From the NCBI RefSeq assembly GCF_000016065.1, contig NC_009092.1:3038001-3102000 (forward strand): DNA of 64,000 nucleotides, in the 5' to 3' direction. The stretch's first letter is position 1. Each line of letters opens with the position of its first letter. The translations under genes were made by a program, and so were the position numbers. The DNA comes from Shewanella loihica PV-4. Its GTDB lineage: Bacteria; Pseudomonadota; Gammaproteobacteria; Enterobacterales; Shewanellaceae. This document shows, piece after piece, positions 1-64,000 of this stretch. Below the pieces are notes generated by a model, which was not told where the DNA came from, did no database searches, and saw nothing but the letters and a program-made list of their open reading frames with translations.

Positions 1-260
1 CAGCGATTCTTCACCACCCCCAGCCAGGATTGCTTCTGCGCCAGACGCTGCCACAAGATGGCAAAGGCGGCCTTGGGCATGTCGGGATGGCGCACAATGT
101 TATGGGGCTGGCGAACCAGTTCCTCCTCGGAAAACCCACAGATACGGCAAAAATCCTCATTGGCATAACCTATATTGCCCTTGAGATCCGTCGTGGACAG
201 CAGAATATCATCGTCGGTCAGCACGACCTCGTTGTCTATCACGGGTTGATTGTTTCGCAT
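1..260 (-). CDS. Aer-like PAS chemotaxis/energy-taxis receptor, N-terminal part (runs off the window)
   Basis: The reading frame starts at the ATG whose complement is at 258-260 and continues out of the left edge, so only about 86 N-terminal residues are present. They form a PAS domain with the Aer hallmarks: a STTDLKGNIGYAN segment, a CGFSEEELV segment, and the RQPHNIVRHPDMPKAAFA stretch that is nearly invariant in Aer-type receptors, where the PAS domain binds FAD. By family knowledge the missing part would hold a membrane anchor and a methyl-accepting signalling domain that talks to CheA/CheW. The domain assignment is strong. The full architecture is inferred. Confidence 0.85.
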   Translation of the reverse strand, partial: MRNNQPVIDNEVVLTDDDILLSTTDLKGNIGYANEDFCRICGFSEEELVRQPHNIVRHPDMPKAAFAILWQRLAQKQSWLGVVKNR

Positions 261-647
261 TGCATTTTAGTTAGTTATCCAAGCGGTGACTGAATTTTGA
301 CGCCTGACAATTGATTGGCAATTGATCTAAAGCAATGTTTCTGTATCAAGAAAGGTTACAACTGTTGATTTTTTGAACCAGATCTCATAGGAGGCATCCT
401 TCAACAGCTACTAATTAAGACGTTAATAATAAAGATTATTTTCACCTAATTCGTTGAATTTATGACCACAAAATACCTTGTAACAGCTTTTGTTTGCTAT
501 TTACGTCTAATCCACACTATTATCATGGCCTTTAGCGACGACGCGCCTGCCAGGGTGGCCCATAGCGCGTTCGCCATCAAGATGACAAAACCAACTAAAC
601 TAAAGCCGTAAGAGTGAAATGATGAAATTTGCAGGCCACCTCAACTG
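261..647. other. Intergenic region between divergent genes
   Basis: This 387-bp AT-rich gap separates the Aer-like gene from the divergent solute-binding protein gene and must hold both promoters. A possible sigma70 promoter for the rightward gene is TTGCTA (494-499), an 18-bp spacer and TATTAT (518-523). No gene, repeat or recognisable operator was seen. Confidence 0.3.
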
Positions 648-1451
648 ATGCACTATTTTGCCTACAAGACGCAGCTCCTTGCTGCCCTCCTCCTCTTTTT
701 GAGCCTGCCGGCGCTGGCGCAGCATACCCCAGCGGCGCGCTGCGGTGTAGCCACAGGATTCCCCCCCTATCAGTTTTCCGCAGGCGGTGAGACCACAGGG
801 TTTGATGCCGACGTGGCCAGGCTGATATTCAAGCGTCTTGGCATGCCGTTTCAGTTTCGGCAGCAGGCCTGGGATCTGGTGTTCAACGAACTCAGATTCG
901 GTGATATCGAGCTGATCGCCGGCATGGAGATCAACGCCCTCAGGACCAAGTTTTTCGACTTCACCCGGCCTTATTACTATCGATATGACGTTATCTTCAT
1001 TCTCGAAGATAACCAGCAGATCACTAAGCTGGAAGATCTTCATAACCAGTTTGTCAGCGGCGATCGCCACTCTTACATAGAGACCCACTGGAAGGAGCTG
1101 GGCACACTGTACGATTTTCGCATCATCGCCACTCCGAGCAAGGAGAGGTCGATGCAGCTGTTAAAAGAGGGCAAGATCCAGGCGGCCATCATGCCCAAGG
1201 CAGTCGGCCTCTACCTGGCGCAACAGATGGGGATAGAAGTTAAGATACTGGACAACCCGGACCCGGGCTCGCCGGTGGCCTTTGCCGTCAAACGCGGCAA
1301 TCATCAACTGCTAGTGCAGATCGACGAGGCGCTGGAGGCGCTGATCAGCGAAGGCGAGATCCAGCGCCTCTATGAGAAGTGGTTCCCCGAACATCCCCAG
1401 CGCCATGACGAGAAAGCCGATGAGGTGCAGGGCGTGCCACTCACCTCATAA
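648..1451 (+). CDS. Periplasmic solute-binding protein, SBP_bac_3 (amino-acid type) family
   Basis: This 267-residue protein has a signal peptide (residues 1 to about 24, a hydrophobic core ending in LPALAQ) followed by a single extracellular solute-binding domain. Family hallmarks are GVATGFPPYQF near residue 34, TTGFDADVARLIFKRLGM, and the hinge segment IELIAGMEI. Such proteins capture polar amino acids or related small ligands in the periplasm. No permease or ATPase gene is adjacent, so it is an orphan that may deliver its ligand to a distant transporter or act as a sensor, as many solo Shewanella paralogues do. ATG 648 is chosen because an ATGATG just upstream (619-624) runs into a stop. 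The ligand cannot be read from sequence. Confidence 0.8.
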   Translation: MHYFAYKTQLLAALLLFLSLPALAQHTPAARCGVATGFPPYQFSAGGETTGFDADVARLIFKRLGMPFQFRQQAWDLVFNELRFGDIELIAGMEINALRTKFFDFTRPYYYRYDVIFILEDNQQITKLEDLHNQFVSGDRHSYIETHWKELGTLYDFRIIATPSKERSMQLLKEGKIQAAIMPKAVGLYLAQQMGIEVKILDNPDPGSPVAFAVKRGNHQLLVQIDEALEALISEGEIQRLYEKWFPEHPQRHDEKADEVQGVPLTS

Positions 1452-1500
1452 ATCTATTCACCTCATAAACCTTTTCACCTCTTAAACCTATTCACCTAAT
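1442..1500 (+). repeat. 17-bp tandem repeat, about 3.5 copies, starting inside the stop region of the solute-binding protein gene
   Basis: Units start at 1442, 1459, 1476 and (partial) 1493. The consensus is CACCTCATAAACCTATT. The first unit contains the last codons and the TAA stop of the upstream gene, so the array seems to have grown out of the gene end. Confidence 0.8.
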
Positions 1501-1577
1501 GCTCTGACACACCCCATAAACCCATGCAGCGGTTAGCGCCTCTGACGACCAGAGCATACTCAAGACATTAGGCCATT

Positions 1578-1608
1578 AAAAAAGCCACCCCGAGGGTGGC
1601 TTCTTTAA
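1578..1608. terminator. Rho-independent terminator between the solute-binding protein gene and tdk
   Basis: AAAGCCACCC, loop CGA, then GGGTGGCTTCTTT, with A-rich and T-rich flanks on both sides. It can serve the rightward gene and the leftward-reading tdk. Confidence 0.8.
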
Positions 1609-1631
1609 TGGTGCGATCACCTAGGCGGGTA

Positions 1632-2210
1632 TTAATCCCACAGGAATTCGCGAAAATGCTTACGGCACACTGACTCGTAACTCTCGTTACCGCCGATGGC
1701 CACCTGCTCACCCTCTTTCATCGGGCGGCCTTCGCCATCGAGTCGCACCACCATGTTGGCCTTGCGACCACAATGACATATGGTCTTGAGTTCCACCAGC
1801 TTATCGGCCCAGGCTAACAGGTACTGACTGCCACTAAACAGCTCACCCTGGAAATCTGTCTTCAGGCCATAACAGAGCACAGGAATATCCATCACGTCGA
1901 CCACATAGGTCAGCTGTCTCACCTGCTCCTTGCTGAGAAACTGCGACTCATCGATCAAGATGCAGTGCAGGGTCTGCGCCTGACAAGCGGTTTTAACCAT
2001 CTCGATCAGGTTATCGTCGTTGGCAAACACCTGAGCATCGGTTTCGATACCGATACGAGACGCCACCTTACCCACACCGTAGCGATCATCGATCGACGCC
2101 GTCATGACCAAGGTATTCATGCCACGTTCGCGATAGTTATAGGAAGATTGAAGCAGTGAGGTAGATTTGCCGGCATTCATTGCCGAATAGTAAAAATAGA
2201 GCTGTGCCAA
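1632..2210 (-). CDS. tdk: Thymidine kinase
   Basis: The 192-residue product matches type II (TK1-like) thymidine kinases in length and motifs. The P-loop is SAMNAGKST near residues 9-17, the ILIDESQFL segment supplies the catalytic glutamate near residue 89, and a lasso Zn site is formed by CHCGRK near 145 and CRKHF near the C-terminus. It phosphorylates thymidine to dTMP with ATP in the cytoplasm as a nucleoside salvage step. It is a single-gene unit between a bidirectional terminator and a long spacer. Confidence is high. Confidence 0.97.
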
Positions 2211-2451
2211 AGCGAGTAGTCCCCTGATTATTGTTATCGAGCGATTCTATCACCATCTTGCGTCAATTAGCAGCGCCAAAGGCCTTAGCATTGGGCGATG
2301 CCGCACATTATCATGCTTTCCCCTCGCTTTATCCTGGGCCGTTAACAAGCTCAAAGCAAAGCCATAGACAAAAGAGTGAAAGGGTAAAGGAGAGTTGGAA
2401 GGTGAAAGCTTAGGAGATAGACACTCGCCAATAGCCAGTCACTAAGCCTAA

Positions 2452-2490
2452 AAGGCGAAAAGGCAAAAGGCAAAAGGCAAAAGGCAAAAG
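2452..2490 (+). repeat. 7-bp tandem repeat (GGCAAAA)n
   Basis: About five near-perfect copies of GGCAAAA, the first with a G for A. A TTTTGGC array lies 100 bp further on (2594-2622). Its reverse complement is GCCAAAA, so the two arrays are similar but not exact inverted copies. Confidence 0.85.
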
Positions 2491-2593
2491 TGATTAGAGA
2501 ATAACAGGATAACAAGACTGAGGAATAGGCGAGCTAGAGGCCTATTCCCTCGCTGGCTCGACAATAGACTCGCTTGCAGGCGCCCCTCTTAGC

Positions 2594-2622
2594 TTTTGGC
2601 TTTTGGCTTTTGGCTTTTGGCG
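2594..2622 (+). repeat. 7-bp tandem repeat (TTTTGGC)n
   Basis: Four consecutive TTTTGGC copies, preceded by a related AGC-TTTTGG junction. This is probably related to the 7-bp array at 2452-2490. Confidence 0.85.
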
Positions 2623-2671
2623 CTTCGCCCTTTCCTATGGCTTCTTCGACATTACCCTTGCCCACTCAGTT

Positions 2672-2735
2672 GTTCCCTCAAATGTTCCTCCTAATGTCCC
2701 AACTAATGTCCCTTCAGATGTCCCTTCAGATATCC
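2672..2735 (+). repeat. 12-bp tandem repeat, about 5.3 copies
   Basis: Units start at 2672, 2684, 2696, 2708 and 2720, with a partial unit at 2732. The typical unit is GTCCCTTCAGAT. In one frame it reads as V-P-x-N/D repeats, but the enclosing 71-codon frame (2603-2818) has no ribosome-binding site and is not accepted as a gene. Confidence 0.8.
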
Positions 2736-3117
2736 CCAAAGGGCCTTTAACTATGCCCCAGCCCAAGATGTTACGAAAATGCAAACCCAGGCTTAATTCA
2801 ACCTTAATTCAAACTTAATAAACATTAAACAAGTTATTGATTTTTAATAAATTTAACAAAAATGAGATCTACCTCCAAAGAGATACACCTTCCTGTGAAT
2901 TGGGTCAAATAACCAACAGAGATTTAACAATACACTCATTTTCGAATCGATAGCTTTAGCATCCATTTTCTTTATCGATAGATGCATTAGCGTCGGTTTA
3001 AATAATAAATATAACCAGTATCCAAAAGGCTCAGGGTATGTGTTGAGACGAATGCCCTCCCCTGCAAGCAGTCGCCCTAAGGCATCACATCTGGCACTTT
3101 GGATCGAACGGAGATGA

Positions 3118-5151
3118 ATGATGAAATTATTCACATCGAAAAGACTCGCCTACCTGGTCGCCGCCGTGCTGACCGGTGCGCTAGTAGGATGCAGTGGAGA
3201 TGACGGTAAAGATGGTAAAGATGGGGTTGATGGTCAACCCGGCGCACCAGGCGAATCTTGGAAACCGCCGGTAGCAACCAGCTCTCTGGAGAGCTTCGTT
3301 AAGGTGATCGACTACACCTTGGGCGAAGGCACCATCAGCTTCGAATTCGAACTTACCAATGAAAACGAAGAGCTGGTCAATGGCCTGATGAACGCCGAAG
3401 GTAAAGTCGCCGCACTGACCGACAAAGGCTTTATCAACAACCGTAACGAAAGCCCAATCAACGAAGTGGAAGACAATGTCCACATCGGCGGCGCGGTAAC
3501 CATGAGCACAGAGGGCGCGACACTGACCGCTCTGGGTGACGGCCACTACCGCTTCGATGCCCCTATGCCTGGGGTCAACGCCGGTACCGAAGGGATCGTC
3601 TGGCTACGTGTCGGCGGTAACAGCGAATCGGGTATCGCTCGCTCCAATGAGATAGTGGTCAACAAGCCAGAAGGCGCCTTCTCGACCACCACGGAAGCCT
3701 GTTTCTCCTGTCACGTCGACTACTCGACCAGCCCGAATCGTCACTCAAGCTATGTGTCTCAAGGCATGGACGGTGAAGTCACCTTCGTCGAAGGCTGTAT
3801 GGTCTGTCACGGCTCGGTGAGCCGCAATGTGGTGAATGAACAAGGCTTCTCAGTTGGCGGCTACGCCAGAAACACCCTCTCTAAGATAGGTCACATCAAT
3901 CACCAGGAATTTGAGACCGGCTTTAGCGCCTTGAACTGTAGTTCTTGTCACAGCGAGCCAACCGTCAACGTCAACGTTGCCGGCCCAGGCTGTATCGACT
4001 GTCATGACACTGGCGGCATCCCAGGCGATATCGTTCTCGGCAATGGCTCAGATCTGCGTAAGCTACACGAAGCCAAGAGCGCCATCACCTCTAACCAAGC
4101 GATCAAGGATAGCTACAAGGTGACGGGTACGGCGCCAGCCTGGTTCCCAGATTCAGGTGCTGCGGGTCAATGGTGTACCACACTGTCTCTGTTTATGGTC
4201 GATGCCGAAGGCAAGGAAACCTTAGTCGACCTACATGAACTGTTTGATGATACCCAAACAATTCATAACCCTGACAAGCCAATTAACTATGTGGGCTCAT
4301 ACCTGCACGGTGTGTATAACGACAGCGTGATTGGCCGTGTTACAGGTGCCTATGATTACAGCTATGACGCAGAGGGTCGCAAGACCATGTGTTTTGCGCA
4401 AGATGCTGGCCACGGAAATCCACATGTCGTCGGCTCAACGCCGGATCTGACGGCTTGGGCTGATGCAGGCTTGATGGCCTCACTACGTGTCAGCTTCACC
4501 GCCAAAGACTACATGGGCGCCGAATCTGACGTGGTGACTATCCACGGCTACACAGATGTGGCATCACAAGCCGATGGCGCTGTGACAGCCTACGAGCGTC
4601 GTCACAACGTCGGCAGCGAGTCTTGCACTACCTGTCACAACAGCGAAGCCAACTTCCACAAGAATGGTAACTTCGCCGAAGGTGGTCTGGGCTGTGTGGC
4701 CTGTCACAACAATGGTCAAGATCGCCGCGCCGGCAACTCTTCACCAGGTTTCGGCCCTATGGTGCACAGCATGCACTGGGGTGTGGGCAGCAAGAGCCTG
4801 GATGAGAACGGCAAGGAAGTGTCTAACTCTGCCAGCGTGATCGCGCCGCAGACCGGCTGTGTGGCCTGTCACGACAGCGGTGTGGTTGATCTGAAAGCCG
4901 TACCAAATCAGTTCATCAAAGCACGTGCCTATGGTGTAAGCAACAAGATGGCCAGCCCAATCACGGCCAACTGTTACGCCTGCCATAACGACGACAGCGC
5001 GCTGAACCACATGATGCAAAACGGCGGTACCACCACGGAAGATGTACCTGCTACCGAGTGGTACAAGCTCAGCACCACCGAGTCTTGTGCAACCTGTCAC
5101 GCCGAAGGCAGCAGTTTTGGTATCGAAAACTACCATAACTTTACCCGCTAA
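3118..5151 (+). CDS. OmcA/MtrC-family outer-membrane multihaem c-type cytochrome lipoprotein (nine CXXCH motifs)
   Basis: The 677-residue product begins with a lipoprotein signal (lipobox LVGC, Cys near residue 25), then a short collagen-like GKDGKDGVDGQPGAPG linker. Nine CXXCH haem sites follow at residues 195, 227, 274, 292, 503, 526, 581, 619 and 657. The spacing gives a beta-rich domain, a cluster of four haems, a second haem-free domain (about 300-490) and a cluster of five. This is the OmcA/MtrC fold with one haem fewer than the usual ten. Family members sit on the cell surface and pass electrons to metals or other acceptors. No MtrA/MtrB-type partner is nearby. GGAG at 3110-3113 fits ATG 3121 slightly better than ATG 3118; the two differ by one Met. 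Confidence 0.9.
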   Translation: MMKLFTSKRLAYLVAAVLTGALVGCSGDDGKDGKDGVDGQPGAPGESWKPPVATSSLESFVKVIDYTLGEGTISFEFELTNENEELVNGLMNAEGKVAALTDKGFINNRNESPINEVEDNVHIGGAVTMSTEGATLTALGDGHYRFDAPMPGVNAGTEGIVWLRVGGNSESGIARSNEIVVNKPEGAFSTTTEACFSCHVDYSTSPNRHSSYVSQGMDGEVTFVEGCMVCHGSVSRNVVNEQGFSVGGYARNTLSKIGHINHQEFETGFSALNCSSCHSEPTVNVNVAGPGCIDCHDTGGIPGDIVLGNGSDLRKLHEAKSAITSNQAIKDSYKVTGTAPAWFPDSGAAGQWCTTLSLFMVDAEGKETLVDLHELFDDTQTIHNPDKPINYVGSYLHGVYNDSVIGRVTGAYDYSYDAEGRKTMCFAQDAGHGNPHVVGSTPDLTAWADAGLMASLRVSFTAKDYMGAESDVVTIHGYTDVASQADGAVTAYERRHNVGSESCTTCHNSEANFHKNGNFAEGGLGCVACHNNGQDRRAGNSSPGFGPMVHSMHWGVGSKSLDENGKEVSNSASVIAPQTGCVACHDSGVVDLKAVPNQFIKARAYGVSNKMASPITANCYACHNDDSALNHMMQNGGTTTEDVPATEWYKLSTTESCATCHAEGSSFGIENYHNFTR

Positions 5152-5199
5152 CGCCTGAGGTGACAGCAAGGTAATTAAACATTATCCCTAGTTCCAACC

Positions 5200-5229
5200 A
5201 AAGGAGCCCTTCGCCAGGCTCCTTTTTTC
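5200..5229 (+). terminator. Rho-independent terminator of the cytochrome gene
   Basis: Stem AAGGAGCC (5201-5208) pairs with GGCTCCTT (5217-5224), followed by a T run. It lies 50 bp after the stop codon. Confidence 0.9.
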
Positions 5230-5335
5230 TTGGCCCCAGAGCCATTTTCAGCCTGAGTTAATTTACAAAAGCTACATTAACGCCAAACTCGCCCACATAA
5301 AAATAACAATCGCAAATCTAAGGAAGTTGTACTAG

Positions 5336-7480
5336 ATGAAATTGAATCTTATCGCCTTTGCCGTCGTCGGCGCCTTATCGACCACACTGCTCCTCAGTGG
5401 TTGTCAATCAAGCAGCTCAACCACACAGGCCACCGCCAGCATCGAGGCGCAAAACCCACTGATGCAGCCAAGCACCCTGCAATATCAAGCCCCAGATTTT
5501 AGCCAGATCAAAGATGAGCATTTTAAGAGCGCCCTAGAGCAAGGCATCAATGAGCATTATGCCCAGGTGCTGACCATTGCCGACAACAGCGAGTCCGCCA
5601 CCTTTGCCAACACCATAGTGGCACTGGAAACCAGCGGCGAGCTGCTGACCCGCGCCTCCAAGGTGTTCTATAACCTAACAGGGTCAAACAGCAACCCGGC
5701 GCTGCGTAAGCTTCAAGGCGAGATGGCACCTAAGATGGCCGCCCACTCGGACAACATCCACCTCAACGGCAAGCTATTTGCCCGCATCGACAGCCTGTAT
5801 CAGAGCCGCAACACCTTAGGGCTGACCGCCGAAGAGGTGCGCCTCATCGAGATCTACCACCAACGCTTCGTCATGGCCGGTGCCAAGCTGACCGAGGCGC
5901 AAAAAGCGCAAATACGTCTGCTTAACGAAGAGCAATCTAAGCTTACCAACGAATTTGGTCAGCGTCTGCTGAGACTCACCAAAGAGATCGCCGTCGTGGT
6001 CGACAGCGTCGATGAACTCAAGGGACTGTCAGACAGCGAGATCCGCGCCGCCAAGGCCGATGCCAAAGCCGCGGGCCATGAAGGCAAGTATCTCATCAAT
6101 ATCACCAATACCACCCGCCAGCCAATCCTGGCGAAACTGGAAAACCGTGAGCTGCGCCAGAAGGTGTGGCAGGCCTCATCGACTCGCGGCATGAGCGGTG
6201 AGAACGAGACCGCCACTCTGGTTGCCCGCCTGGCACAGCTTCGCGCCGAGCGCGCCCAATTACTGGGTTACAAGAGCTGGGCCGACTACCGCCTGACGCC
6301 GCAAATGGCCAAGACTCCAGATGCCGTCTACCAGATGTTCGGCTCTATGGTGCCCGCCGTGGTGGCCAACACCCAGAAGGAAGCCAATGATATCCAGGCG
6401 ATGATCGACAAGACTGGTGGCGACTTCACTCTGGCGCCATGGGACTGGGCTTTTTATGCCGAGAAGGTACGTAAAGACAAGTTCGACCTTGACGGCGCCG
6501 CCATCAAGCCTTATTTCGAGTTCAATCGCGTGCTGCAAGATGGCGTCTTCTTCACCCTGGAGCGTCTCTATGGTGTGACCCTCAAGCCGCGCCCGGACCT
6601 GCCTGTCTACCACGAAGATGTGAAGGCCTACGAGATGTTTGACGCCGACGGCAGCTCGATGGCGATCTTCTACGCCGACTACTTTGCCCGCGAAGGCAAG
6701 CGCGGCGGCGCCTGGATGAGCTCCTTCGTGACTCAGTCTAAGCTGCTAAACCAGAAGCCTGTGGTGGTCAACGTGATGAACATCAAGAAGGCCCCAGAGG
6801 GTGAGCCGACCTTCGTCAGCTACGATGAAGTCACCACCATGTTCCACGAGATGGGCCATGGCACCCACGGCATGTTCTCTAAGGTGACCTACCCTAGCCT
6901 GTCTGGCACCGCCGTGTCCCGCGACTTTGTCGAGTTTCCCTCGACCTTCGAAGAAGATTGGGCGGCCCACCCCGAGGTGCTGGCCAACTACGCCAAGCAC
7001 TATGAGACAGGCGAAGTGATCCCCGATGAGCTGCTGCAAAAACTGCTGAAATCACGCAGCTTTAACCAAGGCTTCGACACCTTGGAATATATGGCGGCGG
7101 CCCTGGTGGATCTCGAGTGGCACTCACTGAGCGCCGACACTCCGCTGCAGGATGTGGCCGAGTTCGAAGCCAAGGCACTAGAGAAACACGGCATCAATAT
7201 CGCCGCCGTGCCGCCACGTTACAAGTCGACCTACTTTGCCCACGCCTTCCCGGGTGGCTATTCGGCCAGCTACTACGCCTACATGTGGAGCGAAATCCTG
7301 GCGGCCGACGCCTTCGCCTATGTGCAGACCCAGGGCGGCCTCAACCGCGAAATAGGCATGAAGTATCGCAAGACCATCCGCGAGGTGGGTAACAGCGTGC
7401 CGCCGATGGAAGCCTACAAGGCCTTCCGTGGCCAGGCACCGACCACTGATGCCCTGCTTCAGCGCCGCGGCCTCAACTAA
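5336..7480 (+). CDS. dcp: M3-family metallopeptidase lipoprotein (peptidyl-dipeptidase Dcp-like)
   Basis: The 714-residue protein has a lipoprotein signal peptide (LLLSGC, Cys23) and a full M3 peptidase domain. The zinc motif is HEMGH at residues 504-508 inside TMFHEMGHGTHG. The third-ligand helix (FVEFPSTFEEDW, with its glutamate about 25 residues later) and the FPGGYSASYYAYMWSE segment near the C-terminus are both present. Dcp removes C-terminal dipeptides from oligopeptides. The lipobox means this copy is exported and membrane anchored, unlike cytoplasmic E. coli Dcp and as in many Shewanella paralogues. It stands alone between two terminators, with ATG 5336 just after AGGAAG. The family is certain and the cleavage specificity is inferred. 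Confidence 0.92.
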   Translation: MKLNLIAFAVVGALSTTLLLSGCQSSSSTTQATASIEAQNPLMQPSTLQYQAPDFSQIKDEHFKSALEQGINEHYAQVLTIADNSESATFANTIVALETSGELLTRASKVFYNLTGSNSNPALRKLQGEMAPKMAAHSDNIHLNGKLFARIDSLYQSRNTLGLTAEEVRLIEIYHQRFVMAGAKLTEAQKAQIRLLNEEQSKLTNEFGQRLLRLTKEIAVVVDSVDELKGLSDSEIRAAKADAKAAGHEGKYLINITNTTRQPILAKLENRELRQKVWQASSTRGMSGENETATLVARLAQLRAERAQLLGYKSWADYRLTPQMAKTPDAVYQMFGSMVPAVVANTQKEANDIQAMIDKTGGDFTLAPWDWAFYAEKVRKDKFDLDGAAIKPYFEFNRVLQDGVFFTLERLYGVTLKPRPDLPVYHEDVKAYEMFDADGSSMAIFYADYFAREGKRGGAWMSSFVTQSKLLNQKPVVVNVMNIKKAPEGEPTFVSYDEVTTMFHEMGHGTHGMFSKVTYPSLSGTAVSRDFVEFPSTFEEDWAAHPEVLANYAKHYETGEVIPDELLQKLLKSRSFNQGFDTLEYMAAALVDLEWHSLSADTPLQDVAEFEAKALEKHGINIAAVPPRYKSTYFAHAFPGGYSASYYAYMWSEILAADAFAYVQTQGGLNREIGMKYRKTIREVGNSVPPMEAYKAFRGQAPTTDALLQRRGLN

Positions 7481-7522
7481 TTCCTGCCTCAACTGACTCA
7501 CCATTGATGGGGAGTCACTCAT

Positions 7523-7556
7523 AAAAAAATGCCGCTCGATGAGCGGCATTTTTATA
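7523..7556. terminator. Bidirectional terminator between dcp and nhaC
   Basis: ATGCCGCTC, loop GAT, GAGCGGCAT, preceded by an A run and followed by a T run. It suits both convergent genes. Confidence 0.92.
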
Positions 7557-7586
7557 TCTAATGAACCTTGATTTGGCGTAGCTGAA

Positions 7587-9152
7587 TTAAGCCGGGCGAT
7601 TGGCCTTATGGCGCAGCACCAAAACGCTCACCACAAACAGCGCACTACAAGCCGCCAGACCGGCACCCACGGATTCGGTGAAGCCCAGCACGGTATAACC
7701 CACCAGGCTGATCCCCGCCACGATAAGGGCATAGGGCAGCTGAGTCAGCACATGGTCTATGTGGTGACAGTTGGCGCCGGTAGAAGACAAGATGGTGGTG
7801 TCCGAGATAGGCGAGCAGTGATCGCCAAACACGGCGCCCGCCAGCACAGAGGCCAGCATAGGCAACATCATGTTGGTATGGGTGCCCATGGCCATATCGG
7901 CGGCGATAGGCAGCATGATGCCGAAAGTGCCCCAGCTGGTGCCGGTAGAGAAGGCAGTCAGACCCGCCAGCACGAACAGTACGGCCGGCAGCAGCGCGAA
8001 GGGAATATTACCGGTCGCCAGGCTGGCCATATATTTACCCGTCTCCATCTGACCTATCACGCCGGCGATGGTCCAGGCGAACAGCAGAATATAGATGGCG
8101 GGCAGCATAGAGCGGGCACCGGCAATCACGCCTTTGAAGATAAGCGCCTTATCCAGCCCCTGACTGACCACCAATACCAAGGTCGCGGCCAGGCCAACCA
8201 CGGCGCCGAAGAAGAGCGATGAGGCAACGTCTGTCTTCTCGAAGGCACCAATGACGCTAAAGGGCAGGTTCTCCGCCGCCAGAGCATCGGCGCCGCTACC
8301 TATCATGAAGTAGATGGTGGCAAACACCAGCACAGTGATCGGCAGGAACAGGCCTAAGATCTTGCCGGAATCGGCCTCGGGCAGGTCGCTGTTAGCTCCT
8401 GGCGGCAGGCCCTTGGCCTCGTCATACAGGTTACCCTTCTGCGCGTTGAGTTCATGCTGGCGCATGGGCCCCACATCCAGCCCCATGAAGGCGACGCATA
8501 GCAGCAGCACCAGGGCGAAGATGGCGTAGAAGTTCATCGGGATCATCTGAATAAACACGCTCAGATGACCGCTGTCGGTGAAGCCGTGGGCGGTGAGTAT
8601 GCCGCCGATCAGCGCGATGATGTAGGCACCCCAGCTAGAGACGGGCGAGATCACACAGATAGGCGCGGCGGTTGAGTCCAGCAAATAAGCCAGTTTGCTG
8701 CGCGAGATATAGTATCTGTCGGTGAGGGGTCTGGCGACACTGCCCACCACCAGGCTATTGAAGTAATCATCGATAAAGACCACGCAGCCTAGGAACATGG
8801 TGAGCAGCTTAGCATCACGCTTGTTGCGAATATGCTGGCGCGCCCAATCGGCAAAGGCCTTGGCGGCGCCGCTGACGGTGATCAGGGCGGTGATCATCCC
8901 AAGCAGAATCAAGAAGCCCAGCAGATAAACGTTCCAGCTGTTTAGGGCGCCATCATCCCAAAACAGGCCCACCACCTGCTGTCCCAGGTATTGACCCATA
9001 TCCAGCGGTGAAAAGTCGGCAATTAACAGTGCCCCCAGGAGGATCCCCACACCGAGTGAGAGCAGAACGCGGCGGGTAAAGATCGCCAGCAGAATCGCTA
9101 CCACGGGCGGCAGCAAAGAAAGTGCCGAATCGGCATAACTCAAAGTTGTCAT
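7587..9152 (-). CDS. nhaC: NhaC-family Na+/H+ antiporter-like transporter, probably lysine-linked (LysW type)
   Basis: This 521-residue, very hydrophobic protein has about 12 membrane segments and NhaC-family motifs: an early FTRRVLLSLGVGILLGA segment, GCVVFIDDYFNSLVVGS near residue 120, and GDHCSPISDTTILSSTGA near residue 440. Sequence alone would give Na+/H+ exchange. The leader region, however, carries the conserved core of a lysine riboswitch, and NhaC-superfamily genes under lysine-riboswitch control were named lysW and predicted to be lysine transporters (Rodionov and colleagues, 2003). I infer cation-coupled lysine transport. It is a single gene on the minus strand with its own leader and terminator. 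Confidence 0.85.
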   Translation of the reverse strand: MTTLSYADSALSLLPPVVAILLAIFTRRVLLSLGVGILLGALLIADFSPLDMGQYLGQQVVGLFWDDGALNSWNVYLLGFLILLGMITALITVSGAAKAFADWARQHIRNKRDAKLLTMFLGCVVFIDDYFNSLVVGSVARPLTDRYYISRSKLAYLLDSTAAPICVISPVSSWGAYIIALIGGILTAHGFTDSGHLSVFIQMIPMNFYAIFALVLLLCVAFMGLDVGPMRQHELNAQKGNLYDEAKGLPPGANSDLPEADSGKILGLFLPITVLVFATIYFMIGSGADALAAENLPFSVIGAFEKTDVASSLFFGAVVGLAATLVLVVSQGLDKALIFKGVIAGARSMLPAIYILLFAWTIAGVIGQMETGKYMASLATGNIPFALLPAVLFVLAGLTAFSTGTSWGTFGIMLPIAADMAMGTHTNMMLPMLASVLAGAVFGDHCSPISDTTILSSTGANCHHIDHVLTQLPYALIVAGISLVGYTVLGFTESVGAGLAACSALFVVSVLVLRHKANRPA

Positions 9153-9229
9153 TGTAAAATTTTGTCTTCGTTAAAATACGAATGGAGGGCAACTGAACTG
9201 GTGGGATATAGCATGAGATATTACACCTG

Positions 9230-9446
9230 TCCTATCAGTAGCGCTCCATAGTGATACCCATTCTCGGTATACCTTCCACTTATCAATCCAGATAAGAAGC
9301 ACTATGGCAGTGCTGCCTCTATTCGATGACAGCCCCAGCGGCAAGCCTTGATCAACTCCACCACTTCGGCACCAAATCCTTTCATATTCGCTTAACGGCA
9401 TCACCCTAACGAATACTACTGATATTTAATGCACCTCTACGTCTCA
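9230..9446 (-). promoter_or_regulatory. Lysine riboswitch (L-box) in the nhaC leader
   Basis: Read on the minus strand, the leader has the conserved lysine-riboswitch segments in order. They are ACGTAGAGGTGCA (5' strand of P1 and the AGAGGTGC motif, about 9442-9430), a short stem ending in AGTA, GTGCCGAAGTGG (the GCCGAAG core, about 9372-9361), GGGGCTGTCA, and finally TATGGAGCGCTACT (about 9250-9237). GTAG and CTAC close P1. These match the RF00168 core elements as I remember them. The aptamer ends about 78 bp before the nhaC start. No clear intrinsic terminator follows, so translational control is more likely. Confidence 0.88.
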
Positions 9447-9496
9447 GGACGCCTGCCAATGTCACTATCGGCAAACGTGAGGCACATAAAAACACA

Positions 9497-9528
9497 AGCG
9501 GCTTTAAGGACGCTACCTCAAAGCCGCT
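9497..9528 (-). terminator. Rho-independent terminator of the etfBA operon
   Basis: On the minus strand AGCGGCTTT, a 14-nt loop, then AAAGCCGCT, followed by TGTGTTTTTA. It lies about 70 bp after the etfA stop. The hairpin is perfect over 9 bp. Confidence 0.75.
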
Positions 9529-9531
9529 CCA

Positions 9532-9547
9532 TGTGATCTATATCACA
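9532..9547. promoter_or_regulatory. Candidate CRP-binding site
   Basis: TGTGATCTATATCACA is a perfect 16-bp palindrome with the CRP consensus TGTGA-N6-TCACA. It lies between the etfA stop and the nhaC leader, about 90 bp upstream of the riboswitch, so nhaC is the likely target. The etfBA terminator hairpin sits between the site and the riboswitch. Confidence 0.6.
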
Positions 9548-9595
9548 CTAAATTTTAGATGAACACCAAAGTGCTCACCAAGCATTTACATTTTA

Positions 9596-10519
9596 TTAAA
9601 GAAGTTCGAGTAGCTTAGGCACCGCCTCGAACAGATCCGCTTCCAGACCATAGTCGGCTACCTGGAAGATAGGCGCCTCTGGATCTTTGTTGATCGCCAC
9701 GATCACCTTAGAATCTTTCATCCCCGCAAGGTGCTGGATGGCACCCGAGATACCCACGGCGATATAGAGATCCGGCGCGACAATCTTACCCGTCTGACCA
9801 ACCTGTAGATCGTTTGGCACGTAACCGGCATCGACCGCGGCGCGCGATGCACCCAGTGCCCCGCCCAGCTTATCGGCAAGCTGCTCGAGAATCGCGAAAT
9901 TCTCGGCGCTGCCCATGGCGCGGCCACCTGAAACCACTACTGAAGCGGCGCCTAGATCTGGACGCTCAGACACTGACAGAGTCTGAGTTACAAACTCAAC
10001 ATCGCCGCTATATTCGTTGTCTAGGGTCTGCACCGAGGCGCTACCGTCCTGGGCTACCGCATCGAAGGCGCTGGCACGAACCGTCATCACCTTGATGTTA
10101 TCCAGGCTCTGAACCGTCGCCATGGCGCTACCGGCATAGATAGGACGCACGAAGGTGTCTTCGCTCACCACTTCGACCACTTCAGAAAGCTGCGCCACAT
10201 CCAGAAGCGCCGCCACACGAGGCAGCACATCTTTACCTACGCTTGAAGCCGCAGCCAGAATGTGTTGATACTCGCTGGCCACTGAGACGATCAGCTGTGA
10301 CAGGTTTTCGGCGATGGCATTGGCATAAACGCCGCTATCGGCAACCAGTACCTGACGTACACCGGCAAGCTGCTTGGCGCTATCGGCCGCGGCGCCACAG
10401 TTATGACCGGCTACCAGTACATCGACTTCGCTGCCGATAGCCTGGGCACAAGCCACAACCTTGGCGGTATCGAGTTTTAAAGTCGCATTATCATGTTCTG
10501 CTATTACTAGAATCGCCAT
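9596..10519 (-). CDS. etfA: Electron transfer flavoprotein alpha subunit
   Basis: The 307-residue product matches EtfA in length. The C-terminal FAD-binding domain has [15 protein letters not shown], the [20 protein letters not shown] segment, and [30 protein letters not shown], all diagnostic. With EtfB it forms the soluble heterodimer that takes electrons from acyl-CoA and branched-chain acyl-CoA dehydrogenases and hands them to ETF:quinone oxidoreductase. Its ATG (10519) directly follows the etfB stop, so the two are translationally coupled. A terminator at 9497-9528 closes the operon. Confidence 0.97.
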
Positions 10520-11269
10520 TTAGATCACCTTCGCTTCATTCTTTAGCTTTTCCACCAGCTCCTCGACAGAAGCCACCATAATACCCGCTTGACGCTCGGC
10601 AGGCGGTGTCACCTTGAGCACCTTCTGGTGCTGCTTCAGGGTCACGCCCAGGCTGTCTACCGTCACGGTATCGAGCGGCTTACGTTTCGCCTTCATGATG
10701 TTAGGTAATTTGGCATAGCGAGGCTCGTTCAGACGCAGGTCTGTGGTGACAATCGCAGGCAGTGGCATCTTAAGGGTCTGCAGGCCGCCGTCGATTTCAC
10801 GGGTCACCACAAGTTGTTCGCCCTCAACCTTCACCTCAGAAGCAAAGGTAGCCTGAGGCAGTCCAGCCAACGCCGCCAGCATCTGGCCAGTCTGATTGTT
10901 GTCGCCATCGATCGATTGCTTACCCAGCATGATCAGCTGAGCCTGTTCATTGGCTTGAATCGCATTAAGGATCTTTGCAATAGAAAGCGGAGCAAGCTCT
11001 TCATCGGTTTCAACATGAATACCGCGGTCGGCGCCCAGCGCCATCGCCGTGCGTAGCTGCTCTTGCGACGCTTTAGGCCCTATGGTTGCTACCACAATCT
11101 CGGTCGCAATACCTGCTTCTTTCAAACGTACCGCTTCTTCTACAGCAATCTCACAAAATGGGTTAATGGCCATCTTCAGATTTGCGGTATCGACATTTGT
11201 ATTGTCAGCGTTAACCCTGACCTTCACATTAGCATCGACGACGCGTTTAACTGGCACCAATACTTTCAT
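10520..11269 (-). CDS. etfB: Electron transfer flavoprotein beta subunit
   Basis: This 249-residue protein has the EtfB signature: [19 protein letters not shown] at the start, [20 protein letters not shown], and the AMP-binding-region segments [21 protein letters not shown] and [19 protein letters not shown]. It is the first gene of the etfBA operon. The upstream gap of about 310 bp holds a perfect 20-bp palindrome at 11351-11370 that probably controls the operon, consistent with Etf serving fatty-acid and branched-chain amino-acid breakdown. Confidence 0.97.
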
Positions 11270-11350
11270 AAGGCTTCCTTCTTACGTCTTTATTCTGGAT
11301 AACAAATAGTGCATAGCGAAACTATCACCAACTTATGCCACTTTACGTGC

Positions 11351-11370
11351 TGTTGACGTTAACGTCAACA
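11351..11370. promoter_or_regulatory. Perfect 20-bp palindrome upstream of etfB, candidate LiuR-type operator
   Basis: TGTTGACGTT followed by AACGTCAACA is a perfect inverted repeat, 82 bp upstream of the etfB ATG. Symmetric TTGACG/CGTCAA-like boxes are what I recall for MerR-family LiuR sites controlling branched-chain amino-acid degradation and etf genes in proteobacteria. The palindrome is direct observation. The regulator is inference. Confidence 0.6.
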
Positions 11371-11581
11371 GGAAGTCATCAGCATCTTTGTATCAGATCA
11401 AAAACAGCGTGTTTAAAGGGAAGTAAAGGGTCAAAAAGGGGCGAAAATAGAGAAGCTGAAATAAAATTTACATTAAAGCGTCAAATATTCATTTAATTCG
11501 TTTGATAAAACCTTTTTTAGTTTCTATTATTAGCCCTGTAATCCTATTTACTATTTTATTTTTAAGCAGGACATAATTAAT

Positions 11582-11974
11582 ATGAGCGAATTTCTAGATA
11601 TATTGACGCATGGTCGTCGCTTTAAAGCTGCTGTTAAAGATTTGTCGGTAGAAGATTTAAAAGATGTAGCGGTTAAGCTTGAAAAAATCATCACCGAGAA
11701 AGAGAAGCAAGCAGAAGAAGAAAGCGCGGTTATGGCCGAGCGCAATGCAAAGATAGAAGAGATTCGCCAACAAATGGAAGCTGTTGGTTTATCAATTGAC
11801 GATTTAGGTACAGTGGCTGCTAAGCCAGCTCCTAAAAAACGTGCTCCACGCCCACCAAAATATAAAATTGAAGTGAATGGCGAAACGATCACTTGGACGG
11901 GTCAGGGTCGCACACCAACCGTATTTAAGAATGAATTAGATAAGGGTCGTTCACTCGAAGACTTCCTTATCTAA
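11582..11974 (+). CDS. hns: H-NS family nucleoid-associated protein
   Basis: This 130-residue protein has an N-terminal oligomerisation part rich in E/K (residues 1-70, coiled coil), a flexible linker (PAPKKRAPRPPK, residues about 83-94) and the C-terminal DNA-binding domain. The AT-hook-like loop is TWTGQGRTPTVFKN, with Q108-G109-R110 as in H-NS and StpA. It binds curved AT-rich DNA and silences genes, typically acquired ones. The gene is monocistronic, with a terminator directly after it. It may be one of several H-NS/StpA paralogues in the genome. Family assignment is certain. Confidence 0.93.
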   Translation: MSEFLDILTHGRRFKAAVKDLSVEDLKDVAVKLEKIITEKEKQAEEESAVMAERNAKIEEIRQQMEAVGLSIDDLGTVAAKPAPKKRAPRPPKYKIEVNGETITWTGQGRTPTVFKNELDKGRSLEDFLI

Positions 11975-12004
11975 GCCTAAACGCCCCACTTAGGGCGTCG
12001 CAAG

Positions 12005-12036
12005 CAAAAGCCAACCTCAAGGTTGGCTTTTTTATT
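12005..12036 (+). terminator. Rho-independent terminator of hns
   Basis: AAAAGCCAACC, loop TCAA, GGTTGGCTTTTTT. It is a strong stem with a T run, 31 bp after the stop. Confidence 0.95.
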
Positions 12037-12328
12037 TCTACTCTTTATTTGTGATTAAGCGCGTTTTGCCCTTTATGTCGCTCATTTGCCTTGGGCATCT
12101 CTAGAGTATTTTATCTATCCTTATTTAGGTCATTCGTTTAGGCCATTCTTCTGGGCATTATTCCTTGCTACTATTCCCGTTAAAGTTAGCCAATCAATAG
12201 CCTATCCTTTCGGATAACACCTGCCCTATGGTTTGACATAAACCGATACAGTTCCGCCCTTGGAAATTGTTCATGATATGGGATAATCTTGAGCTACTTT
12301 TGATCCCAGCCAATAATAATTAAACTCT
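12037..12328 (+). promoter_or_regulatory. Upstream region of the amidohydrolase operon with a candidate promoter
   Basis: There is no gene in this gap. A plausible sigma70 promoter is TTGGAA (12260-12265), a 16-bp spacer and GATAAT (12282-12287), about 40 bp before the start codon. No operator was recognised. Confidence 0.35.
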
Positions 12329-15300
12329 ATGCGAATCCATTTTCTCTCTGTGAGCGCGAGTCTGGCGGCCTGTCTCTTGGCGAGTCCGTCCGCGATAGCG
12401 AATTCTCAATTAACTGATAACACGCCAAAATTAACGGCGCTATCCCACGCCACCCTGATGATCGCCCCCGGCGAAACCAAGCAGGATGCCACACTGTTAA
12501 TTGAAGATAATAAAATTAAAGCCATTATCCCCAACGACAAAATACCCGAGGATGCCTATGTCATCGACATGACGGGTAAGTTGATATATCCCGGCTTTAT
12601 CGATCCCTACACCAATTACGGTATCGACTTTAAATATGACCAGCAGAAAGTGGCTCGCCCGGTATATGAAATTAAGCGTATCGGTGGCAACGCCGATAAT
12701 GGTGCCGTGCACGCAGAGAAAGAGTGGTTTAACTATATTTATCCCGACCAGGAAGCGGCGAAGCAATGGATAGATAATGGATTTACCAGCGTACAAACCG
12801 GCATGTTGGATGGGATATTCAGAGGCCGGGCAGCGACTGTCTCGCTGGCGGCGTTAAAAGCCAATGACATTATTTATCGCGCAAAATCCAGCCACCTGCT
12901 CGCCTTCGATAAAGGCAGTTCGATTCAGGATTATCCCAACTCCTTGATGGGTAGCATCGCCCTTATTCGGCAAACTCTGGCCGATGCCAACTGGTATCAG
13001 GCCAATATCGATAAAGCGGACTCGGCCACCCAAGAGAAGAACATAGAGTTTAATATCGCGCTCGAACGCCTGAGCGATATAAGCAAGAGCCCTACGGTAT
13101 TTGAAACCAAGAATTTAAATAACTTACTGCGGGCTGCTCACTTATTAAACGAGTTTAAATTGCCGGCGACTCTGGTCGGCAGTGGCCGAGAATATGCGCG
13201 AATCGATGAGGTGAAAGCCAGTGGCTTTAGCATAATTGCGCCGCTCAATTTTCCCGCGGCGCCCAATATTAAAGATGGCGATAAAGAGAGAGAGATAAGC
13301 CTGGCTCATCTGCGCCACTGGGAACGCGCGCCGAGTAATCCTCATGCACTGGAAAGAGCCGGTATTCCCTTTGCCTTTACCCAACATGGCATCAAGGCCG
13401 ACGCCTTCTGGCCTAGACTCAGACAGGCGGTCAAGCAGGGACTGAGCCAAGAGACGGCATTGGCGGCGCTCACCACAGAGGCGGCAGAAATTGCCGGCAT
13501 CTCGGCATTCAGCGGCAAGCTGAAACCCGGCTTCATGGCGGATCTTGTGGTCACCAACGGCGACATCTTTACCCAAGGCAAGATAGTCAGCGTCTGGCTC
13601 CAAGGCAGCGAGACCCAAAAAGTGCCCCGCGACAGACACTGGCTAAGCCAGGGCTATCAGCTGACCCTGGGCGAACTCACCCTAGATCTGGACTTAGTCG
13701 ATGACGACAAGCTGAGCGGCACCCTGGCCAGCGGCGAGCAGGAGATCAAACTTAGCGATCTTAAGTATGCCAAGGAGCGTCTCACCTTCAACGCCGAGCT
13801 CGGCGAGGCGGGTTACCCTGGCATCAGCCGTTTCACCCTCTGGTTCGACGCCCAGGGTATTCACGGTCGTATGCTCGACAAGAGCAATCGCCAACACCCC
13901 ATAGCTGGTGTGGTGATGGCCAAAAACGCCATTGATGGCAGTGGTGAGAGTGATAAGAGTGATGAACAGAAAGCGGCCGAGTCACCTGCGCCCGAACTCG
14001 TCTCTAAGCTGACCAAGCCCAACACCGCCTACGGCCTAACGGCGCAGCCCAAGGCTAAGCGCCTGCATATCAAAAATGCCACCCTGTGGACCTCGAGCGA
14101 GCAAGGGGTGCTGGAAGGCTATGATCTGCTTATCCGCGATGGTCGTATCGAGAAGATTGGCCAATCCCTCAAGACGCCATCTGGCTACCAAACCCTGGAT
14201 GCCACGGGTAAACACCTGAGCGCAGGTATTATCGACGAGCACTCCCACATCGCCCTTAACGGCGGCACCAACGAAGATACCGACGCCGTCACCGCCGAGG
14301 TGCGTATCGGCGATGTGATCAACCCAGACGATATCGCCATCTACCGCGCTCTGGCGGGCGGGGTGACCACGGCGCAGATCCTCCACGGCAGCGCCAACCC
14401 CATAGGCGGACAGGCCCAGGTGATCCAGATGCGCTGGGGCGAGAGCGCCGAGGCGATGAAGCTCAAGCAGGCCCCCGCCAGCATCAAGTTTGCCCTGGGT
14501 GAAAACGTCAAGCAGGCCAACTGGGGCGACAACTACAACCGTCGCTTCCCCCAGAGCCGCATCGGGGTGAAGTCACTGTTTGAGGAGGCCTTCAACGAGG
14601 CGCTCGCCTACGAGAAAGCCCTGGCAGACTTCGATCGCCTACGCAGCAGTCAGCAACGCAAGCAGGTAGCGCCTAAGCCAAACTATCGCCTCGAAGCGGT
14701 AGCCGAGGTGCTACGTGGCGATCGTCAGGTACACATTCACTCCTATGTGCAGTCTGAGATCTTGATGTTCCTGCGCCTCGCCGAGGCCTACAAGTTTAAG
14801 GTCGGTACCTTCACCCATATCCTGGAGGGCTACAAGGTGGCCGAAGAGATGGCCAAGCATGGCACCTACGCCTCCACCTTCTCCGACTGGTGGGCCTACA
14901 AGTTCGAGGTCTATGATGCTATTCCGCAGAACACCTGCCTGATGCACAACAAGGGGGTACTCACCAGCATCAACTCGGACGACTATGAGATGCAGAGACG
15001 CCTCAATCAGGAGGCCGCGAAATCCATGATGTATTGCGACATGTCGCCAACTGATGCCTGGAACATGGTCACCATCAACCCGGCCAAACAGCTGGGGATC
15101 GACCAGCTGACCGGCTCGCTGGAGGAAGGCAAACAGGCCGACCTGGTGCTCTGGAGCGACTCTCCCCTCTCCGTCTATGCCAAGGTGGAGAACACCTGGG
15201 TGGGCGGTCGTCGCTACTTCGACCGCCAGCAGGATAAGCAGGCGCAACATGAGGTCGAGCTGGAGCGCGCCGCGCTGATCCAGGCGGTATTGACCCGGGA

Positions 15301-15469
15301 TAAACCCGAGGTCCCCGGCGAGACGCCAGAAGAGAAGAGCGAGCCCCAGTGGCACTGCGATACCCACTACAATGCCTGGGGCACAGCCCTTAGCGAGCAT
15401 AAAGCCATGAACCAAAACAGCGCCAAGCAATCTAGCGCCCACAACCACGCATTCATGGAGGCATTCTAA
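12329..15469 (+). CDS. Exported tandem amidohydrolase-like protein (inactive-looking N-terminal domain plus intact C-terminal domain)
   Basis: This 1046-residue protein has a signal peptide (cleavage near residue 24) and two amidohydrolase-type regions. The N-terminal one (about 30-440) has the fold signature but replaces the metal-binding D-x-H-x-H with D92-P-Y94-T-N96, so it probably cannot bind metal. The C-terminal one (about 575-1000) keeps H638-S-H640, VHIHSYVQSE, GTFTHILEGY and NSDD, the expected metal and catalytic positions. Imidazolonepropionase/prolidase-like relatives hydrolyse cyclic amides or dipeptides, but the substrate here is unknown. The stop overlaps the start of the next gene (TAATG), so the two are coupled and may form a complex. 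Confidence 0.8.
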   Translation: MRIHFLSVSASLAACLLASPSAIANSQLTDNTPKLTALSHATLMIAPGETKQDATLLIEDNKIKAIIPNDKIPEDAYVIDMTGKLIYPGFIDPYTNYGIDFKYDQQKVARPVYEIKRIGGNADNGAVHAEKEWFNYIYPDQEAAKQWIDNGFTSVQTGMLDGIFRGRAATVSLAALKANDIIYRAKSSHLLAFDKGSSIQDYPNSLMGSIALIRQTLADANWYQANIDKADSATQEKNIEFNIALERLSDISKSPTVFETKNLNNLLRAAHLLNEFKLPATLVGSGREYARIDEVKASGFSIIAPLNFPAAPNIKDGDKEREISLAHLRHWERAPSNPHALERAGIPFAFTQHGIKADAFWPRLRQAVKQGLSQETALAALTTEAAEIAGISAFSGKLKPGFMADLVVTNGDIFTQGKIVSVWLQGSETQKVPRDRHWLSQGYQLTLGELTLDLDLVDDDKLSGTLASGEQEIKLSDLKYAKERLTFNAELGEAGYPGISRFTLWFDAQGIHGRMLDKSNRQHPIAGVVMAKNAIDGSGESDKSDEQKAAESPAPELVSKLTKPNTAYGLTAQPKAKRLHIKNATLWTSSEQGVLEGYDLLIRDGRIEKIGQSLKTPSGYQTLDATGKHLSAGIIDEHSHIALNGGTNEDTDAVTAEVRIGDVINPDDIAIYRALAGGVTTAQILHGSANPIGGQAQVIQMRWGESAEAMKLKQAPASIKFALGENVKQANWGDNYNRRFPQSRIGVKSLFEEAFNEALAYEKALADFDRLRSSQQRKQVAPKPNYRLEAVAEVLRGDRQVHIHSYVQSEILMFLRLAEAYKFKVGTFTHILEGYKVAEEMAKHGTYASTFSDWWAYKFEVYDAIPQNTCLMHNKGVLTSINSDDYEMQRRLNQEAAKSMMYCDMSPTDAWNMVTINPAKQLGIDQLTGSLEEGKQADLVLWSDSPLSVYAKVENTWVGGRRYFDRQQDKQAQHEVELERAALIQAVLTRDKPEVPGETPEEKSEPQWHCDTHYNAWGTALSEHKAMNQNSAKQSSAHNHAFMEAF

Positions 15470-16737
15470 TGAAAAAGACACTCTTTGCCCTTAGCCTAGG
15501 CCTCTTCTCTTGCGCAGCACTTGCCCACGACATGGTGCCCGCCAGCGCCCAGAGCCAGCCGGTACTGATCCACAACGCCCGGGTGCACACCGCCCTTAAC
15601 GGCGTGCTGGATGCGACCGACGTACTGTTCGACAAGGGCAAGATAGTCGCCATAGGTCAACAGCTCTCACAAGAGGGCGCCAAGGTGATCGATGCCAGCG
15701 GACAAGATCTCTACCCAGGACTTATCGCGCTGGACACCTCTATCGGCATCGTCGAGGTGGAGATGATGCGCGCCAGCAACGACGCCTTCGAGGTAGGTGA
15801 CAGCAACCCGCAGCTGCTGGCCGTCAGCGCCTTCAATCCCGACTCAGAGCTTATCCCAACCATCAGGGTCAACGGTATCACCCATGCCCAGGTGGTGCCT
15901 CAGGGCGATGCCCTGGCCGGCCAGTCCTCTCTGGTCTCCCTCGACAGCTGGACAATAGAAGATGCCCTGGTAGCTACCGCGCCCCAGTTCCATCTCTACT
16001 GGCCCGCCATTCGTTATCTCTCCAAAGATAACGAGGTCGCCGCCAAGCAGCTCAAGGCGCGGGATGAACAGATGACCCGATTAGCAGAGCAGCTCGAAGA
16101 TGGCTACCGCTACTATCTGGCAGACAAGGCAGGAACTGTGCAGAAGCTGGATAACCGCTGGCAGGCGGCGCTGCCCCTGTATCAGGGCAAGGCGAGCCTG
16201 TTTATCCATGCCAATCGCAGCGAAGAGATAGAGCGCGCCATCGCCATGACCCGCCCCTATGGCTTCAAGCTGGTATTTGTCGGCGGCTATGACGCCTGGC
16301 GCCTGGCGGATCAACTGGGTGAGATCGGCGCATCTGTGATCTACAACCGCACCCTCAGCCTGCCGCTGCGCAAGGATGAGCCGGTGGAGATGAGCTTTAA
16401 GATCCCAGCCCTGCTGAAACAGGCGGGCGTGCCCTTTGCCATAGGCTTTAGCGGCGACTGGAACGCCCGCAACCTGCCCTTTGCGGCCGGTCAGGCGGCG
16501 GCCTATGGCCTGAGTAAGGAAGAGGCGCTTAAGAGCATCACCCTAGATGCGGCTAAGATCATAGGCGTGGATGATATGGGCGCCATCGCCGTGGGCTACC
16601 GCGCCAACCTGGTACTCTCCAAGGGCGACATTCTCGATCCCGCCGCGAGCAAGATAGATGCTGTGTTTATCGACGGTCGCCAAATAGATCTCAATAATCG
16701 CCAACAACAACTTTATCAAAAGTACCTAAAGCGTTAG
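15469..16737 (+). CDS. Exported amidohydrolase-like protein lacking the HxH metal site
   Basis: The 422-residue product has a signal peptide (about 1-19, LFSCAALA) and an amidohydrolase-type beta sandwich and barrel: ARVHTALNGVLDATDVLFDKGKI in short pieces, and a C-terminal LDAAKIIGVDDMGAIAVG. At the place of D-x-H-x-H it has A87-L-D89-T-S91. It resembles the inactive first half of the protein encoded just upstream, with which it overlaps by one base. A structural partner or regulatory subunit is more likely than an independent hydrolase, but this is inference. Confidence 0.75.
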   Translation: MKKTLFALSLGLFSCAALAHDMVPASAQSQPVLIHNARVHTALNGVLDATDVLFDKGKIVAIGQQLSQEGAKVIDASGQDLYPGLIALDTSIGIVEVEMMRASNDAFEVGDSNPQLLAVSAFNPDSELIPTIRVNGITHAQVVPQGDALAGQSSLVSLDSWTIEDALVATAPQFHLYWPAIRYLSKDNEVAAKQLKARDEQMTRLAEQLEDGYRYYLADKAGTVQKLDNRWQAALPLYQGKASLFIHANRSEEIERAIAMTRPYGFKLVFVGGYDAWRLADQLGEIGASVIYNRTLSLPLRKDEPVEMSFKIPALLKQAGVPFAIGFSGDWNARNLPFAAGQAAAYGLSKEEALKSITLDAAKIIGVDDMGAIAVGYRANLVLSKGDILDPAASKIDAVFIDGRQIDLNNRQQQLYQKYLKR

Positions 16738-16755
16738 ACTTTTGCTTCTAAACGA

Positions 16756-16790
16756 CTCAAAACTGGCCGGTTATTGGCCAGTTTTGAGCT
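16756..16790 (+). terminator. Terminator-like hairpin after the amidohydrolase pair
   Basis: A perfect 13-bp stem, CTCAAAACTGGCC (16756-16768) with GGCCAGTTTTGAG (16776-16788). The T tract lies inside the stem, so efficiency is uncertain. Confidence 0.65.
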
Positions 16791-16814
16791 CTCTTCCTAA
16801 TACAGGCCCAAATC

Positions 16815-17231
16815 ATGACTAATTCCGACCTGACCACTGCTCTGAAAATGGCTCCTAAGTCTGTCCTGCTGCTCTCTGCCCTGCTGCTCGGTGGCTGTGC
16901 GGGCGAATACACCTTCAACAGCAATTTAGATGGTCAGGCCATCGACGACTACTTCAAGGCCGGTGAGGTCCAGCTGTTTCAAGAGACTCAGCCCAAGGGT
17001 CCTTATAAGCTCAAGGGGATGGTCGAGGGTGAATCTTGTCAGGAGCGTGCCCAGGATGTGCCGGCATCGGTCAGCGAGGCCCGCACCATGGCCCGCCGCG
17101 CCGCCGCCGATAAAGGCGCCAACGGGCTGATCATCAAGCGCTGCGCCCTCATCGAGGAGCCGAGCAAGGCCTGTGTTAGCCAAGCCCTGTGCGTCGGTCA
17201 GGCCATATTGTTGCCCACCACAGAAAAGTAG
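16815..17231 (+). CDS. rcsF: RcsF-like outer-membrane lipoprotein
   Basis: This 138-residue lipoprotein (lipobox LLGGC, Cys near residue 29) aligns with the RcsF core: G-x-V-x-GESCQ, an A-S-x-x-EAR-x-x-x-RR-AAA-x-KGAN segment, then KRC, KAC and ALCVGQAI. All four cysteines that form the two RcsF disulphides are kept. In enterobacteria RcsF senses envelope damage and signals to IgaA and the Rcs phosphorelay. The next gene is trmO, the same neighbour as in E. coli, with proS further on. Rcs phosphorelay proteins are mainly enterobacterial, so its partner here is unknown. Confidence 0.75.
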   Translation: MTNSDLTTALKMAPKSVLLLSALLLGGCAGEYTFNSNLDGQAIDDYFKAGEVQLFQETQPKGPYKLKGMVEGESCQERAQDVPASVSEARTMARRAAADKGANGLIIKRCALIEEPSKACVSQALCVGQAILLPTTEK

Positions 17232-17272
17232 TTTTAGCGCCCTGCGCAATAGCGTGAACATAAGTCTTTACC

Positions 17273-18010
17273 ATGACACTCAAGCGTGAAATTGAGGCGG
17301 TGGCCATCTGCCGCACCCCCTATAAGCAGAAATTTGGTATTCCCAGACAGCCAGGGCTGGTCACAGCCGCCCGCGGCTTCGTCGAGCTGCAACCTCCCTA
17401 TAACCATATCGATACCGTGCGTGGCCTGTCCCAGTACTCGCACATCTGGCTACTGTTTACCTTCCATGAAAACCTGAGCCAAGGCTGGAAGACTACGGTC
17501 AGGCCGCCGCGCCTGGGCGGCAACGAGAAGCTGGGGGTATTTGCCACCCGCTCTACCTTCCGCCCCAACGGCATAGGCCAGTCAGTGGTTAGGCTGCACG
17601 CCATCCACCAGCGTAAGGGCAAGGTGGAGCTTGAGATCTCCGCCATGGATCTGCTGGACGGCACGCCAATCTTGGATATCAAGCCTTACATCCCCTTCTC
17701 CGACGCCATCGAGGGAGCCATCGGCGGCATCGCCCACGAGGCGCCTGTGCTGATCGATGTGCGCTTTTGCGATGCGGTGCTCGGTCAGCTAGACAAGCTT
17801 TCCAAGGACAAGTACCCCAACCTCAAGGCCATTATCGAAGGGGTACTGGCGCAAGATCCCCGCCCAGCCTACAAGAAGGCCAAGGAAGATCCTAAACATT
17901 ATCAGGTCGCCCTCTATGATCTGGATATCCTCTGGCATGTGGATGAGACAGGCATCTTAGTCGATGCGGTGCGCCCGGTGCAGCCCGACGCCCATAGGGA
18001 AGCAGATTAA
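17273..18010 (+). CDS. trmO: tRNA (N6-threonylcarbamoyladenosine37-N6)-methyltransferase TrmO
   Basis: The 245-residue product matches TrmO (TsaA/YaeB) throughout: [60 protein letters not shown] and the [17 protein letters not shown] segment. It uses S-adenosylmethionine to methylate t6A37 of tRNA-Thr, which improves decoding. Adjacency to rcsF and an upstream position relative to proS mirror the E. coli locus. It is followed two bases later by the acetyltransferase gene, probably in one transcript. Confidence 0.95.
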
Positions 18011-18012
18011 TC

Positions 18013-18642
18013 ATGCAAACCCCATTAGCTAACCAGGTGGACTACCGTGAGCAACATAAGCAGCGCCTGGCCTACATGCCCTGGCTCTACTTCTCCTTGA
18101 AGCCCAAACATCTCGTCTGGGCCAAGCCCTGGCAGGATGAGGTGCAGCAAGCGCTGATGAGCGTTGAAACCGTGAGCATAGGTAAGGAGTGCTTTATCGC
18201 GCCCCAGGCGAAACTGTTTGCCGAACCGGGCCGGGATATCCTCATAGGTGATCGCTGCATGATCGCCGCCGACAGCTTTCTGCACGGCCCCATCGTCATG
18301 GGTAACGAGGTGGCTATCAATCATGGCTGCTCCCTGGACGGCGGGCGCGGCAAGATAGTGATTGGCGATCAGACCCGCATCGCCAACAATGTCACCATCT
18401 ACGCCTTCAACCACGGCATGCACCCGGACACGCCGATATATCAGCAGAGCAGTCAGTCGAAGGGGATCGTCATAGGCAGAGATGTGTGGATCGGCGCCCA
18501 GGCGGGGATAGTCGATGGGGTGACCATAGGTGACTGCGCCGTGATCGGCATGGGCTGTATCGTCACCAAAGATGTGCCCGACTACGCCATCGTCGCCGGT
18601 AATCCAGCCCGCATCATAGGCGACAGGCGCGATAAGAAATAA
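18013..18642 (+). CDS. Hexapeptide-repeat O-acetyltransferase (LbH/maltose-galactoside acetyltransferase-like)
   Basis: This 209-residue protein is mostly a left-handed beta helix (hexapeptide repeats from about residue 55 to 200), ending in [16 protein letters not shown], the typical C-terminal loop of this family. A catalytic histidine candidate is in [10 protein letters not shown] near residue 137. Such enzymes move an acetyl group from acetyl-CoA onto sugars. It starts two bases after the trmO stop. The acceptor is unknown and no polysaccharide genes are adjacent. Confidence 0.85.
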
Positions 18643-18651
18643 ACGGCCGCA

Positions 18652-18885
18652 CTATTTAGTCGTACCATCTCCATGGATCAGCTTACCGGTACCATGGAAA
18701 ATCACGTTAACGACTCCGCCGCCTAAGTCCTTATCTTCCACGCGATTATCCGGGTTATTGGGCCGCGACTCGGCGCTTTTCTTAACCCCATCGTAGAAGG
18801 CCTGATCGAGAGATTTATTACTGGCGCAGCCGCTCATGAGCCCTAGGCTGACACTTGCCATCAGCACGATTATTGTAGCCTTCAT
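18652..18885 (-). CDS. Small lipoprotein of unknown function
   Basis: The chosen start at 18885 has AAGGA 7-8 bases upstream and begins a clean lipoprotein signal (MKATIIVLMASVSLGLMSGC). A longer frame to 18921 would put extra charged residues before it. The mature part is about 58 residues, hydrophilic (SLDQAFYDGVKKSAE, then an Asn/Pro-rich bit) and ends in a Gly/His-containing tail. I do not recognise the family. It is convergent with the acetyltransferase gene. Confidence 0.65.
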   Translation of the reverse strand: MKATIIVLMASVSLGLMSGCASNKSLDQAFYDGVKKSAESRPNNPDNRVEDKDLGGGVVNVIFHGTGKLIHGDGTTK

Positions 18886-19318
18886 CGTCTTTTCCTTACC
18901 CCAAGTGACTTTCATCGTCATTACCTGAATCCACTAACATGAATAGCACCAAACATTGGCAAACCTACATTTACCAATAGCTTAAAGCTAAAGCAGATTT
19001 TTTTAACAAGCAAACAAACTTAACAGATCTTTGCCCCGCCATCGCTCCCCTCTTGCATCAACCTTTCTGATGCACATATGATGACTATACCAATCGTAGT
19101 AAATAACTGAACATGCTAGCTTGTTAAAACGTCCGATAACGGCGTTATTATTTTTGATTGTAGAATAACTACTTATCGAAAAATCATGCCTTGTTCTCGA
19201 CCGTTTTTCCTAGGCTACTTCTGATCACTTACTTACCCTGATTGGTATTAATCGTTTGCCATTACCCATGGCGGCGAGCTCCAGATAATAAAACAAACAT
19301 CACAAAAGGAAGTCGTCT
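18886..19318. other. Intergenic region carrying a MITE-like element
   Basis: No gene was seen in this 430-bp gap. Most of 19087-19248 is a repeat-like element with terminal inverted repeats (listed separately). The rest is AT-rich, with a good ribosome-binding site (AAAGGAAG) just before the GTG start at 19319. Confidence 0.5.
19087..19248. mobile_element. MITE-like element with imperfect terminal inverted repeats
   Basis: The left end ATACCAATCGTAGTAAATAA and the right end TTACTTACCCTGATTGGTAT are imperfect inverted repeats of each other, identical over the outer nine bases (ATACCAATC/GATTGGTAT). The 160-bp interior has no open frame. A clear target-site duplication was not seen. Size and ends are typical of non-autonomous elements. 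Confidence 0.5.
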
Positions 19319-20905
19319 GTGAATACCCCACGCCTCTTGGGCTTACTCGGCCTGTTGCTCCTACCGGCCGCCAGTGCCGCCCCCTTCGTCTTTGACCAAC
19401 AAAGCTACCGTCAGGATGTGCAAACCCTCGCCAGCGATGAGTTTGAGGGCCGCGGCCCCCTCTCACAGGGTGAAACTCTTACGGTGGAATATCTTGAGAA
19501 TGCCTTCAAGAAGATGGGGTTAGCACCAGGCTTTGGTGACAGCTATCGCCAGAGCGTGCCCATGGCCAAGATCACCGCCGATCAGAATATGCAGCTAAAA
19601 GTAGGCGAGCTGGTGTTTAACAACGGCAGCGACTTCACCGCCCGCACCGAGCAGATCCAGCCAAGCATCACGCTGGATAACAGCGAAATCGTCTTCGTCG
19701 GCTATGGCATCAACGCCCCCGAATACGGCTGGAACGACTACGCCGGTATCGATGTGAAAGGCAAGACGGTGATCCTCATGGTCAATGACCCAGGCTTTGC
19801 CACTCAAGACCCAGAGGTGTTTAAGGGCAACGCCATGACCTACTATGGCCGCTGGACCTATAAGTATGAAGAGGCCGCCAGACAAGGGGCCAAGGCGGTA
19901 TTTATCATCCATGAAACCGCTCCCGCCGCCTATGGCTGGAACGTGGTGCAAAACAGCAACACCAATACCAAATACACCTTGGTGGACAAGGAGAAGAACC
20001 GCTCCCACATAGGCGTCATGGGCTGGGTCCAACACGAGGTGGCGCAGAAGATCTTCACCGCCGCGGGCCTGGATTACGACAAACTCAAGCTCACCGCCGC
20101 CAAGCCAGGCTTTAAGTCGCGATCGCTAGATCTCAAGGCCAATCTAGAGGTGAAAAACGATATCGAACTGGCCACCTCCTATAACGTTGCAGGTCTCTTG
20201 CCGGGCAAGACGCGCCCGGATGAGTGGCTGGTGATGCACGCCCACTGGGATCATCTGGGTAAAACGGTCCATGAAGATCAGACCCGCATCTACAACGGCG
20301 CGGTAGACAACGCCTCGGGCGTGGCCGGTGTACTGCAGCTGGCGCGGCACTTTAAAGACCTAAGCGCTACTCAGCCACCTGCACGCTCCATGCTATTCAG
20401 CGCCTTCACCGCCGAGGAAACCGGCCTCATCGGTGCCCAGTATTTCGCCGAAAATTCACCAGTCCCCACCAAGCAGCTGGTCGCCTTCCTCAACATAGAC
20501 GGCATGAATGTCGGCAAGGGAGTGGATTACATACTGCGTTATGGTGAAGGGGTCTCAGAGCTGGAAAACTACCTGGACAAGGCCGCCAAGGCCCAAGGGC
20601 GTTGGGTCAAGGCCGATCCGCGGCCGCAAAATGGCCTGATGTTCCGCTCGGATCATTTCGCCCTGGCCAAACAGGGGGTGCCCGGTCTGATGTTTATGAG
20701 TCTGGGAGATACCGACCCTGATTATATCGCCCACAAGTATCATCAGGGTGCCGACGATTACGACCCAAGTTGGACCCTCGGTGGCGTCGAGCAAGATTTG
20801 GCGCTCATCAGCGATATCCTAGAGAAGCTGGCCAACAATAACGACTGGCCAAAGTGGCTCGAGGCGTCAGATTTTAAGACCCGCCGCGCCCAGGACGGCC
20901 GCTAG
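19319..20905 (+). CDS. Secreted M28-family metallopeptidase with PA domain
   Basis: Starts at GTG 19319 behind AAAGGAAG. The 528-residue product has a signal peptide (about 1-20), a PA insert (about 120-250, with NAPEYGWNDYAGIDVKGK) and an M28 catalytic domain: HAHWDHLG at 307-314, VDNASGVAGVL, FTAEETGLIGAQYF, LNIDGMN and RSDHFALAKQGVPG. These supply the two-zinc ligands and the catalytic glutamate. Relatives are aminopeptidases or glutamate carboxypeptidase-like enzymes acting outside the cytoplasm. The gene stands alone, closed by a strong terminator. Confidence 0.92.
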   Translation: MNTPRLLGLLGLLLLPAASAAPFVFDQQSYRQDVQTLASDEFEGRGPLSQGETLTVEYLENAFKKMGLAPGFGDSYRQSVPMAKITADQNMQLKVGELVFNNGSDFTARTEQIQPSITLDNSEIVFVGYGINAPEYGWNDYAGIDVKGKTVILMVNDPGFATQDPEVFKGNAMTYYGRWTYKYEEAARQGAKAVFIIHETAPAAYGWNVVQNSNTNTKYTLVDKEKNRSHIGVMGWVQHEVAQKIFTAAGLDYDKLKLTAAKPGFKSRSLDLKANLEVKNDIELATSYNVAGLLPGKTRPDEWLVMHAHWDHLGKTVHEDQTRIYNGAVDNASGVAGVLQLARHFKDLSATQPPARSMLFSAFTAEETGLIGAQYFAENSPVPTKQLVAFLNIDGMNVGKGVDYILRYGEGVSELENYLDKAAKAQGRWVKADPRPQNGLMFRSDHFALAKQGVPGLMFMSLGDTDPDYIAHKYHQGADDYDPSWTLGGVEQDLALISDILEKLANNNDWPKWLEASDFKTRRAQDGR

Positions 20906-20928
20906 CCATAGCCGTGATACTTACCGAC

Positions 20929-20955
20929 AAAAGGAGGCCGCGGCCTCCTTTTTCA
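20929..20955 (+). terminator. Rho-independent terminator of the M28 peptidase gene
   Basis: AAGGAGGCCG directly followed by its complement CGGCCTCCTT (20931-20950), then TTTC. Confidence 0.85.
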
Positions 20956-21119
20956 TATTGTTTTTATTGAATAAAACTCTAGTTTCACCTTTCTATCTAT
21001 GCCCCGCTGCCAACTTAGTTCTTTAGTCTATAAACGCCATTCTTTGCTTGTGAGAAACCTCACACTTTGAGTAGTGTGTCTTCAGACCGCTATCGACACA
21101 CCCTATGCACGGAGGCTCT

Positions 21120-22844
21120 ATGTCTGCTGTAACGACATTTGCAACTGAGAACCAATTTCCCCTACAACTGAGCCAATTTGACGGCGACACCAGCACGCCA
21201 CTGATCGAACAAACCATAGGCGACTACTTGGATCAGATGGCCGCCAGCCACCCCGACCAACTCGCCATCGTCATGCATCATCAAGGGATCCGCTGGAGCT
21301 ATCAGGAATATCAGTCCCATATCGACGAACTGGCCGCCGGCCTGCTGGCCATCGGCATCAAGCCCGGCGATCGCGTCGGTATCTGGTCACCCAACAATAT
21401 CGAATGGTGTCTGACCCAGTTTGCCACCGCCAAGATAGGCGCCATCATGGTGTGCATCAACCCGGCCTACCGCCCAGAGGAGCTACAATATGCCCTCAAC
21501 AACGTGGGCTGCCGCGCCATCATCTGCGCCGAGAAATTTAAGTCCAGCCACTACCTCTCCATGCTCTACGAGCTGGCCCCGGAGCTGAAGCAATGCCTGC
21601 CGGGACAGCTTGAGTCGGCCAACCTGCCGAGCCTGGAGTTTGTGATCCGCATGGGCGATGAAGCCTCGCCCGGCATGCTCAACTTCAACCATCTCAAGCG
21701 TCCGCTCACCGAGAGCGATCGCAAGGCGCTCAAAGATACAGCCGCCCAGCTTTCCCCCTTCGACGCCATCAATATCCAGTTTACCTCGGGTACTACCGGC
21801 AGCCCCAAGGGCGCGACCCTGAGCCATCACAACATCTTGAACAACGGCCTATTGGTCGCCAAGGCGATGCGCTTAGGGCTAGAAGACAGACTCTGTATTC
21901 CCGTGCCCCTGTATCACTGTTTCGGCATGGTGCTGGGTAACCTCTCCTGCATCTCTGTGGGCGCATCGGCCATCTACCCGAGCGACTCCTTCGATCCCTT
22001 GACTACTCTTGAGGTGGTTGAGGCCGAGCGCTGCACCGCGCTGCATGGGGTACCGACCATGTTTATCGCCCAGCTGGAGCATCCGGAATTTAAGCGCTTC
22101 GATCTCAGCTCGCTGCGCACCGGCGTGATGGCGGGGGCTACCTGCCCCGAAGAAGTGATGCGCAGAGTGCAAGATCTCATGTATATGAAAGAGGTGCTGA
22201 TCGGCTATGGCCAGACGGAATGTAGCCCCATCAACAACATGACGGAAATAGGCTCGTCACTGGAGAAACGCGTCACCACGGTCGGCCGCGCCCTGGCTCA
22301 CACTCAGGTGAAGATAGTCGATGAATTCGGCGAGGTGCTCCCCGTTGGCCAACCCGGTGAGGTGTGCAGCCGCGGCTACTGCGTGATGCAGTTCTACTGG
22401 AACGACGCCGAGAAGACGGCCGCCACCATAGACAGCGAAGGCTGGCTCCACTCAGGCGATCTGGGTGAGATGGACAGCGAAGGCTATGTGAAAATCGTCG
22501 GCCGCATCAAGGATATGATCATCCGCGGCGGCGAGAACATCTACCCGAGAGAGATCGAAGAGAAGCTCTACACCCACCCAGACGTGCAGGATGCCGCCAT
22601 CTTCGGCGTGAAGAGCGAGAAATATGGTGAAGAGGTGTGCGCCTGGATCAAGGTGCAACCGGGCGCCAGCGTCACCGAGGAGGAGATACGTCACTTCCTC
22701 ACCGAGAAATTTGCCTACTTTAAGGTCCCGAGATACATCAAATTCGTCGAGCAGTATCCCATGACGGTGACCGGTAAGATCCAGAAGTTCAAGATGCGCG
22801 AGATGATGTATCAGGAGCTGTATGAGGCGATCAACTGCAACTAG
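21120..22844 (+). CDS. AMP-forming fatty-acyl/carboxylate-CoA ligase
   Basis: The start at 21120 is preferred over 21105 because GGAGG (21111-21115) immediately precedes it, giving 574 residues. The ANL adenylation motifs are complete: FTSGTTGSPKGATLSHHN (near 220), YGQTECSP (near 375), GWLHSGDLGEMDSEGYVKIV, GRIKDMIIRGGENIYPREIEE and the C-terminal catalytic lysine in MTVTGKIQKFKMRE. It activates a medium or long fatty acid, or another carboxylate, to its CoA ester. It is monocistronic with a terminator downstream. The chain-length preference is not readable. Confidence 0.88.
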   Translation: MSAVTTFATENQFPLQLSQFDGDTSTPLIEQTIGDYLDQMAASHPDQLAIVMHHQGIRWSYQEYQSHIDELAAGLLAIGIKPGDRVGIWSPNNIEWCLTQFATAKIGAIMVCINPAYRPEELQYALNNVGCRAIICAEKFKSSHYLSMLYELAPELKQCLPGQLESANLPSLEFVIRMGDEASPGMLNFNHLKRPLTESDRKALKDTAAQLSPFDAINIQFTSGTTGSPKGATLSHHNILNNGLLVAKAMRLGLEDRLCIPVPLYHCFGMVLGNLSCISVGASAIYPSDSFDPLTTLEVVEAERCTALHGVPTMFIAQLEHPEFKRFDLSSLRTGVMAGATCPEEVMRRVQDLMYMKEVLIGYGQTECSPINNMTEIGSSLEKRVTTVGRALAHTQVKIVDEFGEVLPVGQPGEVCSRGYCVMQFYWNDAEKTAATIDSEGWLHSGDLGEMDSEGYVKIVGRIKDMIIRGGENIYPREIEEKLYTHPDVQDAAIFGVKSEKYGEEVCAWIKVQPGASVTEEEIRHFLTEKFAYFKVPRYIKFVEQYPMTVTGKIQKFKMREMMYQELYEAINCN

Positions 22845-22861
22845 CGATCCCAGCTAGCCCT

Positions 22862-22899
22862 TCGCCAGCCTATTCCCTAAACAGGCTGGCATTTTTTTG
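22862..22899 (+). terminator. Rho-independent terminator of the acyl-CoA ligase gene
   Basis: GCCAGCCT (22864-22871) pairs with AGGCTGGC (22883-22890), followed by seven T. Confidence 0.92.
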
Positions 22900-22952
22900 C
22901 CTGGCATCAGGTGCCTAGCATCAATTTAAAAGGCTGATTTTAGAGGCTGATA

Positions 22953-23225
22953 TCAGAGACTCAGCAGCTGGGCGCCCACCTTCTCTACCCGCTTCTCGTT
23001 GCGGCTGATCACATAGCCCTGGTCGATATAGTCATCGATACAGGCTTGATACTTGCTGTCTGACAGGCTGTCGCCAAAGCCAAGCCCGGTCCAATTCACC
23101 TCGCACTGCACCGTCTCCCCCTTGTCGTTGCTCAGGGTCGCTTTCTGATAGGTGGTCTCTAGCTTAGGTACCACAAACAAGGCCCCCAGGGTCAGTCCGA
23201 TGACGATAATAAATTTTGCTTTCAT
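22953..23225 (-). CDS. Small membrane-anchored protein of unknown function
   Basis: This 90-residue protein has one N-terminal hydrophobic segment (FIIVIGLTLGALFVV, residues about 5-19), followed by about 70 residues that would lie in the periplasm, with two cysteines (VQCEVNW and YQACIDDY). The ribosome-binding site AAGGA lies 6 bases before the ATG and is supplied by the last unit of a 13-14 bp tandem repeat. I do not recognise the family. Confidence 0.65.
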   Translation of the reverse strand: MKAKFIIVIGLTLGALFVVPKLETTYQKATLSNDKGETVQCEVNWTGLGFGDSLSDSKYQACIDDYIDQGYVISRNEKRVEKVGAQLLSL

Positions 23226-23230
23226 GGCTA

Positions 23231-23322
23231 TCCTTAAATAACTGCGCTTAAAACAACGGCCTAAATAACTGTCCTTAAATAACTGCCCTAAAATAACGGC
23301 CTAAAATAACTGGCCTTAATGA
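23231..23322 (-). repeat. 13-14 bp tandem repeat, about six copies, upstream of the small membrane protein gene
   Basis: On the plus strand the units read CTTAAATAACTGCG, CTTAAAACAACGGC, CTAAATAACTGTC, CTTAAATAACTGCC, CTAAAATAACGGC and CTAAAATAACTGGC. The copy nearest the gene provides its Shine-Dalgarno sequence on the minus strand. Confidence 0.85.
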
Positions 23323-23372
23323 CATAAGACCAGAGCATGCATATCCCGGCGCCCATTGGCCGAGAGCTAGGC

Positions 23373-23678
23373 TCACTCTACCTGTATCCTGACATCACGG
23401 GCACCGGCGCTCAGGCAAAGCTCCATCAGGCAGCGCTCCTCGATCTCAGACAGGCCGCCCTCACACATGGCCATAGGCTGGATGACGAGTCTTGGCCGCT
23501 TAAACAGTCCAATGCAACCCAGCTCATTAAGCCCTTGCTTGAGGCACTGCTCGGCAGGGGAAAAATTGCCCACCAGCAAACGTCGGGTAGTAAAAGGCGT
23601 ACTCGGCGACAGGGCCGTTTGCCGCTCGCCATGACTCACCACGATACGGTCGGGATAGATCTGTGCGATCACTTCCAT
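23373..23678 (-). CDS. Short MreB-like protein (isolated actin-fold fragment)
   Basis: This 101-residue protein contains RPRLVIQPMAMCEGGLSEIE and LCLSAGARDVRIQVE. The pattern resembles the MreB segment where P-x-x-V-x-x-x-P is followed by E-x-R-A and A-x-x-AGAR-x-V. The N-terminal part (IYPDRIVVSHGE, TRRLLVGNFSPAEQCLKQ) could correspond to the MreB start. There is no room for the rest of an actin fold, so it is either a reduced domain or a relic. The assignment rests on eye alignment only. Confidence 0.5.
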   Translation of the reverse strand: MEVIAQIYPDRIVVSHGERQTALSPSTPFTTRRLLVGNFSPAEQCLKQGLNELGCIGLFKRPRLVIQPMAMCEGGLSEIEERCLMELCLSAGARDVRIQVE

Positions 23679-24186
23679 GTAACTGTTTACCTTTAAGCTG
23701 ACAGTAGCTTATTACGAAAAACCCAATACTTTACGCGATTTATCCCTGTTGATCACTAGGGGTTGTTTATGTTTCAGGTTAAATTCTGTTTAATCTCAGC
23801 GCGATTTGCTCACGAGCCGAGCAATCAAATGGCCAGTGAAGCAAGCGATGAGCTGGCTAATGTTGTGAATAGTGCGATAGCCAACAGGATGCAATGAGTG
23901 AGGTCAATTGCGCACAACAATCCTAATCTCGTTTACCTGCCCCTTGAGACAGCTTTTATCGGCCCTTTCTTCGGGCTTATCACTCGTTTGTGCAGAACAA
24001 TCGCACCACGCTAGCCCTACCCGGTATAAATCGTCAACACATTGCCACAAAGGCAAACAGCAGAGGTCTGAAGCCGCCTGCTTACCGACACAAATCTCCC
24101 GCGGCTACTGGCCAACAAACTAGGTGACATCAAACGTCAGGGTGCTAAAATGTCGACCTATTTCATCACACAACTGGATATTGGGA
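23679..24186. other. Upstream region of proS
   Basis: About 500 bp with no supported gene. No T-box-like leader or strong hairpin was recognised. The open frame that runs in from 24124 is in frame with proS, but the family start is at 24187. Confidence 0.4.
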
Positions 24187-25896
24187 ATGCGAGTTAGCAA
24201 GTACCTGCTTTCAACACAAAAAGAGACCCCAGCAAACGCTGAGGTGGTCAGTCATCAATTAATGCTGCGCGCCGGCATGATACGTCGTAACGCTTCTGGC
24301 CTATACAGCTGGTTGCCGTCAGGCTTACGTGTGCTGCGCAAAGTCGAAGCGATCGTTCGCGAAGAGATGAACAATGCAGGTGCTGTAGAGATCTTGATGC
24401 CCATGGTGCAACCGGCGGATCTTTGGGTTGAAACCGGCCGTTGGGACAAATTTGGCCCTGAGCTGCTGCGTTTCCAAGACAGACACAACCGCGACTTCGT
24501 ACTGGGCCCAACCCACGAAGAGGTGATCACCGACATCATTCGTAAAGAGGTTAGCTCTTACAAGCAGCTACCGCTGAACCTGTATCAGATCCAGACCAAG
24601 TTCCGTGACGAGGTGCGTCCCCGTTTCGGCGTGATGCGTTCACGCGAGTTCCTGATGAAAGATGCCTACTCTTTCCATCTTGATCAGGAAACCATGGATG
24701 ATACCTATCAGGCCATGTACACCGCTTACAGCAACATCTTAGGCCGTATGGGTCTGGCCTTCCGTCCGGTATTGGCCGACACAGGTTCTATCGGTGGCAG
24801 CATGTCACACGAATTCCACGTGCTGGCCAACAGCGGTGAAGACCTGATCGCCTACTCGACCGAGAGCGACTACGCCGCCAACATCGAGAAGGCCGAGGCG
24901 CCAATGCCTACCGAGCCTCGTGGCGCCGCCACCATGGAAATGAGCGTTATCGACACGCCAAACGCCAAGACCATCGAAGAGTTGGTTGAGCAGCACGGTA
25001 TCGCCATCGAGAAGACCATCAAGACCATTATCGTTAAGGGCGCCAGCGAAGAGGCACCTCTGGTAGCCGTTATCGTTCGTGGCGACCATGAGCTGAACGA
25101 AGTCAAAGTCGAGAAGCTCGATGCCGTACTGGCACCGTTTGAGATGGCCGGTGAAGCCGAGATCCGCGACGCACTGGGTGCTGGCCCAGGCTCACTCGGC
25201 CCAGTTGGCATGACCATCCCTGTGTATGTGGATCACAGCGTCAACGTCATGAGCGACTTTGCCGCCGGTGCCAACCAAGACGGTAAGCACTATGTGGGCA
25301 TCAACTGGGAACGCGACCTGCCACAGGCAGAGGTTGCCGACCTGCGTAACGTTATCGAAGGTGAACCTAGCCCATGTGGCAAGGGCACCATCGGCCTGCT
25401 ACGCGGCATCGAAGTGGGTCACATCTTCCAGCTGGGCACCAACTACTCGAAAGCCATGGGCGCCAGCGTACTGGACGAGAACGGCAAGGCACAGACACTG
25501 CTGATGGGTTGTTACGGTGTTGGCGTGAGCCGTATCGTGGCCGCTGCCATCGAGCAGAACCACGACGATCGTGGCATCATCTGGCCAGCTGCCATCGCAC
25601 CGTTCAAGGTCGGTATCCTGCCGATGAACATGCACAAGTCACATCGCATCAAAGATATGGCCGAGAAGCTCTACAGCGATCTTAGTGATGCCGGCATCGA
25701 AGTGCTATTCGACGACCGTAAAGAGCGTCCAGGCGTGATGTTTGCCGACATGGAGCTGATTGGTCTGCCGCACGTCATCGTGATTGGCGAGCGCAACATA
25801 GACAACGGCGTATTCGAATACAAGAACCGTCGTACCGGCGAGAAGCAAGAGATCCCATTCGAGGAGATCGTCGACTTCATCAAGTCTGCTAAGTAA
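24187..25896 (+). CDS. proS: Prolyl-tRNA synthetase
   Basis: The start at 24187 ([15 protein letters not shown]) aligns with the E. coli start MRTSQYLLSTLKETP and gives 569 residues, the normal length. Class II motifs are present: [15 protein letters not shown], then [19 protein letters not shown] (motif 2) and the C-terminal [17 protein letters not shown] (motif 3). The editing domain (about 225-400) and the anticodon-binding domain are complete. It charges tRNA-Pro. Its closeness to rcsF-trmO follows the enterobacterial arrangement, though here several genes intervene. It has its own terminator. Confidence 0.97.
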
Positions 25897-25930
25897 GACA
25901 CATAGCCGCTTTCAAAATAAGCTGCTTACA

Positions 25931-25964
25931 AGAAAACGCCCGGCAACTGCCGGGCGTTTTTATT
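25931..25964 (+). terminator. Rho-independent terminator of proS
   Basis: AAAACGCCCGGCA (25933-25945) pairs with TGCCGGGCGTTTT (25948-25960), then TTA. Confidence 0.93.
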
Positions 25965-26008
25965 ATCTACTAAAAAAATAACCAATATTCTAGATATTAA
26001 CGACTGAC

Positions 26009-26743
26009 CTAGGGCACATCTTCTCGCACCTTAAAGGTGCCAGGGGCCAAAGCATTGATAAGAGATTTAAACAGCCCGCTCCAAAAGATAAGCAAGCCAA
26101 ACCAGAAGTAGATTAGATAACTGGTTTGAAACTGACGTACCTTAGGCTTCATATATTTATAGGGAAGCAGAGTCTTATTCGCGGCTTTCAGCTGAAGTAT
26201 CAGTCCAGCTTCATGCCAGATGGCGATCTTCTCTCCCACTTTAAGGCTTTGCGCTAGGCGATGGCACTTGCTCGCGCCGATATTGACGGCATAGAAGTTA
26301 TCTTGAAAAGAGGTAATTTCCAGGTCGTAAAAAGTCCCCCCCGTCTCCTCATCGATAACCTCGCTACTACGGCACTGGATAGCATCGATAGTGGTCGAGT
26401 ATTCATGCACGTCTGCCAAATCGGCCACATGATATTTAGGCAATACATAGGCGAAAAAGACGAGGTTAATCATGAAAAATAAAAAGATAAACAAGTATCT
26501 AGAGCCCTTGGGGCCATCCGATGCGAACTCAATAAAAACATCGTCCTCATCATCATAAAGCCAATCTGGCGGCCTTTGCCTGCTAGTGGCAACCTCGCCA
26601 GCGGCCCTTCTGCGCTTTATCTCATCTGTGAGTTGTTGATACCTATCTGGGTACTGCGCTTTATCTATGTTGTCGTTAACATCAAGCAGCTCATCCAAGG
26701 TACACTTCGAATAATCGACTGACACACTATCTCCCTTTACCAA
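26009..26743 (-). CDS. Two-segment membrane protein of unknown function
   Basis: The 244-residue protein starts with an acidic/basic cytoplasmic region (TLDELLDVNDNIDKAQYPDR, then EIKRRRAAGE). It then has a first membrane segment (YLFIFLFFMINLVFFAYVL, about 83-101), a non-cytoplasmic middle of about 100 residues with two cysteines, and a second membrane segment (YLIYFWFGLLIFWSGLF, about 209-225). The middle region is DUF3592-like in feel, but I cannot assign it. The gene is monocistronic and convergent with proS. No function is proposed. Confidence 0.6.
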   Translation of the reverse strand: MVKGDSVSVDYSKCTLDELLDVNDNIDKAQYPDRYQQLTDEIKRRRAAGEVATSRQRPPDWLYDDEDDVFIEFASDGPKGSRYLFIFLFFMINLVFFAYVLPKYHVADLADVHEYSTTIDAIQCRSSEVIDEETGGTFYDLEITSFQDNFYAVNIGASKCHRLAQSLKVGEKIAIWHEAGLILQLKAANKTLLPYKYMKPKVRQFQTSYLIYFWFGLLIFWSGLFKSLINALAPGTFKVREDVP

Positions 26744-27071
26744 TTCCCTTTTCTATTTCCCCTTCCCATTGCCATGTTCTTTTGGCTTTTTCAGCAGCCT
26801 TTATCGAGCTTTTAACACCAAGCTCAATAAACTGATTCACTCGTAAAGGCCGGGCTCCCCGACTCACAATGAAGTGACGAACTCATGAAGATCAGACAAG
26901 TAATCCCCTTGCAATTAGCAACTAATCCCCCCCAAAACCTAGATGACATGAAACTAATTATTAATCAATATTTTGATGTATTTGAGGCTTACACCAAGCT
27001 AAGCCCCAATTGAACATCATCAATGTATCAGAGGTTACCCTAACGATTAAGAGTGAACAGACTGAAAAGGT
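26744..27071. other. Intergenic region with one possible 42-codon frame
   Basis: A short frame at 26885-27013 (MKIRQVIPLQLATNPPQNLD, then DMKLIINQYFDVFEAYTKLSPN) is open but has no good ribosome-binding site. It may be the tail of a lost gene. Nothing else was seen. Confidence 0.25.
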
Positions 27072-27500
27072 TTAATATCCATTTGGATTATCTATAACGT
27101 ACACCCAGCCGTTATTTTGATATTGCATGACTTCAAGCGCTGTCCCCTTTAAATCTGTACCCGAGATTTTCCATTGAGATCTTACTAACGCGATATCGCC
27201 ATTAATATGAACCGACTTTGACAATGTCTGCATCTCACCTTTGACCCCTAGATATTTTTCCAACTCACTGACAATGGCTTTTCTGCCAATGGCGGCCCGC
27301 CCCTTATCATCGAGAATGAATTTCGCGTCGGCAGCGAAAAGCGTCGATAACCCTTGCAGATCTTTGTGCTTAAAGTACTGTGCAAACAACCCATGAAGTT
27401 CACTGGGCGTCTGTGGCTTGGGGTACTCAACTGGTGACTCCGCGGCAACACTAAAAGCTAAAAAGACCAAAGCGGTCACTATTATCTTGGCGATTCTCAT
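27072..27500 (-). CDS. Exported NTF2-like/SnoaL-like protein
   Basis: The 142-residue product has a signal peptide (about 1-20, ending AAES) and a compact NTF2-like fold. A helix FAQYFKHKDLQGLSTLFAAD is followed by beta strands (AKFILDDKGRAAIGRKAI, HINGDIALVRSQWKISG, VMQYQNNGWVYVIDNP). This matches the DUF4440/SnoaL-like family, whose members are often ligand-binding or isomerase-like. It is divergent from an HxlR-type regulator across a 158-bp gap with a palindromic operator candidate, so it is the likely target of that regulator. Confidence 0.75.
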   Translation of the reverse strand: MRIAKIIVTALVFLAFSVAAESPVEYPKPQTPSELHGLFAQYFKHKDLQGLSTLFAADAKFILDDKGRAAIGRKAIVSELEKYLGVKGEMQTLSKSVHINGDIALVRSQWKISGTDLKGTALEVMQYQNNGWVYVIDNPNGY

Positions 27501-27578
27501 CTACATCTCCTGAAATACAGTTAAACAATGCAGCAAAGATACCCAACATAGTTACCTTTAACCATTAGCTTCCAAAAA

Positions 27579-27590
27579 GTAACTAGTTAC
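27579..27590. promoter_or_regulatory. Candidate HxlR-type operator
   Basis: GTAACTAGTTAC is a perfect 12-bp palindrome in the divergent promoter region, with a further GGTAAG/GTTACC pair nearby. HxlR (DUF24) regulators bind short palindromes of this kind in their own promoter. Confidence 0.5.
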
Positions 27591-27658
27591 CTTATGGTAA
27601 GTAGAAGCCATGGTTAAAAGTAGAAAACTGCCAGCCCCAAGACGCTAAGGAAGCCTCA

Positions 27659-27994
27659 ATGGTTCACACCACCGCCCCCGAAAATTACTGTAATGTCGAT
27701 AAATATCTGTCTTTAATATCAACCAAATGGACAGCCCACATCATCTATCTCCTCAGTCAACACCCAGTGATGAGATTTGGTCAGATCCAGAAGCAACTAG
27801 CCCTCGTCTCCAGCAAGGTACTGAGTTCGCGTTTAAAGCTACTGGAGGCTGAAAAGTTTATCTGGCGAGAGCAGCAAGCGACCATCCCGGTAACGGTTAA
27901 CTATGGACTGACACCTAAAGGACAAGAGCTGGCCGATATCGTCCTCAAGATTGTCGAAAAAACAGAATCATGGAGCCTGGATGGCCACAAGTGA
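27659..27994 (+). CDS. HxlR-family winged-helix transcriptional regulator
   Basis: This 111-residue protein is a complete HxlR (DUF24) regulator: a leading cysteine (NYCNVDKYLSLISTKWTAHI), a winged helix-turn-helix (MRFGQIQKQLALVSSKVLSSRLKLLE, cited in parts) and the wing with YGLTPKGQELADIV. In this family the N-terminal cysteine often senses quinones, aldehydes or reactive oxygen/chlorine species. It faces the NTF2-like gene across a shared promoter region. Confidence 0.9.
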   Translation: MVHTTAPENYCNVDKYLSLISTKWTAHIIYLLSQHPVMRFGQIQKQLALVSSKVLSSRLKLLEAEKFIWREQQATIPVTVNYGLTPKGQELADIVLKIVEKTESWSLDGHK

Positions 27995-28370
27995 GATTCT
28001 AGATAACCAATTTATGAGACACTTGCGTTGGCGACAACGCTGATATCGCCCGATTCCCCTCCCCCCATAGTCCGAGAGCAAAGCGATTTAGTTGCATTTC
28101 TAGCATCTAGCCAGTTTGAGGATTGGCAAGTAAGCCGTAACCATGGCTTTATGATGTATCAATTGCCTGCCGCAGGTGCAGTGCATGGATGCACCAATGT
28201 CGAGATCACTTGGATGTGATTAAACGACCTTTATGTGCAAACACCTAGTTATCCATCTCTTCGATTGAGCGACTTCTGTATCCGCGACGATCAAACACCA
28301 AATCATTTTTGGACATTTTCGAGTTAAAGCCTTAACGCTAACCTGTCAGTTTCGGATAAAAATTCTATGG
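27995..28370. other. Junction region between the HxlR gene and the cassette array
   Basis: No convincing gene. A 63-codon frame (28028-28219, TTG start) has no ribosome-binding site or recognisable motif. Several small hairpins are present (near 28030 and 28170). The first attC-like site of the array starts right after this region. Confidence 0.35.
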
Positions 28371-28470
28371 GATAACACCCGCCTAATGGGCAGAATAAGC
28401 TTGACTAAAATTACGAGAAATCAGCGTCAGCCAAGCTTTAGACGTCCATTCATTAATGCGTTTGTTATGT
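28371..28470 (-). repeat. attC-like recombination site A
   Basis: On the minus strand it begins CATAACAAACGCATTAATG directly after the lipoprotein gene stop and ends ATTAGGCGGGTGTTATCC. Inner segments AAGCTTGGCTGA and AGTCAAGCTT pair. This is the R''-L''-L'-R' layout of integron attC sites, close in style to Vibrio repeats. It is the last site of the array. Confidence 0.8.
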
Positions 28471-28471
28471 G

Positions 28472-28813
28472 TTACCTGGTGATGAACAACTCTTCAACGA
28501 TCAAATGCCAGCCTTGTTTCTTCATACACTGCACTAGTAAAACGCTTCGGAGAGCATGAGTGGGTAACTTTGAGCTTGATGATTTCAACTGATTCAAACA
28601 CAAGTTCAGAGCCTTGGTTTGTTCAGCCTTTTGCTTATCAGTCAGGCTATAAGTATCTTTACTGCCAATTGGAGCCCACGACTTATAGTACCCAAAATGT
28701 GGTTCTATCAATTCGAGTCCAGTTAACTCTTGGCTGGTTTGCTCATATGTTCCTGTGGTTCTACAGCCGACCAACAGCATAATTAGACAAACTGTGGCTA
28801 AAATTCTACTCAT
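28472..28813 (-). CDS. Cassette-encoded small lipoprotein, unknown function
   Basis: This 113-residue protein has a lipobox (IMLLVGC, Cys near 17) and a mature part of about 95 residues with two further cysteines (LNLCLNQL and LLVQCMKKQGW) that could form a disulphide. It is the last cassette in the array, and its stop codon abuts attC site A. I do not recognise the family. Confidence 0.65.
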   Translation of the reverse strand: MSRILATVCLIMLLVGCRTTGTYEQTSQELTGLELIEPHFGYYKSWAPIGSKDTYSLTDKQKAEQTKALNLCLNQLKSSSSKLPTHALRSVLLVQCMKKQGWHLIVEELFITR

Positions 28814-28829
28814 TACTTTCCCGTATACA

Positions 28830-28926
28830 TAATACCGCGTGAATATGTGAACCGTTTTCTAGATATCGATTTACGCAGCAAAGGGCATGACAATCTTGGA
28901 GAATCTAACTTTAGCGGATTGCTAAG
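28830..28926 (-). repeat. Degenerate attC-like site B
   Basis: On the minus strand CTTAGCAATCCGCTAAAG overlaps the membrane-protein stop codon, and CACGCGGTATTATG lies at the other end. CCGC/GCGG pair, but the GTT core is altered to GTATTAT. It is probably a worn attC, placed where one is expected. Confidence 0.4.
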
Positions 28927-29329
28927 TAGCATTATCATTCTGCTCTGCAAGTTTCCGGATCTCTGGCAATTGGTACTGTAGTATGCCAAAAATGACAATC
29001 AGCGGAATTATTGCAAGCCATAATACCCCATCAATAAACCACAATGTGGTGAATAGGATTTGAATAAACACATATAAGATCAACTTGAGCCAAGGTGGAA
29101 ATATAAGCATTTGTCCAATTGCTAGAAATGGTAAAGCAAAGAGTAAGGTCGAAAATACGACAAGTGCTGGATGAAACCCAAGAACTTCAGCACCGACAGT
29201 CTCTTGGAAAAAGTCATAGCCAAAAACTACAAATATGGGAAATAGCGACAAAACTACATAGAGCACACTCTGCCTTTCCTTAGCTATCAACTTCGAGTGT
29301 TCATCATTTTTCTGCTGAAGAGTCTTCAT
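28922..29329 (-). CDS. Cassette-encoded integral membrane protein, unknown function
   Basis: This 135-residue protein has about four hydrophobic segments (VLYVVLSLFPIFVVFGY, LVVFSTLLFALPFLAIG, LILYVFIQILFTTLWFI and VLWLAIIPLIVIFGILQ) between charged ends. It lies between attC-like sites B and C as a single-gene cassette. There is no family recognition. Confidence 0.65.
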   Translation of the reverse strand: MKTLQQKNDEHSKLIAKERQSVLYVVLSLFPIFVVFGYDFFQETVGAEVLGFHPALVVFSTLLFALPFLAIGQMLIFPPWLKLILYVFIQILFTTLWFIDGVLWLAIIPLIVIFGILQYQLPEIRKLAEQNDNAT

Positions 29330-29341
29330 ACCATCCTTGCC

Positions 29342-29421
29342 ATTTAACGCCGGTCAGTAGCATCCGAGTGAAACGAGGTCCAGCGAACAACGGGAACGTT
29401 GCTCGCTGACTTGGTTATAGC
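29342..29421 (-). repeat. attC-like recombination site C
   Basis: On the minus strand CTATAACCAAGTCAGCGAGC contains the stop codon of the Cys-rich gene, and the site ends TACTGACCGGCGTTAAATG. GTCAG/CTGAC and an inner GCGAGCAACG/CGTTGTTCGC hairpin pair. Confidence 0.8.
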
Positions 29422-29711
29422 TTGCCATTTATATTGCGAGTTTTTATTTCTTGAAGACAAGCGATGCACATTACTTTAGGGGCAGCGAAGGCAGCAGCAA
29501 CTTCATTCCAATCACCTTGACTCATGAGCATATCGTCACAGGACTTGCACCACACATTCTCGACTTCTGAACGGTCAGGTTCATTTTCATCATCTGCATC
29601 AAAATACTCTATCGGAAGATGGTCAGCAGATTGGTTCACGAGATGTTGGCATACAAGCGCATAATCCATCAATCCATGCTTACAACAGTCAATTTTTTCG
29701 GAGTTATCCAT
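29415..29711 (-). CDS. Cassette-encoded Cys-rich (probable zinc-binding) protein
   Basis: This 98-residue protein has C-C-x-H-G at the N-terminus, C-x-H near residue 22, W-C-x-x-C-D near 55 and C-x-x-C near 84, a spacing that suggests one or two structural zinc sites. Similar small proteins occur in many unrelated bacteria without known function. The stop codon TAA lies inside the R'' box of attC site C, typical for cassettes. Confidence 0.7.
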   Translation of the reverse strand: MDNSEKIDCCKHGLMDYALVCQHLVNQSADHLPIEYFDADDENEPDRSEVENVWCKSCDDMLMSQGDWNEVAAAFAAPKVMCIACLQEIKTRNINGKL

Positions 29712-29723
29712 ATACCCTCATGA

Positions 29724-29824
29724 GCTATAACGCTCCACTATGGAGCGAGTAATAGTTGGCTAAAATGTGTAGCGAAGCGAAGCCAAGCCAACTGTTACGA
29801 GTCCCGCTTCAGTGGTTTGTTAAG
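29724..29824 (-). repeat. attC-like recombination site D
   Basis: On the minus strand CTTAACAAACCACTGAAGCG at the gene stop and CATAGTGGAGCGTTATAGC at the other end, with CCACT/AGTGG pairing. The middle (GTTGGCTTGGC, then a TAGCCAAC complement) pairs too. A GTGTAGCGAAGCGAA segment of the centre is shared with site E. Confidence 0.85.
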
Positions 29825-30245
29825 TAGCCGACTTCCATTTAGCTACAATGCTTTCGTATTTTTCGTCGACCAGTTCGTCATCGTCTGGGCAAGAAAATAA
29901 AACAACTTGAAGAGCATTATAGGATTTTGGAAATTCAGAAAGCTTATCCATTATTTCCAGTGCTTCAGAGTCGGTTAGCTTGTTTTTGTGAATGTACGAA
30001 AGTGAAGCTGGTTCAACGATGTCCTGGACAGGGCTGGCAAATGATTGCTTCCAATAATTATACATTTCCAAGTGCTTTGCTTGCCTCAACTTCTCTGATG
30101 CTGGCAAACGACATATTTCATGAAGTACAAGAAAGGGAGCATCTTCACCTAATTCAATTGATAGCTCGATGATTCGTTTCCATTCACTTTCATCATGGTA
30201 AGGAAATTTGCAATCGATACTGTAATAGAATTCTTCGTAGGTCAT
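29820..30245 (-). CDS. Cassette-encoded soluble protein, unknown function
   Basis: The frame is open up to 30404, but that extension lies across attC site E. The start at 30245 (MTYEEFYYSIDCKFPYHDES, preceded by GGCGATAAA) is therefore used, giving 141 residues. The protein is acidic and helical, with a C-terminal FSCPDDDELVDEKYESIVAK region. No motif is recognised. Its stop falls in the R'' box of attC site D. Confidence 0.65.
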   Translation of the reverse strand: MTYEEFYYSIDCKFPYHDESEWKRIIELSIELGEDAPFLVLHEICRLPASEKLRQAKHLEMYNYWKQSFASPVQDIVEPASLSYIHKNKLTDSEALEIMDKLSEFPKSYNALQVVLFSCPDDDELVDEKYESIVAKWKSAT

Positions 30246-30268
30246 TTTATCGCCGATGTATCCTTGGT

Positions 30269-30371
30269 TATTTAACGCCCGCATAATGGGCGGATTAAAC
30301 TTGGCTAAACTGTGTAGCGAAGCGAAACTGATCCAAGCTTTAGCAGTCCCGTACTTAATTGGCTTGTTAGG
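30269..30371 (-). repeat. attC-like recombination site E
   Basis: On the minus strand CCTAACAAGCCAATTAAG at the gene stop and CATTATGCGGGCGTTAAATAA at the far end. The centre contains CTTTGCTTCGCTACACAG-type sequence related to site D, and TAAAGCTTGGAT/AGCCAAGTTTA pair. Confidence 0.85.
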
Positions 30372-30666
30372 TGTTTTTATCCACAAGCATACCATTTTTA
30401 ACATCAGTTGGGATATTAACCCACGTTGTTTGATTATTTGTTGCTAGATTAATATTACAGTTTTTGGCGACTTTGAGTATGTGATGAAACCAATCTGAAT
30501 GACTCCACTCTCTTGGTGGTGGAGAAGTAAATGCTTTTAGGTTGCTATCCCACTTCACTTCAGCGGCTTCTCGATAAATATATTGATAACTAGAGTTACC
30601 GCCACTAGCTAAAACTAATATCAATTGACCGTTTTCAAGTACTTCCACACGCTCGATTAGTTCCAT
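30367..30666 (-). CDS. Cassette-encoded small protein, unknown function
   Basis: The frame starts at ATG 30666 or 30672, six bases apart. The product is about 99 residues: beta-rich start (ELIERVEVLENGQLILVLAS), then SSYQYIYREAAEVKWD and a tryptophan-containing SPPPREWSHSDWFHHIL helix. Proteins with this layout occur in integron cassettes, as far as I recall, but no function is known. Its stop falls in the R'' box of attC site E. Confidence 0.65.
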   Translation of the reverse strand: MELIERVEVLENGQLILVLASGGNSSYQYIYREAAEVKWDSNLKAFTSPPPREWSHSDWFHHILKVAKNCNINLATNNQTTWVNIPTDVKNGMLVDKNT

Positions 30667-30677
30667 GATCAATAAAT

Positions 30678-30760
30678 ACCTAACGCCCGGCTAAACGGTG
30701 CGAACGCAGTGAGCGTCCGGCGGAGTGAAACGGAGCGTATTTAAGCCGCTTGTTACATGT
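30678..30760 (-). repeat. attC-like recombination site F
   Basis: On the minus strand GTAACAAGCGGCTTAAATAC at the phosphatase gene end and TTTAGCCGGGCGTTAGGTAT at the far end. GCGGCTTAAA and TTTAGCCGGGC pair imperfectly, and an inner CGCTCACTGCG/CGCTCCG-type stem is present. Confidence 0.85.
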
Positions 30761-30761
30761 T

Positions 30762-31088
30762 TTAGCTAAGGCGAACATGCCTTGCCACCCTAGACTCTAA
30801 CAGCCGAATTAACTCTGGCTGCATACGGTCGTAATTGTCGGGGATATCTAAGCAGATCAACTTTTTCCCTTTGAGAAAATCTTTAAACTTTTTAGATACC
30901 TTATTTCTATGACTCTTTTCCATTACAAGGATGACATCAGCCCATTCGACAAGATCACCACTGACCACTGTTTCTGCATCCGAGTTTGTGCCTGCTCCAA
31001 TAGCGTTAATTCCGGGGTACTTGGAGAATACTTCTTCTCCCGTAGGACTTCTCAACCTATTTTCACTGCAAACGAATAGTAGATTCAT
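30762..31088 (-). CDS. Cassette-encoded low-molecular-weight phosphotyrosine phosphatase-like protein
   Basis: This 108-residue protein has the LMW-PTPase P-loop C7-S-E-N-R-L-R13-S-P-T at the very N-terminus and a later LDIPDNYDRM segment that may hold the general acid aspartate. It is shorter than typical 150-residue enzymes. The family removes phosphate from tyrosine or acts as arsenate reductase. The function as a cassette product is unknown. It sits between attC sites F and G. Confidence 0.8.
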   Translation of the reverse strand: MNLLFVCSENRLRSPTGEEVFSKYPGINAIGAGTNSDAETVVSGDLVEWADVILVMEKSHRNKVSKKFKDFLKGKKLICLDIPDNYDRMQPELIRLLESRVARHVRLS

Positions 31089-31100
31089 CAGATTCCTGGT

Positions 31101-31228
31101 GACATGTAACGCCCAATTAAGGTGTGAAGCACGCGACCACAGAACTTAATTTAACCACCGTAAACACTAAACTTAACCCAAACCAAAAATGCCAAGCGTG
31201 CTGAATCACTCTTAAATTGTTTGTTAGC
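31101..31228 (-). repeat. attC-like recombination site G
   Basis: On the minus strand GGCTAACAAACAATTTAAGAG includes the stop of the Mrr-like gene, and CACCTTAATTGGGCGTTACATG closes the site. CAATTtAAG and CTTAATTG pair. At about 125 bp it is the longest of the array. Confidence 0.8.
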
Positions 31229-32024
31229 CGTTTCCTTCAGCCATGTACATACCTTTTGCCATAACCTTAGAAGGAGTTACATCATCACTCGTATATAGAA
31301 TACAGTTTGGGTTGTACTCTCCGTTTTGGTGCATTTCCCATTCAGCTGCAAGCAACTTACTTTCAAAATGATTAAAATTGAGATTGAACCAGTTTTGTAG
31401 TTGCTGAAAGTTGTCAGCCTGCATTTCCCCTTGATGCTCTTCATGCATCGTGTCTAGAATAATTGGATAATTCCGATCAGTTGCAGCCATTAGTGCTTTT
31501 CTCGCAACACCCAATAACATTTGTCCCGTAAATTTGAGCTGAAAGTCCATTAGGTGATGTCGAAGCCCATATTTAATTCGAATTTCTTTCGAGTGAGACC
31601 AATATCTATTTTCCAGTAAGTCCAAGCGAGCTTCATAGGTTTTAAGTATTTCAGATTCGATAAAACCTTTAGTTTCTTCTTTGAGCTCGTCAAGTGTTAA
31701 GAGCTTAACGTTGGTATTCTTCGAAGCCTCAATTGCTCCAGATTGAAATCCACTGCTAGAAACAATAAATGCTTTGTCTACCCCTAGATCTTCTGAAATG
31801 CTGCGAAGAGCTAATACGTGACCTTTGTTTACCTTACGTTTCCAGAGCTTTGCTTCAACAATCCATTTTAGGTCGATGCCCAAAAATTTAGTTTTTACAA
31901 ATACATCAACATCATGGTTTGTCCTGACACCAGTTAAGCTGACATTTGTTTCAGCTTCTGCTCCAATAGCATTGAAGTGCTCGCATATTTCCTCTTGAAA
32001 GATAAACCAATCTTCTTGACGCAT
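31224..32024 (-). CDS. Cassette-encoded Mrr-type restriction-endonuclease-like protein
   Basis: The 266-residue product carries a PD-(D/E)XK nuclease core in its first 115 residues: H-D38-V-D40-V, then V-E57-A-K59-L-W, then KAFIVSSSGFQSGAIEASKN and LLTLDEL. This is the Mrr_cat pattern. The C-terminal 140 residues (starting ESEILKTYEARLDLLENRYW) are unknown and may recognise DNA or a partner. It is the first cassette of the array. A type IV restriction or other anti-phage role is an inference from the family. RBS GAAGGTG precedes the ATG. Confidence 0.75.
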   Translation of the reverse strand: MRQEDWFIFQEEICEHFNAIGAEAETNVSLTGVRTNHDVDVFVKTKFLGIDLKWIVEAKLWKRKVNKGHVLALRSISEDLGVDKAFIVSSSGFQSGAIEASKNTNVKLLTLDELKEETKGFIESEILKTYEARLDLLENRYWSHSKEIRIKYGLRHHLMDFQLKFTGQMLLGVARKALMAATDRNYPIILDTMHEEHQGEMQADNFQQLQNWFNLNFNHFESKLLAAEWEMHQNGEYNPNCILYTSDDVTPSKVMAKGMYMAEGNG

Positions 32025-32059
32025 TAATCACCTTCAATACTCATATTTTTTGTCGAAAC

Positions 32060-32066
32060 GGCTAAC
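32060..32066 (-). promoter_or_regulatory. Cassette boundary (GTTAGCC core) upstream of the first cassette
   Basis: On the minus strand GTTAGCC lies 36 bp before the Mrr-like ATG. It resembles the GTTRRRY recombination core, so it is probably the attI- or attC-side edge of the array. The upstream sequence does not look like a full attC. Confidence 0.45.
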
Positions 32067-32077
32067 ATTTTATTAGT

Positions 32078-32196
32078 GCGCATGCGCGTTTACCTCGTTG
32101 GACCAGTTAAAACGCGCATAGTTAACTATCTGTATACAATGAACTTATCAGCATTTTGCTAAATATACCATCTGGAAAAACGCGCATGCGCGTTTT
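32078..32196. repeat. GC-rich palindrome cluster next to the array
   Basis: ATGCGCGTTT (32082-32091) pairs with AAACGCGCAT (32110-32119) around an 18-bp loop. AAAACGCGCATGCGCGTTTT (32177-32196) is a perfect 20-bp palindrome built from the same motif. The flanking sequence is AT-rich. Confidence 0.8.
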
Positions 32197-32522
32197 CCAA
32201 ACCTATTATCCACTTAACGAATAGTTTAAGTGATTAATTTTAATGGTATTTGATTAAGTAGGAGTGAGAAAATGCGCACGAATACAGGATGAAAATCGTT
32301 CAAAATCCTTATGATTTAAATATGACTGTGTACTTATCCAGTTTTTAATGGGGAGTAGTGAATTACACCACACAGCGTAACGATAGAAATCTCTAGACCA
32401 AAGAGTCCGTTCGTTGCAAATCCACCGACACCGTTTAACTCATTTTGAGGCAAAATCAGTTAGCTTTCACACCTTAATCACACCCACACAGCTAAATCGA
32501 AGAAACGTTGAATACACAGTGT
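32197..32522. other. AT-rich stretch beside the array
   Basis: No gene, hairpin or known motif was recognised. No integrase reading frame is present here on either strand. Confidence 0.4.
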
Positions 32523-32771
32523 AAGCACGCTTTTGGCCCTCGGCGGCATGGACGCCGCCGTGGAGCGTATAGGGACATATTTACAGTGTGCCAAAAGCGT
32601 ACTTGCACAGCCCTCGCCGGGCAGGCGTTAGGTAGCCATGAAGGTACGACTTTCAAACACCTAATCAATTCTAATACCACCAAACGCGATCACCTTGAAT
32701 CACGACATTCGTACTTCCATGTACAGCACTCGCCGGGCAGGCGCTAGGTTGCCATGAAGGTACGACCTTCA
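32523..32771. repeat. Repeat element: 14-bp inverted repeat around a hairpin, plus two 48-bp direct repeats
   Basis: AAGCACGCTTTTGG (32523-32536) and CCAAAAGCGTACTT (32591-32604) are inverted copies with one mismatch. Between them CGGCGGC-ATGGAC-GCCGCCG (32541-32560) forms a hairpin. Two 48-bp direct repeats (32608-32655 and 32724-32771) begin CAGC-C/A-CTCGCCGGGCAGG and differ at only a few positions. No protein is encoded. It looks like a non-autonomous repeat of the genome. Confidence 0.65.
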
Positions 32772-32905
32772 GAAATCCTCCCAGCACCCAAGCTGCCAGA
32801 CGCCCCCCTAAGAGGAAGCCAAAAACAACAATGCCCAACCCCATCCAAGGTCGAGCATTAACATTATTCAGAATTAGCGCTTACTCTAAAAGCTACACTA
32901 GGGCG

Positions 32906-34132
32906 CTACCTCTGATCCTCAATCACCACCCCATCATCCGCCAGCGCCCCTGGCGCCACCAGCGCCACCTCCCCCGACAGTTGGGTCTCGGCGCGGATCG
33001 AGTCCTGCACGGCGGCGATATCCAGCTGTGGCCCCGTCGCCTCATCCACCTCGCACAGCAGACGCATCAGATCGTTGTCCTGCTGACGGGTGACGACTAA
33101 GCGCACCTTCACAATGCCCGGATGACGGCGGCGAATTCGCTCCACCTGCTCGGGATGGACAAACAGGCCCTTCACCTTAGTGGTCTGATCCGCGCGGCCC
33201 ATCCAGCCCTTGATGCGCACATTGGTGCGGCCGCAGGCACTCGTGCCCGGCATGATGGCCGACAAGTCGCCGGTGGCGAAGCGCACTAGCGGATAGTCGC
33301 GGTTAAAGCTGGTGACCACCACCTCGCCTACCTCGCCTTCGGGCACAGGAGTTAAGGTGCCGGGCCGCACTATCTCGACGATGATATCTTCGGCAACCAC
33401 CAGGCCTTCACCCGAGACGCTCTCGAAGGCGATAAGGCCAATATCGGCGGTGACATAGGCCTGCTTGACGTCGATATCCGCCGCCTCGAAGCTGGCCTTG
33501 AGGGAGGGGGTTAACACCTCACCCGACACCAGTGCCTTGGTGATGGAACTGGTATCCTTACTCAGGGCTTTACCCTTCTCCAGCAAGATATTAAGAAACG
33601 AGGGGGTGCCGCAGTAGCCATTTGGCTTAAGCGAGGCGATAAGGTCCAGCTGCATCTCGCTCTGCCCAGGCCCTGCCGGGATAACGGTGCAGCCACAGGC
33701 CCTGGCGCCCGAGTCCATGATGAAGCCGCCGGGCGTCAGATGATAAGCCAAGCAGTTTTGCACCAGGTCGCCTGCTCGAAATCCGGCGGCGAAGAAGGCC
33801 TGCCCCATGCGCCACCAGTCGTGGCCGTCACACTCGGGATCATAGATGGGCCCGGGTGACTGAAAGATGCGCCCGCTGGGCTTTCTTGGCGTCATGCCGG
33901 CAAAAGGCGGCAGTTTGGCCTGCAGGGCGATAAGGTCTGCCTTGTGGGTGATGGGCAGGGTCGCCAGCGCCTCACGGCTATCGATGCTGCTCACCTCGAT
34001 ATCGGTCAATAGCTCGGCGTAATAGCGGCAGTTTGCCTTGGCATAGCTGAGCTGCTCGGGCAGCGCCGCCATCAGCTGCTGCTCGCGCTGCTCGGGCGCA
34101 AGCGCCTCTTCGGGTTTGAAATAATCGGCCAT
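32906..34132 (-). CDS. Phenylacetate-CoA ligase-like (PaaK family) adenylate-forming enzyme
   Basis: The 408-residue protein is PaaK-like: an N-terminal LPEQLSYAKANCRYYAEL segment, PSGRIFQSPGPIYDPE in place of the phosphate-binding loop region, and the later VVVTSFNRDYPLVRFATGDLS, GRADQTTKVKGLFVHPEQVE and C-terminal LVVTRQQDNDLMRLLCEVDE. It should activate an aryl or other carboxylate to its CoA ester. It is the last gene of the minus-strand transporter/ligase operon, 9 bp after the ATPase gene. The substrate is not known. Phenylacetate itself is unlikely, since no paa genes are adjacent. Confidence 0.82.
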   Translation of the reverse strand: MADYFKPEEALAPEQREQQLMAALPEQLSYAKANCRYYAELLTDIEVSSIDSREALATLPITHKADLIALQAKLPPFAGMTPRKPSGRIFQSPGPIYDPECDGHDWWRMGQAFFAAGFRAGDLVQNCLAYHLTPGGFIMDSGARACGCTVIPAGPGQSEMQLDLIASLKPNGYCGTPSFLNILLEKGKALSKDTSSITKALVSGEVLTPSLKASFEAADIDVKQAYVTADIGLIAFESVSGEGLVVAEDIIVEIVRPGTLTPVPEGEVGEVVVTSFNRDYPLVRFATGDLSAIMPGTSACGRTNVRIKGWMGRADQTTKVKGLFVHPEQVERIRRRHPGIVKVRLVVTRQQDNDLMRLLCEVDEATGPQLDIAAVQDSIRAETQLSGEVALVAPGALADDGVVIEDQR

Positions 34133-34141
34133 ATTGCCTCC

Positions 34142-34960
34142 CTACAGCCAACGCTTACGGCGTTTGTACGACTTTAAGTTTTTGAAGCTCTTACGGGTCT
34201 CGTTGCCGCCCCCCAGATAGAACTCCTTCACATCTTCGTTGTTGAGCAGCTGCGCCTTGGTGCCGTCGAGTACGATTTTGCCCGACTCCATGATGTAGCC
34301 ATAGTTGGCCGCCTTGAGGGCGTAGTTAGCGTTCTGCTCCACCAGCAGCATGGTTATACCCTGCTCGCGATTGATCTTCTCTATGATGCCAAACACCTCT
34401 TTTACCAGCAGAGGCGACAGCCCCATGGAGGGTTCATCCAGGCAGATCATCTTAGGTCTCGCCATCAGGGCGCGGCCGATGGCCAACATCTGCTGCTCAC
34501 CGCCCGACAGGTAACCCGCCAGCCCGGTACGCTCCTTGAGGCGCGGGAAGTAGTTGAATACCATCTCGATATCCTGATTCACCTGACCGTCACGGCGGGT
34601 GTAGGCCCCTAATTTGAGGTTTTCGATCACCGTCATATCCTCGACAATGCGACGTCCCTCCATCACCTGAAACAGGCCGGAGCGCACCACGTCATCGGCG
34701 TTCTTCACGTCGATTCGCTCGCCCATGAAGTGGATGTCGCCGCGAGACACCTCGCCATTTTCTGTCTTTAGCAAGCCGGAGATCGCCTTGAGGGTGGTGG
34801 ACTTACCGGCGCCGTTGGGGCCCAGTAGGGTCACTATCTCGCCCTGTGGCACCTCTATGCTCACGCCGCGTAGCACCTGGATCACATCGTCATAGACCAC
34901 TTCGATATTGTTGATAGCGAGAAGTGGTGTCTCGGGCTTTAACTGCACTGCTTGTGTCAT
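34142..34960 (-). CDS. LivF-type ABC transporter ATP-binding protein
   Basis: The start at 34960 (MTQAVQLKPETPLLAI, behind TTGGAG) is used. The frame extends a further 11 codons upstream. The product has Walker A GPNGAGKST, signature LSGGEQQMLAIGRALM and Walker B MICLDEPSMGLSP. EVFGIIEKINREQGITMLLVEQNA is the typical LivF H-loop region. It powers the importer whose binding protein and permeases are encoded just upstream, in the same orientation, with the partner ATPase at 40383-41180. Confidence 0.92.
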   Translation of the reverse strand: MTQAVQLKPETPLLAINNIEVVYDDVIQVLRGVSIEVPQGEIVTLLGPNGAGKSTTLKAISGLLKTENGEVSRGDIHFMGERIDVKNADDVVRSGLFQVMEGRRIVEDMTVIENLKLGAYTRRDGQVNQDIEMVFNYFPRLKERTGLAGYLSGGEQQMLAIGRALMARPKMICLDEPSMGLSPLLVKEVFGIIEKINREQGITMLLVEQNANYALKAANYGYIMESGKIVLDGTKAQLLNNEDVKEFYLGGGNETRKSFKNLKSYKRRKRWL

Positions 34961-34984
34961 AACAACTCCAAGGTCAAGAAGCGG

Positions 34985-35009
34985 GCCGGGCAAGATGGGC
35001 TTACCCGGC
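34985..35009 (-). other. Intercistronic hairpin after the substrate-binding protein gene
   Basis: GCCGGG (34985-34990) pairs with CCCGGC (35004-35009) around a 13-base loop. Stems of this kind after a binding-protein gene often stabilise its mRNA or reduce read-through to the next gene. Confidence 0.5.
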
Positions 35010-35023
35010 GCAGGGAAAAGAGA

Positions 35024-36268
35024 TTAGTAGCCTAACCAGTCGACGCGGCGCTCGAGGGTCACCTGACTGACCTTCTCGACCTTGATATCGCCATGGTTAA
35101 AGTTACCCTTGTAGATGTTGACCTGGTTGATACCGCGGTGATCTTCCGGCGTCCAGGTAGCTGCCAGGCAGACGCCCTCTAGCCCCTTAGGCACCCAGTC
35201 TTTGTGCACATACATGCCCTTCTTGACGTTCTCACCTGTGATACCGCCGTGCGCCTTGGCCCACTCCATCGACTCCTTCATGAAGTAGGTCGAGCAGACG
35301 CCGCGAATATAGTGGTGCAGACGTTCCTCTTTGCCCGTGCTGTCAGACATCTTAGAGATCTCGCGTACCAGCTTCATGCCCGGCACATCGTCGGTCCAGA
35401 ACGGCGTCATGGTCGGGAAGATATAGTTCTTCACCCCTTCACCGGCGGCCTTGAACACCAGCTTGTCGCCGCCCCAGATGTTGGACATGAACTGGATATC
35501 GGTGCCGACAGTGTCGCAAGACTTGATCAGCGACTGCACCGAGCCCCCGAGGTTGCCGATATAACCATAGTTGGTGCCTGAGCTCTTGAGGCTCAAACAC
35601 TGGGCCTTAAAGTCACCCGGCTTCATGGAGATCACCACGGATGGCTGCACGTCGAAGCCCAGCTCGGTGGCGTACTCGGCGCAGGCCTCTTTCGGCGCGT
35701 TAGGGAAAGGATGGTTGGCGCCGATATGGGTAAACTTAGGCTTGCCCTGTCCGCCCTTGGCCTTCCAATCTTCAGCCGCCCACTGCACCAGGCCGCGACA
35801 GGCGTCAGAGTAAGATGCGCCGTAGAAGAAGTTATATGGCGCCGGCTTAGTGGTGTTCGGGTTCTTGCCCTGAGGATCGGTCAGATGACCAGAGTAAGAG
35901 GCTGAGAAGATAGGCGTCTTATCCTTGGCGGCAAAGGAGATCAGCGCCTCGGTATCGGCCGTGCCCCAACCCTGCATGGCCACCATGTTCTTGCGCGACA
36001 GCCACTTCTTGTAAGAGGCGATCGCCTGAGGCACCTTGTAGGCATAGTCTATGGTCTCATATTCCAGCTTAGTGCCGTCGATGCCACCATGGGCATTGAT
36101 ATAGGCCAGGGCATCACGCACGCCGTCGGCGTATGGCTTACCCACGAAGGCCGTGGGGCCAGACATGTCGGCCAGGTGGCCAACAAAAACCGTGTCTTCG
36201 GCCTGGGCAGCGCCCGAGGCGAAGGCGAAACAAGCAAGCGTGGTGCTAAGTAGTATTTTTTTAGTCAT
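35024..36268 (-). CDS. Periplasmic substrate-binding protein, LivJ/LivK-like (Peripla_BP_6)
   Basis: The 414-residue protein has a signal peptide (1 to about 23, ending GAAQA), then a type I periplasmic-binding fold: DTVFVGHLADMSGPTAFVGK, a GGIDGTKLEYETIDYAYK segment, TPIFSASYSGHLTD, and a C-terminal QVNIYKGNFNHGDIKVEKVSQ (cited in part). It has four or more cysteines in the second domain. It captures the ligand for the ABC importer. Because the cluster also encodes two CoA ligases and a porin, a carboxylic acid is a more likely ligand than a branched-chain amino acid. Confidence 0.9.
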   Translation of the reverse strand: MTKKILLSTTLACFAFASGAAQAEDTVFVGHLADMSGPTAFVGKPYADGVRDALAYINAHGGIDGTKLEYETIDYAYKVPQAIASYKKWLSRKNMVAMQGWGTADTEALISFAAKDKTPIFSASYSGHLTDPQGKNPNTTKPAPYNFFYGASYSDACRGLVQWAAEDWKAKGGQGKPKFTHIGANHPFPNAPKEACAEYATELGFDVQPSVVISMKPGDFKAQCLSLKSSGTNYGYIGNLGGSVQSLIKSCDTVGTDIQFMSNIWGGDKLVFKAAGEGVKNYIFPTMTPFWTDDVPGMKLVREISKMSDSTGKEERLHHYIRGVCSTYFMKESMEWAKAHGGITGENVKKGMYVHKDWVPKGLEGVCLAATWTPEDHRGINQVNIYKGNFNHGDIKVEKVSQVTLERRVDWLGY

Positions 36269-36391
36269 CGTTATCTTCCTTCAACATGATCCAGATAGAT
36301 TGAATGCGGTTAACGCAGCGCTACAGCCAGGATCAACGCTCATTGCTATTCAAACTGTGTCGGTTTTACATCAATTTCATTAGCCCTCGAC

Positions 36392-37465
36392 TTAGTAGGC
36401 GAAGGGGTAACACTTCCAATAGTTCTTAATCTGTCCCCAGCGATGGGCCAGTCCCTCGGGTTCGAAGATGAGGAACAGGATAATCACCAGGCCGATAGCC
36501 ATCTCCTTGATGTAGGCCAGGCCGTCGGTGACCATAGGCAGGTTGCCGTAGTCGGTATACTTCATCAGTCCCACCATGCCCTCTAACACCTCAGGCAGCA
36601 GCACCATGAAGACCACGCCCATCAGGGTGCCCTTGATAGAGCCCAGGCCGCCGATGATCACCATGGCCAGGAACTGAATCGACATTAAGATGGTGAAGCC
36701 CTCGGAGGAGACATACCCCAGGTAGTGGGCATACAGGGCGCCACCTATGCCGGCGTAGAAAGAGGAGATGCCGAAGGACAACAAACGATACTTATTGAGC
36801 TTGACCCCCATGATCTCGGCCGACAGATAGTGGTCGCGCACCGCCACGAAGGCGCGGCCGTCGCGGCTGCGCATCAGGTTGCAGCCCCAGATATACATGA
36901 ACACCAGGGCAAACAGGGCGATGAAGTAGAAGCTCATGTCGGTGTCGAAATCGAAACCAAACAGGCTCACCGGCGCCGCCATGGCCCCAGACGAACCACC
37001 CGAGAACCACTCGGCGCGGCCGAAGAAGTCCTGAATGATGAACTGGGCCGCCAGGGTCGCGATGGCCAAATAGAGCCCCTTGATCCTTGCTGCCGGCATG
37101 CCAAACATCATGCCCACGCCCATAGTGAGAAAGCCCGCCAGCGGAATACAAAACACCACAGGGATGTTAAAGCTGGTGTTGAGCCAGGCCGAGGCGAAGG
37201 CGCCGAAGCCGAAGAAGGCGCCGTGGCCAAGGGATATCTGCCCGGTAAAGCCCACCAGGATATTCAGCCCCAGGGCGGCGATACCTAAGTATGAGATCTG
37301 AATAAACAGGGTCAGAAAATAACCATCCAATACCAGAGGCGCGGCGCAGGCCAGCGCGATCACCAGACAGGTCACCAGGCGTATGGTCTTGGTTTCAAAA
37401 ATCGTGTTGTCAGCCTTATAGCTGGTGCGAAAATCCCCGCACGGGCGCATCGCTAAACTAGACAT
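36392..37465 (-). CDS. LivM-type ABC transporter permease
   Basis: ATG 37465 has AAGGAG seven bases upstream, so this is used rather than the longer frame to 37501. The 357-residue protein has about 9-10 membrane segments and the LivM motifs GYFLTLFIQISYLGIAALGL, FTGQISLGHGAFFGFGAFAS and a Gly-rich VIIGGLGSIKGTLMG region. With the LivH-type protein it forms the inner-membrane channel. It is followed by a 123-bp gap and then the binding-protein gene. Confidence 0.92.
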   Translation of the reverse strand: MSSLAMRPCGDFRTSYKADNTIFETKTIRLVTCLVIALACAAPLVLDGYFLTLFIQISYLGIAALGLNILVGFTGQISLGHGAFFGFGAFASAWLNTSFNIPVVFCIPLAGFLTMGVGMMFGMPAARIKGLYLAIATLAAQFIIQDFFGRAEWFSGGSSGAMAAPVSLFGFDFDTDMSFYFIALFALVFMYIWGCNLMRSRDGRAFVAVRDHYLSAEIMGVKLNKYRLLSFGISSFYAGIGGALYAHYLGYVSSEGFTILMSIQFLAMVIIGGLGSIKGTLMGVVFMVLLPEVLEGMVGLMKYTDYGNLPMVTDGLAYIKEMAIGLVIILFLIFEPEGLAHRWGQIKNYWKCYPFAY

Positions 37466-37525
37466 AGAAAACTCCTTGAACTGCAATAGGGTCGAACGCA
37501 ATTAGCTGTGTCATGGCAATGCTCC

Positions 37526-38419
37526 TTAAATTCGCTCGATATCACGGGTGCCGAACAGGCCGTAAGGCTTGAACCAGAGGATCACCAGCAAGACATAGAA
37601 AGGCGCGATGTCGTACATGTTGCCGATATGCAGCCACTGGCTGTCGAAGAACTCGGCGATGTTTTCCAGCACGCCTATCACCACGCCGCCGACGATGGCG
37701 CCGACGATGGAGTCCAGCCCGCCCAGGATCACCGCGGGGAACACCTTGATGCCTATGGTGGAGAGCGAATCAGACACACCGTTGACCATGCCGATCACCA
37801 CACCGGCGGTGGCCGATACTGTGGCGGCGATGCCCCAGCTCATGGCAAACACCTGCTTGACCGAGATCCCCAGGCTCTGGGCCACCTGCTGGTCAAACGC
37901 CGTGGCGCGCATCGCCAGACCGTGCTTGGAGTACTTAAAGAAGAGGAAGAAGGCCGCCATGATGAGTATCGCGATCACAGTACTCATCAAATAAGCCAGC
38001 TCTATGTTCAGGCCGAAGATGGCGATGGACTGAGTGTCGAACACCTGAGGATAGCTCTGGGGCGACACGCCGAAGATCCACTTGGTCAGCGACTGGAAGA
38101 AGATAGACAGGCCAATAGTTACCATGATCACCGAGATGATCGGCTCGCCTATCATGGGGCGCAGCACTATCATCTGTAAGAGCACGCCAAACACCGCCAT
38201 GAAACAGAGGGTGAAGAGGAAGCCGACGAAAAAGGGCAGCTGGAAATAGGTCAGGAACGCCCAGCAGACCCAAGCCCCCACCAGCAGAAACTCCCCCTGA
38301 GCAAAGTTAACGATCTGGGTCGACTTGTACACCAGCACGAAACACATGCCCACCACGCCATACAGCAGGCCGACGATCAGGCCGTTGATAATTAATTGAA
38401 TTAAGAGTTCAAAATTCAT
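37526..38419 (-). CDS. LivH-type ABC transporter permease
   Basis: This 297-residue membrane protein has about eight segments and the LivH motifs IINGLIVGLLYGVVGMCFVLV, IVNFAQGEFLLVGAWV, a PAVILGGLDSIVGAIVGG loop and a C-terminal LLVILWFKPYGLFGTRDIERI. Its start overlaps the stop of the preceding AMP-ligase gene by four bases (ATGA), so ligase and permease are translated together. Confidence 0.93.
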   Translation of the reverse strand: MNFELLIQLIINGLIVGLLYGVVGMCFVLVYKSTQIVNFAQGEFLLVGAWVCWAFLTYFQLPFFVGFLFTLCFMAVFGVLLQMIVLRPMIGEPIISVIMVTIGLSIFFQSLTKWIFGVSPQSYPQVFDTQSIAIFGLNIELAYLMSTVIAILIMAAFFLFFKYSKHGLAMRATAFDQQVAQSLGISVKQVFAMSWGIAATVSATAGVVIGMVNGVSDSLSTIGIKVFPAVILGGLDSIVGAIVGGVVIGVLENIAEFFDSQWLHIGNMYDIAPFYVLLVILWFKPYGLFGTRDIERI

Positions 38420-40383
38420 GATGCTCTCCTTTGACTCGCCTCGCCCTCAATGGACTGACGCGGGGCGATCACGGTCGCCACCTTGACTTGGGTTTGGATG
38501 CGCGACTTAGTCCCATCCTGGAAGGTGATCACTGTGTCGATATCCACATGGGACTGGTCGCCATAGATGGCCTCGATGATCTCGCCATACTTGTCGGCTA
38601 TCACCCCGCGTCTCACCTTACGGGTACGGGTCAGCTCGCCGTCATCGGCGTCCAGCTCCTTGTAAAGCAAGATAAACTTGTTGATCTTCTGCGCATCGGG
38701 CAGGGTCTCGTTCACCCGCTCCACCTCGGCCTGTAGCTGCTGATACACCTCTGGCAGACTCGACAGGTTGGTGTAGTTGGTGAAGGCCAGTCCCTGCTGC
38801 TCGGCCCACTTGGAGACGATGCTGAAACGGATACAGAGGATGGCCGACAGATAGGGCTTGTCCTTACCTAAGATCACCGCCTCACCGATGAAGGAGGAGA
38901 ACTTAAGCTTGTTCTCGATATATTGCGGCGAGTACTGAATGCCCTGGCTGGTCTTGGCCAGATCTTTGATGCGGTCGATCACCACCAGGTGGCCCGAGGG
39001 CTTGAAATAACCGGCATCCCCCGTGTGCATCCAGCCATCTTTGACATCTTCATCATAGGCCGTCTGATCGCCCAGATAGCCGTTGAACATGCCCACGGTT
39101 CTGGCGATCACCTCGCCCACCCCTTCGCTGTCGGTGTTGATCACCTTAAGCTCGGCGGTATCGAAGGCCACGCCCACGGTGTCGTAATCCACGTCATGTT
39201 CGTCGTGTATGGTGTAGGCGCCGCACATCTCGGTCTGGCCATAGAGCTGACGCAGCGGCACGCCGATCGCCTGGAAGAACTTGAAGGTATCCGGCCCCAT
39301 GGCCGCGCCGCCGGTAGCCGCCGACTTGAGGAAGGAAAACCCTAGACGGTCGCGCAGCGCCTTCATCAAGATGATGTCGGCCAGCTTAGAGCGTCTGCCC
39401 TCGGCAAGTCGCTGCTCGGCGCGCTTCATAGCAAAATCGAACAACTTCTGCTTGAGCGGGGTCGAGTCCATCATGCGCGCCTTCACATCGGCGAGGATCC
39501 CTTCCCACACCCTTGGGGCCAGCAAGACGAAGCTTGGGCCTATCTCGCGCAGATCCGCCATCATGGTTTCCTGCTCTTCGACGAAGTTGACGATCTGACG
39601 GGCAATGAGCGCCTGGCCCACGGCGTAGACCTGCTCCATGATCCAGGGCAGCGGCAGCACGGAGACATAGTTGTCTCCCGGCGCGCGGGGATCGGCCCGC
39701 AGATAAGAGCAGCAATGGTCGATAAACTTACTGCCCTGCAGCAAGACAATCTTAGGTTTAGAGGTGGTGCCCGAGGTGGTGCAGTAGATGGCGATGTTCT
39801 CGGCCTTGCCCGCATCCACCAGGTTGTCGTAGTGGCGCGGCTGGGTGTTATCCACCTCTTGGCCGAGACGATAGATCTCTTCGACGCTGATAAGACGTGG
39901 GTCGTCGTACTTGCGCATGCCGCGAGGGTCACAGTAGACGATATATTTCACCGAGGGGATGCTGTCGCCCAGCTCCAGCAGCTTGTCGCACTGCTCCTCA
40001 TCTTCGGCGACGATCACCTGGGCCTCGCTGCGGTTAAGCAGGTAGGCCACCTCTTCGTGCAGCGAGTCTTGATAAATCCCCAAGGAAAAGCAAGCCAGCG
40101 CATGGGCCGCCACTTCGCCCCAGACCCACTCGGGACGGTTCTCGCCCAGCAAGGCTATGGTGCTGTGCGATTTGATGCCCAGGTGGTCGAAGGCCAGCGC
40201 CATCCACTTCACCCGGTTGTGATAATCTTGCCAGCTAAATTCGGTCCAGATGCCGAACTCCTTCTCGCGCATGGCAATCTCTTTACCCCAGTTGGCCGCA
40301 TTATGGCGCAGGATCTTGGGAAAGGTATCGAGTGAACCCATGTCGAAGGCCCGCGCCGTCGACGCATTATTTACCTGAGTCAT
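38416..40383 (-). CDS. Long-chain acyl-CoA synthetase-like AMP-forming ligase
   Basis: This 655-residue ANL enzyme has the adenylation loop YCTTSGTTSKPKIVLLQGSK (near 200-220), where TSGTTSKPK replaces the usual TSGTTGxPK. It also has RQLYGQTEMCGAYTIHDE, GWMHTGDAGYFKPSGHLVVI and DRIKDLAKTSQGIQYSPQYI. It is longer than most such enzymes because of a C-terminal extension. It overlaps livH by four bases and livG by one, the tightest coupling in the cluster. I infer that it charges the imported carboxylate with CoA. The natural acid is unknown. Confidence 0.88.
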   Translation of the reverse strand: MTQVNNASTARAFDMGSLDTFPKILRHNAANWGKEIAMREKEFGIWTEFSWQDYHNRVKWMALAFDHLGIKSHSTIALLGENRPEWVWGEVAAHALACFSLGIYQDSLHEEVAYLLNRSEAQVIVAEDEEQCDKLLELGDSIPSVKYIVYCDPRGMRKYDDPRLISVEEIYRLGQEVDNTQPRHYDNLVDAGKAENIAIYCTTSGTTSKPKIVLLQGSKFIDHCCSYLRADPRAPGDNYVSVLPLPWIMEQVYAVGQALIARQIVNFVEEQETMMADLREIGPSFVLLAPRVWEGILADVKARMMDSTPLKQKLFDFAMKRAEQRLAEGRRSKLADIILMKALRDRLGFSFLKSAATGGAAMGPDTFKFFQAIGVPLRQLYGQTEMCGAYTIHDEHDVDYDTVGVAFDTAELKVINTDSEGVGEVIARTVGMFNGYLGDQTAYDEDVKDGWMHTGDAGYFKPSGHLVVIDRIKDLAKTSQGIQYSPQYIENKLKFSSFIGEAVILGKDKPYLSAILCIRFSIVSKWAEQQGLAFTNYTNLSSLPEVYQQLQAEVERVNETLPDAQKINKFILLYKELDADDGELTRTRKVRRGVIADKYGEIIEAIYGDQSHVDIDTVITFQDGTKSRIQTQVKVATVIAPRQSIEGEASQRRAS

Positions 40384-41180
40384 TAGCCAACCTCTTGTAA
40401 TTGCTCGTCATCTTCAAGGCCGAGATAGGCCTGTCTCACGTGCTCGTCGGCCATCACCGCTTCGGGCAGGCCAGAGATCAATTTCTTACCGAAATCGAGC
40501 ACCATCACCTCATGGGAGATATCCATCACCACCCCCATGTCGTGTTCAATCATCACCACGGTAATGCCGAACTCCTCGTTGAGATCCAGGATATAGCGGG
40601 CCATATCCTCCTTCTCCTCCAGGTTCATTCCCGCCATCGGCTCGTCGAGCAGGATAAGCTTAGGGTTGAGCGCCATGGCGCGCGCCAGCTCGACCCGCTT
40701 GCGCAGGCCGTAAGAGAGAGTGCCAGCGATGGATTTGCGCACATGGGAGATGTCGAGAAAGTCGATGATCTCCTCCACCTGACGGCGATGGGCCAGCTCC
40801 TCTTTCTGCGCCGGTGAGGCCCAATACAGTGGGCCGGTGAGCCAGTTGTTCTTCATCAGGTGGTGACGACCCACCATGATGTTGTCCAGCACCGACATGT
40901 GGCCAAACAGGGCGAGGTTTTGAAAGGTACGGCCTATGCCGAGATCGGCCCGGGCATTGGGTCTGAGATGGGTGACATCCTGATTATCGAAATGAATTGT
41001 CCCCTTCTGCGGACGGTAGCGCCCCGAGATGCTGTTGAGCATCGAGGTCTTACCCGCCCCGTTAGGACCGATAATCGAAAACACGGCGCCGCGCTCGACC
41101 TCGAAGCTCACATCGGTCAGGGCCTTTACCCCACCAAATGCGAGCGAGATCTGATCGACAGTTAAAATGGTATCTTTCAC
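40383..41180 (-). CDS. LivG-type ABC transporter ATP-binding protein
   Basis: This 265-residue ATPase has Walker A GPNGAGKTSM, a LivG-type LRPNARADLGIGRTFQNLAL insert, signature LSYGLRKRVELARAMA and Walker B LILLDEPMAGMN, followed by the VVMIEHDMGVVMD switch. It pairs with the LivF-type ATPase at the other end of the operon. Its stop overlaps the ligase start by one base. It is the first gene after the porin, about 120 bp downstream of it. Confidence 0.93.
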   Translation of the reverse strand: MKDTILTVDQISLAFGGVKALTDVSFEVERGAVFSIIGPNGAGKTSMLNSISGRYRPQKGTIHFDNQDVTHLRPNARADLGIGRTFQNLALFGHMSVLDNIMVGRHHLMKNNWLTGPLYWASPAQKEELAHRRQVEEIIDFLDISHVRKSIAGTLSYGLRKRVELARAMALNPKLILLDEPMAGMNLEEKEDMARYILDLNEEFGITVVMIEHDMGVVMDISHEVMVLDFGKKLISGLPEAVMADEHVRQAYLGLEDDEQLQEVG

Positions 41181-41262
41181 AACCCTACTCCTTTAAACGG
41201 CTCTGCCTGGGTGTCTCGGCGGTGAGTGCCAGGGGCCAGGCCCCTAGCGAAACTAAACGGGT

Positions 41263-41290
41263 AAAAAAAGCGGGGAGGAGGCCCTCCCCC
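41263..41290 (-). terminator. Rho-independent terminator (possibly leaky) after the porin gene
   Basis: On the minus strand GGGGAGG, loop GCCT, CCTCCCC, followed by CGC and then TTTTTTT. It separates the porin from the transporter/ligase genes, so the porin may be expressed more strongly. Confidence 0.8.
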
Positions 41291-41298
41291 AAGAGCAC

Positions 41299-42339
41299 TT
41301 ACAAGGCGTAACGCATTGAGAACTGTGCGTAGTTAGAATCGACCTTCTGGTCATCCAGGGCGAAGTTACCCACTTCGATACCCACGGCCAGAGCCGGTGT
41401 CAGGTTCTGGAACAGGTTGACGCTCCACTGGCTGCGATCGGCATCTGACTTGTCGGTCTCGATGCGGCCATAGAGGAAGGTGCTGCGCAGGGTGTCTGTC
41501 CAGTAGTGGCGGTAGGCGGCCAGGTAAGAGGTGCTGGTTTCCACCTCTTCGCCGATAAGATCTTTAGTCACCCCCAGGCCCACGTAACGGCCCACTTCCC
41601 CTTGGTGGAACTGGAAGCGCAGGTCATCTTTGCCGAAGGTGTTGATGCGACCGGCAATCGAGCCACCGAAGGCGGTCTCGCTGTTGCCACCCAGGGTGTT
41701 GAGCCTGCGACCCAGCGCCGAGATGGAGACGTTACCCCAGTCGCCCTTGAAGTTATAACGGGCTACTACATCTGGCAGATCGTCGTTGGCGGTATCGCCG
41801 CCGTCACTCTCAGGGTTCTCGATAGAGACCTGGAAGCCGCCCATGTCGTAGCGGATCTGGCCCTGACGCACGAAGGCCAGACCAACCGTGGCACCGGCGA
41901 AGTCGGCGGTTTCCGGGATGGCACTGGTGTTCATGAAGGTGGTCCAGGTCTGACCCACGGTTAAGTCTTTATACTTGATGAAGGCGTGACGCAGACGTGG
42001 ATGGGCCGAGTTAGACACCACCTGATTGCCGCCACCGCCGAGGAAATCCATCTCGATGAAACCCATCACGTCGCCGTGAACATACTTGGTATTGAAACGA
42101 GACTCGTTGGCGAAGATACGGAACTGTGACGCGCTCTCTTCGAGCGGCGTGCCGGTACCGATCCAGAAGTCGCGATAGGCGACATCGCCGTTAACATAGC
42201 GGGCATCGACCTTGAGGTAGCCGCCGAAAGACAGCTTGCCGTCGTCGCCGACGTTAAAGTCATAACCTGCCATGGCAGAACTGGCCATCAGACCGAGTGA
42301 AGTTGCGAGTGTGAGTTTTTTTATTGTTGATGTGAGCAT
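41299..42339 (-). CDS. DcaP-like outer-membrane porin
   Basis: The 346-residue protein has a signal peptide (1-24, SSAMA) and then alternating-strand beta-barrel sequence: GKLSFGGYLKVDARY, FRIFANESRFNTKY, MGFIEMDFLGGGGN, LTVGQTWTTFMNTS, and FRQGQIRYDMGGFQ-like strands. This resembles the DcaP family of trimeric porins that pass anionic solutes such as dicarboxylates. The C-terminus is MRYAL rather than the classic terminal Phe. It leads the liv/ligase operon, so it should provide the outer-membrane step of the same uptake route. Confidence 0.82.
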   Translation of the reverse strand: MLTSTIKKLTLATSLGLMASSAMAGYDFNVGDDGKLSFGGYLKVDARYVNGDVAYRDFWIGTGTPLEESASQFRIFANESRFNTKYVHGDVMGFIEMDFLGGGGNQVVSNSAHPRLRHAFIKYKDLTVGQTWTTFMNTSAIPETADFAGATVGLAFVRQGQIRYDMGGFQVSIENPESDGGDTANDDLPDVVARYNFKGDWGNVSISALGRRLNTLGGNSETAFGGSIAGRINTFGKDDLRFQFHQGEVGRYVGLGVTKDLIGEEVETSTSYLAAYRHYWTDTLRSTFLYGRIETDKSDADRSQWSVNLFQNLTPALAVGIEVGNFALDDQKVDSNYAQFSMRYAL

Positions 42340-42596
42340 CTTGATTATCCCCTTTTGTGGTTGCCTCCAAGATGGAGAAATGCCTCCTTGGCCTCAATTG
42401 GGAATAGGTAGTAATGCAGCGGTAGTAGGCCATAGGGCGCAATACCCGAGGATTAGGCAGTAAGCACTAATACTTAAGTCGATGGCCGTAAATGCCGACT
42501 TTCACCTTAACTGTGATATGTTGGCTTGAATAACAAAATAAAAGGAGCGAGCCGGGATGGCGAGATAAGCTCCTGAAAAGATAGGATAAGTGACAG
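42340..42596. promoter_or_regulatory. Divergent promoter region between the porin/importer operon and the sensor kinase gene
   Basis: This 257-bp gap must hold promoters for both directions and is the likely target of the regulator encoded at 46176. No sigma54 box or certain operator was seen. A TAAAAGGAGCG segment just upstream of the kinase supplies a possible ribosome-binding site. Confidence 0.4.
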
Positions 42597-45500
42597 ATGT
42601 TCCCAAACTGGCTATTGGTTGCCATCAGCATCAGCTATATCGGCCTGCTGTTTTTAATGGCATTTCTGGGTGACAAGTACCGCGGCAAGTGGTTTGCCGG
42701 GCAGCACACCATCATCTACTCCTTGTCGCTGGGGGTCTACTGTACCTCCTGGGGCTTTCTCGGCACCGCCGGACAGGCTGCCAATAACTCCTTCGCCTAT
42801 CTGCCGGTTTATATCGCGCCTATCTTGCTGTTTATCTTCGCCTGGCCCTTTATCCAGCGGGTGATCCGCGTCTGTCTCAAGCTCAACATCACCTCGATTG
42901 CCGATCTGCTGGCGGCCCGTTTCGGCAAGTCGCCCTTGCTGGCGGTGGTAGTCACCTTCGTCGCCCTGTTCGGCACCCTGCCCTATATCGCGTTGCAGCA
43001 GAAGGCGATCGTTAACTCCTATGAGATATTGCGGCAAGATCACCTGCTCTCCTCCTGGCAGCTGGGCCTGGTGGTGAGCCTGATCCTCGCCGGTTTCACC
43101 ATAGTGTTCGGGGTACGCGCCATCGACGTGACCGAGCGCCATCCGGGCATGATGCTGGCCATCGCCTTCGAGTCCTTCGTGAAGCTTATCGCCTACCTCA
43201 CCATAGGCATCTTCGTCTCCTTCTTCCTGTTCGACTCGCCTATGGATATCTGGCGCCAGGCGACGGAGATCAAGCCCCTAGAGGCGGAGTTTAATTACCC
43301 CAACTTCATCTCGCTGTTTGGCCTGTTGATTATCGTGATGTCGGCATTTCTCTGTCTGCCGAGGCAGTTCCAGGTGTTGATCGTCGAGCTGAAATCACAG
43401 AAGCATGTGCTCTGGAGCCGCTGGACCTTCCCCCTCTATGTGCTAGTGTTTGCCTTCTTCGCCACGCCATTGGGTCAGGCGGGCAACATCCTCTATGGCG
43501 ACTCGCTACAGAGCGACGCCTATGTGCTGTTTCTGCCTGTCTTCAGCGGCGATATCTGGCTGGGGCTGTTTAGTTTTCTCGGCGCCATCTCGGCGGCCAG
43601 CTCTATGGTGATCATCTCCACCATCGCCCTGAGTACCATGCTGAGTAACGAGATCGTCTTCCCGACCCTATTTAAGATCAACAATATACAGAGCAATGAC
43701 TTCCACAAGTTCCGCTCGCACCTGCTTAATATCCGCAAGGCGCTGGTACTGCTGGTGATCTTCATGAGCTATGGCATGTTCCTCATCGCCCCGCCCGACA
43801 CACTGGCCTCTTTAGGTGAGGTAGCCTTCGGCGCCATCGCCCAGATAGGCCCTGCGCTGTTTGCCGCCTTCCTCTGGCGTCGGGTCACGCTGATCGGCGT
43901 ATTGGTTGGGATCTCCAGCGGCTTCGCCCTCTGGCTGGTGCTTAACCTGTTGCCGCAGCTGGGTCTCTACGGTCACCCCTTCGCCGGCAGCGGTTATTCG
44001 ATGACGACGATGGCAACTCTGGTGGGTCTGTTTGTCAACGTGATGGCCATCTGGCTAGTCTCCTCCTTTACCCGCCAGAGCGTGCACGAGCAGATGCAGA
44101 TAGGTCACTTCATCGAGCGGCCCGAGCTCGACAAGGCGCTGCCCGAGGTGCCCAAGCATGTGAACCCGACCGAGCTTGAGCTACTGGTGGCCCGCTTCGT
44201 CGGCAAGGACAAGGCCGCCCAGGGCTTCTACTCCTTCTTCTCCTGTCAGCCCCAGCCAATTCAGGACAAGAACGCCCATAATCAGGCCTTGATCTTCTTT
44301 ACCGAAAACATGCTCGCCAGCGTCATGGGCTCAGCCTCGGCGCGCCTGGTGCTCTCCTGCGCCCTCCATGGCCGCGACATCGCCATAGAGGATGTGGCCC
44401 AGCTGGTAGAGGAAGCCTCCAGCCATCGCAAGGAGTTCAGTCGCAGCGTGCTGCACAGCGCCATCGAGAACGCCAGCGAAGGGATCTCTGTGATCGATAA
44501 AGACCTCAACCTGGTGGCCTGGAACCAGCAATACCTCAGCCTGTTTAACTACCCGGACGACCTCGTCTACATCGGCTGCCCGGTGCGCCAGCTGATCGAG
44601 TACAACCTCAAGTTCGGCAAGGGCTATATTCCCAACTTGGATGAACAGGTGGAGCGGCGCCTCAACTTCCTGCGCCAGGGGAGCCGCCACGCCACCGAGC
44701 GCATCCAGCCCGACGGCAAGACGATTCGCATCCAGGGCAATCCCATACCCGGCGGCGGCTTCGTGATGATCTTCTCCGACATCAGCATGTACCGTGAGGC
44801 GGAGAAACTGCTGAAAGAGAAAAACTTAGACTTGGAAGCCAGGGTATTTGAGCGCACCAAGCGACTCGAACAGGCCAACCTGCAGCTGGCCAAGTCCAAC
44901 GAAGAGCTGGCCGAGGCGCTACAGAAGGTAGAACAGGCGCACCAGAAAAAGAGTCAGTATCTCAAGGCCTGTAGCCATGATCTGCTGCAGCCACTGTCGG
45001 CGGCGCGCCTCTTCTCCTCCGCCTTCGTCCAGGGCGGGCAGCTGTCCAACAAACAGAAGCAGCAGATAGGCTATATCGACAACGCCCTGCAGGTGGCCAA
45101 CGAGCTGCTGCTGGATCTCAACGAGGTGTCGCGCATCGAGGGTGGCACTGTAGTGCCCGAGATCACAGAGTTTGCCCTGCAGGAGGTGCTCGACTCCCTG
45201 GTGGAGGAGTTCAGCGCCATGGCCAGCACCACACAGGCTGAGTTTAAGTGCATCAAGACCAAGCTCTGGGTGCGCAGCGACAAGGTGCTGCTCAGACGCA
45301 TACTGCAGAACCTGATCAGCAACGCGTTTCGTTACGCCGGCGGCGGCCGTATCCTGCTGGGTTGTCGCCGCCACGGCGACACCATCGCCATCCAGGTGGT
45401 AGACGATGGCCCTGGGATCCCCGCCGATAAGCAGGCGGTGATCTTCGAGCAGTTTACCCGTTTGCAGCACTCGGGCCATGAGGGCGTTAACGGCCTGGGA

Positions 45501-46097
45501 CTGGGGCTGAATATCGCCCAGGGGCTGGCGGAGCTGATGCAGCATCGGCTTACCCTGTCATCACAGGTCAATCAGGGCAGTATCTTCAGCCTGAGCCTAA
45601 GTGTCGCCCAACCAAAACTTGTGGAGGAGCAGACCAGCCAGCCGGATATCCTTACACTCAACGGCGTCAAGGTGCTGTGCGTCGATGACGACCCCAATGT
45701 GTTGGCGGGCATGGAGGAGCTATTGAAGGGCTGGAAGTGTCTGGTGCATACCGCCTCCTCGGCGCAGCAAGCCAAGGCCTGTGTCAGCCAGTTTGCCGGT
45801 AAGATAGACATAGTGCTGATGGACTATCAGCTGGATAACAACCTGAACGGCCTGGATCTCATGGCCGAGCTACAGGCCCTCTCCAGCCGCCCCATTCCGG
45901 CGATTCTGATCACCGCCACCATAGACGAGGAGGTGGTGCAGCGCACCAAGGAGCTGGGTTATGGCTATCTGCGTAAGATCATCAAGCCCATCGCCCTGCG
46001 CGCCGTGATGAGCGCTACCCTGGCCAACAGCCTGCACAACAACTATTCGGCCCAGCCGAGCCCCCACTTTAACCTGGTGGACCCGCTGACCGATTAA
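42597..46097 (+). CDS. crbS: Hybrid sensor histidine kinase with N-terminal SLC5/SSS transporter domain (CrbS-like)
   Basis: The 1166-residue protein has about 13 membrane segments of a sodium:solute symporter-like domain (1 to about 490). A linker, a PAS domain (about 625-750, with SVIDKDLNLVAWNQQYLSLF) and a coiled coil follow, then HisKA with H794 in CSHDLLQPLSAARLFS. HATPase motifs (LQNLISNAFRYAGG, VVDDGPGIPADK and GLGLNIAQGL) and a receiver with D1076 (IVLMDYQLDNNLNGLDL) complete it. This is the CrbS architecture known from Vibrio and Pseudomonas, where CrbS with CrbR controls acetyl-CoA synthetase and acetate use. The partner regulator is encoded convergently next door. Signal: the transporter domain may sense a carboxylate. 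Confidence 0.88.
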   Translation: MFPNWLLVAISISYIGLLFLMAFLGDKYRGKWFAGQHTIIYSLSLGVYCTSWGFLGTAGQAANNSFAYLPVYIAPILLFIFAWPFIQRVIRVCLKLNITSIADLLAARFGKSPLLAVVVTFVALFGTLPYIALQQKAIVNSYEILRQDHLLSSWQLGLVVSLILAGFTIVFGVRAIDVTERHPGMMLAIAFESFVKLIAYLTIGIFVSFFLFDSPMDIWRQATEIKPLEAEFNYPNFISLFGLLIIVMSAFLCLPRQFQVLIVELKSQKHVLWSRWTFPLYVLVFAFFATPLGQAGNILYGDSLQSDAYVLFLPVFSGDIWLGLFSFLGAISAASSMVIISTIALSTMLSNEIVFPTLFKINNIQSNDFHKFRSHLLNIRKALVLLVIFMSYGMFLIAPPDTLASLGEVAFGAIAQIGPALFAAFLWRRVTLIGVLVGISSGFALWLVLNLLPQLGLYGHPFAGSGYSMTTMATLVGLFVNVMAIWLVSSFTRQSVHEQMQIGHFIERPELDKALPEVPKHVNPTELELLVARFVGKDKAAQGFYSFFSCQPQPIQDKNAHNQALIFFTENMLASVMGSASARLVLSCALHGRDIAIEDVAQLVEEASSHRKEFSRSVLHSAIENASEGISVIDKDLNLVAWNQQYLSLFNYPDDLVYIGCPVRQLIEYNLKFGKGYIPNLDEQVERRLNFLRQGSRHATERIQPDGKTIRIQGNPIPGGGFVMIFSDISMYREAEKLLKEKNLDLEARVFERTKRLEQANLQLAKSNEELAEALQKVEQAHQKKSQYLKACSHDLLQPLSAARLFSSAFVQGGQLSNKQKQQIGYIDNALQVANELLLDLNEVSRIEGGTVVPEITEFALQEVLDSLVEEFSAMASTTQAEFKCIKTKLWVRSDKVLLRRILQNLISNAFRYAGGGRILLGCRRHGDTIAIQVVDDGPGIPADKQAVIFEQFTRLQHSGHEGVNGLGLGLNIAQGLAELMQHRLTLSSQVNQGSIFSLSLSVAQPKLVEEQTSQPDILTLNGVKVLCVDDDPNVLAGMEELLKGWKCLVHTASSAQQAKACVSQFAGKIDIVLMDYQLDNNLNGLDLMAELQALSSRPIPAILITATIDEEVVQRTKELGYGYLRKIIKPIALRAVMSATLANSLHNNYSAQPSPHFNLVDPLTD

Positions 46098-46101
46098 AAG
46101 C

Positions 46102-46145
46102 AAACGCCCCGCTTCAGACATAAACCGCTGCGGGGCGTTTTTATT
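46102..46145. terminator. Bidirectional terminator between the sensor kinase and regulator genes
   Basis: AAACGCCCCGC (46102-46112) pairs with GCGGGGCGTTT (46130-46140), with flanking T/A runs on both sides. It serves both convergent genes. Confidence 0.9.
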
Positions 46146-46175
46146 AAATGTGAGGAACCTGTAAGCCCTAAACGA

Positions 46176-46844
46176 CTAGACCTCTTCCACCGCGGCGGTC
46201 AGCGGCGTCTTGTCCAGATAGAGCTGACTCATGGCGATCACCGCCTGAGTGCGGGTATGTACCCCAAGCTTGAGGAAGATGGCGCTGGCGTGGGCCTTAA
46301 TAGTAGCCTCTGACAGACCTAACTCATAGGCGATCTGCTTGTTGAGCAGGCCGTCGGCAAACATCATCAGGATCTTGTGCTGACGCGGTGACAGGCTGGC
46401 TATCTTGCTACTCATGCTATCCAGGGTCACGGCGCTAAGATCCTCACACCCCGGCGGCGTCCACTGGCGACCGGCCATCACGGCATTGATCGCCTTGACC
46501 ATCTGCTCGACCGGCGAGGATTTGGGAATAAAGCCCGCCGCGCCGAAGGACATCGCCTTACCCACAGTGACTTTATCTTCCTGGCCGGAGATCACCACTA
46601 TCCCTATGTGGGGATAGCTGTTACGAATATTGACTAAGGTATTGAATCCATGCGCATTAGGAATATTCAGATCCAATAAGAGCAGGTCTGCATCCTGATG
46701 CTGGGTTAAGATCTCATCCAGTGCCGTCACCGTTTCCGCCTCAAACAGCATAGGCTGATCGAACTGAGTGGTTAGGGTGTTTACGAGTGCTTGCCGAAAC
46801 AGTGGATGATCATCAGCTATTATTATTTTTAGTGGCTGTAACAT
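46176..46844 (-). CDS. crbR: LuxR-type response regulator (CrbR-like)
   Basis: The start at 46844 (MLQPLKIIIADDHPLFRQ, behind GAGGG) is preferred over a longer frame to 46868. The receiver has the acidic pair ADDH and the phosphoacceptor D58 in LLLLDLNIP, then T/S and K positions near 85 and 105. The C-terminal LuxR helix-turn-helix is LSPRQHKILMMFADGLLNKQ through SEATIKAHASAIFLKLGVH. It is the expected partner of the hybrid kinase at 42597. By homology with CrbR it activates acs-type genes, and the liv/ligase operon is a good candidate target. Confidence 0.87.
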   Translation of the reverse strand: MLQPLKIIIADDHPLFRQALVNTLTTQFDQPMLFEAETVTALDEILTQHQDADLLLLDLNIPNAHGFNTLVNIRNSYPHIGIVVISGQEDKVTVGKAMSFGAAGFIPKSSPVEQMVKAINAVMAGRQWTPPGCEDLSAVTLDSMSSKIASLSPRQHKILMMFADGLLNKQIAYELGLSEATIKAHASAIFLKLGVHTRTQAVIAMSQLYLDKTPLTAAVEEV

Positions 46845-47346
46845 GTTTGATCCCTCATATGTACTCATTTCCAGTCTACGCGAACCTTAGAGATTATCAA
46901 ACAGCCCCAAAACCCATGGTCGAGGGACAACTTGTCAGTTAACATTTACATTACAAGTAGATAGCGACATTGAGACGCCAAAAGCGGCCACAGAGACTTG
47001 AGTCAATATAGACTTATTATCTAGGTCATCACCCTATTATTTGTGCTAGAGATGGCGTATTGAGGCCTAATCGCAGCCTGTTAACACCAAAAGGCCCTAG
47101 AAGCTACGCCGTAGGGGCGAGAAAATCATCCAGGGACACTGGCTTGAACATGGCTCACGGCTCACATATTCTAATCAATATCGGCCTTGGTCATTGTAAG
47201 CGAGACAGCGCTAAGGGACGTATCCAATTGCAGGACATAGCTAACTTGGCAAAACATATAAAAATGACAGGCTGGTCCAGGCCAGCGCAACCACAAGACT
47301 TGCCGCCAGGCGGCGACACAATAGAATTCATTCAGAGGGAACTCAG
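46845..47346. other. Intergenic region upstream of the patatin gene
   Basis: Some 500 bp. A 104-codon frame (47060-47374) was examined and dismissed. A GCCGCCAGGCGGC hairpin lies near 47303. No operator was recognised. Confidence 0.4.
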
Positions 47347-48471
47347 TTGCCAGATAAGACAGCGTTGGTGTTAGGGGGCGGCGGTGCGCGCGCCGCTTAC
47401 CAGGTCGGGGTACTCAAGGCGATAGTACAGTTCTATCCCCGTAACCACGGCGTGCCCTTTAAGATCATCTGCGGCACCTCTGCGGGCGCCATCAACGGCA
47501 CCTCTATCGCGACCCATGCCTCCTGTTTTCATCTCGGGGTACGTAAGCTCGAGTGGGTCTGGCGCCACTTTAGCACTCACAAGGTCTACCGCTCCTCTTT
47601 TGGCGGCATCTTTTCCCACTTGGCGCAGATGGCGCTGATGGGGCTACAGGATGTGAAGATCAACACCGAAGCCGGCAGCCTGTTCGACAACCAGCCCCTG
47701 AGAAACCTGCTCAACAACCTGATTAACTTCGAGCGGATCGACCGCAACATCGCCAACGGCGCCCTGCATGCCCTGAGCGTAGATACCTCCTGCTACAACT
47801 CGTCGCGCTCGGTGAGCTTCTTTCAGGCCGCCAAGGAGATTGATGAGTGGAACCGCGCCCGCCGTGGCGGCCAGCGCACTCATCTTCATACCGAACACCT
47901 GCTGGCCAGCGCCGCCATCCCCCTGGTGTTTCCCTCGGTGAAGCTCAATCGTGGCTATTATGGTGACGGCTCTGTGCATCAGCTTGCGCCCCTGAGCAGC
48001 CCGATTCATCTGGGGGCGGAGAAGATCATGGTGATCAACCTGGAGAGCCCCCATAAGCAGGTGCACAAGGAGTTTGAGCACCACCCCAAGACGGCGACCA
48101 TAGCCGGTCACCTGCTCGATACCATCTTCTCCGATACGTTAAACAGCGATCTCGAGCGTCTGCAGCGGATCAACAGCACACTCAATCTGATCCCCAAGGA
48201 GCGCAGACATGAGGCGTCGCTAAAGACCATAGATACTCTGGTGATAAAACCCAGCGAGGATCTGAGTCTCATCGCCGCCCAGCACTATCAGGATATGCCG
48301 ATGGCGGTGAAGGCCCTGCTACGGCTAATCGGCATCAACCAGCAATCTGACTCGAGTATCGTCTCTTACCTGCTGTTCGAGCAGTCGTACTGCAGCGCGC
48401 TGATCAACCTGGGTTATCAGGATGCCATGTGCCAGATAGATGAGATCAAGGCCTTCTTCAATATTCGCTAA
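47347..48471 (+). CDS. Patatin-like phospholipase
   Basis: Starts at TTG 47347 after AGAGGGAACTCAG, giving MPDKTALVLGGGGARAAYQV. The 374-residue protein has the oxyanion motif GGGGARAAYQVG (10-21), the nucleophile elbow CGTSAG (Ser45) and the catalytic aspartate in YGDGSVHQ. Patatin proteins hydrolyse acyl ester bonds of phospholipids with a Ser-Asp dyad. No signal peptide is seen, so it is probably cytoplasmic or at the inner membrane face. It is convergent with the GDSL esterase gene. Confidence 0.9.
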   Translation: MPDKTALVLGGGGARAAYQVGVLKAIVQFYPRNHGVPFKIICGTSAGAINGTSIATHASCFHLGVRKLEWVWRHFSTHKVYRSSFGGIFSHLAQMALMGLQDVKINTEAGSLFDNQPLRNLLNNLINFERIDRNIANGALHALSVDTSCYNSSRSVSFFQAAKEIDEWNRARRGGQRTHLHTEHLLASAAIPLVFPSVKLNRGYYGDGSVHQLAPLSSPIHLGAEKIMVINLESPHKQVHKEFEHHPKTATIAGHLLDTIFSDTLNSDLERLQRINSTLNLIPKERRHEASLKTIDTLVIKPSEDLSLIAAQHYQDMPMAVKALLRLIGINQQSDSSIVSYLLFEQSYCSALINLGYQDAMCQIDEIKAFFNIR

Positions 48472-48491
48472 AGACTATCAATAGGCGTTAA

Positions 48492-49214
48492 CTAGACTGG
48501 ACGCGTGTCTTCAATAAGGTGCCGGGCGAGGATCGCCTGACTGGCGCATTCCGCCCACAGACGATAGCTGGCCGCACTGGGGTGAAAGCCATCGCTGGCT
48601 AGGGCGTCTGGCGTCAGAGGCAGCATGAGGGGCAGGAGCTGACAGGCCGCTTTCTCTTGGCAAAACTGCTCTAGCGCCCGATTAAAGCGCGCCTCCCGTC
48701 GCCGCAACACACCGGCGAGAGGCTGTTTAAACCTCGGAAAGTTCCCCAGGGGCGGCAGCGGCGTCAGCAGCACCATTGCGCCGGGTGAGGCCTCAAGTAA
48801 ACCGCCTATCAGCGCGCCGGTCGAGGCGAGCCAGCGCTGCACGTCGATGGGCGAGAGCAGATCGTTGACCCCCAGAGAGATAAGAATGACATCGACCCCA
48901 TTTGGTGCCTGCTGGACAAACTTGAGCGTCTGAGCCGTGGTCATGCCCGACTTGGCATGTAAGCACCAGTTAAGGCGATAGTGAGGCGCCAACAGACGAG
49001 TGAGCTGACCGCTCAGGGCCTTGTCTTGGTGGGAGACGCCGACGCCCGCCGCGGCCGAGTCCCCTAGAATCAACAGCCTAAGCGGCTTCCCTTCCCCCAA
49101 CTCACCACTGCGTTCACCATCAGGCTCGGGCAGCCTTGGCGTGCGCCACTTGACCCACAGCGCCTGCATCAGCAGCAAGGGAGAGAGCACTATTAACAGG
49201 GCTGGTCGTACCAT
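48492..49214 (-). CDS. SGNH/GDSL-type esterase
   Basis: The frame is open further upstream, but that part is antisense-frame shadow of the antiporter gene. ATG 49214 gives a 240-residue protein with an N-terminal hydrophobic segment (LLIVLSPLLLMQALW). SGNH blocks are GDSAAAGVGVSHQDKALSGQ (block I, Ser), GVNDLLSP (block III, Asn) and the C-terminal SDGFHPS (Asp/His dyad). These enzymes hydrolyse esters of lipids, sugars or thioesters. It begins 25 bp after the KefB-type gene stop, so it is probably co-transcribed. Confidence 0.85.
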   Translation of the reverse strand: MVRPALLIVLSPLLLMQALWVKWRTPRLPEPDGERSGELGEGKPLRLLILGDSAAAGVGVSHQDKALSGQLTRLLAPHYRLNWCLHAKSGMTTAQTLKFVQQAPNGVDVILISLGVNDLLSPIDVQRWLASTGALIGGLLEASPGAMVLLTPLPPLGNFPRFKQPLAGVLRRREARFNRALEQFCQEKAACQLLPLMLPLTPDALASDGFHPSAASYRLWAECASQAILARHLIEDTRPV

Positions 49215-49239
49215 AATGCTTTTACTCTCTCTTATCCCA

Positions 49240-51189
49240 TTAGCCTTGAAGCAGGTAATGCTCGGCCTTCTCAATGCGCCTTGGCTTACCCAGAATGATG
49301 AGGATATCCCCGGGGCGAATGAGCCAGTCAAGCTCAGGGCTTTCCACCTCGGCGCCGCTGCGGCGCACCGCCCTGAGCTCCACCCTGAGCTTGTCCCAAG
49401 GAATGGCCGAGAGCGGCTGGCCCACCACTTGGGCGCCTTTGGGCAGGGCCACGGCGTGCAGCAGCTCCAAGGTAAAGTCTGTCTCCTCGCCGGAGAAGAA
49501 GCCATGCAGATATTGATAGTGATTGCGCCGCTCATATTCGAGGCGCTTGAGGATCCGGGTCAGGGGCACGCCGCACTGATAGAGCACCTGAGACACCAAC
49601 ATCAGGCTGCCCTCCAGGGTTTCCGGGATCACCTGACTGGCGCCCGCCTCCTCCAGCGCCTCCATGCCCTCATCGTCGCGGGTTCTCACCAAGATCTTGG
49701 CCTCGGGCGCCAGCTGACGGCACAGGGGCAAGACCTCATCGAGCACATGACTGCTGGTAAAGGTGAGCACGATCAACTTGGCCTGTTTGATCTGCGCCTG
49801 CTTGAGGATAGCCCGCTTGGCCACATCGCCAAAATAGACAGGCTCTCCCGCCCGGCGCGCCTCGCTCACCCTGGTGGGGTCCCGGTCGAGCACCAGATAG
49901 GGGATCGCCTCCGTCTTCATAAAACGGGCTATGGTCTGCCCCACCCGGCCATAACCCAGAATCAACACCAGGTCGCTACTCTGCTCCGGGATAGGAATAG
50001 TCTCGTGGCCGCCCTGCTTAACCGACTTGACCCCATGCAGGCGTCTGGCGATATCCACGCTGTGACGCACCAGCCAGGGAGCCACCGCCATCGACAGCAC
50101 GGCCACCATCACCAGCTTAGTGCTGACGGTGATCTCTAGCAATTGATAGTTGACCGCCAGCGCCAGCACCACGAAACTGAACTCCCCCACCTGCGCCAGG
50201 CTGATGGCAGTAGCCACAGAGGTGCGAAACGACTCCTTGGCCGCCCTGAGCAGGCCAAAGACAATCAAGGCCTTGGCGATGATCACCGCCACCACCAGCA
50301 GCAGTACCTGCCACCAGAAGGTGATCACTAGGCTAAAATCGAGCAACATGCCGATAGAGATGAAGAAGAGCCCCATCAGCAGATCCCTGAAGGGGCGTAT
50401 GTCCGCCTCCAGCTGACGCTTGTATTGGCTCTCCCCCAGCAGCATACCGGCGATAAAGGCGCCCAGCGCCATGGAGAGCCCCAGCCACTGGGTCAGGGCG
50501 CCTGTGACCAGCGCCACCACCAGGGTAGAGAGCACAAATAGCTCGTTGGAGCGCGAGCGCGCCACCTCATCAAACACCTTAGGCAGCGCCCACTTACCCA
50601 CGGCCATCAGGGCGATGAAGGCTAATACCCCCTCCCCCATGGCGAGCAAGATCTGATGCCAGCTCAGCATCTCGCCATCTGAGGCCAACAGAGGCATGAG
50701 GATCAACAGGGGCACCACGGCCAGATCCTGAAACAGCAAGACACTCACCGACAGCTCACCGTGACGTCGCCTGAGCCAGCCACGCTCGTTGAGCAGCTTG
50801 AGTACGATGGCAGTAGAGGAGAGAGCGATGGCCGAGCCCACCACGATGGACTCGCTCAGATTAAGCCCCAGTAGCATGCTGATGCACATGGTGAGGACGG
50901 CGGTGACAAACACCTGGGCGCTACCCAGGCCAAATACGGTGCGGCGCATGGCCCACAGCCTGGGCAGCGAGAATTCGAGACCTAGAGAGAACATCAGCAG
51001 TACTACCCCCAGCTCGGCCACCGAGTGGATCTGCTGCTGAGTGAACCAGTTGAACACAGAAGGGCCGCTGATCACTCCGGTGATCAGATAGGCCAGGATA
51101 GCCGGTAGGCCCGCCCGCCTAAAGAGGGCGATCGCCACTATGGCCATCATCAACATCAACAGGATCTTAATCAGTATGCTGTGTTCCAT
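49240..51189 (-). CDS. CPA2-family cation/proton antiporter, KefB/KefC type
   Basis: The 649-residue protein has about 12 membrane segments (1-380) with the KefB-type signatures GLELSLPRLWAMRR-like at 75-90, GSAIALSSTAIVLKLLNERG and a GAFIAGMLLGES motif. A cytoplasmic RCK/TrkA-N domain (about 405-530, LVLILGYGRVGQTIARFM) and a TrkA-C domain near the C-terminus follow. Such systems release potassium in exchange for protons, often gated by glutathione adducts or nucleotides. A KefF/KefG accessory gene is not adjacent. It heads a two-gene unit with the GDSL esterase. Confidence 0.9.
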   Translation of the reverse strand: MEHSILIKILLMLMMAIVAIALFRRAGLPAILAYLITGVISGPSVFNWFTQQQIHSVAELGVVLLMFSLGLEFSLPRLWAMRRTVFGLGSAQVFVTAVLTMCISMLLGLNLSESIVVGSAIALSSTAIVLKLLNERGWLRRRHGELSVSVLLFQDLAVVPLLILMPLLASDGEMLSWHQILLAMGEGVLAFIALMAVGKWALPKVFDEVARSRSNELFVLSTLVVALVTGALTQWLGLSMALGAFIAGMLLGESQYKRQLEADIRPFRDLLMGLFFISIGMLLDFSLVITFWWQVLLLVVAVIIAKALIVFGLLRAAKESFRTSVATAISLAQVGEFSFVVLALAVNYQLLEITVSTKLVMVAVLSMAVAPWLVRHSVDIARRLHGVKSVKQGGHETIPIPEQSSDLVLILGYGRVGQTIARFMKTEAIPYLVLDRDPTRVSEARRAGEPVYFGDVAKRAILKQAQIKQAKLIVLTFTSSHVLDEVLPLCRQLAPEAKILVRTRDDEGMEALEEAGASQVIPETLEGSLMLVSQVLYQCGVPLTRILKRLEYERRNHYQYLHGFFSGEETDFTLELLHAVALPKGAQVVGQPLSAIPWDKLRVELRAVRRSGAEVESPELDWLIRPGDILIILGKPRRIEKAEHYLLQG

Positions 51190-51230
51190 TACCGCTGCGC
51201 GCTCCTCTGCCTTCCCTCAAATACTCTCTT

Positions 51231-51314
51231 CCCAAAACTGTGTACCCAAAACTGTGTACCCAAAACTGTGTACCCAAAACTGTGTGCCCAAAACTGTGTG
51301 CCCAAATCTGCCTG
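51231..51314. repeat. 14-bp tandem repeat, six copies, upstream of the antiporter gene
   Basis: CCCAAAACTGTGTA occurs at 51231, 51245 and 51259, CCCAAAACTGTGTG at 51273 and 51287, and a degenerate unit at 51301. There are no spacers, so this is a minisatellite and not a CRISPR array. Confidence 0.95.
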
Positions 51315-51488
51315 GACACGAACTCTAGCGTCAAGTTTGCTGCCAGAGTCAAAATACTGTCACCGACTAAGCCCCCCTTCCCCAGACTAACTCAATGACA
51401 TATATAGACAAACTCATCATTTAGTATTAGGCACGTTTTTTGCTTTATATAACCTATCTCGAGTCCGTTACATTGTGGAGTAAAGATT

Positions 51489-52376
51489 ATGGACTTTGCC
51501 TTAGCGACAGAATTTTCGTTTGACGAATATCGCTATCAGCCAGATCACCATCACAATACAGTCGGTGCGCCAAACGGTGCGCCTAATCTAGTCACCGTCA
51601 TGCAGCAGCTACATGAGAGCCTAGATCCACGGACGGTATTTGCCTGCTACGGCAAACTCATGGGACAACACTTGCCAGTGCTGGGGATCACCCTGTGCTA
51701 TAAAGAGTATCAGCTAAGCTGGGGCGGTGAGCAAGGTTTACTAATAAAACAAAACCTTAGCCATGATGGGGTGAGCATCAGCATCGCCTATCGTCTGTCG
51801 GCGCCGCTGATCAAGCCACAGACAGAGCTGCTATATCAGTTGCAGTCACTGCTGCTGAGTCCCTTGGTAAACGCCATCGCCTACCAGCAGATGGCGAAAC
51901 AGGCGATGCACGACTCACTCACCCATCTGGGCAACCGCCGCTACTATGAGCAGAGCCTCAAGCAGGTTCTGGCCCGCGCTCAACGCCATGGGGATGCGAT
52001 CACCTTAGTGGTGCTGGATCTCGATAACTTCAAGAGCCTGAATGACAAGTATGGCCACCTGGTGGGCGATGAGGTGCTGAGTCAATTCGGCCACACACTT
52101 GAGCAGGCGATTCGCGACAGCGATCAGGCCTTCCGCATAGGCGGTGATGAGTTTACCCTGCTGATCGAAGGCGATACCCAGGCGGCCAGCGTGCTGTGTG
52201 AGCGGATCCTCGCCATGATGGAAGGCGATAGCCTGCTAACCAAGTTTCAGGTGCAGACCAGCATGGGCCTTGCCCAGTGGCAGCTTGGCAATGACGCCGA
52301 GACCCTGTACCTCAGGGCAGACAAGGCTCTCTACCGCGCCAAGGCGGCCGGACGTCGCTGCTACCGCGTCGATTAG
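51489..52376 (+). CDS. Diguanylate cyclase (GGDEF domain)
   Basis: This 295-residue protein has an N-terminal 135-residue region of unknown type (perhaps a GAF-like sensor, with a VTVMQQLHESLDPRTVFACY helix). The GGDEF domain follows: DSLTHLGNRRYYE, VLDLDNFKSLNDKYGHLVGD, the I-site RDSD (about 209-212) five residues before G218-G-D-E-F222, and ADKALYRAKAAGRR. It makes cyclic di-GMP from two GTP, and the I-site allows product inhibition. The active-site loop is intact, so the enzyme is probably active. There is no membrane segment. Confidence 0.9.
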   Translation: MDFALATEFSFDEYRYQPDHHHNTVGAPNGAPNLVTVMQQLHESLDPRTVFACYGKLMGQHLPVLGITLCYKEYQLSWGGEQGLLIKQNLSHDGVSISIAYRLSAPLIKPQTELLYQLQSLLLSPLVNAIAYQQMAKQAMHDSLTHLGNRRYYEQSLKQVLARAQRHGDAITLVVLDLDNFKSLNDKYGHLVGDEVLSQFGHTLEQAIRDSDQAFRIGGDEFTLLIEGDTQAASVLCERILAMMEGDSLLTKFQVQTSMGLAQWQLGNDAETLYLRADKALYRAKAAGRRCYRVD

Positions 52377-52488
52377 AGTGGCATCCTGAATAGAGAACCT
52401 AATTGAGCTGAGATTAAAAGGGTTTTAGAACAGGTTTCGCGACGATTTATATGCGCCAATTTATATAAGTCGCGATTTGAAAGGTACC

Positions 52489-52512
52489 CGGCAGGATAGC
52501 GCCATCCTGCCG
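52489..52512. terminator. Hairpin between the diguanylate cyclase gene and tilS
   Basis: CGGCAGGAT, loop AGCGCC, ATCCTGCCG. There is no strong T run. It lies between two convergent genes, so it may act as a terminator in either direction. Confidence 0.5.
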
Positions 52513-52548
52513 CCTAGATATTAGGTATTGAATGATTGGTATTAGATG

Positions 52549-53973
52549 TTAGGTATTAACTTCGACAAGGCTGAACTGCCAGCCGCCCTCGCCTTCATCA
52601 GCCAAGTAACGTTTATCCACCCAGAGCCCCACAGCGGCAACTAATTGCTCGCCAGAAAAGATAAGCGGAATACGCCCTCGCTCCCAAGGCGGCACGGCAA
52701 ACTCTTGCCACAACTTCTTAAGCTCCCGCCCCTTATCCCGCCCATGGGGATGACAGCGCAGGCTGCCAGAGGCGCCAAAACGAAGCATCACCTCGCCTGC
52801 CTTTGCTAGACGTAGCCTAGGGCCCGTCAGGCTCCAGTTCGCCACAAGCTGGCTTTGGCTATCGATAGGCCAGCTTAACGTCGAGCCATGGGATCTCACA
52901 TCCTCATCCAGGCCTTGCAGCACTTGCTCAACTCTGGGGGCGACCTCGACAGGATCAAGATAGAGCGCGTATTGAAAACGTCTCAGCACCATAGATCTGA
53001 TGCGAATCGCCACCTGAGCATCGTCTTTAGCCTCAAGCTGCGCCAAAATATCCCCCAGCTGCGCCGCCGAGGGTAAAGGGAAGCCGCGATGCTCGATAAA
53101 GCCCCGCAGCAGATGGGGACGCCAGCGCCCAGGCTGCTCTGCTAGCGCCTTAAGATCCAGCACGGCCGCCTGACTATGGGGCACGCTTAGCAGCATGGCA
53201 GGTAAGCAAAGACTCACCTCCTCGTCGATCAACGCCTGCTGCTCGGCGCACAATTGAGCGCTGCGACTGGCGGTGGCGGCAAAGGCTGGCCAGCGCGCCG
53301 TGAGGATCGGCAGCACCTCATTGCGCAAAAAGTTGCGGTCGAAACGACTGTCCTTATTACTCTCATCCTCGATATGGCTAAGCCCTTCAGCCATGGCGAA
53401 GGCTTCTATCTGGGCGCGGGAGCTTGTCAGCAGAGGCCTGAGGAGTGGATTATCAGGGGTAAAGGCCTGCACCTCTCCCATGGCCGCCAGTCCCTTGGGC
53501 CCGAGGCCACGCTTGAGGGCCAGTAATAGCGTCTCTAACTGATCGTCCTGATGATGGGCGGTGAGCAGGATATCGCCGGGGGCTAACTCGCTTCGCAGCG
53601 CATCGTATCTCGCCTCGCGGGCCGCGGCCTCGAGACTAATGCGGGCGCCACTAGCCACTGTCACCCGCTTGACGCTGATCGGCAAGCCATACTCGCGGGC
53701 ACGGCGCTCACAGTGGCTCTGCCAGCTATCAGCATTGGCGCTGAGGCCATGATGCACATGCACCAGGAGATAATTAAACTCGGGATGCTGCTTGGCAAAT
53801 AGGCTCAGGCCATGGGCAAGCACCTCTGAGTCGACCCCGCCACTATATGCCAGTACTAACTTCATAGCTGGCTTAGTAGCTGGCCTACTACCAGAATTAA
53901 TGCCAGCCGCAGGCTTCACCCGCGCTAGTAGCTGGGTCAGGGCATCAAATGGACAGAAGCTGTCGGGCGCCAT
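52549..53973 (-). CDS. tilS: tRNA(Ile)-lysidine synthase
   Basis: The 474-residue protein has the ATP pyrophosphatase P-loop SGGVDS, the VHVHHGLSANADSWQ segment, DILLTAHHQDDQLET and GLGPKGLAAMG, and a C-terminal KxKxLW-type domain (KGRELKKLWQEFAVPPWERG). It converts C34 of the tRNA-Ile(CAU) anticodon to lysidine. An N-terminal 20-residue insertion (NSGSRPATKPAMKL) before the P-loop is unusual. It starts one base after the dnaE stop (TAGATG). In E. coli accA lies between dnaE and tilS; here it does not. Confidence 0.95.
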   Translation of the reverse strand: MAPDSFCPFDALTQLLARVKPAAGINSGSRPATKPAMKLVLAYSGGVDSEVLAHGLSLFAKQHPEFNYLLVHVHHGLSANADSWQSHCERRAREYGLPISVKRVTVASGARISLEAAAREARYDALRSELAPGDILLTAHHQDDQLETLLLALKRGLGPKGLAAMGEVQAFTPDNPLLRPLLTSSRAQIEAFAMAEGLSHIEDESNKDSRFDRNFLRNEVLPILTARWPAFAATASRSAQLCAEQQALIDEEVSLCLPAMLLSVPHSQAAVLDLKALAEQPGRWRPHLLRGFIEHRGFPLPSAAQLGDILAQLEAKDDAQVAIRIRSMVLRRFQYALYLDPVEVAPRVEQVLQGLDEDVRSHGSTLSWPIDSQSQLVANWSLTGPRLRLAKAGEVMLRFGASGSLRCHPHGRDKGRELKKLWQEFAVPPWERGRIPLIFSGEQLVAAVGLWVDKRYLADEGEGGWQFSLVEVNT

Positions 53974-56900
53974 CTAGAAGAGGATCCTTACCTTGTCAGA
54001 CCCGGTCAGCGTCTCCAGTGCCAGCATCAGCTCGTCGGTCGGATTCACCCGCCACTCATCCCCCAGCCTGAACTGGGCCTTAGCGGTAGGCTGGGCATAG
54101 TTGATCACCAAGGGTACACTGCCCGCCTTCCAGGGCTCGACCGCTTGTTGGAACTGGCCAAGCCACTCTGGGGTGATGCTAGCGCCGTCCAGATCCACCT
54201 CGACCGCGTGGGCGAAGTGGCTGCGCGCCTCACCCATATCGATGATGCTGCGGGCCGTCATGCGATTGCCGCCGGAGAAGTCATCGAAACTCACCTCCCC
54301 TTCGACGATCAAGATCCTGTCTTTCTCCAGCAGCTCACCAAATTTCTCAAAGGCCTCGGTAAACAGCATCACCTCCAAACGGGCACTCTTATCGTCCAGG
54401 GTGACCAGGCCCATCTTGGAGCCGCGCTTGGTCATCATCACACGGGTCGCCACCACGAGCCCGGCAGCCTTGGTGGTCTTGCCCCGCTCGGTGGGATGCA
54501 CATCCTTGAGCCTGCCCGAAGTGTAGTGCTTCAGTTCCTTGAGATACTGATTAATCGGGTGACCGGTGAGGTACAGACCTAAGGTATCCCGTTCGCCCTC
54601 GAGCCACACCTTATCGGGCCAGGGCGTGCAGTGCACAAACTGCTGCTTGTTGTCTTCCGGCTCGCTGTTGAGCAGGCCAAACATGTCGTGCTGGCCAATC
54701 GCCTCGGCCTTGGCATGCTGATCCGCGGCGCGAATTGCCTCTGGCAGGGTCGCCATCATGGCGGCGCGGTGCGGCCCCAGGTTATCCAAGGCGCCGGCGC
54801 AGATCAGTTTCTCGATAACTCTGCGATTAAGCTTCTTGAGATCGACCCGGGCGCAGAAGTCGAACAGATCGATGAAAGGCCCATCCTCGCGCGCCTTCAG
54901 AATCGATTCCACCGGGCCTTCACCCACGCCCTTGATGGCGCCGATGCCATAGACGATGTTGAGGTCGTCATCCACGGTGAAGCGGAACAGGCCCTTGTTG
55001 ACGTCCGGCGGCAACAGCGGTAAGCCCATGCGCTCACACTCGTCCACCAGGGTCACGATCTTGTCTGTGTTGTCCATATCCGCCGACATCACCGCCGCCA
55101 TAAACTGCGCCGGGAAATGGGTCTTGAGCCAGAGGGTCTGGTAGGACACCAAGGCGTAGGCGGCCGAGTGCGACTTGTTGAAGCCGTAACCGGCAAACTT
55201 CTCCACCAAGTCGAAGATCTTCATCGCCAGCTCGCCGTCGACGCCGTTCTTCACCGCGCCCTCTTCGAAGACACTACGCTGCTTGGCCATCTCTTCGGGT
55301 TTCTTCTTACCCATGGCACGACGCAGCATGTCCGCGCCGCCCAGGGTATAGCCCGCCAGTACCTGGGCGATCTGCATCACCTGTTCCTGGTAGAGAATGA
55401 TACCGTAGGTGGGCTCCAGAATCGGCTTAAGGCTCTCGTGTTGCCACTGCTGGTCGGGATAAGAAACCTCTTCACGGCCGTGCTTACGCTCGATGAAGTT
55501 ATCTACCATGCCCGACTGTAGCGGCCCGGGACGGAACAGGGCCACCAGTGCGATCATATCTTCGAAGCAGTCAGGCTGTAGGCGCTTAATCAGATCTTTC
55601 ATACCGCGAGATTCCAGCTGGAACACGGCGGTGGTTTCATAACGCTGCAGCAGACGGAAGGAGGCTGGGTCATCCAAAACGATCGCCTCGATACGCACCG
55701 GCTCTTTGCCCTGCTTCGCCAGATGCGGATTGATCATCTGCAACGCCCAGTCGATGATGGTCAGGGTCCTCAGACCCAGGAAGTCGAACTTCACCAGACC
55801 GGCGGTCTCTACGTCGTTCTTATCGAACTGGGTAACCGGGTTGTGGCCCTCGGCATCACAGTAGAGCGGCGCAAAGTCAGTGATCACCGTCGGCGCGATC
55901 ACCACGCCCCCGGCGTGTTTACCCGCGTTACGTGTGACCCCTTCCAGCACCCGGCACATGTCGATGAGATCTTTCACCTCTTCGTCGGCGTCATAGGCCT
56001 CGGGCAGTGCCGGCTCGGCCTCGAACGCCTTGGCCAGTGTCATGCCGGGCTCGGCCGGGATCATCTTAGAGATACGGTCGACGAAGCCATAGGGGTGACC
56101 CAGTACACGGCCCACGTCACGCACCACGGCCTTAGCCGCCATGGTACCGAAGGTGATGATCTGCGACACGGCGTCACGGCCATAGAGTTCGGCCACGTGG
56201 TCGATCACCTCGTCGCGTCTGTCCATACAGAAGTCGACGTCGAAATCGGGCATGGAAACACGTTCTGGGTTAAGGAAACGTTCGAACAGCAGGTCGAATT
56301 CCAGCGGGTCGAGATCGGTGATCTTAAGGGCATAGGCCACCAGAGAACCCGCCCCCGAACCACGGCCGGGACCGATAGGGATACCGTTGTCTTTACCCCA
56401 CTGAATGAACTCCATCACGATGAGGAAGTAGCCGGGGAATCCCATGTTGTTAATTACCGTCAGCTCGACATCGAGACGCTCGTCATACTCGCCGCGGCGC
56501 TCGGCGCGCTGTGCTTCATCAGGGAAGAGGAACTCGAGACGCTCCTCCAGGCCCTTCTTGGAGACCTCGACCAGAAAATCTTCGATGGAGAGATCGCCGG
56601 TGGGGAAGTTCGGCAGGAAGTATTCACCGAGTCTCACGGTAACGTTACAGCGCTTGGCGATCTCCACGCTGTTTTGCAACGCCTCAGGGATATCGTCAAA
56701 CAGCTCACACATCTCATCCTGAATGCGGAAATATTGCTGCTCGCTGTAGCGGCGCGGCCGCCTTGGGTCGGCCAGGGTGAAACCATCCGAGATGGCCACG
56801 CGGATCTCGTGGGCCTCGAATTGCTCAGGCTGTATGAACACCACCTGATTGGTGGCGACCACGGGCAGGTCTTTCTCGCCTGCCAGCTCGACCGCCATAT

Positions 56901-57447
56901 GCAGATAACGCTCCTCATCGGGGCGACCCGTGCGGATAAGCTCGAGATAATAACGGTCGGGGAAATGGGTCTGATAGAAGGCGACCAGAGAGTCCACCTG
57001 GCCCTGGTTACCCTTGAGCAGCGCCTTGCCCACGTCGCCATCTTTGGCGCCGGAGAGCAGGATCAGCCCTTCGCTGTAGCGCTCCAGCCAGGCCTGGTCG
57101 ATCACCGCCCTGTCTTTTACATGGCCACGCAGATAGGCATCACTGATCAGCAGGGTGAGGTTCTTATACCCCTCGTTGTTCATCGCCAGCACGGTCAGGG
57201 AACAGAACTCATCCTCGAATCCTGGCACCAGCATGAAGAAGTCACAACCTACGATGGGCTTGATCCCAGCGCCGTGACAACCGCCATAAAACTTCACCAG
57301 GCCGCAGAGGTTGGTGTTGTCGGTCAGGGCCAGTGCGGCCATCTGATCTTCACTGGCCTTGGCGAGAATGGGCTTGACCTTGGCGAGGCCATCAGACATG
57401 GAAAAATCACTGTGTACGCGCAGGTGCACGAAACGAGGTTCTGACAT
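53974..57447 (-). CDS. dnaE: DNA polymerase III alpha subunit
   Basis: The 1157-residue product has the usual length. The PHP domain is at the start ([13 protein letters not shown]). The polymerase palm contains [19 protein letters not shown] (the catalytic Asp pair near 400-405). Thumb and finger segments ([17 protein letters not shown] and [15 protein letters not shown]) and an OB fold near the C-terminus ([19 protein letters not shown]) are present. It is the replicative polymerase core subunit. It lies between rnhB and tilS in the usual lpx-dnaE cluster, preceded by a 170-bp gap with a tandem repeat. Confidence 0.98.
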
Positions 57448-57505
57448 AAGAAGATTCTGATTTAGTTAGCAAATTTTCTAATATTTATGCGGCGAACTAT
57501 TCCCG

Positions 57506-57574
57506 TGAAAGAGTCGCCTTGAAAGAGTCGCCTTGAAAAGTCACCTTTAAAGAGCAACCTTGAAAGAGTACCAG
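57506..57574. repeat. 14-bp tandem repeat, five copies, between rnhB and dnaE
   Basis: TGAAAGAGTCGCCT at 57506 and 57520, then degenerate copies at 57534, 57548 and 57561 (TGAAAGAGTACCAG). Confidence 0.9.
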
Positions 57575-57619
57575 AGTCACACACAGGGCACCAGTCACAG
57601 GCGCCCCCGCGAGGGCGGT

Positions 57620-58246
57620 TTAACAGGCCTCCAGACGCTCCTTGACCGGCCTGAAACTCTTGCGGTGCTCGGCCAGTACGCCATGGGCCTCGAGCGCCTC
57701 GAAATGGGCCTTGGTGGGGTAGCCCTTATGCTTGGCGAAGCCATATTCGGGATAGCGCTCATCCAGGGCTTCCATCTCTCTGTCGCGCACCACTTTGGCA
57801 ACGATAGAGGCGGCGCTGATGGCCGGGATCAGGCCATCGCCCTTGATCACCGCATGACCCTCCAGGGTCTCATCGGTAAAGTCCGGTACCCGATTGCCGT
57901 CGATCAATACTCTGTCAGGTCGGGCGCGCAGTCCTGCGACGGCGCGCTGCATCGCCAGCATGGTCGCGTGCAGTATGTTGAGCTCATCGATCTCCAGCGG
58001 TGAACAGCGTCCGACGCTGACATCCAGCGCCTTGGCGAGGATCTCCTCATAGAGGGCGTCGCGCTTCTTCTCCGACAGCTTCTTGGAGTCATTTAGCCCT
58101 TCAATAGGATTGTTCGGGTCCAGCACCACGGCGGCGGTCACCACATCGCCCACCAAGGGGCCACGGCCCACTTCATCGACGCCGGCGTAGAAACCGCTGC
58201 AGAGTGCCTCGACCTGTTCGGCGGTAATTTGTTTATAGATAGCCAC
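57620..58246 (-). CDS. rnhB: Ribonuclease HII
   Basis: The start is GTG 58246, which overlaps the lpxB stop (TAGTG), giving 208 residues. Longer frames run into lpxB. The catalytic DEDD set is visible: [20 protein letters not shown] (Asp, Glu), a later [10 protein letters not shown] and [24 protein letters not shown] (cited in part). It removes RNA from RNA-DNA hybrids, including single ribonucleotides. It is in the conserved lpxB-rnhB-dnaE order. Confidence 0.96.
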
Positions 58247-59394
58247 TATTTTGTCTCCACTAGCTCGATAACCGCCTGGGCCGCGCGCGCACTGGCATCG
58301 CATCTTAGCTGTTGATGCAGCGTCATAAAGCTCTCCATCAACGGCTTATGATCGCCATCGAGCTGATTGGAAACGGCGTCGACTATCTTATCTGGTGTAC
58401 AGTCGGCCTGGATCAGCTCAGGGATGATCTCCCTGCCCGCCAGCAAATTAGGCAAGGAGTAATGAGATATCTGCATCATTCCCTTAGCGATACGATAGGT
58501 GATCGGCGATACCCGGTAGGCCACCACCATGGGGCGTTTCACCAACATGGCCTCCAGGGTCGCGGTGCCAGACGCCAGCAAGATAGCATCGGCTGCGGCC
58601 ATCACGGTGCGAGACTGTCCCTCGACCAGATGTATGTCGAGATCCGGCGCATGGGTCTTGAGGGCCAGCTCAAACTGGGCCCGACGCTTGGCATTGACCA
58701 GCGGGGTGACAAACTTAAGGTCTGGGTAGCGCTGGCGCAACTTTACCGCCGCCTGCACGAAAGGCTCGGCCAGCTGCTTGAGCTCGCCGCCCCGAGAGCC
58801 GGGTAAGATGGCGAGATATTCGGCGTGGGGATCTAACCCCAGGGTCTCGCGGGCACTGAGCTTATCGCTCTCTAGCGGAATATCGTCTGCGAGTGTGTGG
58901 CCGACGAAGGTACAAGGCACATTATGCTTATCGTAGAAGGCCTTCTCGAAGGGCAACAGCGACAGCACCATGTTGGTCGCCTTGGCGATCTTGAAGATCC
59001 GCTTGGGGCGCCAGGCCCACACAGAAGGGCTGACATAGTGAACCGTCTTGATCCCCTGCGCCTTAAGCTTCAGCTCCAGACCTATGTTGAAATCGGGGGC
59101 ATCGATACCGATAAAGCAATCTGGCTTTAGGGCGGTCAGCTCGTCGATCAGCGTTTTACGCACCTTAAGCAGGCGTGGCAGGCGCGACAGCACCTCGACC
59201 AGGCCCATCACGGCCAGCTCTTCGAAAGAGAACAGGGACTCAAACCCCAAGGCATCCATCTGCGGGCCGCCGATACCGACGAAGCGGGCATCCGGGTATT
59301 GCTGTTTCAAGGCCTTGATCAGGCCGGCGCCGAGAATATCACCGGACAGCTCACCCGCCACCATGGCGAATACTTTTTGATTGCTCTGATTCAT
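58246..59394 (-). CDS. lpxB: Lipid-A-disaccharide synthase
   Basis: This 382-residue GT-B glycosyltransferase has the LpxB start [32 protein letters not shown], the [14 protein letters not shown] core and [16 protein letters not shown]. It joins UDP-2,3-diacylglucosamine to lipid X at the inner membrane, the step after LpxH. The frame length and operon place are as in E. coli. A terminator-like hairpin (59416-59446) sits in the 232-bp gap between it and lpxA. Confidence 0.97.
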
Positions 59395-59415
59395 CTTCTG
59401 TTACTTGCTTACTGA

Positions 59416-59446
59416 AAATAAAAAAGCCCGTGAACACGAGCTTTTC
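59416..59446 (-). terminator. Terminator-like hairpin between lpxA and lpxB
   Basis: On the minus strand AAAAGCTCGTG, a short loop, CACGGGCTTTTTTATTTT. The stem has one G-U-type pair and a good T run. It lies inside an otherwise co-oriented cluster and may reduce lpxB expression or mark a new promoter downstream. Confidence 0.7.
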
Positions 59447-59452
59447 TTCGAT

Positions 59453-59491
59453 AGCTAAACCAATTAGCTAAACCGATTAAAGAAACCGATT
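59453..59491. repeat. 13-bp tandem repeat, three copies, running into the lpxA stop
   Basis: AGCTAAACCAATT, AGCTAAACCGATT and AAAGAAACCGATT. The last copy ends inside the lpxA stop codon region. Confidence 0.9.
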
Positions 59492-60257
59492 AACGAATAA
59501 TGCCTCGGCTCGAGTTGACCACAAAGTCCATCAGCAGCTTAACCTGCTCGTCCTCGGCATCCTCACCCAAGGCGGCAACTGCTTCTTCAATGGTCAAGCC
59601 CTTGCGATACAAGGTCTTGTAGGCACGGCGCACTGCCAGTTGGCTCTCTTTTGAGAAGCCGCGGCGTTTCATGCCTTCGCTGTTCAGTCCCCTTGGGATA
59701 GCAGGCTGTCCCGACGCCATCACAAATGGCGGCACATCTTGCAGGATCAATGAATAACCAGCGGTAAAGGCATGTGCACCAATATGCACAAACTGATGCA
59801 CACCCGTCATGCCGCCTAGGATCGCCCAGTCGCCCACATGGACGTGGCCGGCGATAGAGGCGTTGTTAGCCATGATCACATTGTTACCCACCACACAGTC
59901 GTGGGCGATGTGCACATAGGCCATAAACAGGTTGTTGGAGCCGATACGGGTCTCACTGTTATCCTGCACCGTGCCGCGATGTATGGTGACAGATTCGCGG
60001 ATCACATTGTTATCGCCGATGATCAGCCGGGTTGGCTCGCCAGCATACTTCTTATCCTGGCAGTCTTCCCCTACTGAGGCGAACTGAAAAATACGGTTAC
60101 CCTTGCCGATAACCGTAGGGCCCTTGACCACCACGTGAGAGCTCAGATGACAGTCGTCGCCGATCTCGACATCTGGGCCGATATAGGTCCATGGGCCTAT
60201 GGTAACATTGTTACCGATTTTGGCATCTGGGTGTACAAATGCTAACTTATCAATCAC
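59490..60257 (-). CDS. lpxA: UDP-N-acetylglucosamine acyltransferase
   Basis: GTG 60257 overlaps the fabZ stop (GTGA) and aligns with the E. coli start ([15 protein letters not shown] against MIDKSAFVHPTA). The product is 255 residues, a left-handed beta helix with hexapeptide repeats. The catalytic histidine is in [11 protein letters not shown] and the C-terminal helices end in SSRGIIR. It transfers a 3-hydroxyacyl chain from ACP to UDP-GlcNAc, the first step of lipid A synthesis. The open frame extends to 60299, but overlap and homology favour GTG 60257. Confidence 0.97.
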
Positions 60258-60715
60258 TTGGCAATCTCTCTGCGGGCACACATGATCTCTGCCGAACAAA
60301 CTAGTTCGCCATCGACCTTAGCTTCACCTGTGAAGACGCCAATCCCGCGGCGTTCTTTAATCATCTTAACTTCGAAATGAAGTTGGTCGCCTGGCTCGAC
60401 CACACGCTTGAAGCGAGCGTTATCGATACCGGCAAAATAGTATAAGGCATCGTTAGATGGCTCATCGCTCATGGTTTTAAACGCTAACAGACCGGTCGCC
60501 TGGGCCATAGCCTCTAGGATCAATACACCTGGCATCACAGGAGCTACAGGGAAATGGCCCTGGAAGAATGGCTCGTTGATGGTGACATTCTTGATCGCAT
60601 GCAGTGTTTCACCTGGCGTAAAGTCGAGGACTCTATCGATCAATAAAAACGGATACCTGTGAGGTAGGAACTTTAGGATCTCTTTGATATCCATCGTATT
60701 TAATTGATTTGACAC
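60254..60715 (-). CDS. fabZ: 3-hydroxyacyl-[acyl-carrier-protein] dehydratase FabZ
   Basis: This 153-residue hot-dog protein has [20 protein letters not shown], the active-site [20 protein letters not shown] (His and, later, Glu) and the C-terminal [20 protein letters not shown]. It dehydrates 3-hydroxyacyl-ACP in fatty acid synthesis, competing with LpxA for the same substrate. It overlaps lpxA by four bases and is 30 bp from lpxD. Confidence 0.97.
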
Positions 60716-60745
60716 TCAATAACTTCCTTAGCTGCCCTCGGGCAG

Positions 60746-61771
60746 TTAATCATCTGATTTAACGTTTTTTTCAAGCTGTTTGACGCGTTGGAACAATTCA
60801 TCAAGTTGTCTGAATCTGACGGTATTACGTCGCCACAACTTGTTTTCCATCGCAACGGTAGCAGAAGAGTATACACCAGGCTCACGAATAACACTCGTCA
60901 CATTGGTGCCACCCGAGATATGGGTACCGTCGGCAATCGACAGATGCCCTGCCACGGCGCTACTGCCGCCTATGATACAGTATTTACCTATATTACAGCT
61001 GCCGGCAAAGGTAGAGCTACCGGCCAGTGCGGTGTTTTCACCCACTACCACGTTGTGTGCAAGCTGCACCTGGTTGTCGATGATAACTCCATCGTGGATC
61101 TCTGTGTGATCCAGCGCGCCGCGGTCGATACTGGTGCAGGCACCTATCTCGACACGGTTACCGATACGCACCCCACCGGTTTGTGGGATCTTGATCCATA
61201 GACCACGCTCATTGGCATAACCAAAACCGTCAGAGCCGATCACTGTACCCGAATGCACGATACAGTCTGTACCCAGCTGCACATCATGGTAAAGGGTCAC
61301 GTTGGCCCACAGGATAGAGTTTGAGCCGACGATAACATCCTGGCCAAGCACACAGCCGGGACCTACCTGAACATTCTCGCCTAAGATAACCTTGGCGCCT
61401 ATCACCGCATTGGCCCCTATGGCGACGCCTTCACCCAGCTGGGCGCTAGGGTCGATAACCGCACTGGGGTGAATAGCCTCGGCGGCCTTAGGCGTGGTGT
61501 CGAGCAGCTGAGCAACTCTTGCAAAACCCACATAGGGGTCGGCCAACACTAAGGCATTGCCACTGTAATGCTCGGCCATCTTGGGCGAAAGCAACACGGC
61601 AGAGGCTGCCGTGCCTTCTAACTGACTCTGGTATTTGGGATTCGCCAGAAAGGAGATCTCCCCCGCCTGTGCCTTCTCCAGCGTGGCGACACGGTGAATA
61701 GTCACCGTCTCGTCACCCTTGACCTCGGCATTCAGATGGGCGGCGATCTCACTTAGGGTATAACTTGTCAT
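60746..61771 (-). CDS. lpxD: UDP-3-O-acylglucosamine N-acyltransferase
   Basis: The ATG at 61771 (MTSYTLSEIAAHLNA) is preferred to a TTG three bases upstream, giving 341 residues, as in E. coli. An N-terminal UDP-binding part (VATLEKAQAGEISFLANPKY) is followed by a left-handed beta helix and a C-terminal coiled coil (QLDELFQRVKQLEKN). The catalytic histidine region is QLAHNVVVGENTALAG. It adds the second 3-hydroxyacyl chain in lipid A synthesis. Confidence 0.97.
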   Translation of the reverse strand: MTSYTLSEIAAHLNAEVKGDETVTIHRVATLEKAQAGEISFLANPKYQSQLEGTAASAVLLSPKMAEHYSGNALVLADPYVGFARVAQLLDTTPKAAEAIHPSAVIDPSAQLGEGVAIGANAVIGAKVILGENVQVGPGCVLGQDVIVGSNSILWANVTLYHDVQLGTDCIVHSGTVIGSDGFGYANERGLWIKIPQTGGVRIGNRVEIGACTSIDRGALDHTEIHDGVIIDNQVQLAHNVVVGENTALAGSSTFAGSCNIGKYCIIGGSSAVAGHLSIADGTHISGGTNVTSVIREPGVYSSATVAMENKLWRRNTVRFRQLDELFQRVKQLEKNVKSDD

Positions 61772-61777
61772 CAATGC

Positions 61778-62281
61778 CTAGCCTTTGCTCAGAGCTTCAA
61801 CCACTTTGCTGCTGATGTCTGATGTCGGCTTCACGTAGATCACGGCGCCGCGCTGTAGCACTACGTCATACTTCTCTTTCTCGGCGATAGCGCTGATGGC
61901 TTTTTGAACCTTAACCAATAGCTTGTTTTGCTCTTCACCGTTACGACGACGCATATCTTCATCCAGCGCCTTGCCCTTCAGCTGTAGCTCAGCCTTGAGA
62001 GACTCCATCTTGCGCAGCATCTCAGTCTTCTGCGTTTCGCTCATCAGGGCCGCGTCGCGTTGCTGCTTCTCTAGCATGCCGCGAAGCTCTTCCTGCATCT
62101 TCTGTACGCCAGCCACACGATCGCCGAATTCGGTTTTCAGTGTTTTGCTGACTTCTTCGCGCTGTGGTAGCTGCTCAAATACCGCCTGCATATCGACAAC
62201 GGCGATCTTTTCAGCTTGTGCCGCGATAGGTGCACCTAACAGAACCAACACCATCATTGCGCGATTAAACATCTTATTCAA
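61778..62281 (-). CDS. skp: Periplasmic chaperone Skp/OmpH
   Basis: The 167-residue protein has a signal peptide (1 to about 23, APIAAQA) and a long charged coiled-coil tentacle region, with VVDMQAVFEQLPQREEVSKT at its start and a C-terminal VQKAISAIAEKEKYDVVLQR strand. Skp trimers hold unfolded outer-membrane proteins on the way to BamA, whose gene lies directly upstream. It is six bases from lpxD. Confidence 0.95.
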   Translation of the reverse strand: MNKMFNRAMMVLVLLGAPIAAQAEKIAVVDMQAVFEQLPQREEVSKTLKTEFGDRVAGVQKMQEELRGMLEKQQRDAALMSETQKTEMLRKMESLKAELQLKGKALDEDMRRRNGEEQNKLLVKVQKAISAIAEKEKYDVVLQRGAVIYVKPTSDISSKVVEALSKG

Positions 62282-62341
62282 AATAAACTCCTTATAATCA
62301 GCAAAACTTGCCGATGACTTTTTATTTAAATTAGTTCTACT

Positions 62342-64000
62342 TTAGAAAGTTTTACCAATGTTGAACGAGAAGATCTCTGTGTCATCATCTTCATATTTTT
62401 TGATTGGCCATGCAAGACTAAATACCATAGGTCCCATTGGCGACAACCATTGTACGCTCATCCCCGCCGAGGCGCGGATACGTCCTGGGTCTGAATAGTC
62501 AGACAACTTGTCGAACTGCTCAGCCGGCAGGAAGCGATAGGCGTCATAGTCGAACTCGGTATCCCAGACGTTACCCGCATCGACGAAGAAGCTGGTACGC
62601 ACCGAGTTAGTGTAGGCCTCATCCAGGAATGGAGTTGGCACTATCATCTCAACACTCGCCGTAGCGATGGCGTTACCACCGATAGAGCGGCCACCGCTCA
62701 CAGTGACACGGTTAGGATCCCCTGGCAAGGTACAAGTATCCCCTGCTGGATCTGGCGAGCACGGCTCACTACCACGATACAGGTAGAATGAACGTGGACC
62801 CACAGAATTAGACTTGAAGCCACGCAGTGAGCTGCTACCACCCGAGTAGTAGTTCTCCCAGAAAGGTAGGATCTGGTCGTTGTCGTTGTACTGACCATAA
62901 CCGTTACCATAACCCAGGCGCGCCTTAGTCAGGAGCACGAAGCTGTGGCTGCGGTTGATTGGCCAGTAGAAGCTGGTATCGAAATCTGTCTTAAAGTACT
63001 GCAGATCCGAACCTGGCACCGTCATCTTGCCGCTCAGACGCTGTGACGAACCATCGGTTGGGAAGGTGCCGCGGTTAAGCGTGCTGCGGTACCAGCCGAG
63101 GGTCAGCTCGAAGTTATCGAACGACAGGTCGGCGTTAGGATCGTTGGCATCACGATAGATGTTGTAGAAGCGCAGGGCCTGCTCGTAGGCCGAGATCTCC
63201 GAGATGCTGTTGTGACGATAGCCGATACCACCGTTGATACGGTTGTATTCGTTGATCGGGAAGCCGGAGTTGACAGCAATACCGTAAGAACTGTTCTTAT
63301 AGCGTTCGAGGTTCGCTTCCTGAGCGTCAAACTCGTTCCAGTAGATGCTACCACCCAGGCTCACGCCATCTTTGGTGAAGTAAGGATCTGTGTAGTTGAT
63401 GTTGACGTTCTTCGAGTATTTGTTGGTGTTAAGGTTGATACCCGCCTGATTACCTGTACCCAGGAAGTTACTCTGCTGCACACCGAACTGTAGGCTCAGG
63501 CCCGACTCGGTACCATAACCCACCCCCGCGTTGAACGAGCCTGATGGCTGCTCCTTCACGGTGAAGTCGACGTCCACCAGGTCATCTGTGCCCGGCACCT
63601 GAACCGTCTGAGTATCGACGGTTTCGAAGTAACCCAGGCGGTTCAGACGCGCCTTGGATTGCTCAACCTGGGCCGAGTTCAGCCAAGCGCCTTCCATCTG
63701 ACGCAGCTCGCGGCGCATCACCTCATCTTTGGTAACCTGGTTACCGGTAAAGTTAATGCTACGTACATAGACGCGCTTACCCGGCTTGATGTTGACGTTG
63801 AGGGCGACCTCTTTAGTCTCATCATCGATCTCAGGATAGGTCTTCACCTCTGGGTAGGCATATCCGAAACGGCCCAGATACTTGCCATACATCTCTTCGG
63901 TAAAGGTCACATCCGCGCCGTTATAGGTATCGCCTACCTTGATCGGCAGAATCGCCTGCATCACCTCTTCGCGGCCCATGAGGTCGCCAGTCAGGTTAAC
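62342..64000 (-). CDS. bamA: Outer-membrane protein assembly factor BamA (C-terminal part, 5' end outside the window)
   Basis: The visible 553 codons include the end of the POTRA region (FTEEMYGKYLGRFGYAYPEV, then FTGNQVTKDEVMRRELRQME, the last POTRA) and the 16-strand barrel. The barrel has the conserved SSSLRGFKSNS (RGF loop 6 motif) and ends NIGKTF with the terminal Phe signal. The frame is open to the window edge, so about 250-270 N-terminal residues are missing. BamA inserts beta-barrel proteins into the outer membrane. Gene order bamA-skp-lpxD is the classic one. Confidence 0.97.
   Translation of the reverse strand, partial: VNLTGDLMGREEVMQAILPIKVGDTYNGADVTFTEEMYGKYLGRFGYAYPEVKTYPEIDDETKEVALNVNIKPGKRVYVRSINFTGNQVTKDEVMRRELRQMEGAWLNSAQVEQSKARLNRLGYFETVDTQTVQVPGTDDLVDVDFTVKEQPSGSFNAGVGYGTESGLSLQFGVQQSNFLGTGNQAGINLNTNKYSKNVNINYTDPYFTKDGVSLGGSIYWNEFDAQEANLERYKNSSYGIAVNSGFPINEYNRINGGIGYRHNSISEISAYEQALRFYNIYRDANDPNADLSFDNFELTLGWYRSTLNRGTFPTDGSSQRLSGKMTVPGSDLQYFKTDFDTSFYWPINRSHSFVLLTKARLGYGNGYGQYNDNDQILPFWENYYSGGSSSLRGFKSNSVGPRSFYLYRGSEPCSPDPAGDTCTLPGDPNRVTVSGGRSIGGNAIATASVEMIVPTPFLDEAYTNSVRTSFFVDAGNVWDTEFDYDAYRFLPAEQFDKLSDYSDPGRIRASAGMSVQWLSPMGPMVFSLAWPIKKYEDDDTEIFSFNIGKTF

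Follow-up and report, generated by a model that had tools for sequence, protein, structure and literature searches.

An integrase-less cassette array in Shewanella loihica PV-4 begins at one of nine dispersed attI copies

Positions 28,370–32,065 of the window, the 64,000-nucleotide stretch of Shewanella loihica PV-4 DNA that was analysed, hold a seven-cassette integron array with all genes on the minus strand. Its first cassette directly adjoins a sequence that in other genomes keeps a fixed spacing to the integron integrase gene, intI. Nine copies of this sequence, attI, occur in the genome; copies are followed by different cassettes with mutually matching ends, and an orthologous platform holds different cassettes in related species. 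These features point to the window as one platform of a distributed integron, in which many integrase-less attI platforms would be filled by IntI acting in trans, a reading to which we assign a probability of roughly 0.78. The usual description of an integron has a single attI next to a single integrase; attI, R'', R', and Pc are standard integron names.

The cassettes and their attC sites

The preliminary description had reported seven small minus-strand genes with attC-like sites, and these are present where it placed them. With the cassette start defined as the first base after G^TT on the minus strand, cassettes begin at 32065, 31109, 30683, 30275, 29730, 29347, and 28832, and the cut in the last site falls at 28375. 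C1 (31110–32065) carries an open reading frame (ORF; 31224–32024) for an Mrr_cat nuclease-like protein, and its Pfam match (PF04471, E 9.4e-15) upholds the nuclease guessed at first. The phosphatase likewise guessed for C2 (30684–31109; ORF 30762–31088) is weak, with a Pfam match to PF01451 over 21 residues at 23.4 bits versus a cut-off of 23.2. The product of C3 (30276–30683; ORF 30367–30672) matches the Pfam integron cassette protein family Hfx_Cass5 (PF18287), and a Hfx_cass5 relative is named in S. loihica PV-4 in a passage of PMC3548836. No Pfam match was found for the remaining four of the seven products: those of C4 (29731–30275; ORF about 29820–30245), C5 (29348–29730; ORF 29415–29711; Cys-rich), and C6 (28833–29347; ORF 28922–29329; a membrane protein), which are unassigned, and that of C7 (28376–28832; ORF 28472–28813), a putative lipoprotein judged by eye to have an LVGC motif. 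Defence-system models gave no match to any of the seven proteins.

The attC sites, all on the minus strand, lie at 31104–31229 (attC1, 126 nt), 30678–30758 (attC2, 81 nt), 30270–30372 (attC3, 103 nt), 29725–29825 (attC4, 101 nt), 29342–29420 (attC5, 79 nt), 28827–28927 (attC6, degenerate), and 28370–28470 (attC7, 101 nt). Five end in GCGTTA (at 31112, 30686, 30278, 29733, and 29350), the number given in the preliminary description; the seventh ends in GTGTTA, and the degenerate sixth reads CTTAGC ... GTATTA. The R'' boxes are complementary to the first bases of their own cassettes at 36 of 42 positions, as compared to 17 of 42 for the next cassette. Permuting the pairing gave a mean of 21.7 and, counting the true pairing, 36 was reached in 2 of 5040 permutations, so own-end matching exceeds chance.

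A covariance model (R1) was trained on attC3, attC4, attC7, and five attCs from other loci. This purpose-built model, which took the place of IntegronFinder's in the scan first proposed, recovered five of the window's seven sites, namely the three used in training (79–95 bits) and two held-out ones, attC1 (40.9 bits, E 1.7e-7) and attC2 (29.3 bits, E 1.5e-4). It failed to match attC5, which has an own-end match of 9 nt, and the degenerate attC6 at E ≤ 1; the sole further match in the window fell on attC4's mirror strand (18 bits, E 0.12). In the attC stems, 85.9% of cells were paired, as compared to 74.0% in shuffles (0 of 500 as high), with both sides changed in 11 pairs. Folding energy of single-stranded DNA, with z below −2 in only two of the seven sites, is weak evidence for attC sites when taken alone, most attCs not being separated from shuffles. 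A home-made attC finder based on arm pairing returned five hits, all on one strand, in 249,258 bases and missed all attCs of the window; being too strict, it was dropped for own-end matching and the covariance model. A search against Rfam at gathering scores matched a lysine riboswitch alone, and no attC. At least two attC sites thus stand close together, five of seven by the model and all seven cassettes by own-end complementarity.

Single cassettes also recur at other loci, in a search that scored at most two candidates per genome. Among the matches listed, attC1 has a 94% copy elsewhere in the S. loihica genome, and homologues occur for C2 (G063, G015), C4 (G076, G028, and a 99% fragment in G033), C5 (G105), C6 (G023, G145, G112, G121, G102), and C7 (G015, G141, G106). 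Those of C6 start no more than 5 bp from the predicted boundary, and a C3 homologue in G067 starts 344 bp from an intI. Own-end matching, attC stem covariation, and this recurrence together identify the stretch, on sequence grounds, as a genuine integron cassette array.

attI at the array and across the genus

The first cassette exactly abuts the end of a 148-bp sequence at 32,063–32,210 (minus strand), which ends at the cut AATG^TTA. It is 98% identical by BLAST (96.6% end to end) to the intI-flanking sequence of S. insulae and has homologues at ten further intI loci (76–97% identity). In at least 11 of the 20 Shewanella genomes with both the attI pattern and a complete IntI, a copy lies 279–284 bp from intI in divergent orientation, two of these 11 spacings having been corrected for a match that began inside the IntI model. 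The other nine comprise five genomes in which the two are not adjacent, one with intI at a contig edge, and three with attI places that were not among the matches listed. This fixed distance, together with the identity to the S. insulae sequence, identifies the 148-bp sequence by comparison as attI. The core holds AAACGCGC/GCGCGTTT repeats at −130, −120, −52, and −26. The upstream part of the dispersed repeat (32211–32415, minus strand) is less conserved; its matches to other copies start from query base 6 in many copies among the matches listed, with at most five candidates scored per genome. A sigma-70-type promoter scan of 31900–32900 for the cassette promoter Pc gave one site, outside attI, as compared to 2.0 expected in shuffles.

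The attI pattern occurs nine times in the S. loihica genome and 193 times across the genus, spread over 40 of the 129 Shewanella genomes; at least two copies are present in 29 of them, with a maximum of 13, and the reversed pattern gave none among the genomes listed. A complete IntI over the cut-off is absent from 20 of the 40 attI-bearing genomes (the total of 193 and the 20/20 split being hand sums of per-genome rows). The base pattern at the cut is G^TTA in 67 of 79 distinct copies and reads otherwise in 12. Complementarity of at least 8 nt between R'' and the first bases behind the cut was found at 14 of 21 tested copies, versus 17 of 420 swapped pairs, and 0 of 10000 permutations gave as high a count; the seven copies without it include four of this genome's nine.

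A genome scan with the attC model (E ≤ 0.1; 150 of 345 candidates scored) gave at least 32 matches, 20 of them behind an attI copy: 18 lie within 6 kb downstream of seven of the nine copies, on the same strand, and two behind a shortened tenth copy. Among the scored candidates, the copies at 678,481 and 3,246,238 had no attC match. Of the 12 matches without a recognisable attI in front, 11 lie in hairpin-repeat units and one with neither. To these 12 could still apply a mechanism that is very improbable for the array itself, namely the landing of cassettes at non-classical genomic sites (attG) that need little beyond a GWT-like triplet, the preceding sequence being incidental. Insertion of this kind has precedent (Loot et al. 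2024, as cited in a passage of PMC12444791), and IntI always cuts at G^TT. For the window, the presence of attI at the junction already refutes it, since the preceding 148 bp, found nine times in the genome and at a fixed distance from intI elsewhere, are not incidental.

The CALIN-like reading made at first therefore holds in part: a cassette array without integrase is present, but the attI at 32,063–32,210 had gone unnoticed. Because attI abuts the first cassette and nine copies exist in the genome, the array is not a bare attC cluster but one of many platforms that have attI and lack an integrase.

Integrase, turnover, and the hairpin repeat

As stated in the preliminary description, no integrase frame was seen in the flank beyond the array. 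The genome-wide search that it proposed found no integron integrase over the TIGR02249 cut-off in the complete 4.6-Mb genome, and an array without integrase, nearby or elsewhere, stands; of a complete integron, the intI gene is missing and the attI before the first cassette is present. The absence of IntI from the S. loihica genome today was counted against a distributed integron. The top TIGR02249 pieces (80 bits versus a cut-off of 265) fall in two Xer-like recombinase genes, the genome's only tyrosine recombinases close to the IntI model; XerC/XerD, IS110 family, and IS91-like are names that we presume for some proteins of the analysis. That host Xer-type recombinases rather than IntI move the cassettes is barely credible, given that the sites are typical attI and attC, that intI adjoins the same attI in other species, and that both Xer-like genes lack a stretch of ∼54 model positions between the two matched pieces of the IntI model.

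The lack of IntI and the degenerate attC6 are both consistent with an ordinary CALIN, in which one chromosomal integron would have decayed to a relic array through loss of intI, and the remaining loci would be relics unrelated to it. Integrase-less attC clusters are moreover common in Shewanella, with 26 complete genomes holding CALINs without intI according to section 3.4 of PMC9229058. Dispersed attI disfavours this explanation, which we consider improbable: one relic does not yield nine separate copies, and 193 across the genus, with different cassettes behind them, and IntI-bearing species also have attI copies besides the intI-adjacent one.

Comparison was made between species, in place of the strain comparison initially suggested, and cassettes were found to be gained and lost as units, both in the single-cassette homologues and at the orthologous platform. 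S. marisflavi, which has no IntI over the cut-off, keeps the window's upstream repeat and downstream flank, with two different cassettes between them. The contents of the locus at 1,513,833 differ in four relatives, the last gene being shared with three of the four. Here only S. loihica and G091 have a clear attI; a stretch in S. marisflavi is read by us as an attI remnant, and none was seen in S. aquimarina or S. insulae. The left hairpin region is kept in all four relatives compared, and no empty site was seen, the search being fruitless because every relative compared was occupied.

A hairpin repeat stands at the ends of many units. In the window, the left repeat lies at 32491–32609 (minus strand; inverted-repeat core 32491–32512), and the right core at 28249–28270 (plus strand) is inverted and degraded, with 6 of 22 mismatches; 62 bp neighbouring it are also conserved in S. 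marisflavi. One alternative takes the dispersed repeat for a transposable, hairpin-ended element that carries a chance attI fragment, whole-unit movement by a transposase rather than IntI spreading the cassettes. Consistent with this, the core is found on the left in 18 of 22 units (one doubtful) and on the right in 10 of 21, with an outer border that is not sharp, and the hairpin covaries strongly and matches 41 times in the genome (control, 0). Against it, whole-unit movement explains neither the different cassettes behind one orthologous platform nor own-end matching, no target duplications or transposase were found for hairpin units, and hairpins also flank loci without attI. Of the 11 intI-attI loci examined, that of S. 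insulae alone has a hairpin core on its left side within 3 kb, and the ten others (L267–L276) have none, which weakens the hairpin as a boundary of complete intI-attI integrons. Such an element is unlikely as the carrier of cassettes, somewhat less so than a relic CALIN, and may still account for the spread of attI.

Under the distributed integron that we favour, the leading guess is that attI was moved or copied together with this hairpin repeat. IntI, from an IntI-bearing ancestor or a transient plasmid or donor, would act in trans and insert circular cassettes at the scattered attI copies. Insertion at attI would cause turnover next to attI, with old cassettes piling up far from it. S. loihica would since have lost IntI, its arrays now frozen and open to an incoming IntI of the same type.

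Relation to known systems and implications

The CALINs and SALINs of Shewanella (attC clusters and single attC sites without integrase) share with the array attC cassettes away from intI, scattered on chromosomes, with intI elsewhere or absent, as described in passages of PMC9229058; they differ in that the clusters here begin at a conserved attI copy. In section 3.4 and the attI passages of that article, supplements aside, attI is not mentioned at CALINs or SALINs. Sedentary chromosomal integrons likewise have attI and attC cassettes, new ones beside attI and old ones distal, but with one attI beside intI rather than many platforms per genome and a genome without intI. attG also accounts for cassettes far from an integron; attG sites are not attI copies, whereas 148 bp of attI are present here. 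Delta-attI cassettes of mobile integrons, as presented in part of PMC12901181, resemble the platforms in having attI sequence away from its usual place. There, attI pieces lie within cassettes of an array; here, attI and its upstream part form a separate chromosomal platform. A search of the open-access literature, with most subscription journals and preprints outside its scope, found no report of a distributed integron with many attI.

It appears slightly more probable than the converse that a distributed integron operates in part of the genus Shewanella, with as many as 13 attI outposts on one chromosome, which spread together with a structured hairpin repeat and are all loaded by one IntI in trans. 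Integrase-less species would keep frozen, re-fillable platforms, from which many of the CALINs and SALINs in Shewanella would derive. Many attI copies would explain part of the integrase-less cassette clusters by ordinary attC × attI recombination, and a single integrase could through them place cassettes in numerous chromosomal surroundings that differ in expression context. With attI recurring at many positions in IntI-bearing and IntI-less genomes alike, a natural and directly testable set-up is available.

Cassettes of the S. loihica array

The window (G000:C1:3,038,001–3,102,000) lies within the complete 4,602,594-bp genome of Shewanella loihica PV-4 (G000); comparison of the flanking ligase gene places Shewanella marisflavi, S. 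aquimarina, and S. insulae as its nearest named relatives. The seven small minus-strand genes claimed in the preliminary description are present (cassettes C1–C7; 28,370–32,065), bordered by a CoA-ligase-like gene (32,906–34,132) and an HxlR-type regulator gene (27,659–27,994), and the G+C content of the array is 41% versus 54% for the window. A passage of PMC3548836 places a relative of Hfx_cass5 in S. loihica PV-4. A lysine riboswitch (RF00168, 113.2 bits) is located at window positions 9231–9447.

The start of an integron cassette keeps the R′ end of its own attC, so the R″ box must complement the cassette's own first bases. Across the seven window cassettes, 36 of 42 positions were complementary in this pairing, as compared to 17 of 42 when R″ boxes were set against the first bases of the next cassette; the permutation mean was 21.7, and 36 was reached by 2 of 5040 permutations, true pairing included. 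C1 exhibited an unbroken own-end match of twelve bases. The attC stems covary. In a set of eight sites, three from the window and five from other loci, paired cells made up 85.9% versus 74.0% upon shuffling; both partners had changed in eleven pairs, and offsetting the partner by 1 to 3 columns left pairing at 45.7% or less. A covariance scan of the window recovered five of the seven expected attC sites, two of them outside the training set, and missed attC5 and the degenerate attC6. Judged from sequence, the seven genes are real integron cassettes.

The integron integrase (IntI) model TIGR02249 had no match above its cut-off of 265 in the whole genome; the highest-scoring pieces, at 80.1 and 65.5 bits, fall inside two Xer-like genes. 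The earlier claim that the window lacks an integrase holds, and the option that one resides elsewhere in the genome is not borne out by this model. S. aquimarina, likewise with no IntI over the cut-off, contains an N-terminal IntI fragment of 54 positions (G153:C6:270385–270546), perhaps a trace of integrase loss.

A dispersed attI in Shewanella

The 350 bp preceding C1 are a dispersed repeat whose end coincides with the array start, and its last 148 bp (32,063–32,210) are 98% identical to sequence adjoining a complete intI in S. insulae. A pattern for the last 35 bases gave 193 copies, distributed over 40 of the 129 Shewanella genomes; 29 genomes had two or more, the maximum was 13, and this genome had nine. 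The reversed pattern gave no match in the genomes listed. Of the 40 genomes, 20 had a complete IntI, and at least 11 of those 20 have one copy at a distance of 279–284 bp from intI, oriented away from it. This spacing was seen directly in G013, G068, G069, G073, G090, G092, G100, G106, and G111, while G015 and G120 were counted after allowing for a match starting inside the IntI model. No intI-adjacent copy was found among those listed for G008, G085, G103, G110, and G118; intI sits at a contig edge in G009, and in G022, G024, and G132 the spacing was not seen among the copies listed. Homology over the 148 bp was confirmed at the ten of the 11 intI-attI loci that were checked (76–97%). Among 364 genomes of the order from outside the genus, 3 had a single pattern match, and in the same draw 10 of 30 Shewanella genomes contained the pattern. 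The sequence lies between intI and the first cassette, ends at the cut, and contains repeated GCGCGTTT motifs, as expected of an attI, and on these features we identify the 148-bp sequence as an attI. The attI predicted earlier to lie beyond 32.07 kb is found, abutting the first cassette.

Occupancy and cassette turnover at attI platforms

The own-end comparison was extended to 21 attI copies (nine here, eight in S. marisflavi, two in S. insulae, and one each in S. aquimarina and S. algidipiscicola). A complementary R″ of at least 8 nt was detected downstream of 14 of the 21, versus 17 of 420 swapped starts, and none of 10,000 permutations gave a match sum as high as observed; five of the nine copies of this genome passed. 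The cut context of 79 distinct copies across all loci was G^TTA in 67, G^TTC in seven, G^TTG in three, and G^TTT and CTA in one each. Scoring 150 of 345 candidates with the attC model gave at least 32 matches in this genome (E ≤ 0.1). Of these, 18 lie within 6 kb downstream, on the same strand, of seven of the nine attI copies (4, 3, 4, 4, 1, 1, and 1 per copy); by arithmetic, the nine 6-kb stretches comprise ∼0.6% of the stranded genome. Two further matches follow a tenth, internally shortened attI copy at about 2,193,350, 11 are at six loci that carry the hairpin repeat described below but lack a recognisable attI, and one is accompanied by neither. These patterns argue that the dispersed attI platforms are used.

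Comparison between relatives, proposed earlier as a check, revealed exchange of contents. In S. marisflavi the ligase, repeat, attI, and downstream flank are as in the window, with two other cassettes between; different genes adjoin the ligase in S. aquimarina and S. insulae, with no attI beside it. At a second S. loihica platform (1,513,833), the flanks and left hairpin region are common to all four relatives compared, while the contents between differ: G091 has attI and other contents, S. marisflavi has other genes and what we read as an apparent attI remnant, and in S. aquimarina and S. insulae other cassette-like genes are present and no attI is visible. Of the genomes compared, only G091 lacks the last S. 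loihica gene (159 aa), which S. marisflavi, S. aquimarina, and S. insulae all share. Insertion at attI predicts older cassettes distally and newer ones proximally. IntI is now absent from both S. loihica and S. marisflavi (none above the model cut-off), so exchange would have used an IntI since lost or supplied from outside.

Single cassettes also recur elsewhere, as observed when array pieces were searched against the 129 Shewanella genomes. Among the places listed, C6 recurs as a single cassette in G023, G145, G112, G121, and G102, C4 in G076 and G028, C3 in G067 and G094, C2 in G063 and G015, C5 in G105, and C7 in G015, G141, and G106; for C1, the attC alone recurs. In all five C6 homologues, the start deviates from the predicted cassette start by no more than 5 bp, and in four the end lies no more than 9 bp from that of the cassette. 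In G067 the C3 homologue begins 344 bp from an intI, and no window-type attI was detected by pattern count; integrons that use another attI therefore have cassettes in common with this array type. At locus L288 (G033:C26), the attI repeat joins C4 (98% identical to window C4) midway, which suggests a deletion in a relative formerly carrying C4 behind such a platform.

Two kinds of sequence were observed directly behind attI copies. In L133, L134, L143, and L146, the cut is separated from the apparent cassette start by a stretch of ∼340 bp that opens with TTCTTGACCTGCGG; seen in several attI copies of G013 and G103, this stretch may represent a small element that inserted at attI. TTGAACTAAGCC directly follows attI in L107, L145, L233, and L237, with a tyrosine-recombinase-like frame after it in L107 and L145, a stretch we presume may be an IS91-like element inserted at attI.

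The hairpin repeat and the apparent novelty of dispersed attI

The hairpin repeat (core TCTAACGTCTCTTCGATTTAGC) lies within 2.2 kb on the left in 18 of 22 units (L186 doubtful), with an inverted copy within 12 kb on the right in 10 of 21. Its stem is strongly covarying across 22 aligned copies. The pattern matched 41 times in G000 (control, 0), loci without attI included; the repeat occurs at window positions 32491–32609 and 40 other places, flanking small accessory genes as well as cassette units. The intI-attI copy of S. insulae has a hairpin on its left, and the ten other intI-attI loci have none on the left within 3 kb. One G103 copy can be read as the S. insulae intI arrangement after intI was lost by deletion between short repeats. 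In L175, a frame resembling an HNH endonuclease by eye lies between left hairpin and attI, in the place that intI has in S. insulae. A 340-aa protein, which we take to resemble an IS110-family transposase, adjoins the hairpin core in four loci (L195, 6382–7404; L200, 5979–7001; L203, 5686–6708; L206, 1044–2066), and the hairpin may be the insertion target of this putative transposase.

Clusters of attC sites without integrase (CALINs) are described in PMC9229058 for 59 complete Shewanella genomes, 26 of them without intI, along with 115 single cassettes; section 3.4, which covers them, says nothing of attI copies at these sites. Searches of open-access literature gave no description of a dispersed attI, a result that does not prove there is none. 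Taken alone, the array is an ordinary integrase-less attC cluster of a kind already known; the dispersed attI is the new part.
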